Shown here: one piece after another, positions 1 to 64,000 of the stretch
Position numbering within the stretch: the first letter of the stretch is position 1
Layout of the letters: every line of letters begins with the position of its first letter
DNA from: Actinomyces oris
GTDB taxonomy: Bacteria > Actinomycetota > Actinomycetes > Actinomycetales > Actinomycetaceae
NCBI RefSeq assembly: GCF_006546825.1
Contig: NZ_VICC01000002.1
Span: forward strand, 124,001 to 188,000
Length of the DNA stretch: 64,000 bases
Direction of reading: 5' to 3'
The notes under the pieces: generated by a model
What the model was told of the DNA's origin: nothing
What the model saw: the letters and a program-made list of their open reading frames with translations, nothing else
The model's database searches: none
Position numbers and translations under genes: made by a program

Positions 1-54
1 GCGCTTGCCGTGCCCGCCGCATCCGCAGCGGCATCCTCCGGTCTGGCTCATCAT
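1..54 (-). CDS. Partial Cys/Gly-rich protein, N-terminus only
   Basis: Only 18 codons lie in the window before the edge. They begin at an ATG ending at base 54 (a second in-frame ATG follows directly) and encode a short peptide with three cysteines and one histidine (GGCRCGCGGHG), suggestive of a metal-binding start. A GAGGAG ribosome-binding site lies just upstream (about 58-63), which supports a real start. It follows truB on the same strand with a gap of about 70 bases. The usual actinobacterial neighbour at this place is ribF, but this N-terminus does not look like RibF. Family not recognised. Confidence 0.45.
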   Translation of the reverse strand, partial: MMSQTGGCRCGCGGHGKR

Positions 55-97
55 GTCTCCTCACGCAAAGGTGCTCATCGGGTGTGCTTTCGCCGGA

Positions 98-112
98 CGG
101 GCCGGCGGCCCG
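98..112 (-). terminator. Weak GC hairpin after truB
   Basis: A 6-bp GC-only stem (98-103 with 107-112) and a 3-base loop lie just past the truB stop. No T-run follows on the minus strand, so it may be only a pause or processing structure. Confidence 0.2.
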
Positions 113-122
113 GGTGCGCGTC

Positions 123-1217
123 TCAGGCCGGGTCCAGGACCAGTACCGGGCGCGCACGTGGGCCCTGGTGCCTCAACAGTGCCACGAGGCGCCCACCGGG
201 GGCGAATCCGGCGACGACGCACTGCTCGGCCGTCTTCGCAGAGGCCTGCAGCCGCCGGCCCTCGGGTGCCTCGCCCCTCTCCAGGACCTCGGCGTCAAGG
301 GGCTGGCCGTAGCGCAGTGCGCGCGCCTCGTCCTCGGTCAGGCTCAGGCGCTCGAAGCAGCGCCGGGCGACCTCCTCCAGCGGTAGCGTGGTGACCCCGT
401 GAGGCTCTGGGTTGGAGGCATCGGTCTCGACCTGGGCGGACAGGTCCGCCAGGGTGTGGGCCTCGTCGATGTCGAAGGGGCCCACTGCGGTGCGCCGCAG
501 CGCGGTCAGATGAGCCCCGCAGCCCAGCGCCCGGCCCAGGTCCCGGGCCAGGGCGCGCACGTAGGTGCCCGACGAGCAGGAGACGAGGATGTCGATGTCG
601 ACGGCCTCCGCTGCGTCCGGGCCGTCGCTGAAGGCGCCGTCGGCTTCGACGATCGCCTTCCGGGGCTCTGCGGTCAGGCGCAGCTCGTGGATGGTGACGG
701 GCCTGGCCTGCAGGTCGACGTCCTGCCCGTCACGGACGCGTTGGTAGGCTCGCACGCCGTCGACCTTGATGGCGGAGACCGCACTGGGCACCTGCTGGAT
801 CGGTCCGGTCAGGGCTGTGAGCGCCTCCTGGAGGCGGCCCTCGGGCAGGTCCGAGGGCCGGCAGCCGCGGGCTGCGACGATCTGCCCGTCAGCGTCCTCC
901 GTCGTGGTCTCCACCCCGAGGCGAACGGTGGCCTCGTAGGTCTTGTCGGCTCCCACCAGGTAGGTAAGGAAGCGGGTGGCGCGCCCGATGCCCAGCAGCA
1001 GCAGGCCGGTGGCCATGGGGTCGAGGGTGCCGGCGTGCCCCACCTTGCGGGTAGCGGCCAGGCGGCGGGTGGCGCCGACGACGTCGTGGCTGGTCAGCCT
1101 TTGGGGCTTGTCCACCAGGAGGATCCCGTCGGCCGCCGTGACCGCGCCGCGGGGGACGTCGGGGCGACGACGTGCGCCGGTCCGCTCCACGGGCTCGGCC
1201 CGCTCAGAGGCCTTCAC
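123..1217 (-). CDS. truB: tRNA pseudouridine(55) synthase TruB
   Basis: Makes pseudouridine 55 in the T-loop of tRNAs. The diagnostic motif [13 protein letters not shown] lies at about residues 61-73, with the catalytic Asp at about 66. It is preceded by LLVDKP and followed by the RATRFL stretch and a [16 protein letters not shown] block, all typical of the family. At 364 aa it is longer than the usual 290-310 because of an Arg/Glu-rich N-terminal tail and an additional C-terminal segment. The start is GTG at 1217, overlapping the rbfA stop as GTGA, so the two genes are translationally coupled. truB downstream of rbfA is the usual bacterial order, linked to ribosome and tRNA maturation. Confidence 0.97.
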
Positions 1218-1711
1218 AGGTCCTCGGCATCCGTTGCAGGCTCGTGGTCGCTCTCCTCAGCCTCCGGCTCGCCGTCCTCGGCCTCCTCATCCTCCTCATC
1301 GTGGCGGTAGGGGTCGGCGTCACCGGCGTAGGTGGCTCCCTCGGCGACCTTGGCGATCTGGGCGTCACGCACCCTGGCCTGGGCCAGGGCGTCCTCGAGG
1401 GTCTTAGCGGTGGTGGGCAGGGCATCGAGCTGGAAGGACAGTGAAGGAGTCAGGCGGATGCCGAGGGCCTTACCAACCTCGGAGCGGATGAGTCCCTTGG
1501 CTGAGCGCAGCGCCTTGGCCGTCTCCTCCCGCTCCTCATCGCTGCCGTAGACGGTGTAGAACACGGTGGCCTGCTGGAGGTCGCCGGTGACACGGACGTC
1601 GGTGACGGTGACGAAGCCCAGGCGCGGGTCCTTGATTCGCCCTTGAAGGAGGCGGGCGACGGTCTCATGAATGCGGTCGGCGACCTTGCGGGCGCGGGCG
1701 GCGTCGGCCAT
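1214..1711 (-). CDS. rbfA: 30S ribosome-binding factor RbfA
   Basis: Assists late maturation of the 30S subunit by binding near the 5' helix of 16S rRNA. The N-terminal region ([13 protein letters not shown], then [20 protein letters not shown]) is the classical single KH-like fold, and [11 protein letters not shown] closes it near residue 97. The last 60 residues are a strongly acidic tail (long runs of Glu/Asp), seen in several actinobacterial RbfAs. In most actinobacteria rbfA follows infB directly. Here infB lies about 7 kb upstream on the same strand, separated by the NO-reductase block, so rbfA-truB probably need their own promoter in 1712-1908. Confidence 0.95.
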
Positions 1712-1908
1712 GGCGGGGCTCCTTCACGTGCGGGGTCCGGGCCTGTCAGGCCCGGGGCTGAGCGATCGGGACCGATCGGCGCGCCGTCCTCACCCGCGAA
1801 AGAGCGGAGCCTTCCGAGGCGGTCCAGTGCGCCTCACTATGCTACGCGGAGCGGCGACACGGTCACCGCAGCCATCCCCGAGCGCGAACGGATCAGGAAC
1901 AGATCACA

Positions 1909-2901
1909 ATGAGCTCCTCCCCCGGTGCATCCTCCTCGAAAGACGGCCCCACCGCTACGCCACCGGCCCTTCCTGAGGCCGCGGCGACCTCGGCGTCAGG
2001 GACGCTCGATAGCACTGGGATGGCTCTGGTCATCGGCTGCTACACCCTGTGGGGCGTCTTCCCCTTCTACTTCCACCTCCTCTCGGCCGCCGGCAGTGTG
2101 GAGATCATCGGTCACCGGATCCTCTGGACGCTCGTCTCCTGCCTGATGCTCATCGCCCTGCGGCGCCGCTGGGCGCAGCTGGTTCACGTGGTGCGCTCAC
2201 CGCGCCTGCTGGGGATGCTGGCCGTCTGCGGGCTGCTGGTCTCAGTCAACTGGCTCGTCTACGTCTACGGCGTCAACAGCGCGCGCACGGCCGACGCCGC
2301 CCTGGGCTACTTCATCAACCCGCTGGTGACGGTGGCCCTGGCCTCGCTGGTGCTGCATGAGCAGTTGCGCCCCGCTCACCGGGTCTCGATCGCGCTGGCG
2401 AGCGCTGGAGTGGCCCTCCTCGTGGTGCTGCAGGGCTCGCTGCCGTGGATCTCCCTGGCGCTGGCCTTCTCCTTCGCCTTGTACGGGCTGGTCAAGAAGC
2501 AGCTCGGGCCCGACGTGGACGCGCTGACCGGGCTGACGGTGGAGAGCGCCGTCGTGACTCCCGTCGCGCTCGCCTACCTGGGCCACCTGGCCTGGCAGGG
2601 GCAATCGGCCTGGCAGGCCCCCGATCAAGGGTGGTGGATCCTGGCACTGCTCGTGGTGGCCGGCCCGGTCACGGCCGTGCCCCTGTTGCTCTTCGCCGCC
2701 GGGACCAGGCGCGTGCCGTTGTCCGTGGTCGGGATGGGACAGTACATCGCCCCAACCATCCAGTTCCTGCTGGCCTGGGGCGCCTTCCACGAGCGGATCC
2801 CGACGGCCCGATGGGCGGCCATGATCCTGGTGTGGGCGGCGGTCGCAGTCTTCATCGGTGACGCGGTGCGCCAGCTCCTTCGCCGCCCTTGCCCTCGTTA
2901 G
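1909..2901 (+). CDS. rarD: RarD-type EamA transporter
   Basis: Predicted ten-helix inner-membrane permease of the drug/metabolite (EamA) superfamily, RarD branch. The stretch LVIGCYTLWGVFPFYFHLL after residue 38 and the later INSARTADAALGYFINPLVTV-like core are typical of RarD. The physiological substrate of RarD proteins is uncertain; the 'chloramphenicol sensitive' label is historical. The protein is 330 aa with an extra polar N-terminus of about 35 residues. The start at 1909 has only a distant AGGA, so a later start near the first helix is possible. It is divergent from rbfA, and its last 50 bases overlap the 3' end of the oppositely oriented slipin gene. Confidence 0.88.
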   Translation: MSSSPGASSSKDGPTATPPALPEAAATSASGTLDSTGMALVIGCYTLWGVFPFYFHLLSAAGSVEIIGHRILWTLVSCLMLIALRRRWAQLVHVVRSPRLLGMLAVCGLLVSVNWLVYVYGVNSARTADAALGYFINPLVTVALASLVLHEQLRPAHRVSIALASAGVALLVVLQGSLPWISLALAFSFALYGLVKKQLGPDVDALTGLTVESAVVTPVALAYLGHLAWQGQSAWQAPDQGWWILALLVVAGPVTAVPLLLFAAGTRRVPLSVVGMGQYIAPTIQFLLAWGAFHERIPTARWAAMILVWAAVAVFIGDAVRQLLRRPCPR

Positions 2902-3676
2902 CCTCCGGCAGGCCACCCTGGGGACCGAAGCGCTCCAGGAGCGGTCCGATGATGTCCATCGGCAGGGGGAAGACGACCGTGGAGTTCTGGTCGGCGCCGA
3001 GCTCCAGGAGGGTCTGCAGGTAGCGCAGCTGGAGGGAGGCCGGTGACTTCGAGAGTGTGTCGGCCGCCTGACGCAGCTCCTCGGAGGCCTGGAGCTCACC
3101 ACGGGCGTTGATGATCTTGGCGCGGCGCTCACGCTCGGCCTCAGCCCCACGAGCCATGGCCCGCTGCATCTGCTCGGGAATCTCAACGTCCTTGATCTCG
3201 ACGACACTGACCTCCACGCCCCAGGGCTCGGTGAGCTTCTCGATGATGTCGCGCAGGTCGGCGTTCAAGGCGCTTCGGTGGGCGAGCACGGTGTCCAGGT
3301 CAACCCGGCCGAGGACGGACCTCAACGTGGTCTGCGCGATCTGGGAGGTGGCGATCGCGTAGTTCTCCACCGCCATGACGGCCTTGACCGGGTCGGTGAC
3401 GTTGAACAGGACGACGGCGTTGACGCGCGCCGGCACGTTGTCCTCCGTGATGACCTCCTGGGGCGGGATGGTCAGGGTGACCACGCGGGTGTCGACCCGC
3501 ACCAGGCGCTCGAGGAAGGGGACGACCAGGTGCAGGCCGGGGTCGTAGACAGGTCGCAGGCGCCCCAACCTGAACACGATGCCCCGCTCGTACTGGGTGA
3601 TGATCTTGAGCGAGAGGGTCAGGACGAGCAGGACGAGGACGGCCAGGGCCGCAATGGCGGTGGTGGTGGTAGTCAT
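2852..3676 (-). CDS. SPFH/Band 7 slipin (stomatin-like) membrane protein
   Basis: Single N-terminal membrane helix (residues about 5-25), then a Band 7 domain containing YERGIVFRLGRL, DPGLHLVVPFLERLVRVD and IPPQEVITEDNVPARVNAVVLF. A charged helical segment (AEAERERRAKIINARGE) and a C-terminal PLPMDI motif follow, all typical of bacterial slipins. Such proteins form membrane-associated oligomers and are linked to membrane microdomains or quality control; a specific role cannot be assigned. It lies 50 bp downstream of the Cys/His membrane protein and norZ on the same strand, so it may belong to their operon. A good AAGGA site precedes the ATG. NfeD, a frequent slipin partner, is absent here. 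Its 3' end overlaps rarD. Confidence 0.93.
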   Translation of the reverse strand: MTTTTTAIAALAVLVLLVLTLSLKIITQYERGIVFRLGRLRPVYDPGLHLVVPFLERLVRVDTRVVTLTIPPQEVITEDNVPARVNAVVLFNVTDPVKAVMAVENYAIATSQIAQTTLRSVLGRVDLDTVLAHRSALNADLRDIIEKLTEPWGVEVSVVEIKDVEIPEQMQRAMARGAEAERERRAKIINARGELQASEELRQAADTLSKSPASLQLRYLQTLLELGADQNSTVVFPLPMDIIGPLLERFGPQGGLPEANEGKGGEGAGAPRHR

Positions 3677-3726
3677 GAAGGGTCCTTCGGGAAGGTAAGT
3701 CGACGTGGCTCAGGGCTGGGCCCGAA

Positions 3727-4656
3727 TCATCTGCGTGTGGTGTCGGTGGCCTCGTTCCACGCCGAGGACCATGAGCGCCGGGCCCCGCCGCGGGTTCCAT
3801 CCGCCTCGTTCTCGGCGCCAGTGGTCGGGACGCGCTTGCGGGTGCGCAGGGCGGTGACGCGACGCAGCTCGGGCTCCACGGAGGCAGCGGAGGCGACAGT
3901 CCCGCCGTCCGCCTTCCCGGTGCCGTCAGCCCCGGAGAGGAAGGAGACATGCACGGTGCGCCCCGTTGCGGCCGCACGGGCCTGAGCGGTGGCGATCGCC
4001 TCGGCCGCCTCACGCACTGAGCGGTATCCCGAGGGGCGTGCACTGATCGACACCGGGACGGGCCCGGTGCCCGATGAGCGACGAGCCTCCTCCGCCTCCT
4101 GGTACTCCTGCGAGCCGACGTGGGGCAGGTGGGCCGGCGCGTTGTCGGGGGTGCTCCACAGGTGACGGGCCAGCGGCAGGACTCCGGCCACGATGACGAC
4201 GACGGTCGTCGTGCCCAGGACGATGAGGTCGCCGGCGGCGTGAAAGGCCACCATGAGCAGCACCGGGATGAAGACACCGACGCAGGCGATGACCAGACCC
4301 ACACCGCGGTGGAAGCGTCCGGCGTCGGAGTAGGGCCACGGGTCGACGGGCCGGGTGATCTCCCGTGGGCCGGGGGTGGGCGAGCAGCTGTCCTTGGATG
4401 GGCAGCGCCCGCAGATCGCATGGGCGCCTTCATAGCGGATGACGCGCTTGTCCGGGTCGAAGGCGGTGGGCCACAGCCACTGGTCCTCGTGGCACCTCCA
4501 GCCGTCGACGTCGTCGTGGTACATGAAGTCCGAGTGCCGCCAGGACATGGAGTGCCGGGCGCTGCGTGAGCCGAGGACGTCCACGGCCCACGCAGCGGCC
4601 AGCATGATGAGCGCGTAGGCGGCGATGAGCCACACGCTCAGGTCGGGTGAGTCCAT
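3727..4656 (-). CDS. Cys/His-rich three-helix membrane protein coupled to NO reductase
   Basis: No named family recognised. One membrane helix lies at about residues 8-27, and two more at about 117-139 and 143-162. Between the first and second is an exposed segment with Cys55-His56 and a compact CGRCPSKDSC cluster (Cys82, 85, 91) plus several Trp and His, which could bind a metal or an Fe-S cluster. The C-terminal 120 residues are polar and look disordered. The start codon overlaps the norZ stop by one base (TGATG), so it is translationally coupled to the NO reductase. The role is therefore inferred to be assembly, cofactor delivery or electron transfer for NorZ. The slipin follows 50 bp downstream. 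Confidence 0.8.
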   Translation of the reverse strand: MDSPDLSVWLIAAYALIMLAAAWAVDVLGSRSARHSMSWRHSDFMYHDDVDGWRCHEDQWLWPTAFDPDKRVIRYEGAHAICGRCPSKDSCSPTPGPREITRPVDPWPYSDAGRFHRGVGLVIACVGVFIPVLLMVAFHAAGDLIVLGTTTVVVIVAGVLPLARHLWSTPDNAPAHLPHVGSQEYQEAEEARRSSGTGPVPVSISARPSGYRSVREAAEAIATAQARAAATGRTVHVSFLSGADGTGKADGGTVASAASVEPELRRVTALRTRKRVPTTGAENEADGTRGGARRSWSSAWNEATDTTRR

Positions 4657-6998
4657 CAGTCGTTCAGCTCCGCGCGCTCACCGCGCCAGGCCTTGCGCCC
4701 ACCCTGGATCTCCTCGTAGAGGGCGTCCTCGGCGAAGGTGTCCACCGTCCGCCCTCGACGCCAGTTCCTCAGTCCCAGGTAGGCGATGTAGAGGTAGGGC
4801 AGGACTCCGCCGAGGATGAAGATGAGGTCTCCGGGCATCCGCCCCCACTCAATGATCGTGTTGACCGAGTTGGTGACGTAGGTGAGCTGGCGGGCCTCGA
4901 AGTAGCCCGTGCTCACCGAGTAGCGCAGCTGGAGGATGCCCAGCGGCAGCAGGGTGGCGAAGCACATCCAGGCCAGACCGATGTTGAGGCTCCAGAAGGA
5001 GGTCTTGGCGAGCTTCTCGGGCCACTTGTCGGCCGGCACCAGGTAGCGCAGGGCGAACATCCCCAGCGCCAGCGCCATGAAGCCGTACACGCCCATCATG
5101 GAGGCGTGAGCGTGGTTGGCCGTCAGCGCGGTCCCGATCTCGTAGTAGGACACGATGGGCAGGTTGACCAGGAAGCCGAAGACACCGGCCCCCAGGAAGT
5201 TCCAGAAGCCGACAGCCATGAGGAACATAACGGCCCAGCGGTGCGGGAAGGGACCGGCCTCCTTGCCGTGGCGGTTGGCTCCCAGCTGCATGAAGGCCCA
5301 GGCCTCCACCGTCAGGAAGGTCAGGGGGATCACCTCGGCGGCTGAGAAGAAGGCGCCCAGGGCCATGTGCTCCACCGGCGTGCCGGAGAAGTACAGGTGG
5401 TGCATGGTGCCGATGACGCCGCCGGCGGAGTACAGGATGATGTCCATGAAGATGATGCCCAGTGCGATCCTCTCGCGGACAACGCCCAGCAGGACGAAGA
5501 CGTAGGCGACCATGACGGTGGTGAACAGCTCGAGGAAGTCCTCGACCCACAGGTGCACCACCCAGAAGCGCCAGAACTCGGCGACGGTCACGTGGGTTCC
5601 GGTGCGCGCCATCATCCCCACGGCGTAGAAGGCGGGGATCGCCAGGGCCGCGAACATGAACAGCCAGGGCATGTTGGCCACGTGCTCGTTGCTCAGGCGC
5701 GAGCGCATGGCGCGCCAGATGATGAACACCCAGACGAACAGGGCCAGGGTCAACAGCACCTGGAAGACGAAGGGCAGGTCGAGGTACTCCCACTGCTGGG
5801 CGAACAGCGGTCCCTTGGCCCAGCTCAGGCCGTGCTGGCTGGCCCCCTCCGCCAGGCAGGACAGGACGACGACCACCGTGGCGGCGATGAACAGGGTCCA
5901 CACCAGCACGTGCTGCTTCTTCGGCTCGCGCCTGGCGATGAACGGGGTCAGGAACAGGCCGGCCGCGAGCAGCCCGATGGCGGTCCAGAACAAGGAGAGC
6001 TGGACGTGCCAGGTGCGGGCCAGGGAGAAGGGCAGGAGCCGGCCCAGGTCGAAGCCGAAGAAGGACAGCACGTCGGCCCGGTAGTGCTCGGCCAGGGCTC
6101 CCAGGAGCGTCTGGACGAGGAAGAGGGCGGCGATGGTGAAGACGTACCAGGCCACCACCCGCTGCGACTTGGTCAGTCCGACCTCCTCGGGCTGCCGGAA
6201 GGACAGGGCCGGGGCCTCCTCGGAGTGCCAGCCGATCTTCTGGCTCCAGCGGCCGTAGATGGCGAACATGACGCCGGTTCCACCGATGAGGACGATCAGC
6301 GACAGGACCGACCAGATCATGAGGTCACCGGTGGGCGCGTTGCCGACCAAGGACTCGGCGGGCCAGTTGTTCGTGTACGAGTAGTCATGACCGGGGCGCT
6401 GCGCTGACGAGCCCCAGGCGGTCCAGCCGAAGAAGGCCGTCACCTGCTTGACCTGGACGGGGTCGGTGATGAGATCCGGCTTGAGGCCGTGGCTGTGGGC
6501 GTCGGGCCCGAACATCGTGGTGTAGTGGCTGACGGCCTCGTTGTAGGCCTTGACCTGCTCATCGGTCCACACCAGGGTTCCCGTGGAGGGGTCGTAGCGG
6601 TTGGTCCGCATCATCTCCTTGGTGGCGGCCGCCGGGTCGGCGACCCCCTGGGCGGCGAGCTGCTTCTTGACGCTCGTGGCCTCCATGCGAAGGTACTCGG
6701 CGGTGAAGTCCGGACCGAGGTAGCCGCCGTGCCCCAGGATGGAGCCGTACTCCATGAGCCCCCTGGCCTGGAAGAGCTTCTGCCCCTCGGTGATGTCCTG
6801 CGTCGTGAAGAGGGTCTCACCGCTCTCGGTGACCACCTTCTGCGGCTGAGGCATGGAATTGGTGTAGGTGCGGTAGGCCAGCAGGCCCATGACAGTGAAT
6901 CCGAAGAGCATGACCAGGGCGACCCCCTGGATCCACCCCTTGCCGATGAGGCGAGCGCGTCGGGAGGACGCCCCCTCAGTCGTGGCAGCGGATGACAT
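4656..6998 (-). CDS. norZ: Quinol-dependent nitric oxide reductase (qNOR)
   Basis: Single-subunit enzyme of the heme-copper oxidase superfamily that reduces 2 NO to N2O using quinol. At 780 aa it has the size of qNOR rather than the cytochrome c-dependent NorB (about 460 aa). The N-terminal periplasmic extension carries ITEGQKLFQARGLMEYGS and LGHGGYLGPDFTAEYLR, which mark qNOR. The catalytic core follows with HVQLSLFWTAIGLLAAG, VVHLWVEDFLELFTT (His and Glu near the non-heme iron), HHLYFSGTP and NHAHASMMGVYGFMA, and about 14 membrane helices. A strong GGAGGT site precedes the ATG at 6998. Likely used for NO detoxification. No NorD/NorQ genes are present, as expected for qNOR. Confidence 0.96.
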   Translation of the reverse strand: MSSAATTEGASSRRARLIGKGWIQGVALVMLFGFTVMGLLAYRTYTNSMPQPQKVVTESGETLFTTQDITEGQKLFQARGLMEYGSILGHGGYLGPDFTAEYLRMEATSVKKQLAAQGVADPAAATKEMMRTNRYDPSTGTLVWTDEQVKAYNEAVSHYTTMFGPDAHSHGLKPDLITDPVQVKQVTAFFGWTAWGSSAQRPGHDYSYTNNWPAESLVGNAPTGDLMIWSVLSLIVLIGGTGVMFAIYGRWSQKIGWHSEEAPALSFRQPEEVGLTKSQRVVAWYVFTIAALFLVQTLLGALAEHYRADVLSFFGFDLGRLLPFSLARTWHVQLSLFWTAIGLLAAGLFLTPFIARREPKKQHVLVWTLFIAATVVVVLSCLAEGASQHGLSWAKGPLFAQQWEYLDLPFVFQVLLTLALFVWVFIIWRAMRSRLSNEHVANMPWLFMFAALAIPAFYAVGMMARTGTHVTVAEFWRFWVVHLWVEDFLELFTTVMVAYVFVLLGVVRERIALGIIFMDIILYSAGGVIGTMHHLYFSGTPVEHMALGAFFSAAEVIPLTFLTVEAWAFMQLGANRHGKEAGPFPHRWAVMFLMAVGFWNFLGAGVFGFLVNLPIVSYYEIGTALTANHAHASMMGVYGFMALALGMFALRYLVPADKWPEKLAKTSFWSLNIGLAWMCFATLLPLGILQLRYSVSTGYFEARQLTYVTNSVNTIIEWGRMPGDLIFILGGVLPYLYIAYLGLRNWRRGRTVDTFAEDALYEEIQGGRKAWRGERAELND

Positions 6999-7099
6999 GA
7001 GATTACCTCCGTGTATCTCAGGAGACGGCGGATGTCTTCCGCATCGTCACAGCCACCGTACAAGCCTTGCAGAGCATTGTGGGGGAACGATCCGGGAGT

Positions 7100-7156
7100 T
7101 CTCCGTCGATATAACGTCTAATCGCTCCTATTTCCTCAGATTCTCTCCGTCGATAT
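7100..7156. repeat. 13-bp direct repeat, possible operator pair
   Basis: TCTCCGTCGATAT occurs identically at 7100-7112 and 7144-7156, 44 bp (about four helical turns) apart, inside the norZ/molybdo-fusion intergenic region. The same-face spacing suits cooperative binding of a regulator. The motif does not clearly match a known NsrR or Crp/Fnr (NNR/DNR) site. Confidence 0.5.
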
Positions 7157-7291
7157 TCAACACGTGGAACGACACCACGACCAGAACCCCACCCATTTTA
7201 GCTAGCCTCATGTTCCTTATTTAAGAAAGGGTGACTTAACTTTCTCTCGGACGCATCGACACCTGATCGCGACACCTTGTCATCACCCCCT

Positions 7292-7328
7292 GTATAGAAC
7301 CGACACACAGCAGTACAATGATCTATAC
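7292..7328. repeat. 7-bp inverted repeat near the start of the molybdo-fusion gene
   Basis: GTATAGA (7292-7298) and TCTATAC (7322-7328) form a perfect inverted pair with a 23-base spacer that contains the TACAAT box. It ends 31 bases before the start codon. It could be an operator or a weak leader hairpin. Confidence 0.4.
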
Positions 7329-7359
7329 GGAATGTTTGTCACCCCGTTTGTAAGGCACG

Positions 7360-8934
7360 ATGATGTCCCTTTTGCCCCTAGCCGCACAGACCGCCAACGA
7401 CGTCGCCCAGCAGTGCGCGGACACTGAGATCTTCCCGCTCTGGCTGCGCGTCACCCATTTCATCAACTTCCTCCTCATGGGCGTGCTCATCCGCTCCGGG
7501 ATTGAGGTCATCGCCTCGCACCCGCGCTTCTACTTCAAGGACCAGTGCGAGCCCGGCTCCGAGTGGATCCGGTTCACCAAGGACAAGGTGCCCCTCGAGG
7601 AGGGGGCTTTCACCGCCAGAGACGATCAGCGCGACCTCTCTCCCCTCCTGTCCCTGCCCGGCCGGGCCAAGATCGGGCTGGGGCGCGCCTGGCACGGGGT
7701 GGCCACCAGCTTCTGGCTGCTCAACGGCGTCATCTACGTCGCCTTCCTCGTGGGCACCGGGGCGTGGCACCGCCTGGTTCCCACCACGTGGCAGATCCTG
7801 CCCGACGCCTGGGACTCCCTGCTGACCTACGCGCACCTGCGCACCCCGTCCTTGTGCGACTTCACCCCCTACGACAGCCTCCAGCAGCTGGGGTACTTCT
7901 TCATCGTCTTCATCGCCGCTCCTCTGATGATCGTCACGGGACCGGTCATGTCCCCCGCCGTCGTGGGACGCTTCCCCTGGTACGCCAAGATGTTCGGCGG
8001 ACGCCAGGCCGCCCGCTCCCTGCACCTGATCGGCATGTTCATCTACCTGGGCTTCGCCATCGTTCACGTGGGCCTGGTGTTCATCGTGCACGCTCCCCAC
8101 AACCTCACCCACATCGTCTTCGGCTACTACGACCCGAATCGGGTGGGTCAGGCCTACGTCACCGTGATCGGGACGATCCTCGTCGTGGTGGCGTTGTGGA
8201 TCGCCATGTCCTACTGGACGCTGACGGACACCCGTCGCAGCCAGCGGATCCTGTGGGACGCCACGCGGGGGATCCGCCACCTCACGGTGGACCGCTTCAG
8301 CTCGCAGCAGGCCACTAAGAAGCCGTGGACGGAGAAGGACATCTCCAAGTTCCACTGGGTCAACACCCGCACCCCCTCACGGGAGGAGTCCCCGGAGTAC
8401 CAGGAGCTGGCGGCGAACGACTTCGCCGACTTCCGCCTCGAGGTGGGTGGCATGGTCTCGGCGCCGGCGTCCTTCTCCCTGGCGGAGCTCAAGGCGATCT
8501 CCAGCCAGTCCCAGATCACCATGCACACCTGCATGCAGGGCTGGACGGGGATCGCCAAGTGGACGGGGATCCGTGTACGGGACCTGCTCGCGCAGGTCGG
8601 TCAGATCGATCCCGAGGCCGGCTGGGTGATGTTCGAGTCCTTCGGCATGGCCCAGAGCATGCACGATGGGCGTCCGGTTGAGCCGTACTACACGTGCCTG
8701 CCTCTGGACATGGCCCTCGAGGATGACACGATCCTGGCCTGGGGTCGCAATGACGCGCCGCTGTCGGGCATGTTCGGTGCTCCGCTGCGCCTGCGTTGCG
8801 AGACGAGCCACGGCTACAAGATGATTAAGTGGGTGCGGTCGGTGACGTTGATCCGTCACTACAGCGAGGTCGGTGACGGCATGGGCGGGACCCGCGAGGA
8901 CTCCGGGTACCAGGACGTCAACGCGCGCATCTGA
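7360..8934 (+). CDS. Fused cytochrome b-type membrane domain and molybdopterin (sulfite-oxidase-like) oxidoreductase
   Basis: The N-terminal half (to about residue 290) has several hydrophobic helices with His pairs (RVTHFINFLLMG, LHLIGMFIYLGFAIVH, APHNLTH), resembling di-heme cytochrome b561 / formate-dehydrogenase-gamma membrane anchors. The C-terminal part (about 360-515) is an oxidoreductase molybdopterin-binding domain of the SUOX/YedY type: HTCMQGWTGIAKWTG places a Cys at about 391 where the Mo ligand lies, followed by PLSGMFGAPLRLRCE and GYKMIKWVRSV. Membrane heme and Mo site are thus on one chain, suggesting quinone-linked oxidation or reduction of a small substrate such as an S- or N-oxide; the substrate is unknown. 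It is divergent from norZ. ATG at 7360 or 7363 with a TAAGG site. Confidence 0.88.
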   Translation: MMSLLPLAAQTANDVAQQCADTEIFPLWLRVTHFINFLLMGVLIRSGIEVIASHPRFYFKDQCEPGSEWIRFTKDKVPLEEGAFTARDDQRDLSPLLSLPGRAKIGLGRAWHGVATSFWLLNGVIYVAFLVGTGAWHRLVPTTWQILPDAWDSLLTYAHLRTPSLCDFTPYDSLQQLGYFFIVFIAAPLMIVTGPVMSPAVVGRFPWYAKMFGGRQAARSLHLIGMFIYLGFAIVHVGLVFIVHAPHNLTHIVFGYYDPNRVGQAYVTVIGTILVVVALWIAMSYWTLTDTRRSQRILWDATRGIRHLTVDRFSSQQATKKPWTEKDISKFHWVNTRTPSREESPEYQELAANDFADFRLEVGGMVSAPASFSLAELKAISSQSQITMHTCMQGWTGIAKWTGIRVRDLLAQVGQIDPEAGWVMFESFGMAQSMHDGRPVEPYYTCLPLDMALEDDTILAWGRNDAPLSGMFGAPLRLRCETSHGYKMIKWVRSVTLIRHYSEVGDGMGGTREDSGYQDVNARI

Positions 8935-8995
8935 CGCTCATCGCCCCACCCGCACTTTCTCTCTCGCGGGCGAGGCGATGCGGGTCCGTCTGACA

Positions 8996-9034
8996 CGGTG
9001 GCCGGCCACCCCAGTGCGGGGTGGCCGGCCACCG
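8996..9034. terminator. Bidirectional terminator hairpin
   Basis: A perfect 17-bp stem (8996-9012 with 9018-9034) and 5-base loop lie between two convergent genes, the molybdo-fusion gene and infB. The right side is followed by TTG only, so the T-tract is poor, but stem strength and position argue for a terminator serving both strands. Confidence 0.75.
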
Positions 9035-9053
9035 TTGATGGACGTGGTCGTTC

Positions 9054-12050
9054 TCAGTCGCGAGGCTTCTCGCGCATCTCCCAGGTCTCGATGACATCGC
9101 CCTCGGCGAGGTCCTTGAAGCCCAGGTTGATACCGCACTCGTAGCCCTCGCGGACCTCGGTGACGTCGTCCTTCTCGCGGCGCAGCGTCTCGATGGACAG
9201 GTCGCCGTTGATGACGACGCCGTCGCGCACCAGGCGGGCCTTGGTGCCCCGCTTGATGATGCCCGAGCGGACGATGGAGCCGGCGATGGAGCCGAACTTC
9301 GAGGAGCGGAAGATCTGCCGGATCTCGGCGGTACCGAGCTCGACCTCCTCGTAGACGGGCTTGAGCATGCCCTTCATGGCGGCCTCGACGTCCTCGATCG
9401 CGTTGTAGATGACCGAGTAGAACTTCATGTCGACGCCCTCGCGGTCGGCGATCTCCGAGACTCGCTCGGCGGGCCGGACGTTGAAGCCGATGATGACGGC
9501 GGAGTCCACCGTGGCCAGGTTGACGTCGTTCTGCGTGATGGCACCCACGCCGCGGTGGATGACGCGCAGCGCGACCTCCTCGCCGACGTCGATCTTGAGC
9601 AGGGAGTCCTCGAGGGCCTCGACCGCACCCGAGCTGTCGCCCTTGAGGATGAGGTTGAGGGTGTCGACCTTGCCCTCCTTGAGGACATCGGTGAGGTTCT
9701 CCAGAGAGACCCGCTTGCGGCGCTTGGCCAGCAGGGCGGCGCGCTCGGCGGCCTCACGCTTGTCGGCGATCTGGCGGGCCGTGCGGTCATCGGGGGCGAC
9801 GATGAAGGAGTCACCGGCGCTGGGCACGTTCGTCAGACCCAGGACCAGGGCCGGGCGGGCGGGGCCGGCCTCGGTGAGGTTCTCCCCGTGCTCGTTGAAC
9901 ATGGCGCGCACACGCCCGTAGGCGCTTCCGGCCACGATCGGGTCACCGACCCGCAGCGTGCCGCGCTCGACCAGGATGGTGCTCACGGCGCCGCGGCCCT
10001 TGTCGAGCTTGGCCTCGATGGTCACGCCGCGAGCCTCGGTGTCCGGGTTGGCCCGCAGGTCCAGGGCGGCGTCCGCGGTCAGCAGGACGGCCTCGAGGAG
10101 CTCGTCGATGTGAAGACGCTGCTTGGCGGAGATGTTCACGAACATCGTGTCGCCGCCGTACTCCTCGGGGACCAGACCGTACTCGGTGAGCTGGCCACGG
10201 ATCTTGTCCGGGTTGGCGCCCTCCTTGTCGATCTTGTTGACCGCCACGACGATCGGCACGTTGGCCGCCTGGGCGTGGTTGAGGGCCTCGACGGTCTGAG
10301 GCATGACGCCGTCGTCGGCGGCCACGACGAGGATGGCGATGTCGGTCACCTCGGCGCCGCGGGCACGCATGGCCGTGAAGGCCTCGTGACCGGGGGTGTC
10401 GATGAAGGTGATCGGACGCTCCTCGTCGTTCAGGTTGACGCGCACCTGGTAGGCACCGATGGACTGGGTGATGCCCCCGGCCTCACCGGCGACGACGTCG
10501 GTGGAGCGGATGGCGTCCAGCAGCTTGGTCTTACCGTGGTCGACGTGACCCATGACCGTGACCACCGGGGGCCGGGGCACGAGGTTGGCGTCGTCCTCGT
10601 CGGGCTCGAGGTCGATGTCGAAGGACTCCAGGAGCTCGCGGTCCTCGTCCTCGGGCGAGACGATCTGGACGTTGTAGCCCAGCTCGGCGCCCAGGAGGGC
10701 GAAGGTGTCCTCGTCGAGGGACTGGGTGGCCGTGGCCATCTCGCCGAGGTGGAACAGGACGGTCACCAGCGCCGCGGGGTTGGCGTTGATCTTCTCGGCC
10801 AGGTCCGTGAGCGTGGCCCCCTGGCGCACGCGCACCGGGGTGGAGCCGTCACCGCGCGGGACGATGACACCGCCGATCGACGGCGCGCTCTGCTGCTCGA
10901 ACTCCTGGCGCTTGGCCCGCTTGGACTTGCGTCCCCGCGGGGCGCCGCCGCCGCGCCCGAAGGCGCCCTGGGTGGAACCGCGACCGCCGCGGCCACCGCG
11001 GGGTCCGCCGAAGCCGCCGCCCGGACGACCGCCGCCACCGGGACGACCGCCGCCACCGGGACGACCGCCGCCACCGGGACGCGAGCCGCGGCCACCGCCG
11101 CCAGCGCCGCCACGCGCCGGAGCGCCGGGACGGCCGATGGAGGACTGGCCGGGCATCATGCCCGGGTTGGGACGCGGACCGCCCGGACGCGGGGCACCGG
11201 AGCGTCCGGCTCCCTGCGGCCGTGCACCGCCCTGCGGCCGTGCGCCGCCCTGAGGACGGGGGCCACCGGGGCGCGGACCGCCCTGGGGACGGGGGCCACC
11301 GGAGCCACCCGGTCGGGGCATGCCCTGGGAGGTGGCGAAGGGGTTGTTGCCAGGGCGCGGCGCGCCAGAGCGCGGCGCGCCAGAGCGCGACTGGCCTGAG
11401 CGCTGGCCTCCTCGGCCTGTCTGACCACCCTGGCGGGGCATGCCCTGGGAGGTGGCGAAGGGGTTGTTGCCGGGGCGCGGCGCGCTGGGGCGGGGCCCCG
11501 GGGTCGGGGCGTTGCGGCGCGCGCCGGGCGTCGGGGCGCCAGAGGCGGCCGCAGGCTTGGGTGCGCCGGCTCCGGGCTTGGGGGCCTTGGGTGCCTCAGC
11601 AGCAGCACTCGGCTGGGGCGCCGGCTTGGCGGTGGTCACCGGGGCCGGGGTGGGGTCACTCGGCTTGGCGGCCTGAGCCCCTGGCTTGGGTGCGCCGGCT
11701 CCCGGCTTGGGGGCGGCCGGCTTGGCGGCGGGGCTCGGAGCCTGGTCCTGAGCACCGGCGGCTCCCGGCTTGGCGCCCTGTGTGCCCGGCTTGGGGGCGC
11801 TCTTGGAGGGCTTGGGGGCCTGAGAGTCGGTCTTGGCCGGCTTGTCGGCCTGGGTGTCCGCCGGTGCTTCCTGCACCTGGGCGGCGAAGTGCTCGCGAAC
11901 CCGGCGAGCGACGGGGGGCTCAACGGCTGAGGAGGCCGCCTTGACGAACTCTCCCTGGTCCTTGAGCCAGGCCAGGATCACCTTCGAGGTGACCTTCTTG
12001 CCAGTGGGGTCGAGCTCCTTGGCGAGCTCATGAACGCGTGGTTTAGCCAC
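9054..12050 (-). CDS. infB: Translation initiation factor IF-2
   Basis: GTPase that positions initiator tRNA on the ribosome. The N-terminal IF2_N helix ([33 protein letters not shown]) is followed by a very long Pro/Ala/Gly/Arg-rich linker to about residue 385 with internal repeats. A second IF2_N-like segment and the GTPase domain follow: [12 protein letters not shown] (G1), DTPGHEAFT (G3) and NKID (G4). Then come domains II-IV ending at about 998. The size agrees with other actinobacterial IF-2 proteins, whose linkers are long. It is read from the rimP-nusA-rnpM side and ends at a strong hairpin. Normally rbfA follows; here the next gene on this strand is norZ. Confidence 0.98.
11023..11076. 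repeat. infB: Three tandem 18-bp units inside infB
   Basis: Three identical 18-bp units (each starting GGACGACCGCC) at 11023-11040, 11041-11058 and 11059-11076 encode a Gly-rich PGGGGR-type hexapeptide repeat in the IF-2 linker. In-frame units allow length variation without frameshift. Confidence 0.85.
11314..11471. repeat. infB: 38-bp direct repeat, 120-bp period, inside infB
   Basis: The 38 bases at 11314-11351 recur exactly at 11434-11471, with further similarity downstream. They encode the peptide [12 protein letters not shown] twice in the IF-2 linker, a remnant of an internal in-frame duplication. Confidence 0.85.
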
Positions 12051-12141
12051 TTTTCTCCTGTCCGGTTTCCCACCCCGGACAGGGGTGGGTGCTTCTAGAG
12101 GCAGCTCATCGCTGGGTACTCATCGGGTGCCCATCGGCTTC

Positions 12142-12474
12142 CTACCCGCCTTCGCTATCGGTGGTCCGCTCACCCGGTCGGGCAGCGGGGACCTCGCGGT
12201 CGTTGACCATCCTCCGCTCCAGGAACCCGCGCACCCGGGCCACATCCAGTGGTCCGCCGGTGCGCAGAGCGCGTGGAGCGGCGCGTCGTCGCTCAGCGAG
12301 GTCGAGGCACGCCGGATCCGGGTGGATCCAGGCGCCGCGCCCGGGTCTGACGGCCCGGGCATCGACGTCGAGCTCACCGCTCGGCGTCAGGACGAGACGC
12401 AGCAGCTGCGTCCGCGGGGCCTTTTGTCGACAGCCGATACAGGTGCGCTCGGGCACGTGGGGGATGGTGACCAC
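12142..12474 (-). CDS. rnpM: YlxR-family RNA-binding protein (RnpM-like)
   Basis: Small basic protein of the YlxR/DUF448 family, always found between nusA and infB. The signature VPERTCIGCRQKAPRTQLLRLV opens the fold and the GRGAWIHPDPACLDLAERRRA segment completes it, with the usual conserved Cys residues. Family members bind RNA; the Bacillus homologue was reported to modulate RNase P, which is the basis of the symbol, and that role is not shown here. The 110-aa protein has a polar C-terminal tail of about 20 residues. It is followed by infB after about 90 bases and preceded by nusA after about 120 bases, on the same strand. Confidence 0.92.
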   Translation of the reverse strand: MVTIPHVPERTCIGCRQKAPRTQLLRLVLTPSGELDVDARAVRPGRGAWIHPDPACLDLAERRRAAPRALRTGGPLDVARVRGFLERRMVNDREVPAARPGERTTDSEGG

Positions 12475-12592
12475 CGTCCGTCGGCGTCCTTCCGCTGCTC
12501 TGCAACCGCTGACGCGGGTACCGCAACCGGGGAATCCCGGCGCAGGACCCGCAAAGGTCCGCCGGAAAGTCTACATCGCCCCGCAGGGCGGT

Positions 12593-13633
12593 TCAGTCGC
12601 CCAGCTCTGAGGGACCTGTCACGTCGTCGGACTGGGAGCCCTGGCCGGGCGTGATCTCACCGGACTCGGCGTCGGCGTGGATGTCGATCTTCCACCCGGT
12701 CAGACGCGCGGCCAGACGGGCGTTCTGCCCCTCCTTACCGATGGCCAGGGAGAGCTGGAAGTCGGGGACGATGGCGCGTGCGGTGCGTTCCTCGGCGTCG
12801 ATGACGCCCACGGCGGCCACGCGGGCCGGGGACAGGGCGTTGGCGATGAAGCGCGCCGGATCCTCGGAGTAGTCCACGATATCGATCTTCTCTCCACCGA
12901 GCTCGGTCATGACCGCGCGCACCCGCTGTCCCATGGGGCCGATGCAGGCTCCCTTGGCGTTGACGCCGCGTACCTTGGAGCGCACGGCCATCTTGGTGCG
13001 GTGGCCGGCCTCCCGGGCGACGGAGACGATCTCGACGTCGCCCGAGGAGAGCTCGGGAACCTCGCGCTCGAAGAGCTTGCGGACGAGACCGGGGTGGGTG
13101 CGCGACAGGATGATCTGAGCTCCTCGGGTGCCGCGCGAGACGTCGGTAACGTAGGCGCGCACGCGGTCTCCGTGGCGGTAGCGCTCACCGGGCACCTGCT
13201 CATGGGGCGGCATGATGCCCTCGTGCTCCTCATCCAGGCGCACGTAGACGATACGGGGGTCGCGCCCCTGCTCCACGGTGCCGGAGATCAGCTCGCCGGT
13301 CTTGTCCTTGAAGGCGCCCAGGACCTCGAAGTCGCGGCGGTCCTGGATGCGCTGGACGATGACGCTACGGGCCGTGGCCTGGGCGATGCGGCCGAAGTCG
13401 TCGGGGGTGTCATCGAAGTACTCCCCCGTGGGCTGGTCCTCCTCGTCGACCTCCGGGGCCAGGATGCTCATGTGCCCGGTGCGACGGTCGATCTCGACGT
13501 GGGCGCCACGGATGGCCCCGGGAACCTTGGAGTAGGCCCCCAGGATGGCGTCCTCGATAGCGGGCAGCAGGTTGTCCAGGTCAATACCGAGCTCGTCGGC
13601 AGCGCCTCGCAGCTCCGGCATATTGATGTCCAT
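12593..13633 (-). CDS. nusA: Transcription termination/antitermination factor NusA
   Basis: Binds RNA polymerase and nascent RNA to control pausing, termination and antitermination. The N-terminal domain (IDLDNLLPAIEDAILGAYSK) is followed by an S1 domain and two KH domains. The motifs EVPELSSGDVEIVSVAREAGHRTK, GACIGPMGQRVRAVM and VIDAEERTARAIVP with AIGKEGQNARLAARL are all conserved. At 346 aa it has the short actinobacterial form lacking the acidic C-terminal repeats of enterobacteria. The start is the ATG at 13633. It lies between rimP and rnpM as in almost all bacteria. Confidence 0.97.
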   Translation of the reverse strand: MDINMPELRGAADELGIDLDNLLPAIEDAILGAYSKVPGAIRGAHVEIDRRTGHMSILAPEVDEEDQPTGEYFDDTPDDFGRIAQATARSVIVQRIQDRRDFEVLGAFKDKTGELISGTVEQGRDPRIVYVRLDEEHEGIMPPHEQVPGERYRHGDRVRAYVTDVSRGTRGAQIILSRTHPGLVRKLFEREVPELSSGDVEIVSVAREAGHRTKMAVRSKVRGVNAKGACIGPMGQRVRAVMTELGGEKIDIVDYSEDPARFIANALSPARVAAVGVIDAEERTARAIVPDFQLSLAIGKEGQNARLAARLTGWKIDIHADAESGEITPGQGSQSDDVTGPSELGD

Positions 13634-13826
13634 GGGTCCTTGGGTCCTCTCTGCTCCGCTGAGCGGGTGTGCACTGGGTTCCCGTCGACGGTAGCCCGTG
13701 ACGGGTCGGATGGTCCATCACGTCTGTCCGGGCCGGTCCGTCAACCTATCAGTTATCAGGGCACACATTATTCCCGGTCACTATCCGCGGGGAGCATCTT
13801 ATGAATCTTCGGCCTGTTGCCCGGCT

Positions 13827-14345
13827 CTAGAGCCCGGCCACCACCATCCGCGCCTCGGTGATGTCCCCCAGCGCGATGCGGTGCTCGACGCCGTCGACCT
13901 CAATCCCGACCATGCCGCCGTTGTGCTCGTCGGCCTCGTCGTCCGCATCGGCCGCGGTGACGACGCCGGTGAGCTCGTCATCGGCCGTGCGCACCCGGGC
14001 ACTATGACCAACGGCACGTCGGAAGTGACGCAGGGTGGTCAGCTCCCGCTCGGCTCCGGGGGTGGAGACCTCGAGGGTGTACTGACCCTTGACGGGGTCG
14101 GCCTCGTCAAGGGCCTGGGAGATGGCCGCGGTCACGGGCCCCAGGGCGTCGAGATCGAGGTCTCCGGGACCATCGACCAGATCCACGAAGACGCGCACGA
14201 CCGAGTACTTGCCCGCCCGAGTAGTCTCCACGCTCTCGAGATGGAGCCCGGCGTCGTTGACGATCGGAACGAGCAGATCGGTGAGACTGCGGGCCAGAGC
14301 GTCAGCGCGCTGGCGCGGATCCTTGCGCGGCTCATGGGCTGCCAT
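13827..14345 (-). CDS. rimP: Ribosome maturation factor RimP
   Basis: Needed for efficient 30S subunit maturation, acting around S12 and the central pseudoknot. The N-terminal domain shows VRVFVDLVDGPGDLDLDALGPVTAAISQALDE and the conserved YTLEVSTPGAERELTTLRHFRRAVG; the C-terminal part is the small SH3-like barrel (ARVRTADDELTGVVT ... IALGDITEARMV). At 172 aa it has the family length. It is the first gene of the minus-strand nusA operon, and its promoter should lie in the 124-base gap shared with the divergent lipoprotein gene. A gap of about 190 bases separates it from nusA. Confidence 0.95.
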   Translation of the reverse strand: MAAHEPRKDPRQRADALARSLTDLLVPIVNDAGLHLESVETTRAGKYSVVRVFVDLVDGPGDLDLDALGPVTAAISQALDEADPVKGQYTLEVSTPGAERELTTLRHFRRAVGHSARVRTADDELTGVVTAADADDEADEHNGGMVGIEVDGVEHRIALGDITEARMVVAGL

Positions 14346-14469
14346 GGTCGTTCTTCCTCCCGTACTTGCCCGAGCCGAGGGCTCGGACGGACGCGGTCAA
14401 CATAGTCAACATGGTCGAGGTGGTCGAGGTCGGGATCATGCTACCTGCCGTCTGTGGGAGGATTCCCCG

Positions 14470-15519
14470 GTGAACACTCGCCGCGCTCCCCTCCCCGCCC
14501 AGTCGAACGGCTCTCAGCCGCCCTCCAGTGACCGGGTCGGCGCCAGGCCCCGCAGCAGTGGCGACACCGGTGCGGCGGGCCACGGCTTGACGCGCCGCGC
14601 CATGGTGCTCGCGGTAGGAACGGCTGTGACCGCGGCGCTGAGCGGTTGCGGGCTGCGCCTGGGGAAGGGCTCCCCGGCGTCTCTGCCGTCGGCCTCGGCG
14701 GCAGAGACTGCTCGTGATGGACTGGCCAGGCAGGCTGCGCTCATCTCCTCCACCGCCGGCGTGGTCGCGCAGGCCGGCGGCGGGGGTACCACGACGACGG
14801 GCCTGGCCGAGGGGGTCAAGCAGACGGCCGATGCCCAGCTCGAGACCCTGGGCGGGGTGTGGCAGCCCTGGCCCTCTCAGGTGCCCTCCGCCTACCCCAC
14901 GGTGGCTCCCGTGCCATCGGCCTCAACGGGTGCCTCCGCACAGGACCTGGCCACGGCCCTGGCCGATGGATCGACGCTGGCTCGCCGCGCGGCGATCGCC
15001 GCCACCTCGGAGCAGGATGCCCGGCTCTTCACCTCGCTGACGGTGGCCTGGAGTCTCCAGCATGATCTCTTCCAGCCGCCGAGCTCGGCGGACAAGCCGC
15101 GGGTGGAGGTGGCGCAGGGCTCCAAGATCAGCTCCGGTCTGCTGACCTCCTATGACGCGGCCCGCTACGCCATGGAGGAGCTTGCCGCGCGCAGCGACGA
15201 CTCCCAGCGCACTCGGGCGATCGCCGACGCCAAGGCCGCCACCTCCGTGGTCAACGCCGCGGTGGCCGCGGGCTCTGAGGACAAGCGGATGAGCGCCTAC
15301 GCCCCTCCGAGTGAGTCGACCGATCCCAATGTGAGCACCCAGGTGCTCTGGGCCCGGCAGGTGTGGTCCGCCATCGTGTCGTCGGAGGTGCAGGAGGCCG
15401 GTTCCGCCAAGGCCTCCAGCCCGGCCCGCGAGGCGGCCGTCACCGGTGCGGTCGACGCCGCCCGGCGCGCCACCGCCTGGGGTGCGGACTTCTCCTCCCT
15501 GCCCGGCTACGCCGCCTGA
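14470..15519 (+). CDS. TAT-like lipoprotein with probable ferritin-like (DUF4439) domain
   Basis: The GTG at 14470 is preceded by a GGGAGGA site and gives a 349-aa protein; the open frame extends further upstream but without coding character. Residues about 35-60 form an export signal with a twin-arginine (LTRRAMVLAVG) and a lipobox (LSGC), so it is predicted to be lipid-anchored outside the membrane. The C-terminal 140 residues are Ala-rich helices; the segment SSGLLTSYDAARYAMEELAAR resembles the ferritin-like DUF4439 domain found next to rimP in many actinobacteria. Metal-binding residues could not be mapped. It is divergent from rimP and followed 1 base later by a small membrane protein. 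Confidence 0.75.
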   Translation: MNTRRAPLPAQSNGSQPPSSDRVGARPRSSGDTGAAGHGLTRRAMVLAVGTAVTAALSGCGLRLGKGSPASLPSASAAETARDGLARQAALISSTAGVVAQAGGGGTTTTGLAEGVKQTADAQLETLGGVWQPWPSQVPSAYPTVAPVPSASTGASAQDLATALADGSTLARRAAIAATSEQDARLFTSLTVAWSLQHDLFQPPSSADKPRVEVAQGSKISSGLLTSYDAARYAMEELAARSDDSQRTRAIADAKAATSVVNAAVAAGSEDKRMSAYAPPSESTDPNVSTQVLWARQVWSAIVSSEVQEAGSAKASSPAREAAVTGAVDAARRATAWGADFSSLPGYAA

Positions 15520-15520
15520 C

Positions 15521-15757
15521 ATGCGTCTTCTCGTGACGGCTGTAGCCGCCATCGCCGCCCTGGCGGCCGTGGACCAGCTCTTCTTGTGGATGGAGCGCCG
15601 TGGCTGGATCTACTGGCGGCGCCGCAAGCGCGATCCACGTGGCGCCCTGCTGGGTCCCATCGACAATGTCTTCAACCCGGCCCACGAGCAGGTGGTTGAG
15701 CAGCAGGAGACCCAGGAGCGCCTGGCCGATATCCAGGGCGAGGCAGCCCCGAGGTGA
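15521..15757 (+). CDS. Small single-helix membrane protein
   Basis: Encodes 78 aa from the ATG at 15521, one base after the stop of the lipoprotein gene. One helix (residues about 4-24, LLVTAVAAIAALAAVDQLFLW) is followed by a basic juxtamembrane stretch (WRRRKRDP) and a polar Gln/Glu-rich tail (NPAHEQVVEQQETQERLADIQ), so the tail is probably cytoplasmic. No family recognised. The helicase gene starts 3 bases after its stop, so the lipoprotein, this protein and the helicase form one tight transcription unit. Confidence 0.75.
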   Translation: MRLLVTAVAAIAALAAVDQLFLWMERRGWIYWRRRKRDPRGALLGPIDNVFNPAHEQVVEQQETQERLADIQGEAAPR

Positions 15758-15760
15758 GAC

Positions 15761-18700
15761 ATGACGAGCGCAGCCGCCCCCACCACGCAACGCCCGCTGC
15801 GCCGGTGGACACGTCGAGTGCCGTTACGCGACTACCAGCAGAGTCTCCTTGACCGGTGCCATCCCGACGACGGATCCACGCTTCACCTGCTCGCACCACC
15901 CGGAGCGGGGAAGACCCTCATGGGGCTGGAGCTGGCCGTGCGCAACGGCCGTCGTGCGCTCGTCCTCGTACCCACCACGGTCATCGGGGCCCAGTGGATC
16001 CATCAAGCGCGAAAGCTCTTCATCTCTCCCGCCGTCGGTTCCCCGTCGGTCACTGGTTCCGTCGGCACCGACCTGCCGAGCGCACGTCCAGATCAGGCTG
16101 CAGAAGCCGCGGACCTGACGGTGCTGACCTATCAGTCCCTGGCCGCCGTCGACTCCTCTCCTGCCTGGAGCGACGCAGCCCGCTCGCACTGGCTCACTGA
16201 GCTCACGGCCGACGGACGAGACGCCGGGAGCGCCGAGGCGTGGCTGAAGCGCCTGGAGGCCGATAATCCCCGGGCATACAACCGTGGACTCCGTGCACGC
16301 GCTACCACCATCCGCCGTCAGGTCGATGAGCTCGACGACGATGCCATCGACTCGATTCTGGGTCTCGGCGCCCGGGCACGCCTGGACGCACTCGTCACCG
16401 CGGGAGTCGCCACCATCGTCCTCGATGAGTGCCATCACCTGAAGGCCCACTGGGCCATCGTCGTCCACTACCTCGTACGGCGTCTGAAACGAGCGGGCCT
16501 GTCCCCCACGCTCATCGGTCTGACGGCCACTGAACCCTCGGGTGAGGACCGGTCAGCCCGACGTTATCGGGCGCTCCTGGGCGACGTCGACGCTGAGGTA
16601 CCGGTTCCGGCCGTCATCCGCTCCGGTCACCTCGCACCCTGCCGTCAACTGGCCTGGTTCACGCTCCCGTCCCCGGAGGAGACAACGTTCCTGGCCACCG
16701 CCGGAGAGGAGCTCCATCACCGGGTGGGCGAGCTGCTGCTGAGTCCCGACGGCATCGACTACCTGCTTGAGGTTGTCGCCCCGCCCATGTCGTCCACGGC
16801 TCCCGGTGGCGGGAGCGGGTCGGGGCCGTTGCCTAGCACTGGTGGGGCGGATGACGACCATGCCCCTACGACAGCGAGGCCTCACGAGGAGGACGAGCTG
16901 GTGCGTCGGATCGTTGCGGGTTTCGACGCCGACCCGCTGCTGGCCGCGTCCGCAGCAGCACTGCTGTGCAAAACAGGCAGCTACCGGGGCACGGCTCTGA
17001 GTACTCGAGTTGTTCCGCTCCTGCCCGAGCTCGACCTGCTTGATCTTGACGATGAGCTCCGACTCCTGGGGCGGTACGCTCATGACCGGCTTCTGGCGGC
17101 GCCGGAGCGCCGGCGGGACTGGGAGTCCACACGCGAGCTGCTGAGAGGTTTCGGGCTGTACCTGACCGATTCCGGTATCCGGGCGGGACGATCCCCGGTG
17201 GATACCATCACTGCCGTCTCCAGGGCCAAGGACACGGCCGTCGTCGACATCCTGCGTCACGAGCTCGACTCCATTGGCGAACGGCTGCGGGCAGTGGTTG
17301 TCACCGATGCGGCCGAGCACTCAGCTCCTCACCGAGCGCTCGAGGTCCTGGGCCCGGCGTCACGCCCCGGCCCTGCGGGAGGCGCGGCGCGCTGCATGAG
17401 TACGCTGCTCAGTGATGCGGATCTGCGCTCCTTGCACCCGGTGCTGCTGACCAGTTCCCGCCTGAGCCTGGCCAGTGGTGACACCTCACTGCTGGATCGG
17501 CTGCGTCGGAGCACCGGTCTCGCACTCCCCGCCACCGATGACGGCTGGATGCTCTCAGTCACCGGGCAGGGAGTTGGCAGTGCCGGGCTCGTCCTGGCCG
17601 TCAGTGAGCTGGTCACTGCCGGGGAGGTACGGCTCGTCGTGGGCACCCGGGGGCTTCTCGGAGAGGGCTGGGACTGCCCTGCCGTCAACACGCTCATCGA
17701 TCTCACGGCGGCGACGACCTCGGCCTCAACGCAGCAGCTGCGCGGTCGCACGATGCGTCTGGACCCTGGCTGGGTCGACAAGGTCGCTCACAACTGGTCC
17801 GTCACCTGCCTCCTGCCAAGCCATCCCCGACTGCGCTCCAACCCGGACCTGAACCGGCTGCGTCGCAAGGCCGAGCACCTGTGGTCACTGGTGCGGATCG
17901 ATGATCCCGCGAGCGCCCCGGTGTCGGCCTCCGGCGAGCCTGGTGGCGCTCCTGTTGTCGAGACAGGGCTCGACGCCATGCTGCCACCGGTCCAGCGCCG
18001 CCTTCTCGACAAACTGGGCGACGGCGCCGCCCCAGAGGATATTGATGCCCTCAACTCCGCCACCCTGGCAGGCCTCGATCGTCAGGTCGAGTCGCGGCGA
18101 TGGCTCGCTCAAGCACCCGCGGCGGACCGGGTGTCACGACGCGGCCGTGGCCGCGTGCTGGAGGCGGTCGAGATCACGAGTGCCCCGGCCCTGCTGCGCC
18201 GGGGATCGCCCACGGCCTTCTGGAGTGCAGCGGCTCGCGCCGTTCTCGATGTTGCCCTGTCGCGATACGACCTCACTGCGGACGGGGACTCCGCTGACGG
18301 GCCCCGCCCCGACCTCGTGGTTCGCGAGAGTCCCACCGATTCGGTCGGCGAATCTCGTCCGCGGGTGCTGATCGGCCTGGACGGGGTGGGGACCCGTCAG
18401 AGCGCTCAGTTCGCCGACATCCTCACCGAGCTCCTGAGCTCCCCGGGGCGCCGTCCCCGTTTCATCCTCGAGGCCGCTACCGCAACATTGGCGCAGGGCA
18501 CGGCCGAGCAGCCCCTGAACGGGCTGCGGCGTCTCCTGGGAAGGCTGCTGGCGTTGGGGGCATGGAACCACGATGACAGTGTTCACCTTGCGGTTCCGAC
18601 GGCCCTGGCCCGCTCCCGAGCCGATATGGAGGCCTTCGTCCGTTCCTGGTCCACACGAGTGGGTCCGTGCCGGCTTCACCTGGTTGCCGATGCCGATGAC

Positions 18701-18787
18701 GCGGCAGCGCTCCTGTCCTGCCTCGGCAGCGGTGGTCCCACCGGGCGAGTCGAGCTGCGTCGTACCAGGCGCTGGCTGGAGGACTGA
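15761..18787 (+). CDS. Large SF2 DEAD/DEAH-type helicase (function unknown)
   Basis: Superfamily 2 nucleic-acid helicase of 1008 aa. A Q-motif-like DYQQSLLD is followed by Walker A APPGAGKT (45-52), motif Ia VLVPTTVIGAQW, motif II DECH (222-225) and motif III LTATEP. The C-terminal RecA domain has GTRGLLGEGWDCPAVNTLIDL and motif VI QLRGRTMRLDP at about 660. The region beyond about 720 has no recognised domain; it includes a hydrophobic sheet-like segment RPRVLIGLDGVGTRQSAQ. It resembles a group of actinobacterial orphan helicases. No methylase, nuclease or other defence partner adjoins; its neighbours are the small membrane protein (3 bases upstream) and convergent proS (13 bases away). Confidence 0.85.
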   Translation: MTSAAAPTTQRPLRRWTRRVPLRDYQQSLLDRCHPDDGSTLHLLAPPGAGKTLMGLELAVRNGRRALVLVPTTVIGAQWIHQARKLFISPAVGSPSVTGSVGTDLPSARPDQAAEAADLTVLTYQSLAAVDSSPAWSDAARSHWLTELTADGRDAGSAEAWLKRLEADNPRAYNRGLRARATTIRRQVDELDDDAIDSILGLGARARLDALVTAGVATIVLDECHHLKAHWAIVVHYLVRRLKRAGLSPTLIGLTATEPSGEDRSARRYRALLGDVDAEVPVPAVIRSGHLAPCRQLAWFTLPSPEETTFLATAGEELHHRVGELLLSPDGIDYLLEVVAPPMSSTAPGGGSGSGPLPSTGGADDDHAPTTARPHEEDELVRRIVAGFDADPLLAASAAALLCKTGSYRGTALSTRVVPLLPELDLLDLDDELRLLGRYAHDRLLAAPERRRDWESTRELLRGFGLYLTDSGIRAGRSPVDTITAVSRAKDTAVVDILRHELDSIGERLRAVVVTDAAEHSAPHRALEVLGPASRPGPAGGAARCMSTLLSDADLRSLHPVLLTSSRLSLASGDTSLLDRLRRSTGLALPATDDGWMLSVTGQGVGSAGLVLAVSELVTAGEVRLVVGTRGLLGEGWDCPAVNTLIDLTAATTSASTQQLRGRTMRLDPGWVDKVAHNWSVTCLLPSHPRLRSNPDLNRLRRKAEHLWSLVRIDDPASAPVSASGEPGGAPVVETGLDAMLPPVQRRLLDKLGDGAAPEDIDALNSATLAGLDRQVESRRWLAQAPAADRVSRRGRGRVLEAVEITSAPALLRRGSPTAFWSAAARAVLDVALSRYDLTADGDSADGPRPDLVVRESPTDSVGESRPRVLIGLDGVGTRQSAQFADILTELLSSPGRRPRFILEAATATLAQGTAEQPLNGLRRLLGRLLALGAWNHDDSVHLAVPTALARSRADMEAFVRSWSTRVGPCRLHLVADADDAAALLSCLGSGGPTGRVELRRTRRWLED

Positions 18788-18800
18788 GCGGCCGTGCCGT

Positions 18801-20633
18801 TCAGTGACGGGCGGCCCCCAGGGCGGCGCGGACGGTGGTGCTGAGCTCGGCCGCTGCGGCGTCGGCGGGCACGGAGCGGCGCTCGCCGGTGCGGCGGTCA
18901 CGGATCTCCACGGTTCCCTCCTTGGCCAGGTCCCGGCCGACGACCAGCGTGTAGGGCAGGCCGAGGAGCTCGGCGTCGGCGAACTTCACGCCGGCGGAGA
19001 CCTTGCGGCGGTCGTCGTAGAGGACCTCGACGCCGTCGGCGTCCAGGGATGAGGCGATCTGCTCGGCGACGTCGAAGACGGCCTGGTCCTTGCCGGTGGC
19101 CAGGACCTGCACGTGGTAGGGGGCGATCTGGGCGGGCCAGGTCAGTCCCTTGTCGTCGTGGTTGGCCTCGGCCAGGGCGGCCATGACGCGGCTGACGCCG
19201 ATGCCGTAGGAGCCCATGGTGACCACGCGGGCCTTGCCGTTCTCGTCCAGGACGGTCAGTCCCAGGGCCTGGGAGTACTTGCGTCCCAGCTCGAAGATGT
19301 GGCCGATCTCGATGCCGCGGGCCAGGTGGAGGGGACCGGAGCCGTCGGGGGCGGGGTCGCCCTCACGGACCTCGGCGGCCTCGATGGTGCCGTCGGCGGT
19401 GAAGTCGCGGCCCATGACCAGGTCCAGGACGTGCTTCTTGTCGCTGTTGGCACCGGTGACCCAGCTGGTTCCCTCCACGATCCGGGGGTCGACGAGGTAG
19501 CGCACGGAGCCGGTGAGGACCTCGGTGCCGTCCTCGCGCTTCTCCACGCGCCGCAGCGGGGAGTTGGGGCCGATGGCGCTGGGGCCGATGTAGCCGCGCA
19601 CGAGCTCGGGGTGGGTCTCGAAGTCGGTGTCGCCGGCCATCTCGACCTCGGCGGGGGCAACGGCGGCCTCCAGGCGCTTCATGTCGACGTCGCGGTCCCC
19701 GGGCACGCCGACGACCAGCAGCTCGCGCTCGCCGCCGGGGTGGATGAGGGTGACGACGACGTTCTTGAGGGTGTCGGCGGCCGTCCAGGCCCGCCCGTCG
19801 GAGCGCGGGTAGGCCCGGTTGCACAGCTCGACCAGGGAGTCGATGGTGGGGGTGTCGGGAGTGTCGACCACGCGCGCCGGGCCGATCCCGGAGGCGTCCA
19901 CGGCCTCCGGGACCACGGTGGTGACGGCCTCGGCGTTGGCCGCGTAGCCGCTTGAGGAGCGCACGAAGGTGTCCTCACCGATCTCGCAGGGGTGGAGGAA
20001 CTCCTCGGAGTGGGATCCGCCCATGGCGCCGGCCATGGCGTTGACGATGACGTAGTCCAGGCCCAGGCGGGTGAAGATCCGCTCATAGGTGTCGCGGTGG
20101 GCCTGGTAGGCGGCGGCCAGGCCGGCGTCGTCGATGTCGAAGGAGTAGGAGTCCTTCATGACGAACTCGCGGCCGCGGATGATGCCGGCGCGGGGGCGGG
20201 CCTCGTCGCGGTACTTGGTCTGGATCTGGTAGATGACGGCCGGCAGGTCCTTGTAGGAGGAGTAGAGGTCCTTGACCGCGAGGGTGAACATCTCCTCGTG
20301 GGTGGGGGCCAGCAGGTAGTCCCCGTCCTTGCGGTCACGGAGCTTAAACAGGGTGGGGCCGTAGTCGTCCCAGCGTCCGGTGGCCTGGTAGGGCTCGGCC
20401 GGCAGGAGGGCCGGGAAGTGGACCTCCTGGCCGCCCATGGCGTCCATCTCCTGGCGCACGATGTCCTCGATCTTGCGCAGCGTCCGCAGCCCCAGCGGCA
20501 GCCAGGTGTAGACCCCGGGGGCGGCCCGGCGGACGTAGCAGGCGCGCACGAGCAGGCGGTGGCTGGCGACCTCGGCGTCGGCCGGGTCCTCGCGCAGGGT
20601 TCGGATGAAGGAGGTGGAGAGTCTGTGCAGCAC
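18801..20633 (-). CDS. proS: Prolyl-tRNA synthetase
   Basis: Class II aminoacyl-tRNA synthetase charging tRNA-Pro. Motif 1 ([39 protein letters not shown]), motif 2 ([26 protein letters not shown]) and motif 3 ([16 protein letters not shown]) are clear. Between motifs 2 and 3 is the roughly 180-residue insertion domain that edits Ala-tRNA-Pro in bacterial-type ProRS. The anticodon-binding domain lies at the C-terminus ([14 protein letters not shown] ... [18 protein letters not shown]). The length of 610 aa is close to that of the bacterial form. The promoter must lie in the 258-base gap shared with the divergent mevalonate operon. Confidence 0.98.
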
Positions 20634-20891
20634 AGGGCGATCCTACGGGGTCTGACACCATGGCCCCAACGGGGCCCGCTCGGCCCTGCGAAATCACGGG
20701 AGCAAAGGGTCACAGCGCATCTGTGTCCACGGCTGCGCGCGAACCGTCTCGATGCTGGTCAGGTAGGACTTGCAGCCCTCGAGAAGCGCCCGATACGCTC
20801 GATCCCATCAAAGGGTTCGTCAAGCCCTCTTATCCCTGAACCCGGCCCGCATCACGGTTTCCCGACGCGTGGGCCACAGGCAAGGAAACAT

Positions 20892-21854
20892 ATGGACAGG
20901 CACTCCTCCATCCGTGAGGGACACGGCCAGACGTGGGCGAAGGCCATTCTCCTGGGTGAGCACTCGGTCGTCTACGGGCACCCCGCTGTGGCCGTACCGT
21001 TGCAGGACCTGCGGATGCGAGCCACGGCGAGCCCGACCTCGGGTCCCTCCACGCTGAGCAGCCTGGACTACTCGGGGCCCCTGGACCAGGCCGGGTCCCG
21101 GTTCGCCAGTGTCGCACGGGCCTTCGAGGTGGCCCGCGAGTTCTCCGGGGGCCTGGTCCAGGCCTTCGATATCACCACCGTGAGCGACTTCCCCCATGAG
21201 CGCGGGCTCGGCTCGTCGGCGGCGGCGGCCGGCGCGATCATTCGCGCTGTCCTAGACGCCTGCGGGCGCGAGGCCAGCTCCGATGAGCTGTTCGCGCTGA
21301 CGCAGATGGCTGAGCAGATCGCGCACGGCAAGCCCTCGGGGCTGGACGCCGCCGCCACCTGCTCCCCATGCCCCATCCGGTTCCAGGGAGGACAGATGCG
21401 GCCCCTGAGCCAGCGCATCGACAACGCCTTCCTGGTCATCGCCGACTCCGGGATCCACGGCTCCACCCGAGAGGCCGTCAGTGGCCTGCGCCGGCGCTAC
21501 GAGAACGATCCGGAAAACATCGGGCCGCGCATCAACCACCTGGGGACGCTCACCCAGATCGCGATCATGGCCCTGGACCAGGCCGACGCCCCGACCCTCG
21601 GGGCCGTCATGAATGAGGCGCACACGCTGCTCACCGAGCTCAGCCTGAGTCTGCCGATCCTCGACGACCTCGCCGACGCCGCCCGAAGAGCCGGGGCTCT
21701 GGGCGCCAAGCTCACCGGCGGGGGGCTTGGTGGCTGCGTCATCGCCCTGGTGGCCGGACAGCCGGCCACGCGCCGGGTTCGCGCCGCTCTGGAGAGGGCC
21801 GGCGCCACGGCGACGTGGAGCTACCGGATGCGTCTGAGCCAGGTGGGCGAGTGA
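20892..21854 (+). CDS. mvk: Mevalonate kinase
   Basis: GHMP-family kinase phosphorylating mevalonate with ATP in the lower mevalonate pathway. The start is the ATG at 20892 with an AAGGA site 5 bases upstream, giving 320 aa. The open frame runs far upstream without coding character. The N-terminus KAILLGEHSVVYGHPAVAVPL is the classical mevalonate kinase opening. GHMP motif 2 appears as HERGLGSSAAAAGAIIRA and motif 3 as KLTGGGLGGCVIAL near the C-terminus. It is the first gene of a four-gene operon with mvaD, mvaK2 and fni, joined by short overlaps. The stop codon overlaps the mvaD start as GTGA. Confidence 0.95.
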   Translation: MDRHSSIREGHGQTWAKAILLGEHSVVYGHPAVAVPLQDLRMRATASPTSGPSTLSSLDYSGPLDQAGSRFASVARAFEVAREFSGGLVQAFDITTVSDFPHERGLGSSAAAAGAIIRAVLDACGREASSDELFALTQMAEQIAHGKPSGLDAAATCSPCPIRFQGGQMRPLSQRIDNAFLVIADSGIHGSTREAVSGLRRRYENDPENIGPRINHLGTLTQIAIMALDQADAPTLGAVMNEAHTLLTELSLSLPILDDLADAARRAGALGAKLTGGGLGGCVIALVAGQPATRRVRAALERAGATATWSYRMRLSQVGE

Positions 21855-22879
21855 GCACCGCCTCCCCAGCCACCGCGGGCTTCTCCCCGGCCGCTGCCCC
21901 GACGGCGACAGCCAGCGCCAACACCAACATCGCGCTCATCAAGTACTGGGGCAAGGTCGATGAGGCACAGGCGATCCCCGCCACGTCGAGCCTGTCCCTC
22001 ACCCTAGGCGGCACCCGGACGACGACGACGGTCTCCTTCGACGGCGGGGACGGCGCCGCAGACTCGGTGACGATCAACGGGGCCTCCCCCAGCGCCGTGG
22101 AGCTGGGGCGAGTGACCCGGTTCCTCGACCTGGTGCGCGCCCACTCAGGCGTCACCGCCCCGGCAACCATCACCTCCCGGGCCTCAGTCCCGCTGGCGGC
22201 CGGCCTAGCGAGCTCAGCGGCGGGCTTCGCGGCGCTTGCGGCAGCCGCCTCCCGGGCCGCCGGTATGGATCTCGATGGCCGGGAGCTCTCCAGACTGGCC
22301 CGACGCGGCTCGGGCTCGGCGACCCGCTCCGTCTTCGGCGGGCTGGTCCTGTGGAACGCGGGCCACGACGACGCCTCCTCCTACGCTGAGCCGGTCGCCT
22401 GCGAGATGGACCTGGCAATGGTCGTCGTCGTGCTCTCGCAGCGTTACAAACCCATCAGCTCGACCCGGGCCATGCGGGCCACCATGTCGTCCTCCCCTCT
22501 CTTCCCCGCCTGGGTCGAGGCCAGCGGGAGGGACCTTCAGGTGGCGCTGGAAGCGGTCCGGGCGGGCAACCTGGCACGGCTCGGGGAGATCGTCGAGGGC
22601 AACGCCCTGGGCATGCACGCCACGATGATCGCAGCCCGCCCGGGCATCATCTACTGGCTACCGCAGACCGTGGCGGCACTGCACGCGATCCGCGCCATGC
22701 GCGAGGAGGGGCTGCCCGTCTGGGCAACGATCGATGCCGGACCCAACGTCAAGGTCCTCACCGAGGGCGCCCGCGCCGAGGAGGTCGCCGCCGCGCTGCG
22801 GGACCGTCTGACCGGCACCACCGTCTCGGTCAGGCGTCCCGGCGGCGGGGTGCGTATCGAGGAGGGCCCATGCCCCTGA
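21851..22879 (+). CDS. mvaD: Diphosphomevalonate decarboxylase
   Basis: Converts mevalonate diphosphate to isopentenyl diphosphate with ATP and loss of CO2. The diagnostic ASANTNIALIKYWGK starts at about residue 20, followed by ATSSLSLTL and the GHMP loop PLAAGLASSAAGFAALAAAA, then SGSATRSVFGG and DAGPNVKVL near the end. GTG at 21851 is chosen because it overlaps the mvk stop by 4 bases; an upstream ATG at 21815 is possible. The product is 342 aa, normal for the family. It overlaps mvaK2 by 10 bases. This is the committed IPP-forming step, so it makes the operon a functional lower mevalonate route on paper. Confidence 0.96.
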   Translation: MSTASPATAGFSPAAAPTATASANTNIALIKYWGKVDEAQAIPATSSLSLTLGGTRTTTTVSFDGGDGAADSVTINGASPSAVELGRVTRFLDLVRAHSGVTAPATITSRASVPLAAGLASSAAGFAALAAAASRAAGMDLDGRELSRLARRGSGSATRSVFGGLVLWNAGHDDASSYAEPVACEMDLAMVVVVLSQRYKPISSTRAMRATMSSSPLFPAWVEASGRDLQVALEAVRAGNLARLGEIVEGNALGMHATMIAARPGIIYWLPQTVAALHAIRAMREEGLPVWATIDAGPNVKVLTEGARAEEVAAALRDRLTGTTVSVRRPGGGVRIEEGPCP

Positions 22880-24057
22880 CCTCTCACGGCGGCGATATCG
22901 TCTCCAGGGCGCCGGGCAAGCTCTACATCGCCGGAGAGTACGCCGTCGTCGAGCCCGGCCACCGAGCAGTCCTGGTCGCCGTCGACCGATTCATCACCGT
23001 ACGCATCACGCCCTGCTCCCCCGCCGGCGAGTACGCGGGCACGATCAGCTCACGGCTCTACGCCAACGGCTCCAGGTCCTGGCGCCGCCGACCGCAGGAC
23101 GGCCAGGCCGAGGCAGTCGGAGGAGAGGACGACTACATCATCTCGGCGATCCGAGTCGTTGAGGCGCTGGTGACCCAGGGTGGCGGCCGGCCACGCTCCT
23201 TCGACCTGAGCGTCTCCAGCGAGCTGGAGGAGAACGACGGACGCAAGCTGGGACTGGGCTCATCATCAGCGGTGACCGTGGCGACGGTGCGTGCCGTCGC
23301 GACGTTCTACGGCATGGCCGCCGACGATCTGACCGTCTACAAGCTGGCGATGCTGGCCAGTGACACGGTCCAGCCGATCGGCTCAGGAGGAGACATCGCC
23401 GCGAGCGCCATGACCGGGTGGGTGGCCTACACCTCCCCCGACCGCTCATGGCTGCGCCGGGCCCGGCAGCGAGCCGGGGCCGGTGGCATGAGCGATCTCG
23501 CGGAGGCGGACTGGCCAGGTCTGAGCATCCGCCGCCTGCCGTCTCCCTCATTGCGGCTTCAGGTGGGCTGGACCGGTACGCCCGCCTCCACCCCGGCCCT
23601 GGTCGCCGACGTCCAGACCCGATCCCACGGGGCCGATGACTACACCGTCTTCCTGCGCGACAGCCAGGACTGCCTGGCTCGTCTCATCACCGCGATCGAG
23701 GATGATAACGTTGCCCGGATCATGCGCCAGATCGCGCGCAACAGGGCTCTTCTGGCCGGGCTCAGCCGGATCGGCGGCCGGACCATCGAGACCACTGAGC
23801 TGTCGAGACTGGTCGAGATCGCGCTCGACCACGGGGCCACGGCTAAGAGCTCGGGCGCCGGGGGCGGGGACTGCGGAATCGCCCTGTGCCCACCGGCCAC
23901 GGACCTGGTTGCACTGCGAACCGCGTGGGAGACGGCCGGGATACGCCCTCTGGACCTGTCGGTCTACAGCCGGGACTCATCCGCTGTCTGCGCAGCCGAC
24001 CCCGCTGAGGCACGTGCTGATTCCTCGACCGCCTCCCCCGATAAGGTCACCCCATGA
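22870..24057 (+). CDS. mvaK2: Phosphomevalonate kinase
   Basis: GHMP kinase that converts phosphomevalonate to diphosphomevalonate. The N-terminal SRAPGKLYIAGEYAVVEPGHRAVLVAVDRFI matches bacterial phosphomevalonate kinases. GHMP motif 2 is KLGLGSSSAVTVATVRAV and motif 3 is KSSGAGGGDCGIAL. The protein is 395 aa, slightly longer than most because of a C-terminal polar tail of about 20 residues that overlaps the fni start. Located third in the operon, overlapping mvaD by 10 bases and fni by 4 bases (ATGA). The order kinase-decarboxylase-kinase-isomerase matches mevalonate clusters of Streptomyces-type actinomycetes. Confidence 0.94.
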   Translation: MPLTSHGGDIVSRAPGKLYIAGEYAVVEPGHRAVLVAVDRFITVRITPCSPAGEYAGTISSRLYANGSRSWRRRPQDGQAEAVGGEDDYIISAIRVVEALVTQGGGRPRSFDLSVSSELEENDGRKLGLGSSSAVTVATVRAVATFYGMAADDLTVYKLAMLASDTVQPIGSGGDIAASAMTGWVAYTSPDRSWLRRARQRAGAGGMSDLAEADWPGLSIRRLPSPSLRLQVGWTGTPASTPALVADVQTRSHGADDYTVFLRDSQDCLARLITAIEDDNVARIMRQIARNRALLAGLSRIGGRTIETTELSRLVEIALDHGATAKSSGAGGGDCGIALCPPATDLVALRTAWETAGIRPLDLSVYSRDSSAVCAADPAEARADSSTASPDKVTP

Positions 24058-25142
24058 GCCACGAGCCCATCACCTCGCAACGGGCCTCCCGTAAGGACGA
24101 GCACCTGGAGCTGGCGATGCGTCTGCACGGTCAGGACCGCGCCGGCGCCTTCGACGACGTCTCCTTCATCCATCACAGCCTGCCGAGGGTCAGCACCGAG
24201 CAGGTCGATATCGGCACCACCGTCCTGGGCTGCCGCTGGGAGGTCCCGTTCTACATCAACGCCATGACCGGCGGAACGCAGACAACAGCGGCTATCAATG
24301 CCGGTCTGGCCGAGGCGGCCGCTGAGGCGGGAGTCGCGATCGCCTGCGGTTCCCAGCACGTGGCCCTGCGTGACCCCGAGCGAGCGGACGGCTTCCACGT
24401 CATCCGACACCGGGCCCCGGGCGCCTTCGTCCTGGCCAATGTCGGACCGACCGTCAGCCCTCAGGAGGCACTGCAGGCCGTGGAGATGCTGGAGGCCAAC
24501 GCCCTGCAGATCCACCTCAACGCGGCCCAGGAGCTGGTCATGCCCGAGGGCGACCGCGACTTCACCAGCTGGAGCGAAGCGATCGCCGGCATCGTTGCGA
24601 CCGTGCCCGTCCCGGTGGTGGTCAAGGAGGTGGGATTCGGGCTCTCACGCCGAACGATCGAGGCCCTGGCGCGCACCGGCGTCGCAGCCGTCGACGTGGC
24701 TGGGGCCGGAGGCACGGACTTCATCGCCATTGAGAACGAGCGCCGACCGCAGCGCGACCTGTCCTACCTGGTCGGCTGGGGCCAGTCGACAGCGCTGTGC
24801 CTGCTGGAGTCGCTGAGCGGCTCGGAGCCGGTCAACCTGCCGGTACTGGCCTCCGGCGGCGTGCGCAACCCACTCGACGTCGTCCGGTCGCTGGCCCTGG
24901 GAGCCTGTGCCGTCGGCGCCTCCGGGCACATCCTGCGCACCCTGGTCAAGGAGGGCCCCGAGGCCCTGCACCAAGAGCTGCACACCTGGAGCGAGCACGT
25001 ACGCACGCTCATGACCCTGCTGGGAGCGGCCGACGTCTCTCAGCTGCGTCGCACCGATGTTCTCGTCACCGGGAGCACCGCTGAGCGGGCCCGTCTGCTC
25101 GGCGTCGATCTGACCGGTCTGGCACACCGCAGCGATAGCTGA
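24054..25142 (+). CDS. fni: Type 2 isopentenyl-diphosphate isomerase
   Basis: FMN- and NAD(P)H-dependent isomerase interconverting IPP and DMAPP. It is a TIM-barrel protein: RKDEHLELAM at the N-terminus, FYINAMTGGTQTTAAINAGLA, SQHVALRDPE, LQIHLNAAQELVMPEGDRDF and PVVVKEVGFGLSRRTI are all typical of Fni/Idi-2. The phosphate-binding VAGAGGTDFIAIENERR and PVLASGGVRNPLDVVRSLALGA complete the barrel. The length of 362 aa is standard. It is the last gene of the operon and is followed by a bidirectional terminator. Because it makes DMAPP from IPP, the operon can supply both C5 units once mevalonate is available. Confidence 0.96.
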   Translation: MSHEPITSQRASRKDEHLELAMRLHGQDRAGAFDDVSFIHHSLPRVSTEQVDIGTTVLGCRWEVPFYINAMTGGTQTTAAINAGLAEAAAEAGVAIACGSQHVALRDPERADGFHVIRHRAPGAFVLANVGPTVSPQEALQAVEMLEANALQIHLNAAQELVMPEGDRDFTSWSEAIAGIVATVPVPVVVKEVGFGLSRRTIEALARTGVAAVDVAGAGGTDFIAIENERRPQRDLSYLVGWGQSTALCLLESLSGSEPVNLPVLASGGVRNPLDVVRSLALGACAVGASGHILRTLVKEGPEALHQELHTWSEHVRTLMTLLGAADVSQLRRTDVLVTGSTAERARLLGVDLTGLAHRSDS

Positions 25143-25262
25143 CCGTCACCAGGTGCTTCCGTCAACGGAGATCGTCCCCTCTGCCCCAAACTCCGACTGA
25201 CTCATCGAGTGCTGGTATGAGGACTCAGCATCGGAGTCTTGCGTGGCCGATCGCAACAGACG

Positions 25263-25295
25263 TGCGGCGGAGGCCGGTCCCCAACCTCCGCCGCA
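25263..25295. terminator. Bidirectional terminator between fni and the Tct genes
   Basis: A perfect 11-bp GC-rich stem (25263-25273 with 25285-25295) and 11-base loop sit in the 169-base gap between convergent operons. There is no clear T-run on either side. No coding signal was seen in the rest of the gap. Confidence 0.65.
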
Positions 25296-25311
25296 TCCCG
25301 CGAGAAGGAGA

Positions 25312-26688
25312 TCAGGCCAGAGCGGCCAGGGCCTTGACGATGCCGGGGGCCGCGTAGAGGGACATGAACTGGACGCCGTAGGAGACCCCCAGTCGATTGA
25401 GCGACCCGCACGCAATGCCCACAAGCAGGACCCCGAAGACATTGGCCAGGCCTGCCTTCTGGTCGGCGTCGATGTATGCCAGCAGGAGGACGAAGGCGAC
25501 GAACAGCGCCAGCACCGCCTCGTGGGGAATGCGACGCATGACGAAGTAGGTGATCTGCGAGGACCAGCGCACGGCGATGACGTACGTGATCGTAACCGCG
25601 GCAAGAGCCCCGATGGTCACGGTGATGATGAATCCGGGCAGGTCCAGCAGGTGGTGCAGGTTGTGCTGCTTGGTGTAGACCGAGCCCGCATTGAACAGCG
25701 GACCGGCGGGGCCGACGGACACACCGGAGATCGGGACCCCGAGTGCCACCAGTGGAATGATGACGCCGGCCAGGTAGGTCGAGTGGGTCAGGGCGCTCAT
25801 GACAGTCACTGCACGTTGCGCGCGGGGCACCCGGTCCTCCTTCTGGCGGGCCACGGAGGCCTCGCCCAGCAGGAAGGTCAGGCCCACCGGGCTGAGAATG
25901 AACAGCGGGGTGGAGACGGCGGCCATGGCGGCACTCCACCAGCCCTCGGACCTCGTGATGAGCCGCCCCGGCCACAACGCCTGTCGCTCGAAACCGGATC
26001 GCAGCAGCTCGGCCTTGGTGCGATTGCCGTGCGGCAGTGCCTCCCGGCGCTTGGCATTGAGCAGCTCCAGGAGGGTCAGGAGCATGGGCCCCACGGTGAT
26101 ACCGAGGAAGAAGGAGGTATTGACACTGGCCTTCTCAGGGATAATTCCCGCCCCTCGGTAGAGCGCCGGAAGCGCCTGGAACAGAAGTGCCATGGGAAGA
26201 ATCGATACCAGGGAGAGAATTCGGTTCTTTCCGAGCAGTGCCAGAATCACGGCTCCGACAGCCAGGACGATATCGGAGTTGGACTTGATCCAGTCGGCCA
26301 TGGGCAGCAGCAGACCGGCGAGGAGGAAGCTCAGGGGAATGGAGATAAGGGTTCCGATAGCCGACCCCACCGCCATCTTCCGGATCGTGTCTGAGGCCAG
26401 GCCCTTGTTGCGCAGCACCATGGCGTGATCCATGAGCGGAGCGGACATGACTCCGCCGGGCAGTCCCACCAGCGCCGTCGGGATCCCGTTCATGAGGTTG
26501 AGCGTGACCACGGCGGAGATGAAGAAGGCGAGCACTACGTGCGGTGGTGCCCCAGCCAGGATGATCGCCAGAGTGACGGGGGCCAGCACCCCGGTCTCAT
26601 CGGTCCCGGGGATAAAACCGATGAAGGTGTAGAGGACCACGGCAGCCAGGATGGCAGCCGCCATCATGAGGAGAAGGCTCACAGTCAC
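25312..26688 (-). CDS. TctA-family tripartite carboxylate transporter permease
   Basis: Large membrane subunit of a tripartite tricarboxylate transporter (TctA). It is 458 aa with about 11-12 helices. The opening TFIGFIPGTDETGVLAPVTLAI and the following NGIPTALVGLPGGVMSAPLMDHAM match the conserved TctA half-repeat; the second half has the corresponding ALTHSTYLAGVIIPLVALGVPISGVSVGPAGPLF. TctA proteins usually have about 500 residues. The start is GTG at 26688 with a GGGGAG site, overlapping the stop of the upstream small gene. No periplasmic TctC binding protein is encoded nearby, so the substrate is unknown; TctC may act in trans. Confidence 0.85.
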   Translation of the reverse strand: MTVSLLLMMAAAILAAVVLYTFIGFIPGTDETGVLAPVTLAIILAGAPPHVVLAFFISAVVTLNLMNGIPTALVGLPGGVMSAPLMDHAMVLRNKGLASDTIRKMAVGSAIGTLISIPLSFLLAGLLLPMADWIKSNSDIVLAVGAVILALLGKNRILSLVSILPMALLFQALPALYRGAGIIPEKASVNTSFFLGITVGPMLLTLLELLNAKRREALPHGNRTKAELLRSGFERQALWPGRLITRSEGWWSAAMAAVSTPLFILSPVGLTFLLGEASVARQKEDRVPRAQRAVTVMSALTHSTYLAGVIIPLVALGVPISGVSVGPAGPLFNAGSVYTKQHNLHHLLDLPGFIITVTIGALAAVTITYVIAVRWSSQITYFVMRRIPHEAVLALFVAFVLLLAYIDADQKAGLANVFGVLLVGIACGSLNRLGVSYGVQFMSLYAAPGIVKALAALA

Positions 26689-26975
26689 TGGTCTCCCCTT
26701 TCACTCGCCCCGACGTTCAGCTCATCGACAATGGTGACCTCACGTTTAGGAGTCACAAGGAAGCAGCAGGCGATAAAACCGATAGTGGAGGCCCCCAGCC
26801 CCCAGAACAGCGGCTTGCCTCCGAGATAAACGGAGAACAGCACCGCCGCGACGACGCATGTCACCGATATCAGGAGACAGACAATCAAGTCTGTGGGTGA
26901 TACGAGGTCATTCCATACCTCGATGTTGTTCTGACGCTCCGTGTTCTCGGAGTCGACGTCATCCGTACTGCGCAC
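26685..26975 (-). CDS. Small TctB-like membrane protein
   Basis: Encodes 96 aa with a polar N-terminus of about 25 residues and two hydrophobic helices (about 28-51 and 55-74), followed by a charged C-terminus. Its position directly before TctA with a 4-bp overlap (GTGA) fits the TctB small subunit, but TctB normally has four helices and about 150 residues, so this would be a reduced form. Sequence similarity to TctB is not evident by eye. The only in-frame start is GTG at 26975, without a visible ribosome-binding site, so the start is uncertain and might be leaderless. Confidence 0.65.
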   Translation of the reverse strand: MRSTDDVDSENTERQNNIEVWNDLVSPTDLIVCLLISVTCVVAAVLFSVYLGGKPLFWGLGASTIGFIACCFLVTPKREVTIVDELNVGASERGDQ

Positions 26976-27085
26976 GATTGGTGATCGTAGGCGAGCCGCC
27001 CAAGACGCTCCATATGTTGTTCACCATGACTTTGCAGGCGCCGTGTAACAAAACCGCATCGTCCTTGCGGTCCCACCGGGAACAC

Positions 27086-28075
27086 TCACAGGAGCACGGT
27101 GGCGAACAGACTCACCTGCTCAAAGCCCAGGGAGCGGTAGAGCGCCAGAGCGGGGGCGTTGTAGTCGTTGACGTAGAGGCTCACGACGCCGTCGGCGCCG
27201 ACATGGTCCCGGCGCACGGCGTCCACCACCCCGGCCAGTGCCGCCGCCCCGACTCCCCGCCCACGCAGGTCGGGGCGGGTCCACACGCCGGTCAGTTGGG
27301 CGACGCCGCCTGTCGGGGAGTGCCACAGGGCCCCGACGTCGGCCTTGAAGGCCACCGCCCGGGGCGTTCCGGGCTGGACAGGACCTCCTGCGCCGTCGTC
27401 GAGGACGACGTAGCTGCGCCCCTGCTCGATGAGCCAGCCGACGTGACGTCGGTATCCGGAACCATCGGTGGTGGGGTCGTAACCGAGCTCACCGATGAAC
27501 ATGTCCACCGAGGCCGGAAGGACCATCTCCGTCTCACTTGGCTGCGCCCGGCGGACCGCCTGCCCCACCCAGGACAGGGAGGGGTGACGGGGCCGGTGCC
27601 CGACGCTCAGCCCCGCGGCCGGGCGAGGTGCGGCCAGGACCGGCTGCTTCCAGCGCTCCTGGCGGGAACGCACTCCCTGCTCGCTGAGCGCTCCCCAGAT
27701 CGCCGCAACGTCCCGGGCCGGCCCGCAGACCGAGCCGTGCCTGGACAGGCGGGGTCGGCAGTGCTCGGCCAGTGCCCGGATCTCGCCGGCATCGGCCGCC
27801 CGCAGACCGTGCTCGGGGCGTCCGGCCAGGCCGAAGGGCATGAGGGAGCCGACCGACCAGGCGGCGGCGACGGGCTGTGCCAGTCCACCCAGGGCGACGA
27901 CGTCTCCGCGTCCCCAACGGGTCCAGCGCTGCATCTGCTGGACCAGGCTCACGGCACAGACCGGATCCAGAGCACACAGCGACATGACTCCCGACACCTG
28001 ATCGGAGGGAACCGGTGTCAGGCGGTCGGCGTGACGCTGAGCGCGTCTCGTGTCGCGGTGCCGCAGGAAGCTCAT
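27086..28075 (-). CDS. GNAT acetyltransferase with N-terminal DUF4081 domain
   Basis: Two-part protein of 329 aa. The N-terminal part (to about 170) resembles the DUF4081 domain of actinobacterial GNAT proteins encoded beside ispG: it contains DPVCAVSLVQQMQRW and the ALAEHCRP region. The C-terminal part is a GNAT fold: GVWTRPDLRGRGVGAAALAGVVDAV is the acetyl-CoA loop (R/Q-x-x-G-x-G/A as RGRGVG), and LYVNDYNAPALALYRSLGFEQV is motif B. Substrate unknown. It lies about 50 bases downstream of ispG on the same strand, as in many actinobacteria, so co-transcription with the MEP genes is likely. Confidence 0.88.
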   Translation of the reverse strand: MSFLRHRDTRRAQRHADRLTPVPSDQVSGVMSLCALDPVCAVSLVQQMQRWTRWGRGDVVALGGLAQPVAAAWSVGSLMPFGLAGRPEHGLRAADAGEIRALAEHCRPRLSRHGSVCGPARDVAAIWGALSEQGVRSRQERWKQPVLAAPRPAAGLSVGHRPRHPSLSWVGQAVRRAQPSETEMVLPASVDMFIGELGYDPTTDGSGYRRHVGWLIEQGRSYVVLDDGAGGPVQPGTPRAVAFKADVGALWHSPTGGVAQLTGVWTRPDLRGRGVGAAALAGVVDAVRRDHVGADGVVSLYVNDYNAPALALYRSLGFEQVSLFATVLL

Positions 28076-28124
28076 ACCCGTCAGGCCCGGGCCGGCGCTG
28101 GAGGCGCCCGGCCCTCACCGGTCC

Positions 28125-29306
<1,182 letters not shown>

Positions 29307-29408
29307 CCGTCCAGTATGTCACCCGCCCTGCCAGGCCCTGCACCTCAGGTGTGTGGCATCGCTCCCGCCGGTACCGATTTGCTCACGCCCTGCCAGACCC
29401 TGCGGGCC

Positions 29409-30743
29409 TCACAGCGGCGCGGCGATATCCACCCACACCAGGACCAGGGCCATGGCGATCAGCAGACCGAAGACGACCTGACCGACGGGCAGCATCCTGG
29501 CCGTGTCCACCGGGCCCGGATCGGGCTTACCCTGCGCCTTGGCGATCGAGCGCCGGATGCCCTCCCAGCAGGCTCCGAGCACGTGCCCGCCGTCCAGTGG
29601 CAGCAGGGGCACCAGGTTGAAGGCGAACAGCGCCAGGTTGAGGCTGCCCAGCAGCATGAGCATGGTGCTCACCCGCATCGACAGGGGGACTGCGCCGCCT
29701 CCGGCCACACCGCCGCTGGTGGCGTTTCCGGCCATGCGTCCCATGCCCACCAGGCCCACAACGCCGCTGTCAGCGCTGCGCTGCTCAACGCCCAGCGCCG
29801 CCTGGACGGCGTGATAGAGGCCCACCGGCAGGGTGGCGATGGCCTTGACCGTCCCACCGATGGCCTGCCCGATGATGCCGGGGATCTTGGTGGGGCTCAG
29901 GGGAATGGTTCCCAGCGACGGGGAGATGCCGACATAGGGGCGGGCCTGGGTGCGCACGGCTCCGGAGGCGTCCTTGACCGGGGCGCCCTGCGCGTCGCGA
30001 ACGGTGCGCTGGGCCTCGACCGCAGTGACTCTCACGGTGCGCTCGACTCCGTCGCGCTCGATGACGACCTCGGTGGGGCTGGTGCCTTGGGCGGCGATCC
30101 GGGCCTGCAGCTCCTCCCAGGTGGAGACCTTCACCCCGCCCCAGGAGACGATCCTGTCGCCGACCCGTATGCCGGCGGCGCTGGCGGGGCCGACTGGGTC
30201 GGAGTCCTGGCAGGGGGCGCCCGCGTCGATGTTCGACGACACGCAGGGCGCCACGGTCGACAGCGTCGTCGTGCGTCCGGGGATGCCGACCACGCCGACG
30301 GCCACGGCCAGCAGCACGATCCCCAGGACCAGGTTGGTGAGGATTCCCCCGGCCATGACGATGAGCTTCTTGGGGACGCTGAGGTGGTAGAAGGCCCGGT
30401 GCTCCTCGCCGGGCTGGATCTCCTCCAGGGCCTCGGCGCGTGCCTCGCCCACCATGCCCAGGCTTCCGTCCTTGCGTCGGCGGTCCGGCCTGCCGGGCCT
30501 GGCCGGTGGCAGCATGCCGACGAGCTTGACGTAGCCGCCCAGCCAGATGGCCTTGACGCCGTACTCGGTCTCCCCGCGCTTGAACGACCAGATCTTCGGG
30601 CCGAAGCCGATGAAGTACTCGGGTACCTTCACGCCGAACTTCTTGGCGGGGATCATGTGCCCGAGCTCGTGAAGGGCCACTGAGACACCGATCCCGATGA
30701 CGAGGATGACGATGCCCAGGATGTAGGCCAGGGTGGTGCTCAC
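29409..30743 (-). CDS. rseP: Site-2 intramembrane metalloprotease RseP/Rip1
   Basis: Membrane zinc protease for regulated intramembrane proteolysis, for example of anti-sigma factors. The start is GTG at 30743, overlapping the dxr stop (GTGA), and gives 444 aa. Helix 1 contains the HELGH zinc motif (ALHELGHMIPAKKFGVKV). A PDZ domain spans roughly 190-270 (GPASAAGIRVGDRIVSWGG). The C-terminal membrane motif NLVPLLPLDGGHVLGACWE supplies the third ligand Asp. The protein fits the Rip1 type of mycobacteria. Encoded between dxr and ispG, an arrangement conserved in actinobacteria although the three act in different pathways. Confidence 0.95.
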   Translation of the reverse strand: MSTTLAYILGIVILVIGIGVSVALHELGHMIPAKKFGVKVPEYFIGFGPKIWSFKRGETEYGVKAIWLGGYVKLVGMLPPARPGRPDRRRKDGSLGMVGEARAEALEEIQPGEEHRAFYHLSVPKKLIVMAGGILTNLVLGIVLLAVAVGVVGIPGRTTTLSTVAPCVSSNIDAGAPCQDSDPVGPASAAGIRVGDRIVSWGGVKVSTWEELQARIAAQGTSPTEVVIERDGVERTVRVTAVEAQRTVRDAQGAPVKDASGAVRTQARPYVGISPSLGTIPLSPTKIPGIIGQAIGGTVKAIATLPVGLYHAVQAALGVEQRSADSGVVGLVGMGRMAGNATSGGVAGGGAVPLSMRVSTMLMLLGSLNLALFAFNLVPLLPLDGGHVLGACWEGIRRSIAKAQGKPDPGPVDTARMLPVGQVVFGLLIAMALVLVWVDIAAPL

Positions 30744-32077
30744 GAGTGCGTTCCTCCGTTTCGTGCCGCGATGAGCTCGTCGGCGCGGGCGCGTGCCCAG
30801 GTCTCCACGGCCAGGACGTCGTCGAGGCCCGGGCCGGTCAGGCCCTCGTGCTCGCCGACGACGGCCGCATCGATCTCGACGATGTCGAGCCACTCCAGGC
30901 CGCCGGCGAGGAAGGCGGCGACGGCCTGCTCGTTGGCCGCGTTGAGGACGGCCGGGTGGGTGTCGGAGGCCGCCACGGCGCTGCGGGCCAGGTCGACGGC
31001 GGGGAAGGCGGCACCGTCCAGCGGCTCGAAGGTCCAGCTGACCGGTTCGCGCCAGTCGTTGGGAGTCACCAGGCCCGACAGGTCGGGGCGCTCGGGCCAG
31101 GTCAGGCCCAGGGCGATGGGCAGGCGCATGTCGGGTGGGGAGGCCTGGGCGATGGTGGCGCCGTCGGTGAACTCCACCATGGAGTGGATGACGGACTGGG
31201 GGTGAACGACGACGTCGATCCGCTCGGGTGCCACGTCGAACAGGAGGTGGGCCTCGATGAGCTCGAGCCCCTTGTTGATGAGGGTCGAGGAGTTGATGGT
31301 CACCACCGGCCCCATGTCCCAGGTGGGGTGCTTGAGGGCGGCGGCGGCACTGATCCCGGTGAGCTCGGCGCGGCTGCGCCCGCGGAAGGGGCCGCCGGAG
31401 GCGGTCAGGACCAGCCGCCGCACCTCGCTGCGTCCGCTGAGGACGGGACTGGTCAGTCCTTTCTCGTGGCAGCCGCTGGCCAGGGCCTGGGCGATGGCGG
31501 AGTGCTCGGAGTCCACGGGGACGATCTGGCCAGGTCGCGTGAGCGCCTGGCGGACCAGGGCGCCCCCGACGACGAGGGACTCCTTGTTGGCCAGGGCCAG
31601 GCGGGCGCCACTGGCCAGGGCGGCCAGCGTGGGCAGCAGTCCCACCGAGCCGGTGATGCCGTTGACGACCGTGTCGCCGGCCCCGAGCTCGGCGGCCTGG
31701 ACCGCCGTGGTGGCGGCGTCGGGGCCGGTGAGAATGGTGGTGACCGGGTCGGGGCGGCCGGCCTGGGCGGCTGCGGCTCTCAGGGCCTGGCGCAGGCGCT
31801 CGGCGAGATCCTCTCCCCCGCCGGTGACGGCCACGACGGGAACCTCCCAGGTGATGGCCTGGCGGGCCAGGAGCTCCAGGCGCGATCCGCCGGCGGCCAG
31901 GGCGACCACTCGCGGGGCGTGCTCCCCCAGGCGGGAGAGGACCTCGAGGGTCTGGGTGCCGATCGACCCGGTGGATCCCAGGAGGACCAGTCGCTGTGGG
32001 TTGTGGGAGGGCGCTGGTGCGTGGCTGGTCATGGGGTGGCGGGTTTCCTCAGGACGGGCTCGACGGGCGTGACTCAC
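30740..32077 (-). CDS. dxr: 1-deoxy-D-xylulose 5-phosphate reductoisomerase
   Basis: Second step of the MEP pathway: NADPH- and metal-dependent rearrangement of DXP to MEP, the target of fosmidomycin. The NADPH-binding LVLLGSTGSIGTQTLEVL, the catalytic LANKESLVVGG, PVDSEHSAI, TASGGPFRGRSRAEL and HPTWDMGPVVTINSSTLINKGLE are all conserved. The GTG at 32077 overlaps the upstream gene's stop; an ATG at 32032, behind a GAGGA stretch, is an equally good start and would shorten the protein by 15 residues. With ispG it shows that the MEP pathway is encoded in this genome. Confidence 0.96.
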   Translation of the reverse strand: MSHARRARPEETRHPMTSHAPAPSHNPQRLVLLGSTGSIGTQTLEVLSRLGEHAPRVVALAAGGSRLELLARQAITWEVPVVAVTGGGEDLAERLRQALRAAAAQAGRPDPVTTILTGPDAATTAVQAAELGAGDTVVNGITGSVGLLPTLAALASGARLALANKESLVVGGALVRQALTRPGQIVPVDSEHSAIAQALASGCHEKGLTSPVLSGRSEVRRLVLTASGGPFRGRSRAELTGISAAAALKHPTWDMGPVVTINSSTLINKGLELIEAHLLFDVAPERIDVVVHPQSVIHSMVEFTDGATIAQASPPDMRLPIALGLTWPERPDLSGLVTPNDWREPVSWTFEPLDGAAFPAVDLARSAVAASDTHPAVLNAANEQAVAAFLAGGLEWLDIVEIDAAVVGEHEGLTGPGLDDVLAVETWARARADELIAARNGGTHS

Positions 32078-32619
32078 TCGACGGACAGCAGGACCTCGAC
32101 GACGCGCGCCAGGTAACGGTCGACGCTGGGCTCCCCGTAGGCCTTGTTCCCCCGGGCTCGACGGAAGACCGCTCCGCGCACCTCGCTGGAGGTCAGGGTG
32201 GTGTCGGAGTCGAAGTAGCCGGCGATACGGTCCATGAGGGCATCGACGTCGGTCTTGTCGTACCCCTGCCCGGAGGCCGGGGCGAAGCGCTCGCCGGCCG
32301 GGCGCAGCAGACGCGGGTAAAGGGTGGTGGCGAGCTGAGTGACCTGGTCCATCCAGGCCTGGCGACCGTTCTTGGCCACGAAGGCCGCGCGCCGACGCTG
32401 GAGGAAGGCGGCCTCGAGCCGGTCGAGGGCGGCGTCCACGGCCTGGGGCTGGTAGCCGCGCAGGACGACGTCGAAGGCGACGGTGCGCACGCCCTCGGAG
32501 TCCATCTCGTCGAGCTCACCGGCGTCGTAGATCTCGTGAGCCGTCTCGAAGTAGCGGTCCACCTGCTCGGGGCGGTAGCCCGGTCGCAGGAGCGCTGACT
32601 TGGGGAACATGTCGCTCAT
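32074..32619 (-). CDS. DivIVA-domain-like protein
   Basis: Encodes 181 aa from the ATG at 32619, which overlaps the rlmN stop (ATGA). Two copies of a DivIVA-like pattern are visible: [26 protein letters not shown] near the N-terminus and [21 protein letters not shown] in the middle, plus a third weaker copy ([20 protein letters not shown]). These YxxxxVD segments are typical of the small cytoplasmic DivIVA-domain proteins found next to rlmN in actinobacteria. There is no long coiled coil as in Wag31. The function is unproven; a cell-envelope or growth role is only suggested by the family. Coupled to rlmN upstream and to dxr downstream. Confidence 0.82.
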
Positions 32620-33878
32620 GTCGTCTTGACCCTCTCCTGGTTGAGTACCTCGGTCGCGAGTTGACCGCAGGCACCGTCGATGTCGCTGCCTCGAGTGTCT
32701 CGCACTGTCGTGGTAATTCCGGCACGCCGGAGCGTGTCGACGAACATATCCTGAACCGCAACCTCCGAGCAGGTCCAGATGGAGCCCGGAGTGGGGTTGA
32801 GCGGGATGGGGTTGACATGGGCCCATCCGGTGTCCCTGCGGTTGAGCTCGTCAGCGAGCAGCTGGGCGCGCCAGGCGTGGTCGTTCATGTCCTTGATGAG
32901 CGCGTACTCGATGGACACGCGCCGGCCGGTGGCCAGGAAGTAGTCGTGGGCGGCGTCGAGCAGCTCGCCGACCTTCCACTTGGAGTTGACGGGGATGAGC
33001 TCGTCGCGCAGCTCGTCGTCGGGGGCGTGCAGGGAGACGGCCAGGGTCACCGGCAGCCCCTCGCCGGCGAGTCGGCGGATGAGGGGGACGAGTCCCACGG
33101 TGGAGACGGTGATGCCACGCGCCGACAGGCCGAAGCCCTCCGGGGCCGGGTCGATGAGCCGGTGGAGGGCGCCGACGACGTTCTTGTAGTTGACCATCGG
33201 CTCGCCCATGCCCATGAAGACCACGTTGGACAGGCGGGCCGGTCCCCCGGTCAGCTCCCCAGCGGCCGAGGCCTGGGCGGCGTGGCGCACCTGCTCCACG
33301 ATCTCCCCGGTGGACAGGTTGCGGGTCAGGCCCATCTGACCGGTGGCGCAGAAGGGGCAGGCCATGCCGCAGCCGGCCTGGGAGGAGACGCACAGGGTGG
33401 TGCGCTCCTTGTAGCGCATGAGGACGCTCTCGACGCGCACGCCGTCGTGCAGCTCCCACAGGTGCTTGATGGTGCGCCCGCCGTCGGCGCGCAGGGCGCG
33501 TACCGGGGTGATGAGCTCGGGCAGCAGCTCGGCGCACAGCTGCTCGCGCTGGGCGGCGGGCAGGTCGGTCATGTCCGCACTGTCGCGGGTGAAGTGCGTG
33601 AAGTAGTGCCGTGAGAGCTGGTCGGCCCGGAAGGAGGGCAGGCCCGAGTCCTTGCAGGCGGCCTTGCGCCCGGACAGGTCGAGGTCGGCCAGGTGGCGGG
33701 GGGCCTTGCCGCGCGCGGCGGGCACCGCGAAGGACAGGCGCGGTTTGGCGTCGGGGCTGGTGGCGCCCTCCGGGGGCTGGTCGGTGGGCATGACCTGGAC
33801 CCGGCCGTCATGCGGCCGCCCGGTGATGCTGACGGGCTGCGAGCGCCGGGGGCGCTGCTGTGCTCGCGATGGACTCAC
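32616..33878 (-). CDS. rlmN: Dual-specificity 23S rRNA / tRNA methyltransferase RlmN
   Basis: Radical SAM enzyme that methylates C2 of A2503 in 23S rRNA and A37 in some tRNAs. The radical-SAM motif [14 protein letters not shown] provides the three Cys ligands; [15 protein letters not shown] follows. The N-terminal accessory domain has [11 protein letters not shown], and the C-terminus contains [12 protein letters not shown] with the substrate-methylated Cys later. At 420 aa it is longer than most because of a disordered N-terminus of about 45 residues; ATG at 33791 is an alternative start. It sits between cdsA and the DivIVA-like gene, as in many actinobacteria. Confidence 0.96.
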
Positions 33879-33949
33879 GCTCGTGCTCCTCGTGTCCCGG
33901 GGCTGGGGAGGGCCGGGCTGGTCGATAGGGGTGGGTGCGGCATGCGTCC

Positions 33950-34888
33950 CTATTTCACCAGGAGGGTGAAGGCGTAGACAAGTGGAGCGGCCACGAGGAT
34001 CGAGTCGAGCCGGTCCATGATTCCGCCGTGCCCGGGCAGGAGCGTGCCCATGTCCTTGAGTCCCAGGTCACGCTTGAGCAGGGACTCCCCCAGGTCTCCC
34101 AGGGTGGAGACGATCACGGTGCAGGCGCCCAGTGCGGCTCCGGTCCACCAGGGGCCGCCGATGGCCCAGACGCAGCCGGCACCGGTGGCGACGGCTGCGA
34201 TGAGGGAGCCCATGAGCCCCTCCCAGGACTTCTTCGGTGAGACCGAGGGCGCCAGGGGGTGACGGCCGAAGGTGATGCCGGCCATCCACCCGCCGGTGTC
34301 GTTGGCGGCCGCCAGGGCGATGAGCATCATGACTTTTCCCACTCCGTGCTCCTGCACCAGGAGCAGGACCGCGAAGCCGGCCAGGAAGGGCAGGTAGGTG
34401 GCGGCGAAGACCGAGGCGGCCGCGGCGCTGGAGCGCGAGCGGCGGACCTCGTCGTGGGCCTCGGTGCGGGGGATGTCGTGGCCGGCCTGCTCCAGGACGG
34501 TGCCGACCTCCGCCTCGGCCTGGTCCATGAAGCTCCACAGGACGCAGGCGCCGACGGTGGCGACGTAGGCCCCGAAGGCCGCCTCTGCTCCCACCTCCCA
34601 GGCGCACACGGAGATTCCCAGGGTCCCCAACCACAGCGGCGCCAGGGGCAGGCGGATGCGCTTGCGGGCGAAGGCCGCCGCCAGCTCCCACAGCGCCCCG
34701 CACACGGCCAGGACGACGACGCCCACGAAGATGACCTTGTAGAAGGCCAGGGACCCCAGGACCACGGCGATGAGCACGACCGCCACCCCGATGGCGGCGG
34801 GCAGGTTGCGTCCCGCCCGCCCGGTGGCGGGCAGGGGGTCGTGGTTGCGCGTGGGGCGCGGGTTCAGCAGAGGCGACACGGGGCTCAC
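33950..34888 (-). CDS. cdsA: Phosphatidate cytidylyltransferase
   Basis: Makes CDP-diacylglycerol from phosphatidic acid and CTP in phospholipid synthesis. It is an integral membrane protein of 312 aa with about eight helices. The C-terminal signature [46 protein letters not shown] is the CdsA motif with its metal-binding Asp residues. The N-terminus is extended by about 25 polar residues. Start GTG at 34888. It lies between frr and rlmN in the conserved rpsB-tsf-pyrH-frr-cdsA-rlmN run, all on the minus strand. Confidence 0.95.
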
Positions 34889-34951
34889 AGGGGTTGACGG
34901 GACAGGGCGGGAGGCCGGACGGTGGCGCGGCCGCTCCCGGGAGAAGGCGGC

Positions 34952-35509
34952 TCAGACCTCGAGCAGCTCGGCCTCCTTGGCGCTCAGGGCGGCGTCGATC
35001 TGCTCGACGAAGCGCTTGGTGAGGCCGTCGAGCTCGTGCTCGGCGCGCTTGACGTCGTCCTCGCCGGCCTCGCCGTCCTTCTTGATGGCCTCGAGCTCCT
35101 TCTTGGCCTTGCCGCGGATACCGCGCACCTGGACGCGGGAGTCCTCGGCGCGGGAGCGGGCGAGCTTGACGTAGTCCTTGCGGCGCTCCTCGGTCAGTGC
35201 CGGCAGGGTGACGCGGATGACGGTGCCGTCATCGGTGGGGTTGACGCCGAGGTCGGACTCGCGGATGGCGGTGACGATGTCCTTCATGGCGGAGCGGTCG
35301 AAGGGGCTGACCAGGACGGTGCGGGCCTCGGGGATCGTCAGGGAGGCGAGCTGCTGGAGCGGGGTGGGGGCGCCGTAGTAGTCCACGACGATCCCGTTGA
35401 ACATCGAGGGGTTGGCGCGGCCGGTGCGGATGGTGGCCAGCTCGCTCTTGGCGGCCTGGAGGGCCTTGTCCATCTTGTCCTCGGCCTCGAGCATGACGTC
35501 GTCGATCAT
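34952..35509 (-). CDS. frr: Ribosome recycling factor
   Basis: Separates the post-termination ribosome together with EF-G. The ATG at 35509 is chosen because it has an AAGGA site and gives the standard 185 aa; an upstream in-frame ATG would add 17 residues without a site. Conserved segments are RTGRANPSMFNGIVVDYYGAPTPLQQLA, ARTVLVSPFDRSAM, GVNPTDDGTVIRVTLPALTEERRKD, and a C-terminal helix containing EDDVKRAEHELDGLTKRFVEQID. It follows pyrH after about 155 bases. Confidence 0.97.
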   Translation of the reverse strand: MIDDVMLEAEDKMDKALQAAKSELATIRTGRANPSMFNGIVVDYYGAPTPLQQLASLTIPEARTVLVSPFDRSAMKDIVTAIRESDLGVNPTDDGTVIRVTLPALTEERRKDYVKLARSRAEDSRVQVRGIRGKAKKELEAIKKDGEAGEDDVKRAEHELDGLTKRFVEQIDAALSAKEAELLEV

Positions 35510-35664
35510 GGTGCTTCCTTTACTGGGCGGTCGTGGGTTCGTCAGGTAGTGATCGGCCATCGCGGGGATGGCTGCGGGTTGGGAGGGTGTGCCGGCCGTC
35601 TGCGCTGCATGCGGTCACGGAGCTCGAAGGGGCCCTCGGCGGCCCGTCTGAGCTCGCAGCCGGG

Positions 35665-36417
35665 TCAGTCGCAGCTGACGAGTGTCCCGATTCTCTCACC
35701 CAGCAGGGCTCGGGTGATGTTGCCGGGCTCCCCCATGCCGAAGACGCGCATGGTCAGGCCGTTGTCGCGGCACAGGGCGAAGGCGGAGGCGTCGACCACC
35801 TGGAGGCCGTCGGCCAGGGCGCGCTCGTAGGTGAGCTGGTCCAGGCGCCGGGCATCGGGGTTCTTGCGGGGGTCGGCGGTGTAGACGCCGTCGACCCCGT
35901 TCTTGCCCACGAGCAGCTCGTCGCAGTGGGTCTCCAGGGCGCGTTGGGCCGAGACGGTGTCCGTGGAGAAGTAGGGCAGGCCGGCACCGGCGCCGAAGAC
36001 GACGACGCGGTTCTTCTCCATGTGGCGGATGGCGCGCAGGGGGATGTAGGACTCGGCGACCTGTCCCATGGCGATGGCGGTCTGGACACGGGCGGGCACC
36101 CCCGCCTTCTCAATGAAGTCCTGCAGGGCCAGAGCGTTCATGACGGTTCCCAGCATGCCCATGTAGTCGGCGCGGGCGCGGTCCATGCCGCGCGAGGAGA
36201 GCTCGGCGCCGCGGAAGAAGTTCCCGCCTCCGACGACGACGGAGACCTGGACTCCGGCGCGTACGGCCTCGGCGATCTGGCGGGCGGCGTCGGAGACGAC
36301 GTCGGGGTCCAGGCCTATGGCTCCGCCGCCGAAGACCTCACCGGAGAGCTTGAGTAGAACACGTCTGGGGTGCGTGCCGTGGGCGACGCGGTCGTCACGA
36401 GCCGGTTCATGACTCAT
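35665..36417 (-). CDS. pyrH: Uridylate kinase
   Basis: Bacterial UMP kinase (amino-acid kinase fold) forming UDP from UMP with ATP. Conserved segments: [15 protein letters not shown] at the N-terminus, [58 protein letters not shown] and [15 protein letters not shown]. The ATG at 36417 with an AGGAG site gives 250 aa; a longer frame begins at 36456 but lacks a site. It lies upstream of frr, as in most bacteria, and downstream of tsf after a gap that holds the tsf terminator. Confidence 0.97.
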
Positions 36418-36634
36418 TGCGCTATGTCTCCTGGGTTCGGTGGGCAGGCTTGGCACAGCCTACCCCGTCCGGGTGGGCACCGGGCCACGATGAGCGTCAA
36501 CCCCGGCGGTCAGACACACCATGGGGCCGTGCCATGGGACCGTGCCAGGGACCAGGCCCACGCAGAAGACGTGCTCGCGGAGGGCGCCCCGGGGAGCAGA
36601 CGGTGAGGGATGTCGATGAGTGAGAGGGGAAGAA

Positions 36635-36675
36635 CGGGGCGGGGGCGCGAGCATGATGCTCGCGCCCCCGCCCCG
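36635..36675 (-). terminator. Strong intrinsic terminator after tsf
   Basis: A perfect 19-bp stem with a 3-base loop spans 36635-36675, starting 14 bases past the tsf stop. Read on the minus strand it is followed by a pyrimidine-rich stretch beginning TTCTTCC. It separates rpsB-tsf from pyrH-frr, so pyrH needs its own promoter within 36418-36634. Confidence 0.85.
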
Positions 36676-36688
36676 ATCAGTGAGCGGA

Positions 36689-37528
36689 TCAGGCGCCGAC
36701 GCGGAAGCGCACGAAGCCGGTCAGCTCGCCACCGGTGGCCTCGACGACCTTGCCGACCGTGGTCTTGGGGTCCTTGGCGAAGGCCTGGTCGACCAGGACG
36801 TTCTCCTTGAAGAAGCCGTTGAGACGACCCTCGACGATCTTGGGGATGGCCTTCTCGGGCTTGCCCTCGGCGCGGGTGGTCTCCTCGGCGATGGCGCGCT
36901 CCTTGTCCACGACCTCGGCCGGGACGTCCTCACGGGTGGCGTAGGCCGGGGAGTAGGCGGCGATGTGCATGGCGACGTCGTGAGCCACCTCGGCGGCCTT
37001 GGCGTCGGTGCCCACCAGGACGCCGACCTGCGCGGGCAGGTCGGGGTTGGTGCGGTGCAGGTAGAGCTCGATCTTGTCGGCCTCGAGGCGGCCGACACGG
37101 CGCACGACGATCTTCTCGCCGATGACGGCCTGCATGCCGTCGGTGAGCTCCTTGACGGTGGAGCCGTCGACCTCGACCTCGGCCAGGGCCTCGGCGTCGG
37201 TGGCGCCGGAGTCCAGGGCGGCGGTGAGGACCTGCTCGGCGTAGTCGAGGAACTTCTGGTTCTTGGCCACGAAGTCGGTCTCGGCGTTGATCTCGACGAG
37301 GACGCCGACCTGGCCGTTGCCGGAGTCGACGACCTTGGCGGCGATGAGGCCGGCGGAGGCGGCGCGGCCCTCGCGCTTGGCGATGCCCTTGAGGCCCTTG
37401 ACGCGAATGATCTCGATGGCCTTCTCGGCGTCGCCGTTGGCCTCGTCGAGGGCCTTCTTGACGTCGAGCATGCCGGCGCCGGTCTTCTCGCGCAGCGCCT
37501 TGATGTCAGCGGTGGTGTAGTTCGCCAT
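36689..37528 (-). CDS. tsf: Translation elongation factor Ts
   Basis: Guanine-nucleotide exchange factor for EF-Tu. The N-terminal TADIKALREKTGAGMLDVKKALDEANGDAEKAIEIIRVKGL is the UBA-like domain with the TGAGMLDVKKAL signature. The dimerisation core contains NAETDFVAKNQKFLDYAEQVL with the conserved TDFVAKN motif. At 279 aa it has the actinobacterial length. The sequence ends with VRFRVGA. It is co-oriented with rpsB 115 bases upstream. Codon use is strongly biased to C/G third positions, as expected of a highly expressed gene. Confidence 0.98.
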   Translation of the reverse strand: MANYTTADIKALREKTGAGMLDVKKALDEANGDAEKAIEIIRVKGLKGIAKREGRAASAGLIAAKVVDSGNGQVGVLVEINAETDFVAKNQKFLDYAEQVLTAALDSGATDAEALAEVEVDGSTVKELTDGMQAVIGEKIVVRRVGRLEADKIELYLHRTNPDLPAQVGVLVGTDAKAAEVAHDVAMHIAAYSPAYATREDVPAEVVDKERAIAEETTRAEGKPEKAIPKIVEGRLNGFFKENVLVDQAFAKDPKTTVGKVVEATGGELTGFVRFRVGA

Positions 37529-37586
37529 GAATGTCTCCTGGTCAGTCAGTGACTAATAGACGTGTGAAAAAGGACGAGTGAGAGGT

Positions 37587-37617
37587 GCTCACAGCGCGGG
37601 GACGCCGCGCTGTGAGC
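37587..37617 (-). terminator. Hairpin in the rpsB-tsf gap, possible partial terminator
   Basis: A perfect 13-bp stem (37587-37599 with 37605-37617) and 5-base loop lie between rpsB and tsf. On the minus strand a CTTTTTC run follows only after about 15 bases, so it might attenuate rather than stop transcription, or protect the 3' end of rpsB mRNA. Confidence 0.6.
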
Positions 37618-37643
37618 GAGGAGCTGAGGTGGTGAGCCCGAGC

Positions 37644-38501
37644 TCAGGCCTGCTCGGCGGCGGGGGCCTCGGCGACAGCCTCGGTCACCTCAGCGGCGAC
37701 CTCGGCGGCCTCGGCCTCGGCTCCGGCGAGGAGCTGGGCCTCCCACTCGGGCAACGGCTCGGCGTCGGCGGGGGCGACCTCGGCCTCCTCACCGGTGCGG
37801 GCGCGTCCGCCGGAGCGGGCCAGCAGGCCCTCGGCGGTGGCGTCGGCGACGACACGGGTGAGCAGGGTGACGGCGCGGATGGCGTCGTCGTTGCCGGGGA
37901 TGCCGTAGGTGGCCTCGTCCGGGTCGCAGTTGGTGTCCAGGATGGCGATGACCGGGATCCCGAGCTTCTGGGCCTCGGAGATGGCCAGGTGCTCCTTCTT
38001 GGTGTCCACGACCCACACGGCCGCGGGGAGCTTGCTCATGTCGCGGATACCGCCCAGGGTGCGCTGGAGCTTGTCCTTCTCGCGGCGCATCATGAGCAGC
38101 TCCTTCTTGGTGCGGCCGGAGCCGGCCACGTCGTCGAAGTCGATCTGCTCGAGCTCCTTCATGCGGTCCAGGCGGGCGCGCACGGTGGAGAAGTTGGTGA
38201 GCATGCCGCCCAGCCAGCGCTGGTTGACGTAGGGCATGCCGACACGCTGGGCCTGCTCGGCCACGGCGGCCTGGGCCTGCTTCTTGGTTCCGACGAACAG
38301 GATGTTGCCGCCGCGAGCGACGATCTCCTTGACGAAGTCGTAGGCGGTGTTGATGCCCTCAATGGACTGCTGGAGGTCGATGATGTAGATGCCGTTGCGC
38401 TCGGTGAGGATGAAGCGCTTCATCTTGGGGTTCCAGCGACGAGTCTGGTGCCCGAAGTGGACACCGCTGTCAAGGAGCTGGCGCATGGTAACGACGGCCA
38501 T
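37644..38501 (-). CDS. rpsB: 30S ribosomal protein S2
   Basis: Primary S2 protein of the small subunit. The N-terminal segment [29 protein letters not shown] is diagnostic, followed by [27 protein letters not shown] and [29 protein letters not shown]. The 285-aa protein has a C-terminal extension of about 45 residues rich in Ala and Glu, common in actinobacterial S2. The ATG at 38501 has an AAGGA site. It opens the rpsB-tsf unit, with the divergent M23 gene about 500 bases away, the usual actinobacterial arrangement. Confidence 0.98.
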
Positions 38502-38999
38502 GACGGTCCTTCCGTGTGTGCCGAGAGGTTGCTCGACGCACGATCATTCGGGGGACGGCCGAGCTGCGCCCGGACGCGTCCCAGGGTTCTTCTTCTGGGT
38601 TCTTCCCCGTGGTTCCGCACGCTTGCGAACGCGCACCGGAGCCGGTGACCGGCTGGGAGCCGGCGCGGATGGGGCCTGGTGCCTGCGACGCACGGCCACC
38701 CGTTCACCGTGGCGAACCGTGATGACCGGGACCGCGACCGTGTCGCCCGGAGGGACGTCCCGAGATGCTCGGGTGCAGGCACGCGAAGTCAGCATTCCGG
38801 GCCCGTTTCCCACTGACGCCGGAGCGATCCGCAGAATGCTGCGGAGGCGAGGCTACCACAGGACTGGACCAGCCGCCGAGGCCGAATCAGCGGTATTCGG
38901 AGTCATTCCGGTCACCACAGGCAGCCTTCCTCACGGGGCTTTCCACAGGGCCGACGACGCCCCCGGCGCCGAGGGCCGCTCGGCGCGCACTCTGAGGGC
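38502..38999. promoter_or_regulatory. Divergent gap between rpsB and the M23 gene
   Basis: About 500 bases without a supported gene. It must contain the rpsB promoter and leader on the minus strand and the M23 promoter on the plus strand. No convincing -10/-35 pair, S2-type leader structure or tRNA was recognised. Confidence 0.4.
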
Positions 39000-39812
39000 A
39001 TGCAGCCACAGCAGCCTCGACAAAGCCGCCACCTCCGAGATCCTCGCACGTCGTCCTCTCCTGCCCACCACTCGTCCCGCCGCCTTGCGGCGCTGGCAAC
39101 GGCCCTGATCGCCTGCGGCTCACTGGCCGCGCTGCCCGGTGCTCCACCGGCTCAGGGCATGAGCACTCTCCCCGGCCCAGCCACTAGCACTGCCGTGACC
39201 AGGGTTCGGGCTCCGTGGGCGCAGGGCCCGTTGCCTCTCGAGCGGGCGGGCAGCGCGTCTGGGCCGACCGGGGCGGCCCACTGGTTGAGCTCGTCAACCT
39301 CGCTCGTGACACGCCTGAGCCCCTCCTCCCCGCTCATTAATGGCACGGGGACGGCCGGCCTGGCGCCGACGGACCGGTCTGCGGGTCCCCGGCGCCCGCG
39401 GGGCCGCTATCAGTGGCCGACCGGCGCGCCAGCCACCGTGGTGGAGGACTTCGACCCGCCCGCCGTCGTGTGGGGACGCGGACACCGGGGAGTGGATCTT
39501 GCGGCCGCTGAGGGCACGCAGATCCGCAGCGCCGCCGCGGGGACGGTCGCCTTCGCCGGCATGGTGGCCGGGCGCCCCGTAGTATCCATCGACCACGCCG
39601 ACGGGATCCGCACCACCTATGAGCCGGTCGAACCGGCCGTCAGCGCCGGTGACACGGTGGCTGCGGGGCAGATCATCGGCACCCTGCTGGCGGGGCACCG
39701 CTCGGACGGGGTCTGCGCCCTGCACTGGGGGGCGCGCACCGGCCCCAAGACGTACATCAACCCGCTGCGCCTGCTGCAACCTGCCGTCATCCGTCTCAAG
39801 CCCCTTCACTGA
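39000..39812 (+). CDS. Secreted M23 (LytM-like) peptidase, possibly inactive
   Basis: Encodes 270 aa: a signal segment at about residues 27-52 (RRLAALATALIACGSLAALPGAPPAQ), a Pro/Ser-rich linker to about 130, and an M23 domain. The first zinc motif HxxxD is present (His162, Asp166 in GHRGVDLAAAEG). The second, HxH, reads Ala240-Leu-His242 in CALHWG, so the usual first, catalytic His is missing; many actinobacterial copies beside rpsB show this CLHWG form. It may therefore act as a wall-binding or activator protein rather than a peptidase. The ATG at 39000 has a GAGGG site. Convergent with xerC, 25 bases apart. Confidence 0.85.
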   Translation: MQPQQPRQSRHLRDPRTSSSPAHHSSRRLAALATALIACGSLAALPGAPPAQGMSTLPGPATSTAVTRVRAPWAQGPLPLERAGSASGPTGAAHWLSSSTSLVTRLSPSSPLINGTGTAGLAPTDRSAGPRRPRGRYQWPTGAPATVVEDFDPPAVVWGRGHRGVDLAAAEGTQIRSAAAGTVAFAGMVAGRPVVSIDHADGIRTTYEPVEPAVSAGDTVAAGQIIGTLLAGHRSDGVCALHWGARTGPKTYINPLRLLQPAVIRLKPLH

Positions 39813-39837
39813 GAACGCAGCCCCACGAGGGCTCCGC

Positions 39838-40761
39838 TCAGGCGCGGGGGAAGGCCTGCTCGTAGACGCTGCGCAGGCGCTCAGCCGAGACGTGGGTGTA
39901 GCGCTGGGTGGTGGCCAGGGAGGAGTGGCCGAGGAACTCTTGGACGCTGCGCAGGTCCGCTCCCCCGCCCAGGACGTGGGTGGCGGTGCTGTGCCGCAGT
40001 CCGTGCGGGCCCAGGTCGGGCACTTGGGCGGCCGCGCACAGGCGGTGGACGACGTCGCGCACCGCCCGGGGATCGATACGTCGCCCCCGCGCCCCGAGGA
40101 AGAGGGCGCCTCCCGCATCGACGGCGCAGATCTCACCGCGCCGATGCAGCCATGTCTCCAGCGCCTTGGCGGCGGGCAGCCCGTAGGGGACGGTCCGTTC
40201 CTTACGGCCCTTCCCCAGGACTCGCAGGGTCCGTTGGGAGTGGTCGAGGTCGGCGACATCCAGGCCGACGAGCTCGGAGACCCGCACTCCGGTCGCGTAG
40301 AGCGTCTCGATGATGGCCAGGTCACGCACGGCCAGGACGTGCCCGTCAGAGGCGAGGTCCGAGGCGGTCTTGAGCAGCTGCGAGGCTTGCTGGGTCGTCA
40401 GCACCCCGGGCAGGCGGTTGTCGACGCGGGGCGCGCGCAGACGCGCGGCGACGTCGGAGGTGAGCAGTCCCGTCTCGAAGGCCCAGGAGGAGAAGGTCCT
40501 CACCGAGGCCGAGCGGCGGGCCAGGGTGGCGCGCGAGTGACCGCTCGCGGCCATCGCGGCGAGCCAGTCCCGCAGATCCGCCAGGTCAAGGTTGGCCAGG
40601 GCGGCGTCGACTGGCTCCGCGTCACCCTCACCGACACCGAGGAAGCTCAGCAGGTCGTTGATGTCGACGAGATAGGCGCGCACGGTGTGCCCGGACAGGT
40701 CCCGTTGCAGGGCCAGGTAGCTGCGGTAGGAGTCGAGCAGATCGGCGCGCGTCCTCGGCAT
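39838..40761 (-). CDS. xerC: Tyrosine recombinase XerC
   Basis: Site-specific recombinase acting at dif for chromosome dimer resolution. The ATG at 40761 follows a strong GGAGGAGGG site and gives 307 aa. The SAM-like N-terminal domain (DSYRSYLALQRDLSGHTVRAYLVDINDLLSFL) is followed by the catalytic domain with TLYATGVRVSELVGL (Arg I), LGKGRKERTVP (Lys), HGLRHSTATHVLGGGADLRSVQEFLGHSSLATTQRYTHV (His-x-x-Arg, His and the Tyr nucleophile). Location next to rpsB/M23 and size agree with chromosomal XerC rather than a phage integrase; no attachment sites or phage genes are nearby. Confidence 0.93.
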   Translation of the reverse strand: MPRTRADLLDSYRSYLALQRDLSGHTVRAYLVDINDLLSFLGVGEGDAEPVDAALANLDLADLRDWLAAMAASGHSRATLARRSASVRTFSSWAFETGLLTSDVAARLRAPRVDNRLPGVLTTQQASQLLKTASDLASDGHVLAVRDLAIIETLYATGVRVSELVGLDVADLDHSQRTLRVLGKGRKERTVPYGLPAAKALETWLHRRGEICAVDAGGALFLGARGRRIDPRAVRDVVHRLCAAAQVPDLGPHGLRHSTATHVLGGGADLRSVQEFLGHSSLATTQRYTHVSAERLRSVYEQAFPRA

Positions 40762-41018
40762 GTGCTCCCTCCTCCCTGCTGGCGACAAGAACACCTGAAG
40801 ACTACGGCGCCGGGACGGGCCCTCCACGGAATACGCGCCGTAGGCATCGGCAGCGCACGGCCCGGTGACGCCGCTCTGACGCGCCCCGGCTCTGCCCGAG
40901 CACGGGGGTCTCGGCGACGCCCTCGCCACTAACCACCTCCGCCTCAGATCACTATCTCCGCCGGACAGACAATCGCCACCTTGATTCAACGCACAATCTC
41001 ACCATTCGAATCACAAGT

Positions 41019-41189
41019 TCATAACAACCATCCAGGCGGCACTACGGATACCAACCTCCCCTTCTCCTTGATCCCAACGAAAAATCCACTCTTCCTCTGT
41101 ATTTCCCCACATTCGGGACATTTGTTGCCGTCCAACGAGGAAGTTAAAATCTTGGTCGTTCTGACGAACTCCATCCCTTCCTGGCTCAT
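41019..41189 (-). CDS. Possible small zinc-ribbon-like protein
   Basis: A 56-codon frame from the ATG at 41189 has an AGGA site 7 bases upstream and contains a CPECGE motif at about 24-29, followed by a basic QRKSG stretch and a hydrophobic end. One CxxC pair alone would suit a half zinc ribbon or a dimer-bridging site. It lies in the AT-richer gap between xerC and the FHA cassette, and its base composition differs from all neighbours. The divergent gene at 41217 starts only 27 bases away, leaving little room for two promoters. No family recognised; it might be a decayed fragment. Confidence 0.35.
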   Translation of the reverse strand: MSQEGMEFVRTTKILTSSLDGNKCPECGEIQRKSGFFVGIKEKGRLVSVVPPGWLL

Positions 41190-41216
41190 CCCTATTTCCT
41201 GCTGGAGCGCAGCACT

Positions 41217-41582
41217 GTGAAACGGTTCTCCAGGCGCGGCGTCCACGTCGGCGTCATCGCGGTCCTGACCGCTGCCGCTCTGGTCGCCGTCGTCCTGCAC
41301 CCGGGGATGGTCACCCATGTTGTCGATCTTCATGACGGTGGAGTGCGGGCGACCAACGGGAGGATGGCGATGGTCGCCCACCTCAGCTACCGCTCGCAGA
41401 CGCTCAACAGGGGCCTGCGCACCTCCTCGACGAGCTTCGGCGTCGACCAGTCCGGCTCCCAGGTCGTCATGTCCGACGCCTCCTCGGACACCTATACGCA
41501 GATCGACGACATCACGCCGCCCCGGGCCACCGGCTCCGGCTCCACCGTCCCCACCCTCGTCTCCAGGAGGTTTCGTCCATGA
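41217..41582 (+). CDS. Short membrane-anchored protein resembling the N-terminus of actinobacterial Fn3/Ig-like giant proteins
   Basis: Encodes 121 aa from GTG 41217 behind a GGAG site. A single N-terminal helix (about 10-29) precedes the segment VVDLHDGGVRATNGRMAMVAHL and LNRGLRTSSTSFGVDQSGSQVV. This pattern, a DGGVxxTN motif followed by a 'leftover' (N/D)xGLR...FDVxQ stretch, is that of the first 110 residues of roughly 2000-aa fibronectin type III/Ig-like proteins that sit upstream of FHA-kinase operons in other actinobacteria. Here the frame ends 4 bases into the next gene (ATGA), so the long propeller and Fn3 part is absent. It is either a deletion remnant kept as a small anchor or a naturally short form. 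Confidence 0.6.
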   Translation: MKRFSRRGVHVGVIAVLTAAALVAVVLHPGMVTHVVDLHDGGVRATNGRMAMVAHLSYRSQTLNRGLRTSSTSFGVDQSGSQVVMSDASSDTYTQIDDITPPRATGSGSTVPTLVSRRFRP

Positions 41583-43207
41583 ACATGCTGACACGCTGGG
41601 TACCCGGCGACATCCTGGTCGCCGTCGGGGACGGCGGCGTTCTCGCCCTCGACGGGAGCGCGCAGGCGTTGGAGGCGATGTGGACCGAGCTCGGTGAGCA
41701 CCGCTGCCTCGGCGACCTGCTCAAAAGCCTGAGCCGGCTGCACGACAACGAGGTCTTCACCCTCCCCGACTTCCTCATGATGGCCATCGACGGCCAGGAG
41801 CTGCGAGTGGCCGCCCGAGGCCGCTTCTGCCTCCACCTGGACACTGCCGACGGCGAGCGCAGCTTCAGCGCCTCCGAGGTCGTCGTGTGGGAGGAGTCCC
41901 GCTATGAGCGGGTCAACCAGTGTATCCTCGAGCTCACCCCGGCCACCAGACACCCAGCCGGTCCCGAAGGGCTCGACGAGTTCCTCCCCCTGCGCTCGGG
42001 GATCGTCCGAGCCTCGCAGCTGCACATCGGCTTCGGAGACCACCAGCTCCCACTGTCCTCACCGGCTCAGACCGGCGCTCACGGGGGTCAGGGGGCACCG
42101 CAACCATCGGCGGCCCAGGAGATCCTCCAACAGGCTCAGGCCGACGGCGCCCCCGAGCGGGACGACCCACCGCCGTCGTCATCGCTACCTGCGAGGCAGG
42201 AGCAGGGCAAGGCCGCCTACCAGTCCCGCCCCGATCCCGGACAGACGCTGGAACCGCAGTCCATGGGCCCGATGGACAGTGCGGGCTCCCCGCAGGGGAC
42301 CGGGGCGGGGGATCCGGCCGCGGTGCTGGGACCCGACGACGTTCCGGCGGCCGAGGCCGCAGCCCCGCAGGCGCATGGACAGCAGGCCCAGGACGACAAG
42401 ACCGGTCGTCTTGTTGAGCGCACGATGATGCAGGGGGCCGAGGCGGTCGTCGGCCCGGCCTCCTCTCAGGACATGGATCCGTTGGCCCAGCTCGCCGCAG
42501 GGCCCGGACGTCACCGGGCCTCCCCTCTGGGCGAGAGCGCCTCCGGCCGACACTCGTCACAGGCCGCTGAGCCGCTCCCGGCTCAGCGGCAGGCCCCGGA
42601 CGGCGGCGCAGATGCAGCGTCCTCGAATGGCTCAGCGCCCTCGGGCGCGCAGGGCAAGCACGACGGGCGCACCGTCTCGGCTGCAGGACTTCATGCCGCC
42701 AGGAACGCACTAGGCGGGCAGACCGGGCTCGACGAGCCCTCCGGCACCGGCCCCAGCGTGATGGCCGTCTTCTGCGAGGCGGGGCACCCCAATCCGGTGC
42801 ACGCCTCCTCGTGCCGCGAGTGCGACAGCACCATCACCTCCAGGACCGGCCAGGTCGAGCGACCGGTCCTGGGCGTTCTGCGTGTCTCCTCAGGCGCCAC
42901 GGCGATCCTGGACACTGATGTCATCATCGGCCGACTGCCCCAGGGCACGAGCAGCACCGCCGCTCAGCGCCCCCGCCTGCTGACCGTCCCCAGCCCGGGC
43001 AAGGCGATCTCGAAGACTCACTGCGCCGTGAGGGTCGAAGGCTGGGACATGCGCGTGGAGGACCTGGGCTCCACCAACGGGACCTTCCTGCTGCGCGCCG
43101 GGGAGGAGCCCCGCCGCGTGCCCGAGCACCAGCAGCTTCTCCTGCGCGCCGGCGACATCATCGACATCGGTGATGGCACCACCCTGACAGTGGAGCGTGA
43201 GGCGTGA
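41579..43207 (+). CDS. FHA-domain protein with N-terminal cassette domain and zinc-ribbon-like motif
   Basis: Encodes 542 aa from an ATG with an AGGAGG site overlapping the previous stop. Residues 1-120 (WVPGDILVAVGDGGVLALDG ... GQELRVAARGRF) match the N-terminal domain of FHA proteins in actinobacterial Fn3-MoxR-DUF58-transglutaminase-PP2C-FHA-kinase operons. A Pro/Gly/Ser-rich, probably disordered linker (about 130-390) follows. Then comes a CxxxxxxxxxxxxCxxC motif (Cys399, 412, 415) and a C-terminal FHA domain with IIGRLP, SKTHCAVRV and DLGSTNGTF, which binds phosphothreonine. Coupled to the kinase gene downstream, whose substrate or partner it probably is. Confidence 0.88.
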   Translation: MNMLTRWVPGDILVAVGDGGVLALDGSAQALEAMWTELGEHRCLGDLLKSLSRLHDNEVFTLPDFLMMAIDGQELRVAARGRFCLHLDTADGERSFSASEVVVWEESRYERVNQCILELTPATRHPAGPEGLDEFLPLRSGIVRASQLHIGFGDHQLPLSSPAQTGAHGGQGAPQPSAAQEILQQAQADGAPERDDPPPSSSLPARQEQGKAAYQSRPDPGQTLEPQSMGPMDSAGSPQGTGAGDPAAVLGPDDVPAAEAAAPQAHGQQAQDDKTGRLVERTMMQGAEAVVGPASSQDMDPLAQLAAGPGRHRASPLGESASGRHSSQAAEPLPAQRQAPDGGADAASSNGSAPSGAQGKHDGRTVSAAGLHAARNALGGQTGLDEPSGTGPSVMAVFCEAGHPNPVHASSCRECDSTITSRTGQVERPVLGVLRVSSGATAILDTDVIIGRLPQGTSSTAAQRPRLLTVPSPGKAISKTHCAVRVEGWDMRVEDLGSTNGTFLLRAGEEPRRVPEHQQLLLRAGDIIDIGDGTTLTVEREA

Positions 43208-44472
43208 TGTCCTCCCCGAGCTCCGCCCCGCAGGGACCGCCGATCCCCGGAGCCAGCCCCAAGCGCCTCCTGGGCGCCGGGGGCTTCGCCGATGTCTTCC
43301 TGTATGAGCAGCGGGTGCCGCGCCGCGACGTGGCGGTGAAGATCCTGCGGCCAGGAGGCAGCCAGCGAGACCACCACCGGTTCACCACCGAGGCGGACCT
43401 CATGGCCCGTCTGTCATCGCACCCCTCCATCGTGTCGGTCTACGGGGCCGGGACGGTGGAGGAAGAGCGCAGCTACCTCATCATGGAGTACTGTCCCCCT
43501 CCCCACCTGGGCAAGCTGGCCGCCTCGCAGCCCTTGTCCCTCACACGCGCCCTGGAGATCGGTATCCAGCTGGCGGGCGCGGTGGAGACCATTCACCGGG
43601 TCGGCTACCTCCACCGCGACATCAAGCCTGCCAGCATCCTGCTCACCCCCTTCGGGCGTCCGGTGCTCGGCGACTTCGGGATCGCCGCGCCCATCGGGCT
43701 CAGCATCGAGAAGGACGAGTTCGGAGGGGCGTCCCCGCCGTGGGCCTCACCCGAGCAGCAGCTCGACCGGGAGAGCCTGACTCCGGCCTCGGATGTCTAC
43801 GCCCTGGCCGCGACCATCTACACGCTGCTGGCGGGACGCTCACCCCACGTCGATGTTTCAGGAGCCGACCGCAACGACCAGCTCTCGATGATCGACCGAG
43901 TGCTCCACCGACAAATCCCCCCGATCGGGCGACACGACATACCCGAGCAGCTCGAGCGGATCCTGGCCATGGCGATGGCCAAGTCTCCTCGCGGACGGTA
44001 TGCCAGCGCCATCGCCCTGGCTCGGGCGCTGCAACAGGTACAGACCGACCTGTGCCTGGCCATCACCCAGCTCGATGTCATGGAGGAAGCGTCCGGACGA
44101 CACACGAGCGGGAACCGGAACCAGGACTCCACGATGCTGCGGCCGGCCGTCATAGTGGACCCGGACGGGCCGACCAGAGCCGTGCCCGCCGCACACCGGC
44201 ACGACGACGCCGCCACGACCTTCGCGCCTCGTCGTGTCAAGGCCCAGCCCACCGGCTCCGCCTCGCTGTGCGACCGTCCCCGGCCCGGTTCCGCTCTCCC
44301 GCCCCAGGGCGATGAGGCCGAGGTCGCGAGAGACGACCCGGGCTCGCAGGAGGCCGAGGCGGGCCTGCAGCGGCGGCGCAGCCGCCCGTCGGGGCGAGCC
44401 GTGGCCGTCACCGTGGTGGGCGCCGCCGTCATGGTCTGCCTGAGCGCGATCGGAGTGTGGTCGGTGATGTGA
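43204..44472 (+). CDS. Membrane-anchored Ser/Thr protein kinase with altered catalytic loop
   Basis: Start GTG 43204 or ATG 43207 (the latter forms TGATG with the FHA stop); 422 aa. The kinase domain (about 15-290) has glycine loop LGAGGFADVF, Lys46 in VAVKIL, Glu63, HRD 137-139, Lys141, DFG 157-159 and an ASPE in place of APE (181-184). The metal-binding Asn of HRDxKxxN is Ser144 (AGC at 43633). A polar linker follows, then one C-terminal helix (about 397-420), ending almost immediately outside, with no PASTA or sensor domain. Reduced or altered activity is therefore possible. Partner of the FHA protein; converges with dprA. Confidence 0.87.
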   Translation: MMSSPSSAPQGPPIPGASPKRLLGAGGFADVFLYEQRVPRRDVAVKILRPGGSQRDHHRFTTEADLMARLSSHPSIVSVYGAGTVEEERSYLIMEYCPPPHLGKLAASQPLSLTRALEIGIQLAGAVETIHRVGYLHRDIKPASILLTPFGRPVLGDFGIAAPIGLSIEKDEFGGASPPWASPEQQLDRESLTPASDVYALAATIYTLLAGRSPHVDVSGADRNDQLSMIDRVLHRQIPPIGRHDIPEQLERILAMAMAKSPRGRYASAIALARALQQVQTDLCLAITQLDVMEEASGRHTSGNRNQDSTMLRPAVIVDPDGPTRAVPAAHRHDDAATTFAPRRVKAQPTGSASLCDRPRPGSALPPQGDEAEVARDDPGSQEAEAGLQRRRSRPSGRAVAVTVVGAAVMVCLSAIGVWSVM

Positions 44473-44608
44473 ATGGAAGAAGGAGCGATCATGACGAGTT
44501 CACCCGCCGAGCCCTGGCTCAGGCGCACCGGAGCATGTCGCTCGCATGCCTCACAAGGGTGGGGCAGGACCTGTCCATCATGGTCCCGCCGTCGTGGCAG
44601 GGCGCTCT

Positions 44609-45988
44609 TCAGTCCCGACCACCTGTGCCCTTCCGGGTGCGTCGCCTCCAGCCGGAGGCGGTGCGTTCCACCTTCCCTGAGAGCTCCAGGATCCCCAGTG
44701 CCGAGGTGGTCTCCTTCGGGGACAGCCCGGCGGAGCGGACGATGGACTCGGTACTCGCCGCGGCCCGGGCCGGCATGGCGTCCAGGACCAGCGAGGCGGC
44801 CGGGTCCAGGCCGTCGAGGAGCCCACCACCGGCCAGCTCGGGGTCCTGCTCCTTGGCGGCGTCCGCGTCGACGGTGCCCAGGGGCGTCAGCAGTTCCAGG
44901 GCATCGTCGGTATCGGTGATGCACACCGCCCCTTTGCGCAGGAGCCGGTGGCATCCGACCGAGGACATGGAGGTCACGGGGCCGGGAACGGCTCCCAGCT
45001 GCCTGCCCAGCTCGAGGGCGCGGTGGGCAGTGGACAGGGCGCCCGATCTCCAGGCCGCCTCCACCACGATCGTCGCCTGCGAGATCGCCGCGATGACGCG
45101 GTTGCGTGAGACGAACCGGTGGCGGCCGGGCTGACAGCCCGGCGGTACCTCCGCCACCAGGGCCCCGGAGGCGATGACTGCCTCCAGCACCCCGGTGTTT
45201 CCCAGCGGGTAGAGGCGGTCCACTCCCCCGGCTGAGATTGACACCGTTGGTCCCTCGCCCAGTGCCCCGCGGTGAGCGCAGGCATCGATGCCGAAGGCTC
45301 CCCCGGAGACGATGAGGCCACCTTTGGCCGTCACCCCCGCGGCCAGGGAGGTGGCGACCGCCTCCCCGTAGCGGGTGGAGGCCCGGGCCCCCACCAGTGC
45401 CAGGCACAGTCCGCTGGCCGGTCCCACCGGCATCCGCTGCTCACGTACAGGATGACCAGCACCCGCGACACGTGGAGCCTCGTCGTCTCCGACGGCCCCG
45501 GGCTCGCCTCCCTCAAGGCCCTTGTCCTTCAGGTCCCCGGCGTTGACCAGCAGCGAGGGGTCGCCGCGCACCCACAGACAGAAAGGCGGGTGCTCAAGCT
45601 GGTCGAGTCCCGGCGGCCACCAGGGCTCCCCCGGGAGGATGAGGCTGCCACCCAGGCGGTCAAGCACATCGAGCTCACGGCGGATATCGAGTCCCTCCAG
45701 GCGCGGCGCCCACCGGGCGGCGACCTGGGCCCAGCAGGCGCTGATATCGGCGGAGCCGGACATCCCCGGGGGCGGCTGCGGCACCGGTGGCCGCGGGGAG
45801 TCGCGCACCTGTCCGGAGGGGTCGATGGCCTCCTCCAAAAGCCACCTCAGGGCGGGACTCGGCCCGAGCCGGCCCACCACCATGGCTGCGGTGGCGTTGT
45901 CGGGCTCAGCCAGGCGGGACCAGGTCGCGCGTGCCAACGCCGGATCGTCGATGTCGTAGGGCAGTGTCATGGGCGTCATGGGCTTCAT
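44609..45988 (-). CDS. dprA: DNA processing protein DprA
   Basis: Loads RecA on incoming single-stranded DNA in natural transformation; also kept in non-competent bacteria. The Rossmann-like domain has LVGARASTRYGEAVA, GGLIVSGGAFGIDACAHRGAL, VDRLYPLGN, HRFVSRNRVIAAIS and TIVVEAAWRSGALSTA; a C-terminal winged-helix segment (ASTESIVRSAGLSPKETTSALGILELSGKVER) completes it. At 459 aa it is long, with an extended N-terminal domain and a Gly/Glu-rich insert before the fold. The ATG at 45988 overlaps the comM stop (ATGA). Convergent with the kinase gene; the 136-base gap holds no clear terminator. Confidence 0.95.
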   Translation of the reverse strand: MKPMTPMTLPYDIDDPALARATWSRLAEPDNATAAMVVGRLGPSPALRWLLEEAIDPSGQVRDSPRPPVPQPPPGMSGSADISACWAQVAARWAPRLEGLDIRRELDVLDRLGGSLILPGEPWWPPGLDQLEHPPFCLWVRGDPSLLVNAGDLKDKGLEGGEPGAVGDDEAPRVAGAGHPVREQRMPVGPASGLCLALVGARASTRYGEAVATSLAAGVTAKGGLIVSGGAFGIDACAHRGALGEGPTVSISAGGVDRLYPLGNTGVLEAVIASGALVAEVPPGCQPGRHRFVSRNRVIAAISQATIVVEAAWRSGALSTAHRALELGRQLGAVPGPVTSMSSVGCHRLLRKGAVCITDTDDALELLTPLGTVDADAAKEQDPELAGGGLLDGLDPAASLVLDAMPARAAASTESIVRSAGLSPKETTSALGILELSGKVERTASGWRRRTRKGTGGRD

Positions 45989-47556
45989 GGCCGCACTCCT
46001 GAGGTTCTCAGGGCCAGGGCGGTCCCGATGTGTGCGAGGGAGAGGGTGTCGAGCCCCTCGAGGTCGGCGAGGGTCCAGGCCAGTCTGAGGACCCGGTCCA
46101 CCCCGCGCAGGGAGAGGTCGCCGCGTTCGAGGGCGGTCATGAGCCGGCGGCTGAGTGGAGCGCTGAGTCCGCCGTCGGGTCCTCTGAGGTAGGAGCCGGG
46201 GACCTCGGCGTTGAGGCGCCACGGGGTGCCGGCCAGCCTGCGCTCCGCGGCCCGGCGGGCACGCAGGACGCGCCGCGCCACCTCGGCGCTGGACTCTCCA
46301 TGGCCGGCGGAAGCGAGGTCGGCGGCGCTGACGGCACCGACCTCGACCTGGATGTCGACCCGGTCCAACAGTGGACCGGACAGTCGTGAGAAGTAGCGCC
46401 GCCGCTGCAGGGAGGTGCAGGTGCACTCCAGGCCCCGACCGCCGGCCTTGCCGCAGGGGCAGGGGTTGGCGGCCAGGACGAGCTGGAAGGCGGCCGGGTA
46501 GCTGGCACGCCCGCCCACCCGGTCGATGGTGACCGCTCCCGACTCCAGCGGCTGGCGCAGGCAGTCCAGGACGCCGGCGCTGAACTCGGGGGCCTCGTCG
46601 AGGAAGAGCACCCCGCGGTGAGCCAGGGAGACGTCCCCGGGGCGGGGTAGGCCTGAGCCTCCCCCGACGACGGCGGCCCGGGTCGCCGTGTGGTGCGGCG
46701 CGCGCAACGGCGGCCGGGTGATGAGTCCGCGGGCGGGGTCGAAGATGCCGGCCACGGAGTGCAGGGAGGTGACGGTGACGGCGTCGGCCTGCTCCAAGGG
46801 CGGCAAGATGGAGGGGAGCCTCTCAGCGAGCATGGTCTTGCCCGTCCCCGGGGGCCCCACCATGATGAGGTGATGTCCCCCGGCGGCGGCGACCTCGAGG
46901 GCCTGGCGGGCCTCGGACTGCCCGACGACGTCGGCCAGGTCCGGCTGCTCGGCATCCCGCGGCGGGGTCGTGGGGGCATCGTCTGTGGCGGCCTCGGTGA
47001 TCTGCTCCAGCGCGGTGGCCACGGCCGCGCTCAGGCGCCCTCCATAACGCTCGACGAGCTGGCCGACGTGCCTGACGGCGGTGACGCGGGCGCCGGGGAC
47101 GAGCTCGGCCTCGGCCGCGGCCTCCTGGGCGACGACGATCTCCTCGACCCCAGCGGCCACCGCGGCCTGGACGCTGGGCAGGACACCGCGCACCGAGTGC
47201 ACGGAGCCGTCCAGCCCGAGCTCGCCGATGTAGACGGTCCGTCCCAGGAGCCCGGCCGTGCTCCGTCCGAGCCGACCGCGGGCCCCCAGGACGGCCAGGG
47301 CGAGCGCCAGGTCCAGCCCGGTCCCGGTCTTGCGCAGGTCCGCTGGGGAGAGGTTGACGGTCAGGCGCTGCTCACCCCAGGTGACGCCGCAGGTGCTCAA
47401 CGCGGCCCGGACGCGCTCGCGCGACTCACGCACGGCGGCGTCGGGCAGGCCCACGAGGGTGAATCCGGGCAGGCCCTGGGCGGCATGAGCCTCGACCTCA
47501 ACGATGTGTCCGGCCAGCCCGGTCAGCGTCACAGCGAGTGTGCGAGCTAGCCCCAT
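45985..47556 (-). CDS. comM: ComM/YifB-type Mg-chelatase-like AAA+ ATPase
   Basis: Hexameric helicase family associated with branch migration during transformation. The N-terminal ChlI-like domain (VTLTGLAGHIVEVEAHAAQGLPGFTLVGLPDAAVRESRERVRAAL) precedes the AAA core: Walker A MVGPPGTGKTMLAERLPSILPPL, Walker B LFLDEAPEF, and the typical VLAANPCPCG followed by a Cys-rich CTC segment and SGPLLDRVDI. The ATG at 47556 gives 523 aa; the open frame upstream is non-coding. Placed between yraN and dprA, the common actinobacterial order, with 4- to 10-base overlaps on both sides. Confidence 0.95.
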   Translation of the reverse strand: MGLARTLAVTLTGLAGHIVEVEAHAAQGLPGFTLVGLPDAAVRESRERVRAALSTCGVTWGEQRLTVNLSPADLRKTGTGLDLALALAVLGARGRLGRSTAGLLGRTVYIGELGLDGSVHSVRGVLPSVQAAVAAGVEEIVVAQEAAAEAELVPGARVTAVRHVGQLVERYGGRLSAAVATALEQITEAATDDAPTTPPRDAEQPDLADVVGQSEARQALEVAAAGGHHLIMVGPPGTGKTMLAERLPSILPPLEQADAVTVTSLHSVAGIFDPARGLITRPPLRAPHHTATRAAVVGGGSGLPRPGDVSLAHRGVLFLDEAPEFSAGVLDCLRQPLESGAVTIDRVGGRASYPAAFQLVLAANPCPCGKAGGRGLECTCTSLQRRRYFSRLSGPLLDRVDIQVEVGAVSAADLASAGHGESSAEVARRVLRARRAAERRLAGTPWRLNAEVPGSYLRGPDGGLSAPLSRRLMTALERGDLSLRGVDRVLRLAWTLADLEGLDTLSLAHIGTALALRTSGVRP

Positions 47557-48107
47557 GACGCATCCACCGCCCGGTGGTGGCGCAGCAGCGCAGGACGCGC
47601 GTCGCGCATAAGGATGGAGACGACGTCCAGGCGCATGCCGGCGTGCGGCGGGGTCTCGTGGGTACTCGCCCAGGCGGCAGCCAGGGCCCGCAGTCGGGCG
47701 AACTTGCGGGCGTCGACGGCGGCGGCCGGCGGCCCCTGGCGCAGGGAGCTGCGGGTCTTGACCTCGACGATGACGAGCCTTGCTCCTGCCCACCCCTGAG
47801 CTGGGTCGGTGACGGACTCACTGCCCGGCTCACGGTGCACATGACCGGGTTCCAGGGCGATGATGTCGAGCTCTCCGCGCAGGCCGTGGTCCGGACGCCA
47901 GTTGCGCTCCAGGACCTGCCAGCCGATGTCCTCCAGGTAGGTGGCGGCAAGATCCTCTCCACGCCGTCCGGTGCTCTGGCGGGACGCCCCTGCGCGGACA
48001 GCTCCTGCGCCTCCTGGGCCCTGGAACGGCGGCGTGAGCGCGTGATCGCCGCACCTGGCTGCGATCACCGTTCGTCCCCTTGTGGCTGCTACGACCTGTT
48101 CGGTCAT
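47547..48107 (-). CDS. yraN: UPF0102 (YraN) nuclease-fold protein
   Basis: Small protein with a restriction-endonuclease-like fold. Motifs RRGEDLAATYLEDIGWQVLERNWR, GELDIIALE and LVIVEVKTRSS carry the D-ExK type residues of the fold (Glu-Asp and Glu-x-Lys). The ATG at 48107 is chosen because it follows a 10-base perfect match to the 16S rRNA 3' end (48111-48120); a GTG at 48125 would add six residues. The N-terminal 45 residues before the fold are unusual and low in conservation. The cellular function of the family is not settled. It overlaps comM by 10 bases. Confidence 0.9.
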   Translation of the reverse strand: MTEQVVAATRGRTVIAARCGDHALTPPFQGPGGAGAVRAGASRQSTGRRGEDLAATYLEDIGWQVLERNWRPDHGLRGELDIIALEPGHVHREPGSESVTDPAQGWAGARLVIVEVKTRSSLRQGPPAAAVDARKFARLRALAAAWASTHETPPHAGMRLDVVSILMRDARPALLRHHRAVDASWG

Positions 48108-48110
48108 CCC

Positions 48111-48120
48111 GATCACCTCC
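48111..48120 (-). promoter_or_regulatory. yraN: Extended Shine-Dalgarno site of yraN
   Basis: GGAGGTGATC on the minus strand is fully complementary to the usual 3' end of 16S rRNA, with its core 8 bases before the ATG at 48107. It decides the yraN start. Confidence 0.8.
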
Positions 48121-48269
48121 GCCACTAGCGTGAGGCCGGATCAGCCGGTGCGCGTCATGGCCCGATCGGCTCTGTGGAAGGCGCTGTCAGAAGACGAGCT
48201 GTGGCCCCCGGCGAGCGGGGAGGGACAGCCGAACGGAGCCTTCTGAGGTGGCGCGGCGTGGGAAGAACG

Positions 48270-48578
48270 CTAGGAGGAGGGGATGTCCATCTCGAGCTTG
48301 GTGAGCTCCTCGACATTGACGTCCTTGAAGGTGACGACGTGGACGGACTTGACGAACCGGGAGGCCCGGTAGATGTCCCACACCCAGGCGTCCTCGAGGG
48401 TCAGCTCGAAGAAGACCTCCCCGCCGCTGGTGCGTACCTGGACGTCAACGGCGTTGGCCAGGTAGAACCGCCGTTCAGTCTCCACCACGTAGGAGAACAG
48501 GGAGGCGACGTCGCGGTACTCCCGGTACAGCGAGAGCTCCAGCTCGTTCTCATAGGACTCGAGGTCTTCTGCGCTCAC
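48270..48578 (-). CDS. DUF2469 family protein
   Basis: Encodes 102 aa from GTG 48578. The opening VSAEDLESYENELELSLYREYRDVASLFSYVVETERRFYLAN is the family signature, followed by EVFFELTLEDAWVWDIYRASRFVKSVHVVTFKDVNVEEL. The family is strictly actinobacterial and nearly always lies between rnhB and yraN, as here. Its function is unknown. The longer open frame starting at 48668 covers non-conserved sequence. The gap to rnhB is about 95 bases, and no strong ribosome-binding site is visible before the GTG. Confidence 0.92.
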   Translation of the reverse strand: MSAEDLESYENELELSLYREYRDVASLFSYVVETERRFYLANAVDVQVRTSGGEVFFELTLEDAWVWDIYRASRFVKSVHVVTFKDVNVEELTKLEMDIPSS

Positions 48579-48673
48579 CGGGCCATCATGCCTGGCCTCA
48601 GCCGCTGGAGGCGGCAGGCAGCGGGGGCGAGTCGGCCCTGCCCGCACCTCGCCCCCGGGGCCGCACACCCGCG

Positions 48674-49408
48674 TCAGGCGGCGCCGTCAGCGTGGCGCTT
48701 GTCCAGGCCGGGCAGGTGCCAGCTGCGTCGATGCTGGTCACTGGCCCCCAGGGAGGTGAGTCCCCGGATGTGGGCCGGTGAGGCATAGCCCTTGTTGGAG
48801 GCCCAGCCGTAGCCGGGGTCATCGAGATCGGCCATGAGGCGGTCGCGTTCGACCTTGGCCAGGACACTGGCCGCGGCGACGACGGCGCACCGGGCGTCGG
48901 CCTTGACCTCCATGCGCACCGGCGGGGTGGAGGGAACCTCAGCGGGCTCGGGACTGTCCTTTGGGGCATGAGTGCTCTCCAGGGCGGTGAGCAGGTCGGG
49001 TTGGGGAGCGGTGAGCCAGTCGGCCACGCCGTCGAGGATGATGACGCCGGGGGCGTGACCGCGATCAGCGACCTGCTGCAGGGCCCGCAGACCCGCCACC
49101 CGAAGGGCCCCGATGATGCCGTGCTCATCGATCTCTGCCGGTGAGGCGTGGGCGACGGCGTGGTCCACGAGCCAGCCGCGCACGGGCTCGATCAGGCCGG
49201 TTCGGGCCCGGGCCGTCAGCTGCTTGGAGTCGGCGAGTCCCTCGGGGAAGTCATCGTCGGTGCGCCGCGCCACGATCGCCAGCCCGACACTGACCGGTCC
49301 GGCCAGGGCCCCGCGACCGACCTCGTCCAGACCGCCGACGTAGTCGTAGGTCTCCAGCAGCGCCTTCTCCAGGGACCGGTCGGGGCGGGTGCGTCCTCGA
49401 GGACTCAC
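48674..49408 (-). CDS. rnhB: Ribonuclease HII
   Basis: Removes ribonucleotides misincorporated into DNA. The catalytic DEVGRGALAGPV (the first Asp-Glu of the DEDD-type site) is followed by LADSKQLTARAR, VIILDGVADW, KADARCAVVAAASVLAKVERDRLM and YGWASNKGYASPAHIRGL. At 244 aa it has a Pro/Ser/Glu-containing insert (about 135-165) not found in short family members. The GTG at 49408 overlaps the lepB stop. Lies between the DUF2469 gene and lepB on the minus strand. Confidence 0.95.
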   Translation of the reverse strand: MSPRGRTRPDRSLEKALLETYDYVGGLDEVGRGALAGPVSVGLAIVARRTDDDFPEGLADSKQLTARARTGLIEPVRGWLVDHAVAHASPAEIDEHGIIGALRVAGLRALQQVADRGHAPGVIILDGVADWLTAPQPDLLTALESTHAPKDSPEPAEVPSTPPVRMEVKADARCAVVAAASVLAKVERDRLMADLDDPGYGWASNKGYASPAHIRGLTSLGASDQHRRSWHLPGLDKRHADGAA

Positions 49409-50625
49409 CTCGTTCTCCCCGCAGCCTGCTCCTGGCCGGAGGAGTGTGCGGAGACGTCCGGGCTGTCGGCCGGCCCGCCGGGTCCGGTCTGCGGCCCGTC
49501 ATCAACACCGGCCCCCTCGCCACCAGCGCCAACGTCATCGGAGTCCCTGCCCTCGGGGGCCGGGGAGGGGGCCTCCTCCTCAGAAGCCGTCTCCCCGTCA
49601 CCCGTGGGGGCAGCGGGAGGCGAGGGAGGTGCCGACGGCGTCGCCTCCTGCGCCGGGACGTCTGAGAAGGCGCGCTCCCCTCCCCACAGCAGCCCCCACC
49701 GGCTCAGATGCGTCCACTGGAAGACCACCTTGGCCACCCCGACGACGTTCTTGAGCGGCACGAAGCCGCCATGGGCGTCGTCACGGTGGTAGCGGGAGTC
49801 GGCCGAGTTGGAGCGGTTGTCCCCCATGACCCACACGTAGCCTTGGGGGACGGTGACATCGAAGGAGGTCAGAGACGGGGACTGACCGTCCTTGACGTAG
49901 GGCTCCTTGATCGCGACTCCGTTGACGCGCAGTGTCCCCTTCCCGTCGGCGACCACATGGTCGCCGCCGACACCGACGACCCGTTTGACGAGGTGATGGC
50001 CGGTGTTCTCCGGCAGAAGGTTCACGGAGACCATGAGCCTCTGGGTGGCGCCGCGCAGTCCCGTCGGTTCCTTGACGTGAAGCCAGTCGTCGGGATCGGA
50101 GAAGACGATGACGTCACCCCGCTCGACGTCGTCGGAGCCGTACATGGGCACGGCTACCTTGTCCCCGTCACGCAGGGTGCGTTCCATGGAGCCCGAGGGG
50201 ATCTCGTAGATCTGGACGACGTAGGACCGTAGAAGAGCCGGCACCAGGATGACGACGACCACGACGAGCACCAGTCTGATGACCCGTTGGTACAGGGGGC
50301 TGGTCTGCGGCGGGGGGATGGCGGGGGCCACCTGCCGGCGGGGCGGGATGGAAGGGGGCAGCTCGGTGGGCTCGTCATCGGGCTCGGGCTCGGCGTCGGG
50401 GTCGATGAACGGGTCGTAGTCCCACTGCTCGCTGTCGTCGACCGGGGCCGCACTGGGAGGTTCCTCGGCGGCCTCAGGAGCCGTGCGGCTCTCCTGGGGG
50501 GAGTCCGCTGACGGGGAGCTGCAGGCCGGTGTGATCGCGGACCTGGAGGTCCGGCCGATCTGAGAGGGATCGGCCCGCTTCAGGTCCAGCCCGACGTCGT
50601 CGGCCCCATCCTGCACCGGACTCAC
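49405..50625 (-). CDS. lepB: Signal peptidase I (first of two)
   Basis: Membrane serine protease cleaving signal peptides. The GTG at 50625 with an AAGGAG site gives 406 aa. An acidic Pro-rich cytoplasmic N-terminus (about 1-115) precedes one helix (VIRLVLVVVVVILVPALLRSYV) and the catalytic IPSGSMERTL (Ser) and VKRVVGVGGD (Lys); GDNRSNSADSRYH is the conserved Box E. A long Pro/Ala/Glu/Gly-rich C-terminal tail of about 80 residues follows, probably extracytoplasmic and disordered; this tail is unusual. It lies between rplS and rnhB. A second signal peptidase gene lies on the other side of rplS. Confidence 0.94.
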   Translation of the reverse strand: MSPVQDGADDVGLDLKRADPSQIGRTSRSAITPACSSPSADSPQESRTAPEAAEEPPSAAPVDDSEQWDYDPFIDPDAEPEPDDEPTELPPSIPPRRQVAPAIPPPQTSPLYQRVIRLVLVVVVVILVPALLRSYVVQIYEIPSGSMERTLRDGDKVAVPMYGSDDVERGDVIVFSDPDDWLHVKEPTGLRGATQRLMVSVNLLPENTGHHLVKRVVGVGGDHVVADGKGTLRVNGVAIKEPYVKDGQSPSLTSFDVTVPQGYVWVMGDNRSNSADSRYHRDDAHGGFVPLKNVVGVAKVVFQWTHLSRWGLLWGGERAFSDVPAQEATPSAPPSPPAAPTGDGETASEEEAPSPAPEGRDSDDVGAGGEGAGVDDGPQTGPGGPADSPDVSAHSSGQEQAAGRTR

Positions 50626-50688
50626 CGTGCTCCTTCCCCGGAATTGATGGACATGGGTCCACCGCTGCACGGCGGTGGGAGATGGCGA

Positions 50689-50716
50689 GCGCCCGGAACC
50701 CGTGGGCTCCGGGCGC
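50689..50716 (-). terminator. Hairpin after rplS
   Basis: A 9-bp GC-rich stem (50689-50697 with 50708-50716) and 10-base loop begin 20 bases after the rplS stop on the minus strand. No T-run follows, so termination is uncertain. Confidence 0.4.
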
Positions 50717-50736
50717 CGCCTGGAGAGTGCAGGCGC

Positions 50737-51096
50737 TCAGTCCTCGCGACGCTCCTTGATCTTGGCGGCCTTACCGCGCAGGTTGCGCAGGTAGTACAGC
50801 TTGGCGCGGCGGACCTGGCCCCGGGTGACGACCTCGATCTTCTCGATGGAGGGCGTGTGGACGGGGAAGGTGCGCTCGACACCGACACCGAAGGAGACCT
50901 TGCGGATGGTGAAGGTCTCCGAGACGCCGCCGCCCTGGCGCGCAATGACGACGCCCTGGAAGACCTGGACGCGGGTACGCGATCCCTCAACGACCTTGAC
51001 GTGGACCTTGAGGGTGTCCCCAGGACGGAAGGAGGGGATGTCGTCGCGCAGTGATGCGGCGTTGATCTCGTCGATCAGGTTCATGTTTCTCTCCAC
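50737..51096 (-). CDS. rplS: 50S ribosomal protein L19
   Basis: Large-subunit protein at the 30S-50S interface. The sequence [34 protein letters not shown] and [31 protein letters not shown] is diagnostic, with the basic ending [28 protein letters not shown]. At 119 aa it has the standard length. It is separated by 231 bases from the upstream lepB on the same strand, so it likely has its own promoter there; no recognised leader structure was found. Adjoining trmD-rimM-rpsP belong to the same conserved region. Confidence 0.98.
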
Positions 51097-51327
51097 ACCC
51101 GTGCCACTGGTCAGGAGTGCTGGTTCGGCGGCGCCGCGCCGTAGGGGGCAGCGCCGGAGGTGGACGCCCCTGGGCTCCTTCGCAGCGGCCGCCTCCCCAG
51201 TGGCAGAGGAGCCGCAGGACCCAAGTGCCCGCTCAGTTTGCCACAGGCTCAGTCAACGGACGAGTGCGTCAGCCTCGACGTGCCTGAGTTCACGCCTTTC
51301 TCACGCCCCAGCACGCTTTCGGGGCGA

Positions 51328-52236
51328 TCAGTCCCCGGAGCCCGCCAGCCTGCTCGCCGGCGCGGCCGCTCCGGTGGGCACAGCCGCAGGGGTTGACGTC
51401 GGCTTGGGCACCTGGGAGAAGACCTCCTGGCCGGAGGTGAGGCTGGACCAGTGGGAGTACGGCCACACGACGTTCTTGGCCACGCCGACGACGTTACTCA
51501 GGGGCACGAAGCCGCGATGGACATCGTTCTGGTGGTAGCGGGAGTCCGAGGAGTTGGAGCGGTTGTCTCCCATGACCCAGATGTAGCCCTCGGGGACGGT
51601 GACGTCGAAGGCGACCTCGGAGGCCGACCGGCCGGGCTTGAGGTAGCCCTCATGGAGTTCGACGCCGTTGACGGTCAAGGAGCCCTTCCCGTCGGCCACG
51701 ACGTGGTCACCGGGCATTCCGATGACCCGCTTGATGAGGTGGTGGCCGGCGTTCTGGGGGAAGATACGGATCGCGACGAGGAAGTCCTGCGCGGCGCCCT
51801 GCAGGCCAGTGGGCTCCTGGGTCGTCAGCCAGTGGTCCGGGTCAGTGAAGACGACGACGTCACCCCGGTGGACCTTGTCGGAGTCGTACATCGTCACGGT
51901 GACACGGTCGCCCTCGTTGAGGGTGTTCTCCATCGAGCCCGACGGGATGGTGAAGCTCTGGATGATGAAGGTGCGGATGAGGGCGATGATCGCCACGGCG
52001 ACGACCAGGTAGGACAGGGTAATGCCCCACTGCTTGAGGCGGAAGACGATCCGCTCCCCCAGCGAGGCCGGCTCAGCGGCCTCGCTGGCCCCGGCCTTGT
52101 CGTCACCGGCGCGGTCCTTGTGACGGTGGTTGTTCCGGCGGTCATGGTCGGTCCGCAGGTGACTGCCCGAGGTCACGTCCTCATCCGCCTCATCATGGAT
52201 CCTGCCCTGAGGGCTCTGGTCGGGTGCGCTGCTCAT
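51328..52236 (-). CDS. lepB: Signal peptidase I (second of two)
   Basis: Encodes 302 aa from the ATG at 52236, overlapping the trmD-GNAT stop (ATGA). A polar His/Asp/Arg-rich N-terminus of about 60 residues precedes one helix ([22 protein letters not shown]). The catalytic Ser is in [10 protein letters not shown], the Lys in [10 protein letters not shown], and [16 protein letters not shown] follows. The catalytic domain closely resembles that of the lepB on the other side of rplS, so the two are probably tandem duplicates now separated by rplS. The C-terminal tail is short. Substrate specificity of each cannot be told. Confidence 0.94.
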
Positions 52237-53651
52237 AGGCCTTCTCCTGTCCGCCGGGTCATGACGACGTCGTGGGCGTCCTGGCCACCGACGTTGTAGG
52301 TACGGGTGCCGACCTGGCGAAAGCCGGCCCGCTTGTAGGCCTTCTGGGCGCGTTTGTTGGTGACGTGGGTGCCGAGCCAGAGCAGGTCTGTTCCGTGGGC
52401 GCCGGCCTGGCGTGTCACGGCGTCCATGAGCGCGGGGGTCAACCCGGATCCCCTCATGGCGGCGTCGACGTACACCTTGGACAGCTCGCCGACGCCCTCT
52501 CCCCCGGCTGGCCGCACGCAGGCGGGACGGGGGTCGATCCCGTGGGGCTGTTCCCCGTCGGAGTCGGCCTCCTCGCGCAGCACCGCGGTGTAGCCGACCA
52601 AGGCCGGAGCGGTGCTCGTGCTCGCCCTCCCCTCGAGGCCGCCGTCCCGCACTGACGGGGGCTCCAGCAGCTCGGCGAGAATGAGGTCGACGCGGTCGTC
52701 GTCGGCCCAGGTGGCGAACAGCTCGGGAACCAGGTTCGTGGCGATGTGGCGCTCGAGGAACTCGGGGTCGATGACGTTGCCGCAGGCATCGGGAAAGGTG
52801 CGCGCCGCGAGCTCGGCCAGGGCGTGGGCGTCGTCGGCGGTGGCGTTGCGAAGGCGCACCGGAACCGGGTGGTCCGCCCCGGCCGGGACCGCCCACCCCA
52901 GGCGAGCCAGGAGCGCACGGTCCTCACGATCCAGGCCGGCGGGGTCCAGGGCCCGGATCATGTCGGGTCGGCGCTCGACGGTGCGGGTGAGGGCCTGGTC
53001 CCGTCTGGCTCGGGCGATACGGCCGTGGTCGCCGGAGAGCAGGACGGGGTCGACCTCCAGGCCTCGCCACCGGGTGGGGCGGGTGTGGACGGGGTACTCC
53101 AGCAGGCCGGCGACTCCGTGGGACTCCTCGACCAGGGACTCGGGGTTGCCCAGGACCCCGGGCAGGAGTCGGGCGATGGCCTCGATCATGACAATGGTGG
53201 CGACCTCTCCCCCGTTGAGCACGTAGTCGCCGATGCTCAGCTCGCGCACCTCGATGCCGCGGGAGGCGTAGTGCTCGGGCACGCGCGCGTCGATGCCCTC
53301 GTAGCGGCCGCAGGCGAAGACCAGGCGTTCGGCTCCGGCCAGGTCCTCGGCGGTGCGCTGGGTGAAGACCTCCCCGGCGGGGGTGGGGACGATGAGGACC
53401 TGACGGGGCGCACCGGGGGTGTCCACGGCGAGCACCTCATCGAGAGCCTCGCCCCACACGTCGGGCTTCATGACCATACCGGCCCCACCGCCCAGGGGCG
53501 TGTCGTCAACGGTGCGGTGCCGGTCGTGGGCGTGGTCGCGCAGATCGTGGACGTGCAGGTCGAGGGGGCCGCGGTCGGCCGCCTTCCCGATGAGGGAGAG
53601 GTCGAGGACCTTGAGGTAGTCGGGGAAAATGGTGACGACGTCGATCCTCAC
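52233..53651 (-). CDS. trmD: tRNA (guanine37-N1)-methyltransferase TrmD fused to a C-terminal GNAT domain
   Basis: Residues 1-255 are a complete Trm[36 protein letters not shown] and the knot [32 protein letters not shown], then HYTRP-like [22 protein letters not shown]. From about 265 an additional GNAT acetyltransferase domain follows ([65 protein letters not shown]). The open frame is continuous with no in-frame stop or alternative start of quality. TrmD alone is normally about 250 aa. The start is GTG at 53651, overlapping rimM. The acetylated substrate is unknown; fusion suggests a link to ribosome or tRNA work. Confidence 0.93.
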
Positions 53652-54193
53652 CGGGCCTCCTCCGCCTGGCCGCGTCCGGGGAACAGGCCACCGGGCGGGG
53701 CCAGCGTCACCGTGCCGGCCTCGGGATCGATGGCCGGTACGAGAGCCTCAACGAAGGGCACGGCCACATCGTCCCCCTCAGGAGTGGTGACCACGAGCCG
53801 GTCCTGGGCGACACCGGGCTCTACGTCAGTGACCTCTCCCAGCTCCTCACCGGAGACGCTCAACGCTCGTAGACCGACGAGCTCGTGGCGGTACCAGGCC
53901 TCCTCGGAGTCCTCAGGGCCCTCACCGCCCTGGTCGTCGTCGGTCTCGACCAGGAGCCTCACTCCTCGCAGGGCCTCGGCAGCCGTGCGGTCGCGCGCCT
54001 GCTCGAAGGTGGCGAACCAGCGCGAGTCGTCGAAACGCAGACGGCTGACCGTCAGCGGGCCCGCGTGGGCCGGCTCCGTGGGGACGGTGGTTCCAGGTGC
54101 GAGACGGCCCTCGGGGTCATCGGTACGGATCTCGAGACGCACCTCGCCCTTGAGGGCATGGGCGGGACCGACGACAGCAAGGGTGAGCAGCAC
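53648..54193 (-). CDS. rimM: 16S rRNA processing factor RimM
   Basis: Helps maturation of the 30S head region with S19. N-terminal [32 protein letters not shown] is the RimM domain opening; the PRC-barrel part follows ([36 protein letters not shown], then [26 protein letters not shown]). The start at 54193 precedes a 181-aa protein. It overlaps trmD by 4 bases (GTGA), as commonly seen. The gap to khpA upstream is about 300 bases, wider than usual for this operon. Confidence 0.95.
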
Positions 54194-54499
54194 CTGTTCT
54201 CCTGGGATCGGGGCATGGAACGGTTTGTCCGGAAGGTCTGGATGTCTGCGGCCAACCTACCGCGCCGTGGTCTGCGTTCCCATCGGCCGCGGGGATGAGG
54301 TGGCGCACCGCCGGAGTGAGGTTGGCCAACTCGATACGGCTCCCGGCCGGCTGCGGTCGTCGCCACCGGCGGCGCAGGAGCGCCCGCCCCGAAGGACGAC
54401 GACGCCCGACCCCCTTGGGCGGGGACCGGGCACCGGCGTTGATCGATCAGACCGGCCGAGGCCGAGGCGGCCTACTGCACTGACCTGAAGGCCCTGCGC
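54194..54499. other. Non-coding gap between khpA and rimM
   Basis: About 300 bases within an otherwise compact ribosomal operon. No gene, tRNA or clear terminator was recognised; short GC-rich inverted segments occur but none is convincing. It probably carries a promoter for rimM-trmD-lepB. Confidence 0.3.
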
Positions 54500-54736
54500 T
54501 CAGCGGCGGTCGGTGTCGACGACGTCGACGCGCACCGGCGAGTCCGCCAGCGCTCCGACCACTGTGCGCAGTGCTCGAGCAGTACGGCCCGAGCGGCCGA
54601 TGACTCGGCCGAGGTCCTCGGGGTTGACCCGCACCTCCAGTAGGTCGCCGCGGCGCAGCGACCGGGAGGTGACGGTGACGTCGTCAGGGTTGTCGACGAT
54701 GCCCCGTACGAGGTGCTCGAGGGCGTCGGCCAGCAT
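54500..54736 (-). CDS. khpA: KH-domain RNA-binding protein (KhpA-like)
   Basis: Small RNA-binding protein, 78 aa from the ATG at 54736. The single KH domain has LEVRVNPEDLGRVIGRSGRTARALRTVVGALA with the GxxG loop (GRSG). N-terminal LADALEHLVRGIVDNPDDVTV is typical of KhpA proteins encoded directly after rpsP. The stop of rpsP and the ATG are one base apart. KhpA homologues bind RNA, in some species together with KhpB (EloR/Jag); the role here is inferred from the family only. Confidence 0.92.
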   Translation of the reverse strand: MLADALEHLVRGIVDNPDDVTVTSRSLRRGDLLEVRVNPEDLGRVIGRSGRTARALRTVVGALADSPVRVDVVDTDRR

Positions 54737-54737
54737 C

Positions 54738-55220
54738 TCAGGCCTCCTCGGCGGCGGCCTCATCGGAGGCCTGGTCCTCGGCGGACTCCTCGGCCTTGGA
54801 CTCGGCGGCCTCGGCCGCTGCAGCGGCCTCCTCGTCGGCCTTGGCCTTGGCGGCGGCGGCCTTGCGCTTCTCAGCGTCGTCGGCGGCGGCCTTGACCGCG
54901 GCCTCCTTGGCGACCGCGGCGGCGTCGGCGTCCTTGACCTTGAGGGTGCTCTCGACACCCTTGAGGCCCTTGAACTGGTGATAGTCGCCGGTGATCTTAA
55001 TGAGCTTGTAGACAGCGTCGGAGGGCTGAGCGCCCACGCCGAGCCAGTACTGGACGCGCTCGGAGTCGATGCTGATGAGCGAGGGCTCCTGCATCGGGTC
55101 GTAGACGCCGATCTCCTCGATGACACGGCCATCGCGCTTCTTGCGGGAGTCGAGGACGACGACCCGGTAGAAGGGGGCGAACTTCTTGCCCATGCGCTTG
55201 AGGCGAATCTTGACTGCCAC
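54738..55220 (-). CDS. rpsP: 30S ribosomal protein S16
   Basis: The GTG at 55220 follows an AGGAG site and gives 160 aa. The first 80 residues are S16: [42 protein letters not shown] and [23 protein letters not shown]. The remaining 80 form an Ala/Lys/Glu-rich helical extension, a feature of actinobacterial S16 but long here. The open frame extends upstream without coding character. It begins the operon rpsP-khpA, and its promoter lies in 55221-55562. Confidence 0.97.
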
Positions 55221-55562
55221 TTGGTTGAACTCCTGGTTCTGGATGGTTTGGCGCGCGCTGGTCCCCGGTGGGGTCAAGCAACGGTTTCCGGCGTGAGCCG
55301 AGACGCGACCGGGGCCGGGAGAGGGACCGACGTCCGACCGAGTACAGCCGGACATTCTGCCAGAGCCTCCGAGGAGGTCGCCAGCCCGAGCCGGGGCGCC
55401 GCCCCACCACTCGGTGCGAGATCGCCCACAACTGTCGCCGACAACAGCGCTGAACGGAATTCACGGTTCGGCCGGGTGGCGATGCCAACACACTCAAGCC
55501 CATCCGGGCCGCACCGGTCAAAACCCCCGGCACTACGTGCGAAATCGGGGCATGCTTCGTTC
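55221..55562. promoter_or_regulatory. Divergent gap between rpsP and the unknown membrane protein
   Basis: About 340 bases. It should hold the rpsP promoter on the minus strand and that of the plus-strand gene. No clear -10/-35 pair or repeat was recognised. The plus-strand frame is open across the whole gap, so the start of the downstream gene could lie inside it. Confidence 0.35.
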
Positions 55563-57095
55563 ATGAGGCCCCCCTCCTTCAGCAGTCGCAGCATCCAGCC
55601 ACCCGGCAAGAGCTCATCGATCCGACCGCCACGCTCCGGACAGGGCACTCCGACGTCGATCCGCCCTCCCAGCACCCCCTCGACGGACGGACTGCCCTCA
55701 GGCGCCGACCACGAGAGCGCCACGACCGGACCGAAGCGCCCCCGGCGCACCCCACAGCCCCTGACCGGGAACGCACAGTCCGTGAAGCCCCACCACACAG
55801 TAGGGCTGTGGCCCGCAATCCTTCTTGGAACCTTCTGCGTGGCGGCACTGGTCATTGCGGGGCGGGTGGCCGTGAACTCCACGTCACACGTTGCACCGAG
55901 CGCCTCTCCTCCACCACCTCCGCCTGCCTCCTGCGAGATGGAAGGACATCAAACGGAAGGCTCTTCATGGAAGAAGACGTGGAGTCTTGACACCGGCCTC
56001 CCGGCTTGGGAGAACGATTTCACGTGGGACACCTACGCGTGCGGGCACTATATCGTTGTCATTCACCACAAGAACGACGATAAGGCAGATCTGACAGGAT
56101 TCCATATTGAAGGCAATACTCCCAAGAAGATCTGGTCGACGTCGCTAGGATATACGTTCACCACCGGCTACCGACACTGGTGGGGAGGGAAACTGCTACT
56201 GAACGGCCAGGTTCTTGACCCCACAACAGGAAAGACGACTGAACTCCCATCGGGTTTCCAGTCTTTAAGCTTCGTCGCCAATGACAACACAGCCGTCTCA
56301 TGCAGCTCCTCGTACTCGGACGCGAACAGCACCTGCACGGGTTGGGACTGGAATAATGGCGAGCCGACTCAGCGCTGGCAGCAGACCTACGACTTCACAT
56401 CAGTCCACCCACTCTGGCACCATGCCGATGGAACACCATCATCAGAGTCGATCGCGGTGTCCGTTGAAAGCTCCCCCAAAGACTCTTCCAAAATCGGAGT
56501 TCTTTCGACGAGCGACGGCTCCCTTGTGACCCTCTCACCGGAGAAGAACGGTCAAGGGCGCCCCATTCAGCTGCTTTCCGCTAGTGACGGCTGGGTCACC
56601 ATCGATCCAGACAGCTCGACAGCATCCACCTTCTCCAAGAATGGGGCACCCGCGGAGTCCTTCACCCTCAGGGGCTCCACTGCGTCCCTCCTCATCAAGG
56701 ATGGCCACCAACCCTCGCTGTCCCAGTTCAGGGCCGCTTACGAGTCGGGTGACACGAGCTGGGCCGATATCGACCTCACCTGCACCGATGCCACGCACTG
56801 CAGTCTTCATGGATACCCATTGACGCTGTCCGACGATGTAGCCACGTGGAACACCCCGGCTCGTGCGCAGTTCCAGAGCTCCTGGAAACTGAGCTCCGAC
56901 AAGCGCACGCTCACCATACGCGGCCGCTCCCCCAGCAGTGAGATCGGTGCGGTGTTCATCATCGACACGGCATCGAAGACGCCGATGGCTCCTCTGCCCA
57001 TCACATCCCGTGGAGCAGTCATCCCCGTCTGGCGCCAGGATTTCATTGTCGCGATCGACGGCTCCACATTGGTCGGCTACGCACCGCAGTCCTGA
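55563..57095 (+). CDS. Unrecognised membrane-anchored extracellular protein
   Basis: Encodes 510 aa from ATG 55563 (start uncertain; an upstream ATG is possible). A Pro/Arg/Ser-rich cytoplasmic N-terminus of about 75 residues precedes one helix (about 82-100, LWPAILLGTFCVAALVIAG) and a large extracytoplasmic part. That part is rich in Trp, Asp, Ser and Thr, has repeated SxDGSLV/ASDGWVT-like segments and several Cys pairs, and looks like a beta-propeller-type fold; no conserved motif was identified. The region from about 55,950 to 56,900 is visibly less GC-rich than its neighbours, suggesting acquisition. It is followed by a palindrome and the ABC operon. Confidence 0.75.
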   Translation: MRPPSFSSRSIQPPGKSSSIRPPRSGQGTPTSIRPPSTPSTDGLPSGADHESATTGPKRPRRTPQPLTGNAQSVKPHHTVGLWPAILLGTFCVAALVIAGRVAVNSTSHVAPSASPPPPPPASCEMEGHQTEGSSWKKTWSLDTGLPAWENDFTWDTYACGHYIVVIHHKNDDKADLTGFHIEGNTPKKIWSTSLGYTFTTGYRHWWGGKLLLNGQVLDPTTGKTTELPSGFQSLSFVANDNTAVSCSSSYSDANSTCTGWDWNNGEPTQRWQQTYDFTSVHPLWHHADGTPSSESIAVSVESSPKDSSKIGVLSTSDGSLVTLSPEKNGQGRPIQLLSASDGWVTIDPDSSTASTFSKNGAPAESFTLRGSTASLLIKDGHQPSLSQFRAAYESGDTSWADIDLTCTDATHCSLHGYPLTLSDDVATWNTPARAQFQSSWKLSSDKRTLTIRGRSPSSEIGAVFIIDTASKTPMAPLPITSRGAVIPVWRQDFIVAIDGSTLVGYAPQS

Positions 57096-57121
57096 GGACA
57101 CGACGGCCTTCCGCACAGCCT

Positions 57122-57151
57122 GCTGCTGCATGACAGGTGTCATGCAGCAGC
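57122..57151. promoter_or_regulatory. Perfect 30-bp palindrome upstream of the ABC operon
   Basis: Two 14-bp arms (57122-57135 and 57138-57151) with a 2-base spacer, containing ATGACA-GG-TGTCAT at the centre. It lies 26 bases after the stop of the upstream gene and 50 bases before the ABC start. No T-run follows, so an operator is likelier than a terminator. The two-component regulator encoded in the same operon is one candidate binder. Confidence 0.6.
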
Positions 57152-57201
57152 GGTGACAGCGCTCAGTACCGAGAGCCGTGGGCCGGCGCGAGCCTGGGGC
57201 C

Positions 57202-58221
57202 ATGATCCGAACCACAGCAGCCGCCACCACTCACTCCCCGGGTTCCGGTCCTCAGGTCGGCCACACGGCTCCAGCCCCCGCGATTGACTCCCGTGGCCTG
57301 CGCAAGACATTCGGCAGCCTCGTCGCCGTCGACAACCTCGACCTGACCATCCGGTCCGGAGAGGTGGTCGCCTTCCTGGGCCCCAATGGCGCGGGCAAGT
57401 CCACCACCCTCGACATGGTCCTGGGGCTGGCCCGGCCCGACGCCGGGACGATCGAGCTTCTAGGAACCTCCTCCGACCGGGCGGTCCAGGCAGGTCGCGT
57501 TGGTGTCATCTTCCAGGACGGCGGTCTTCTGGACGACTTCACCGTCGGGGAGACCCTACGGGTCGTGGCCTCGATGCAGCCGGGGCGCCCCGGCCGTCGT
57601 TCCCACGCTCGCCACGCACCCAGGCTCGAGGATGTCGTCGACGAGGCCCATCTCGGGCCGATCCTCGCCCGCAGAGTGAGCCGCTGCTCGGGAGGCGAGC
57701 GTCAGCGCCTGCGCCTGGCCCTTGCTCTGCTGGCAGACCCCGACATCCTCGTGATGGACGAGCCCACCGCCGGCATGGACGTCAGCGCCCGGATCGCCTT
57801 CTGGGAGACGATGCGCACCCAGACCCGCCGCGGCCGCACCGTCCTGTTCGCCACCCACTACCTGGAGGAGGCGGCCTCCTTCGCCGACCGCATCGTCATC
57901 ATTGCCCACGGCCGCCTGGTCGCCGACGGCAGCGTCGATGAGATCCGGGCCCTGGGCGATGGCGCCCTGGTCACCGCCACCTGGCCCGGGCTCTCCGAGG
58001 AGTCACTGGGACAGCGCCTGGCCGACTGTCCCGCGGCCGGCAGCATCAAGCACGCGGTCATCCACGGTGACCACGTGGAGCTGCGCACGACGGACTCCGA
58101 CGCCGTCGCCCGCTGGCTGCTGAGCGCCACCCCCGCCGAGCACCTGGGGATCGGCGCCGCGAGCCTCAACGAGGTCTTCACCGCACTGACCTCCGACGAC
58201 TCTGATGAGGCAGCCCCGTAG
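57202..58221 (+). CDS. ABC transporter ATP-binding protein (DrrA-like)
   Basis: Encodes 339 aa from ATG 57202 (GTG at 57178 also possible). Walker A FLGPNGAGKSTT (about 58-69), Q-loop VIFQDGGLLDD, signature CSGGERQRL (162-170, Cys replacing the usual Leu), Walker B ILVMDEPTAGMD and the switch His in FATHYLEE. The C-terminal 90 residues resemble the extension of DrrA-type drug or antibiotic exporter ATPases. It is paired with a permease 58 bases downstream and a two-component system after that. Closely similar in layout to the second ABC ATPase at the right edge of the window. Confidence 0.92.
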   Translation: MIRTTAAATTHSPGSGPQVGHTAPAPAIDSRGLRKTFGSLVAVDNLDLTIRSGEVVAFLGPNGAGKSTTLDMVLGLARPDAGTIELLGTSSDRAVQAGRVGVIFQDGGLLDDFTVGETLRVVASMQPGRPGRRSHARHAPRLEDVVDEAHLGPILARRVSRCSGGERQRLRLALALLADPDILVMDEPTAGMDVSARIAFWETMRTQTRRGRTVLFATHYLEEAASFADRIVIIAHGRLVADGSVDEIRALGDGALVTATWPGLSEESLGQRLADCPAAGSIKHAVIHGDHVELRTTDSDAVARWLLSATPAEHLGIGAASLNEVFTALTSDDSDEAAP

Positions 58222-58279
58222 AGGCCTGAGCCACACCCTTCACCCCGACCGCCATCACTACCTGCAATGAGGCCGCATC

Positions 58280-59164
58280 ATGATCGCGACATCCCAAACA
58301 CCCTCTGATTCCTCAGCTTCCGACTCCCCTGTCGATCCCGACGCGGGCGAGCTCGCAGGCCGATCGCCTCGTCCGGGAGGGCTCAGGCCCGCGCGTCCCC
58401 TCCTGACCTACCTCCGGCTCGACCTCTTCCGAAGCTTGCGCGAGCCCGCCAACCTCTTCTTCGTCGTCACCTTCCCTGTGGCGATGTACCTCGTCTTCGG
58501 CCGGTTGAACACCTCCGCCGGGAATTATGGCCCGCACGCTCACGGCAATGTCTCGGCCTCGGTGATGCTTGCGATGGCCTCCTTCAGTGCCTGTCTGGGT
58601 GCTACGAGCGCCTCGGCGGCGGCCGCCGTCGAGCAGTCGGCGGGCTGGGGCCGGCAGATGGCGGTCACCTCCCGGGGCCTGCGCGGCTACCTGGTGGTCA
58701 AGACCGGCACCGCGGTGGGAACAGCGGCTCTTCCCGTCGTCGTCGTGCTCGCCGCCGGGGCACTGACGGACTCGCAGATGGAGGGCTGGGTCTGGGCCGT
58801 CAGTCCCCTCATCTGCCTGATCGGGGTCCTGCCCTTCGTCCTGTGGGGGCTGGCCGCCGGGATGTGGCTGCCGTCCTCGGCATCGATCGGTATCGCGACC
58901 TCCTTGGTCTCCTTGTTCGCCTTCATCGGCAACGCCTTCATGCCCCTGAGCCACACGCTGTTGACGATCAGTCGCTTCACCCCGATGTACGGGGCAACGG
59001 CGCTGGCCAGGTGGCCACTGGGTGAGGGGTGGGCCTACGTACCGGATCGGCAAGCGGGTGTTCAGGACCCGTTGTGGATGCCATTGGCTAACCTGGTGGT
59101 GTGGACACTCATCTTCGGGCTGCTGGTGATCGGGGCCCGACGTCGGGCGACCAGGCGCCGGTGA
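58280..59164 (+). CDS. ABC-2 type permease (DrrB-like)
   Basis: Encodes 294 aa with six predicted helices: about ANLFFVVTFPVAMYLVFG, VMLAMASFSACLGATSAS, GTAVGTAALPVVVVLAAGAL, VSPLICLIGVLPFVLWGLAAG, IGIATSLVSLFAFIGNAF and LVVWTLIFGLLVIGARRR. A polar N-terminus of about 45 residues precedes the first helix, with the typical TYLRLDLFRSLREPANLFF entry of ABC-2 permeases. The ATG at 58280 has a GAGG site. Forms an exporter with the preceding ATPase; the substrate is unknown, but linked NarL-type two-component systems often serve drug- or lipid-stress sensing exporters. Confidence 0.88.
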   Translation: MIATSQTPSDSSASDSPVDPDAGELAGRSPRPGGLRPARPLLTYLRLDLFRSLREPANLFFVVTFPVAMYLVFGRLNTSAGNYGPHAHGNVSASVMLAMASFSACLGATSASAAAAVEQSAGWGRQMAVTSRGLRGYLVVKTGTAVGTAALPVVVVLAAGALTDSQMEGWVWAVSPLICLIGVLPFVLWGLAAGMWLPSSASIGIATSLVSLFAFIGNAFMPLSHTLLTISRFTPMYGATALARWPLGEGWAYVPDRQAGVQDPLWMPLANLVVWTLIFGLLVIGARRRATRRR

Positions 59165-59178
59165 GACTGGAGATGGCC

Positions 59179-60393
59179 ATGTCGCAGCCTCTGCATGACT
59201 CAGCCAACCTGACGGCATCATCGCCTGGGTCAGGGCAGTCCCGTTCCCGCCCCTGGCACCGCTATCGCCGTCATATCGTCTGGGACGCCACAGTATGGGT
59301 GCTGTTCCTGGCCCTTCCCATCATCCAGCTTCTCCTGGGTTCCTTCGCCTGGTGGCAGCGTCTGCTGGGGCTCACCGGGGTGCTGGGGTTCATCGCCGGC
59401 TACGTCTGGGCGTTCTCGACGCCGGACGACCGTGCATCGAGGGTCGGCGTCCCCTCTACTGACCTCCCGACTCGAGTCCTTCTCAGAGAGCTCGCGGTCC
59501 AGGCCTTCTTCACCGTACTGACGCTGCCGGCACTGGGATGGTGGACGATCTGCTTCTTCCCCTTCTTCTGCTCGTTGATCCTGTTCTCCACGACATTGCG
59601 CCGGGGCATCCCCAGCGTCGTCATGGCGACGGGGCTTCTGGTTGCCGCCTCACTGTTATGGAACACGCATCCAGAGTCGCACTGGCAGGTACTGGGCATA
59701 TCGCTCACCGAGATTCCCATCGTCATCGCCCGCATCGCGTTGGAGCTTCAGGAGCGCAGAACAGCCGCCGAGCGCGAGCTCGCTCTCGTCTCCCAGCGAG
59801 AGGCGCTCGGGCGCGACGTCCACGACATCTTGGGGCACTCCTTGACGGTGCTCACTCTCAAGGCCGAGGTCGCCCGCCGGCTCATCGAGCGTGACCCGGC
59901 CGCCGCCTCCCGAGAGCTCGACGAGGTCATAACCCTGGCCCGTGGAGCCCTTGCCGACGTGCGCTCCACGGTGACACGCCTGCGGTCCCCGGACCTGGCC
60001 AGCCAGGTGGAGGCCACGCGTACCGTCTTGAGCGCGGCCCGGATCCGTGTGGATGTGACCGGTAGTGCCCAGGACATTCCTGAGCGTCAGCGAGCCGTCC
60101 TGGCATGGGCCTTGCGTGAGGCCACCACGAACGTCGTCCGGCACGCGAAGGCGGCCACTGTGGCGGTGCATCTGGAGCCGGGGCTGCTGCGGGTGAGCGA
60201 TGACGGTGTCGGCCTGGCCGGTGACAAACCCGGCAACGGCTTGGAGGGTCTGCGCTCCCGCATTGAGCAGGAGGGCGGTTCTCTCACCATGACCAGTCCG
60301 ATCACCCGTCGCACAGGCACGTCCGGCGACGTCGAGACAGACTCCGCTGACATGCCGTCCGGCGGAACCAGGCTGGAGGTGAGGCTGCCGTGA
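59179..60393 (+). CDS. Sensor histidine kinase, HisKA_3 (NarX/DesK/LiaS) type
   Basis: Encodes 404 aa from ATG 59179, with GGAG 7 bases upstream (GTG 59161, overlapping the permease stop, is an alternative). Four to six membrane helices lie at about 35-190. The dimerisation domain has LGRDVHDILGHSLTVLTLKAEVARRL with phospho-acceptor His215, then the ATP-binding domain: LREATTNVVRHAKAATV (N box), RVSDDGVGLAG (G1) and NGLEGLRSRIEQEGGSL (G2). There is no large extracellular sensor, so membrane or exporter-linked sensing is likely. The response regulator overlaps it by 4 bases. Confidence 0.93.
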   Translation: MSQPLHDSANLTASSPGSGQSRSRPWHRYRRHIVWDATVWVLFLALPIIQLLLGSFAWWQRLLGLTGVLGFIAGYVWAFSTPDDRASRVGVPSTDLPTRVLLRELAVQAFFTVLTLPALGWWTICFFPFFCSLILFSTTLRRGIPSVVMATGLLVAASLLWNTHPESHWQVLGISLTEIPIVIARIALELQERRTAAERELALVSQREALGRDVHDILGHSLTVLTLKAEVARRLIERDPAAASRELDEVITLARGALADVRSTVTRLRSPDLASQVEATRTVLSAARIRVDVTGSAQDIPERQRAVLAWALREATTNVVRHAKAATVAVHLEPGLLRVSDDGVGLAGDKPGNGLEGLRSRIEQEGGSLTMTSPITRRTGTSGDVETDSADMPSGGTRLEVRLP

Positions 60394-61001
60394 GCCCGAT
60401 CCGTGTGCTCATCGCCGATGACCAGGCCCTCGTGCGCGGTGCTCTGGCGACGCTCCTGGGGCTCGAGAGCGATCTGGAGGTCGTGGCCCAGGTGGGGCGG
60501 GGCGACGAGGTCCTCCCCGCCGTGCGTGAGCACGCCGTGGACGTGGCCCTGGTCGATATCGACATGCCGGGGCGCGACGGGCTGGCGGCCACCGCCGAGG
60601 TCGTCGACTCGGATCTGCCGTGCCGGTGCCTCATCGTGACGACCTTCGGTCGCCCGGGCTACCTCTCACGGGGCATGGAGGCGGGAGCAGCGGGCTTCAT
60701 CGTCAAGGACACCCCGCCCGAGGCGCTGGCCGAGGCGATCCGCAAGGTTCATGCCGGCCTGCGGGTCATCGACCCCGAGCTCGCCCAGGAGTCGGTACTG
60801 CTCGGACCCAATCCTCTCACCGAGCGGGAGAAGGAGGTTCTACTGGCGGCGGCCACGGGTGCGGACGCCCGAGAGATCGCCACCCGGCTGAGCCTGGGCG
60901 AGGGCACGGTGCGCAACTACCTGTCCTCGGCGATCGCCAAGACCCACGCCCGCAACCGCACCGAGGCGGCCCGCACCGCCGAGACCAACGGCTGGTTGTA
61001 A
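60390..61001 (+). CDS. NarL/FixJ-family response regulator
   Basis: Encodes 203 aa. The receiver domain has the acidic pair in IADDQALVRGAL, phospho-acceptor Asp56 in LVDIDMPGRDG, TTFGRPGYLSRGM and the Lys in FIVKDTPPEAL. The LuxR-type helix-turn-helix is LTEREKEVLLAAATGADAREIATRLSLGEGTVRNYLSSAIAKTHARNR. It is the partner of the preceding histidine kinase (overlap GTGA). Likely targets are its own ABC operon, whose upstream palindrome is a candidate site, and possibly the second ABC gene at 63,076. It converges with ffh, 25 bases away. Confidence 0.94.
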   Translation: MSPIRVLIADDQALVRGALATLLGLESDLEVVAQVGRGDEVLPAVREHAVDVALVDIDMPGRDGLAATAEVVDSDLPCRCLIVTTFGRPGYLSRGMEAGAAGFIVKDTPPEALAEAIRKVHAGLRVIDPELAQESVLLGPNPLTEREKEVLLAAATGADAREIATRLSLGEGTVRNYLSSAIAKTHARNRTEAARTAETNGWL

Positions 61002-61026
61002 GCGGGCCTGGCTCCTCCAGTCGCTT

Positions 61027-62712
61027 CTAGAGTCCGAGGTGGCGACGCAGGTCCTCGGGCAGGGCGCTCATGGCGTCGGCGACGTCGTCGCCCGAGGGCT
61101 GTGCGCCGGCCTGAGCCTGCGGCTGGCCCTGAGGCATGATCCCGTAGCCGGAGGTATCGCCCTGGCCGCCGCCGAGCCCGAAGGAGGAGCCGGCTGCGGG
61201 CGCAGCCCCCTGCCCGCCCTCGATCTTTGCCTGCTTGGCGGCCGCCGCCTCCTTGGCCTGACGGGCGGCCTTGGCGGGGTTGCCGCTGCGGCCCTTCTTG
61301 CCGCCCTTGCCGCGCTTGGCCTTGGGGGCCTGACGAGCCTTGGAGTGCTTGCCCATGCCCGGCAGCGACCCCACGCCGGGCATGGGACCGCCCTCACCGA
61401 GTCCGCCCATGCCGCCGGAGGCCATGGCCTCCATCATCTTCTTGGCCTGCTCGAAGCGGTCCACGAGCTCGTTGACGGCCTGGACCGTGGTCCCCGATCC
61501 CTTGGCGATACGGCTGCGGCGAGAGCCATTGAGGATGGACAGGTCCTTGCGCTCGGCGGGCGTCATGGAGCACACGATCGCCTCGATGCGGTCGACCTCG
61601 CGCTCATCGAAGTTGTCCAGAGCCTCACGCATCTGCCCCATCCCGGGCATCATGCCCAAGAGCTTCTTCATGGAGCCCATCTTGCGGATCTGGCGCAGCT
61701 GTCCCAGGAAGTCGTCGAGGGTGAAGGTTCCCTTGGCGAGCTTGGCGGCGGCGTCCTCGGCCTCCTGGCGGTCCAGGGTCCGCTCGGCCTGCTCGATGAG
61801 GGTGAGCAGGTCACCCATGTCCAGGATGCGCGAGGCCATGCGGTCGGCGTGGAAGCGCTCGAAGTCGGTCAGGCCCTCACCGGTGGAGGAGAACAGGACC
61901 GGGGCTCCGGTGACGCCGCGCACGGACAGGGCCGCACCACCGCGGGCGTCGCCGTCGAGCTTGGAGAGGACCACACCGGTGAAGCCGACGCCGTCGCGGA
62001 AGGCGACCGAGGTGTTGACGGCGTCCTGACCGACCATGGCGTCCAGGACGAAGAGGATCTCGTGGGGGGAGACCGCATCGCGGATGCGGATCGCCTGGTC
62101 CATCATCTCGGCGTCCACACCCAGGCGGCCGGCGGTGTCCACGACGACGACGTCGTAACCGCTGGTACGCGCGTGCTCGACGCCGGAGCGGGCCACTGCC
62201 ACCGGGTCGCCCACGCCGTTGCCGGGCTCGGGAGCCCACACGTGCACCCCGGCGCGCTCGGCGACGACGCTCAGCTGGGTCACGGCGTTGGGGCGCTGGA
62301 GGTCGGAGGCCACCAGCAGGACGCGCTTGCCCTGGTCGCGCAGCCAGCGTCCGAGCTTTCCGGCCAGGGTGGTCTTACCGGCACCCTGGAGACCGGCGAG
62401 CATGATGATCGTGGGGCCGCGGTCGGCCCAGTGGATCTCCCGGGTCTGGCCTCCCAGGACCTCGATGAGCTCCTCGTTGACGATCTTGACGACCTGCTGG
62501 CCCGGGTTGAGGGCCTGAGAGCGGGCGGCGTCGACCGCCTTCTCGCGCACCGCTGCGGTGAAGGCGCGCACCACGGGCAGGGCGACGTCAGCCTCCAGGA
62601 GGGCGCGGCGAATCTCGGTGACCGTGGCGTTGACGTCGGCCTCAGTGAGACGACCCTTGCCGCGCAGCTGGTTGAAGGAGGCGGTGATGCGATCGGAGAG
62701 GTTGCCGAACAC
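61027..62712 (-). CDS. ffh: Signal recognition particle protein Ffh
   Basis: SRP54 GTPase targeting nascent membrane and secreted proteins. N domain, then G domain with IMLAGLQGAGKTTLAGKLG, LVASDLQRPNAV, VVDTAGRLGVDAEM and VLSKLDGDARGGAAL, then the Met-rich M domain (LGMMPGMGQMREALDNF ... GSRRSRIAKGSGTTVQAVNELVDRFEQAKKMMEAM). The last 120 residues form a basic Lys/Ala/Gly-rich extension and a Gln/Gly-rich tail. At 561 aa it is longer than the usual 450-500 because of that extension. The gene is encoded on the minus strand, divergent from the right-edge ABC gene. Confidence 0.97.
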   Translation of the reverse strand: MFGNLSDRITASFNQLRGKGRLTEADVNATVTEIRRALLEADVALPVVRAFTAAVREKAVDAARSQALNPGQQVVKIVNEELIEVLGGQTREIHWADRGPTIIMLAGLQGAGKTTLAGKLGRWLRDQGKRVLLVASDLQRPNAVTQLSVVAERAGVHVWAPEPGNGVGDPVAVARSGVEHARTSGYDVVVVDTAGRLGVDAEMMDQAIRIRDAVSPHEILFVLDAMVGQDAVNTSVAFRDGVGFTGVVLSKLDGDARGGAALSVRGVTGAPVLFSSTGEGLTDFERFHADRMASRILDMGDLLTLIEQAERTLDRQEAEDAAAKLAKGTFTLDDFLGQLRQIRKMGSMKKLLGMMPGMGQMREALDNFDEREVDRIEAIVCSMTPAERKDLSILNGSRRSRIAKGSGTTVQAVNELVDRFEQAKKMMEAMASGGMGGLGEGGPMPGVGSLPGMGKHSKARQAPKAKRGKGGKKGRSGNPAKAARQAKEAAAAKQAKIEGGQGAAPAAGSSFGLGGGQGDTSGYGIMPQGQPQAQAGAQPSGDDVADAMSALPEDLRRHLGL

Positions 62713-63075
62713 GCGATGGTCCTTCCTGGCGCCGTCGGGCGCGTTGGTCGGGAGACTTCAGAGCGGGTGAGGGAGGAACATCCATGGCCGTGAGCCATGG
62801 CGACTCCGCTGACTGCGACCCAGGATAGCGGCAAGACGGGCCAGTCCTCTCCCCCGCGCCCGGACCGGGACTGACCCCACACTCCCCGGCCGGCGACCTC
62901 GTCTGCGTCATGCCTCAGGGCCTCGACTCCGCCTGACGCCGTCCCCCAGCCCGAACGAGGGTTTTCTCCCGGTATCCCACGGTACTTCACGGCTTGACGA
63001 CCCCTGAGATATGTCATGAGCAAGTGATGACCGATGGGCCATGGAACGCTGCCGACGCGGGACGAGTCTTGAGCC
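62713..63075. promoter_or_regulatory. Divergent gap between ffh and the second ABC gene
   Basis: About 360 bases with the ffh promoter and leader on the minus strand and the ABC promoter on the plus strand. A 7-bp stem hairpin (62782-62788 with 62794-62800) lies in the ffh leader. A TTGACG element at 62994-62999 is a candidate -35 for the ABC gene, but no good -10 was placed. Confidence 0.4.
63013..63031. repeat. Inverted GTCAT/ATGAC pair upstream of the second ABC gene
   Basis: GTCAT (63013-63017) and ATGAC (63027-63031), spacer 9 bases, lie 45 bases before the ABC start. The same pentamers occur in the opposite order in the palindrome at 57122-57151, so a shared regulator is conceivable but weakly supported. 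Confidence 0.3.
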
Positions 63076-64000
63076 ATGAGCACAGCAACGCCTCGGACCG
63101 GCCGGGAGTCCTCCGTCCCGGAAGTCCCCCGGACGGACCATGTGGACGCCGTCCGACTGACCGATCTGCACAAGTCCTTCGGTGACGTCACCGCCGTCGA
63201 CGGTGTCGACCTGACCATTCGTCCCGGCGAGGTCGTCGCCCTCCTGGGCCCCAACGGTGCGGGCAAGACGACGACGATCGACATGATCCTGGGACTGAGC
63301 CGCCCCACCAGCGGCGATGCGAGAGTCTTCGGGATGAGCCCGCGCCAGGCGGTCGACCGGGGCCTGGTCGCCGCAGTCATGCAGACCGCCGGCCTCCTGC
63401 CCGACATCACCGTGCGTGAGACGGTGCAGCTGACGGCAAGTCTCTTCTCCCATCGGATCGACGCCGAGGAGGCCATGCACCGCGCCGGCGTCACCGACTT
63501 CGCCTCGCGCATCGTCAAGAAGTGCTCCGGAGGCCAGCAGCAGCGCCTGCGCTTCGCCATGGCGCTCGTGAGTGATCCGGCACTGCTCATCCTCGATGAG
63601 CCGACCACAGGTATGGACGTCGAGGGGCGCCGCAGCTTCTGGGAGGCCATCCACGCCGATGCCGAGCGCGGGCGCACCATCGTCTTCGCCACGCACTACC
63701 TCGAGGAGGCCGATGCCTTCGCCGACCGGATCGTCCTGATGCGTCATGGGCGCATCATCGCCGACGGCACTGCCGCGGAGATCCGCGCCTCCGTGAGCGG
63801 CCGCACCCTGAGGGCCACCCTGACCTGCGCTCCCGAAAGGCTTCGCAGCGCTCTGGCCGATGCGCAGAACCGTGGGCAGGTCCACGACGTCGAGATCCTG
63901 GGCAGCACGCTCACCCTGAGCTCGACCGACAGCGACGCCGTGGCCGCGCTCCTCCTTAGCGAGCACCTCGCCCAGGACCTGGAGATCACCAGCCGGGGAC
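63076..64000 (+). CDS. ABC transporter ATP-binding protein, 3' end beyond window
   Basis: The open frame begins at ATG 63076 and runs off the edge after 308 codons. Walker A LLGPNGAGKTTT (about 57-67), signature CSGGQQQRL (150-158), Walker B LLILDEPTTGMDVEG and FATHYLEEADAF are complete, so only the C-terminal extension is cut. It resembles the DrrA-like ATPase at 57,202, including the Cys in the signature and the context of an upstream ATGAC motif. The permease presumably lies beyond the window. The paralogy suggests duplication of the exporter ATPase. Confidence 0.9.
   Translation, partial: MSTATPRTGRESSVPEVPRTDHVDAVRLTDLHKSFGDVTAVDGVDLTIRPGEVVALLGPNGAGKTTTIDMILGLSRPTSGDARVFGMSPRQAVDRGLVAAVMQTAGLLPDITVRETVQLTASLFSHRIDAEEAMHRAGVTDFASRIVKKCSGGQQQRLRFAMALVSDPALLILDEPTTGMDVEGRRSFWEAIHADAERGRTIVFATHYLEEADAFADRIVLMRHGRIIADGTAAEIRASVSGRTLRATLTCAPERLRSALADAQNRGQVHDVEILGSTLTLSSTDSDAVAALLLSEHLAQDLEITSRG

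What the first reader, a model, noticed from the sequence alone, without database searches (positions are those of the whole stretch)
41217..44472. Compact anchor-FHA-kinase cassette, apparently missing the middle of a larger actinobacterial operon
Seen: three coupled genes encode a 121-aa membrane-anchored protein, an FHA protein and a membrane-anchored kinase, with an AT-richer junction on the left. Known: in other actinobacteria, FHA proteins with a similar N-terminal domain lie near Ser/Thr kinases downstream of a giant Fn3/Ig-like protein, MoxR AAA ATPase, DUF58, transglutaminase and PP2C genes. Inference: the first gene matches the N-terminus of the giant protein, but the giant C-terminus and the intervening genes are gone, and a neat ATGA overlap now joins anchor and FHA genes. 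This is either a deletion that stayed coupled or a minimal form of the system.
Basis: partly seen in the sequence, partly recalled or inferred. Interest (0 to 1): 0.75.

Follow-up and report, generated by a model that had tools for sequence, protein, structure and literature searches.

The report
Leftover of a collapsed surface-signalling operon
Three small genes in this Actinomyces are what is left after at least five deletions wrecked an operon of about 18 kb for a giant surface protein and phospho-signalling that close relatives still carry, so the short form is most likely a decaying remnant rather than a streamlined new system.

Summary
The three coupled genes are real. They are the remains of a longer operon still carried by Actinomyces oris S64C (G021) and P6N (G040) and a third relative (G045): giant, MoxR, DUF58, transglutaminase, RDD-FHA, PP2C, FHA, kinase, FHA3, lying between xerC and dprA where the contig shows both (G040, G045). 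A deletion of about 13 kb, ending in a 15-bp near-repeat, fused in frame the first ~95 residues of the giant (membrane helix plus six of 28 predicted propeller strands) to the last ~28 residues of PP2C. Four smaller deletions removed part of the kinase linker, the kinase ectodomain and most of FHA3. A second genome, G020, shares all five. The ATGA overlap is inherited from PP2C-FHA; the AT-rich left side is the giant gene's own leader. Since the two copies split, the genes show 27 nonsynonymous to 12 synonymous changes, as expected without selection, and both kinases lack the catalytic-loop asparagine. So: a deletion, as suspected, but probably decaying, not a selected minimal form. The operon shrank independently in two other Actinomyces lineages; in one the FHA gene is under purifying selection. 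Seven relatives join it to a type VII secretion cluster, a link I did not find in print.

The parts
40976..41216 (+). native 5' leader of the former giant gene (AT-richer; not a scar)
   Evidence: 75-88% identical to the leader of the intact giant gene in G045, G040, G021; GC 0.49 here, 0.51-0.55 there
41217..41582 (+). 121-aa fusion ORF: ~95 residues of the giant (membrane helix, start of beta-propeller) joined in frame to the last ~28 residues of PP2C
   Evidence: residues 1-111 vs 2058-2120-aa frames; residues 93-120 vs the ORF just before FHA; alignments; fold
41494..41508 (+). junction of deletion D1 (12,961 bp vs G040, 13,165 bp vs G045): 15-bp near-repeat ACACGCAG[A/G]TCGACG at both ends in G021 (one mismatch; two in G040)
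41579..43207 (+). FHA protein, 542 aa; recalled phosphothreonine-binding motif residues (GR, SxxH, NG) kept
   Evidence: Pfam FHA 473-531; orthologues 73-81% in G021/G040/G045
43204..44472 (+). truncated Ser/Thr kinase, 422 aa: kinase domain, shortened linker, membrane helix at the very end; catalytic-loop HRDIKPAN is HRDIKPAS
   Evidence: intact orthologues of G021/G040/G045 are 595-597 aa with an ectodomain
44286..44303 (+). junction of deletion D2 (~162 bp, in frame, kinase linker); no clear repeat
44465..44475 (+). junction of deletion D3 (~433 bp): kinase ectodomain and spacer lost, new stop codon; no clear repeat
44491..44531 (+). relic of the downstream FHA3 gene (start codon and a few codons, then D4 and D5)
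   Evidence: matches to the FHA3 gene of G021/G040/G045
44506..44520 (+). junction of deletion D4 (~432 bp inside FHA3; 9-bp repeat GCCGAGCCC in G021)
44518..44531 (+). junction of deletion D5 (~284 bp vs G040; about 12-bp near-repeat)
39838..40761 (-). xerC, left flank that fixes synteny
44609..45997 (-). dprA, right flank that fixes synteny (start codon approximate)

Best explanation
The cassette is the collapsed remainder of a second copy of an actinobacterial surface-signalling operon. In the intact form a membrane-anchored protein of about 2000 residues (one membrane helix, beta-propeller, about ten Ig-like and two Fn3 domains) is encoded with MoxR, DUF58 and transglutaminase proteins; a membrane kinase, a PP2C phosphatase and FHA readers would form a phosphorylation switch, in several relatives just upstream of a type VII secretion ATPase that carries its own FHA domain. 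Here at least five deletions, three of them at short near-repeats, removed about 14.3 kb: D1 fused giant and PP2C, D2 and D3 stripped the kinase of part of its linker and of its ectodomain, D4 and D5 erased most of FHA3. Leader, start codon, frames and overlaps survived, so three open, overlapping ORFs remain. Shown: anatomy, junctions, shared state in two genomes, relaxed constraint on the anchor and near-neutral recent change. Inferred: the anchor stub cannot form a propeller and has no function; the kinase is weak or inactive because the metal-binding asparagine is gone; the loss was tolerated because a paralogous operon remains in the genome.
For: Intact syntenic operons and junction alignments. 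PP2C orthologue at 89-90% in G021/G040, absent from G000, G020, G001 and G022, where the matches are 39-42% paralogues. G000 keeps a paralogous operon on contig C4: giant, MoxR, DUF58, transglutaminase, RDD-FHA, and FHA plus kinase facing them. Anchor dN/dS on the collapsed branch 0.61-0.83 vs 0.10-0.11 between intact copies, one-sided Fisher p 0.003, 0.003, 0.017. The VWVT tryptophan, invariant in 25 of 25 giant N-termini of alignment A3, is R in both collapsed copies. G000-G020: 27 nonsynonymous, 12 synonymous; observed fraction 0.69, neutral expectation 0.69-0.73. Of 131 kinase columns invariant in six intact orthologues, 4 are changed in both collapsed copies (N144S among them) and 3 more in G020 only; in a leave-one-out control the near relatives G021, G040, G045 have 1 of 132 each, the more distant G033 5 of 136, G019 10 of 141, G047 39 of 170. 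Predicted fold of the giant N-terminus: helix 6-27, 28 strands over 43-352, then an Ig-like domain; best PDB match the propeller/PKD surface-layer protein 1l0q, E 7e-13, TM 0.41. The operon is gone in G001 (about 0.2-kb gap) and G022.
Against: All three frames stay open in both genomes and no stop arose among 39 substitutions (P 0.37 under neutrality, so uninformative). FHA alone shows no significant rise in dN/dS on the collapsed branch (0.55-0.56 vs 0.41-0.51; p 0.11, 0.36, 0.28), and the kinase rise is significant in one of three comparisons (p 0.0009, 0.077, 0.13). The recent counts reject dN/dS 0.35 (p 0.016) but not 0.45 (p 0.11), which is close to the intact FHA value. The G000-G020 tract is young (dS 0.012-0.021 vs 0.03-0.27 in nine flanking genes), and dN/dS is inflated at short distances. 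FHA motif residues are intact.
Confidence: 0.8

Rival explanations
1. Deletion that stayed useful: the FHA protein and truncated kinase are kept as a minimal signalling pair, perhaps as a decoy phospho-reader and pseudokinase acting on the paralogous system.
For: Frames open and overlapping in two genomes; FHA motif residues kept; recent changes do not exclude dN/dS 0.45; in another clade (G042, G006, G016, G008) a reduced operon without giant, DUF58 and transglutaminase keeps FHA at dN/dS 0.26-0.32 in six comparisons and, in G042 and G006, a kinase without a C-terminal membrane helix at 0.375.
Against: 27:12 change since the G000-G020 split fits neutrality and rejects 0.35 (p 0.016); catalytic-loop Asn lost; phosphatase orthologue gone.
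Confidence: 0.16
2. The short form is ancestral, and the long operon was built by insertion between anchor and FHA genes.
For: None found.
Against: The 121-aa protein is a chimera of two genes that are separate in the three intact relatives examined; 132 of 141 giant N-terminus matches in 213 Actinomycetaceae genomes lie in frames of 1500 aa or more; FHA3 relics follow the cassette.
Confidence: 0.01
3. Assembly artefact joining distant pieces.
For: None.
Against: G020, held as a single contig, matches 40501-45500 at 97.4% without a gap, junctions included.
Confidence: 0.01

Closest known systems
PFNA operon of Bifidobacterium (pkb2, fn3, aaa-atp/MoxR, duf58, tgm, with or without prpC, a hypothetical gene and fha), PMC8430577, PMC10688814, PMC6803598 (passages read)
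   Same: The intact relatives have the same kinds of genes, with giant-MoxR-DUF58-transglutaminase in the same order and PP2C and FHA after them; giant 2003 aa with two fn3 stretches (best 1548-1619) vs 1994 aa with FN3 at 1494-1671 published for B. longum. In an unnamed family f3 of the order, a profile of giant N-termini finds giants of 2001 and 2021 aa directly after a kinase; in one of these loci MoxR, DUF58 and transglutaminase follow by Pfam, the PFNA order.
   Different: Kinase and main FHA gene come last, not first; RDD-FHA and FHA3 are added. The window cassette keeps only kinase, FHA and a stub. [quoted passage not shown]
T7SSd type VII secretion of Actinomycetota (PMC11217815, abstract and passages read)
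   Same: EssC-type ATPase with an FHA domain, a WXG100 protein and a linked membrane kinase; in 7 of 49 Actinomyces genomes an EssC-like gene of at least 65% identity lies just downstream of the operon.
   Different: T7SSd is described with five core parts, among them a large TsdI (1654 aa in Olsenella uli), which could be a counterpart of the giant; not tested. The term searches found 0 occurrences of Actinomyces and fibronectin and of MoxR and transglutaminase in that paper. The window has no EssC gene next to the cassette.
Hanks-type Ser/Thr kinases of the PknB kind
   Same: Pkinase domain; VAVK, HRD and DFG motifs; C-terminal membrane helix.
   Different: No ectodomain; catalytic-loop Asn is Ser.

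Membership tests
[quoted passage not shown]
   fn3 is a ~95-residue stub; aaa-atp, duf58 and tgm lie inside the D1 deletion
[quoted passage not shown]
   Pkinase, fn3 with Big_9, AAA_3, DUF58, Transglut_core
PFNA operon (intact orthologue, G045) | fixed order with pkb2 first | tested here: not met
   kinase is the eighth gene
PFNA operon | sequence homology to a named bifidobacterial FN3 | tested here: inconclusive
T7SSd (G045 locus) | FHA-bearing EssC/TsdC ATPase | tested here: met
   T7_EssCb E 2.1e-164 over 212-1476, but 549 bits against an equivalog cut-off of 778; FHA domain E 4.6e-12
T7SSd (G045 locus) | WXG100 protein TsdA | tested here: met
   PF06013 E 1.1e-15
T7SSd (G045 locus) | TsdH and TsdI | not tested
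   no reference sequences at hand
active Hanks-type kinase | Lys, HRD, catalytic-loop Asn, DFG (recalled motif set) | tested here: not met
   Asn is Ser in both collapsed copies; the others are kept
FHA domain | Pfam FHA above cut-off with GR, SxxH, NG | tested here: met
giant propeller/Ig/Fn3 surface protein | membrane helix, complete propeller, Ig and Fn3 domains | tested here: not met
   only the helix and six of 28 predicted propeller strands remain in the 121-aa ORF

The most novel reading that the evidence does not exclude
The ancestral locus is one machine, in which a giant propeller/Ig/Fn3 surface protein, its MoxR-DUF58-transglutaminase genes and a kinase-PP2C-FHA switch serve a type VII secretion system. 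Actinomyces lineages shed the surface arm again and again (three independent cases seen) while some of the phospho-signalling parts persist and can be re-used, making the A. oris-group cassette an early stage of such a rewiring.
Probability: 0.2. Interest if true: 0.65.

Novelty: new variant of a known kind. Interest (0 to 1): 0.42.

Why it matters
It gives a graded series of one locus (27.4, 19.8, 3.9 and 0.2 kb between xerC and dprA) and three independent shrinkages, so the question of which parts of a PFNA-like surface-signalling operon need each other becomes testable by comparison. It also extends the operon type, printed as unique to Bifidobacterium, to Actinomyces, and links it physically to a type VII secretion cluster. 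The cassette itself is most likely ordinary decay.

Tried and rejected
Short form ancestral: rejected (chimeric protein, FHA3 relics). Artefact: rejected (same junctions in G020). AT-rich left side as an insertion scar: rejected. New ATGA coupling: rejected (inherited). Other short giants: of 141 N-terminus matches listed for 213 Actinomycetaceae genomes (102 with a match), 5 lie in frames under 900 aa: G000 and G020 (the case in hand), G032 (independent deletion, giant N-terminus fused to the transglutaminase tail), G075 (the contig ends 0.5 kb after the match) and G078 (giant split over successive frames). Of 75 named loci (the best 80 of 140 confirmed stretches were kept), 6 had frames under 900 aa: five run off the end of the locus and the sixth, Arthrobacter L208, is followed by further frames of the giant. 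A PDB sequence search with the giant N-terminus gave six weak matches in its C-terminal, Ig-like part; the propeller came from the fold search. No sigma-70 promoter or terminator match in 40700-44900, which says little at this GC. The xerC and dprA trees differ in detail and some nodes are poorly supported, so the number of complete losses is a parsimony reading.
Full report
What is there. The window (G000 contig C2:124001-188000) holds three overlapping + strand ORFs between xerC and dprA, both on the - strand: 121 aa (41217-41582), 542 aa (41579-43207) and 422 aa (43204-44472). Pfam finds FHA in the second and a protein kinase in the third; the first has no Pfam match above a family's cut-off.

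Where the 121-aa protein comes from. In its own genome it matches the start of a 2101-aa frame on contig C4 (33%, E 1.2e-10). That frame belongs to a paralogous set with MoxR, DUF58, transglutaminase and RDD-FHA genes on one strand and FHA and kinase genes facing them (Pfam; no PP2C gene was seen there, and PP2C paralogues lie on C7 and C1). Of 49 Actinomyces genomes, 41 have a match at E<=0.01; G021, G040 and G045 reach 77-78% over residues 1-111 in frames of 2058-2120 aa, and in the same three, residues 93-120 match at 61-75% the end of the ORF just before the FHA gene (E 6e-5 to 1e-3). That ORF is the PP2C phosphatase. The protein is thus a chimera.

The intact operon. In G040 and G045 the operon lies after xerC and before dprA: giant, MoxR, DUF58, transglutaminase, RDD-FHA, PP2C, FHA, kinase, FHA3 (Pfam for G045, where FHA3 had no FHA match; its name rests on likeness to FHA folds read by eye; G040 by likeness of the translations). 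In G021 the giant lies next to xerC on contig C19, transglutaminase to FHA3 on C20 and dprA on C9; its MoxR and DUF58 genes were not read. G040 has two extra genes between xerC and the giant.

The deletions. Aligned to G040, G021 and G045, the window is collinear except at five places. D1: 12,961 bp (vs G040) or 13,165 bp (vs G045), ending in the near-repeat ACACGCAG[A/G]TCGACG (one mismatch between its two ends in G021, two in G040), read in the same phase in both genes. D2: ~162 bp in the kinase linker. D3: ~433 bp taking the kinase ectodomain. D4: ~432 bp, at a 9-bp repeat. D5: ~284 bp, at a ~12-bp near-repeat. D4 and D5 lie in and after FHA3. D2 and D3 show no clear repeat. Together about 14.3 kb. 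G020 matches 40501-45500 at 97.4% without a gap, so all five are shared. The left leader is ancestral.

State of the genes. Between window and G020 the three genes differ by 12 synonymous and 27 nonsynonymous changes; random change would give 0.69-0.73 nonsynonymous, and the observed fraction is 0.69. dN/dS 0.35 is rejected (p 0.016), 0.45 is not (p 0.11). Pairwise dN/dS between intact copies is 0.39-0.47 for FHA, 0.25-0.36 for kinase and 0.09-0.10 for the giant N-terminus. The tract is much more alike (dS 0.012-0.021) than nine flanking genes (dS 0.03-0.27), with a sharp change near 44604-44626, which suggests the collapsed allele was exchanged between the two lineages; that inference is mine. 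Over the longer collapsed branch the anchor has dN/dS 0.61-0.83 against 0.10-0.11 in intact copies (p 0.003, 0.003, 0.017); the kinase 0.46-0.54 against 0.22-0.35 (p 0.0009, 0.077, 0.13); FHA 0.55-0.56 against 0.41-0.51 (p 0.11, 0.36, 0.28). The kinase lacks the catalytic-loop asparagine that six of six intact orthologues keep; that this residue binds metal is textbook knowledge, not tested here.

The stub. AlphaFold2 on an alignment of 25 giants (490 residues of A. oris S64C, mean pLDDT 81.8, pTM 0.67) gives a helix at 6-27, 28 strands over 43-352 (enough for seven four-stranded blades) and an Ig-like domain; Foldseek's best PDB match is 1l0q, a YVTN beta-propeller and PKD surface-layer protein (E 7.2e-13, TM 0.41, rmsd 14.4), followed by other propellers. 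The window keeps six of these strands (43-97), so a closed propeller is not expected.

How the locus varies. The gap between xerC and dprA is 3.85 kb in G000 and G020, 19.8 kb in G040, 27.4 kb in G045, 0.2 kb in G001, 1.7 kb in G022 (unrelated genes), 2.5-2.6 kb in G035, G018, G039 and G030 and 1.07 kb in G014; by nucleotide search the last five keep an FHA3 gene but no other operon gene. G027 and G024, the remaining two of nine intervals examined, hold other genes. With the xerC/dprA trees this reads as an operon eroded or lost several times.

Other reductions. In G032 the giant N-terminus is fused in frame to the transglutaminase tail, with RDD-FHA, PP2C and a WXG100 gene after it and FHA and kinase gone. 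In G042, G006, G016 and G008, between rpoC and rpsL (named by eye), MoxR, RDD-FHA, PP2C and FHA remain without giant, DUF58 or transglutaminase (Pfam for G042, the others by likeness). G042 and G006 keep a kinase without a C-terminal membrane helix; none was seen in G016, a 98-bp relic is left in G008, and PP2C is broken in G008. FHA there evolves at dN/dS 0.26-0.32 (six comparisons), so a reduced form can be maintained. Each of these five genomes, like G000 and G020, has another giant in a frame of 1958-2210 aa elsewhere.

The wider system. In G045 an EssC-like ATPase with an FHA domain, a T7SS_signal protein and a WXG100 protein follow FHA3. EssC-like proteins of 65% identity or more to it occur in 7 of 49 genomes (one, G019, in two pieces), and in all 7 lie next to this operon; in G043 the genes between FHA and EssC were not read. 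A. oris S64C and P6N, G000 and G020 show no such close homologue (best 33-51%).

Giants beyond the genus. A profile of giant N-termini matches 87 of 149 genomes drawn from the order (some matches are to Ig-like repeats only). Three loci of family f3 show kinase before giant; in L267 MoxR, DUF58 and transglutaminase follow by Pfam, while the next gene, PP2C-like by eye, had no Pfam match at 1e-4.

Literature. Passages of PMC8430577, PMC10688814 and PMC6803598 describe the bifidobacterial PFNA operon and say it, or its orthologues, is not found outside the genus. Passages of PMC11217815 describe T7SSd and suggest phospho-control. Actinomyces with PFNA gave 0 papers. Searches on MoxR, DUF58, transglutaminase or Fn3 with kinase listed nine and six papers; searches on T7SS or kinase with Actinomyces listed 10 of 68, 12 of 1,124 and 8 of 51; no listed title concerns this link, but most of these papers were not opened, and only this open-licence library was searched.

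Verdict. A precisely reconstructable collapse of a PFNA-like operon, most likely decaying; of moderate interest in itself, with a more interesting ancestral locus behind it.

Noticed in passing
L147 (G045 C1:1307613-1316507): EssC-like ATPase with FHA domain, T7SS_signal protein and WXG100 protein directly after the PFNA-like operon; an EssC-like gene next to the operon in 7 of 49 Actinomyces genomes.
   Followed up: partly
L267, L268, L269 (family f3 of the order): Kinase before giant, then MoxR-DUF58-transglutaminase (Pfam in L267), as in the bifidobacterial PFNA operon, found with a profile of actinobacterial giants; suggests the operon type is not unique to Bifidobacterium.
   Followed up: partly
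L240 (G032 C1:3434936-3435484): Independent collapse: giant N-terminus fused in frame to the transglutaminase C-terminus; the conserved VWVT motif is altered here too.
   Followed up: partly
L272-L275 (rpoC-rpsL locus of G042, G016, G008, G006): Reduced operon without giant, DUF58 and transglutaminase but with FHA under purifying selection; DFG is DLG in the G042 kinase and DPG in the G006 kinase.
   Followed up: partly
window 41119-44604 vs G020: About 1% divergence with a sharp rise to about 7% inside dprA; suggests recombination moved the collapsed allele between lineages.
   Followed up: partly
L178: A contig filed as Vibrio cholerae strain 35D encodes an actinobacterial-type giant N-terminus; probably contamination.
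   Followed up: no
G000 C7:40691-42879: A further PP2C-FHA gene pair, paralogous to the lost PP2C and to the window's FHA.
   Followed up: no
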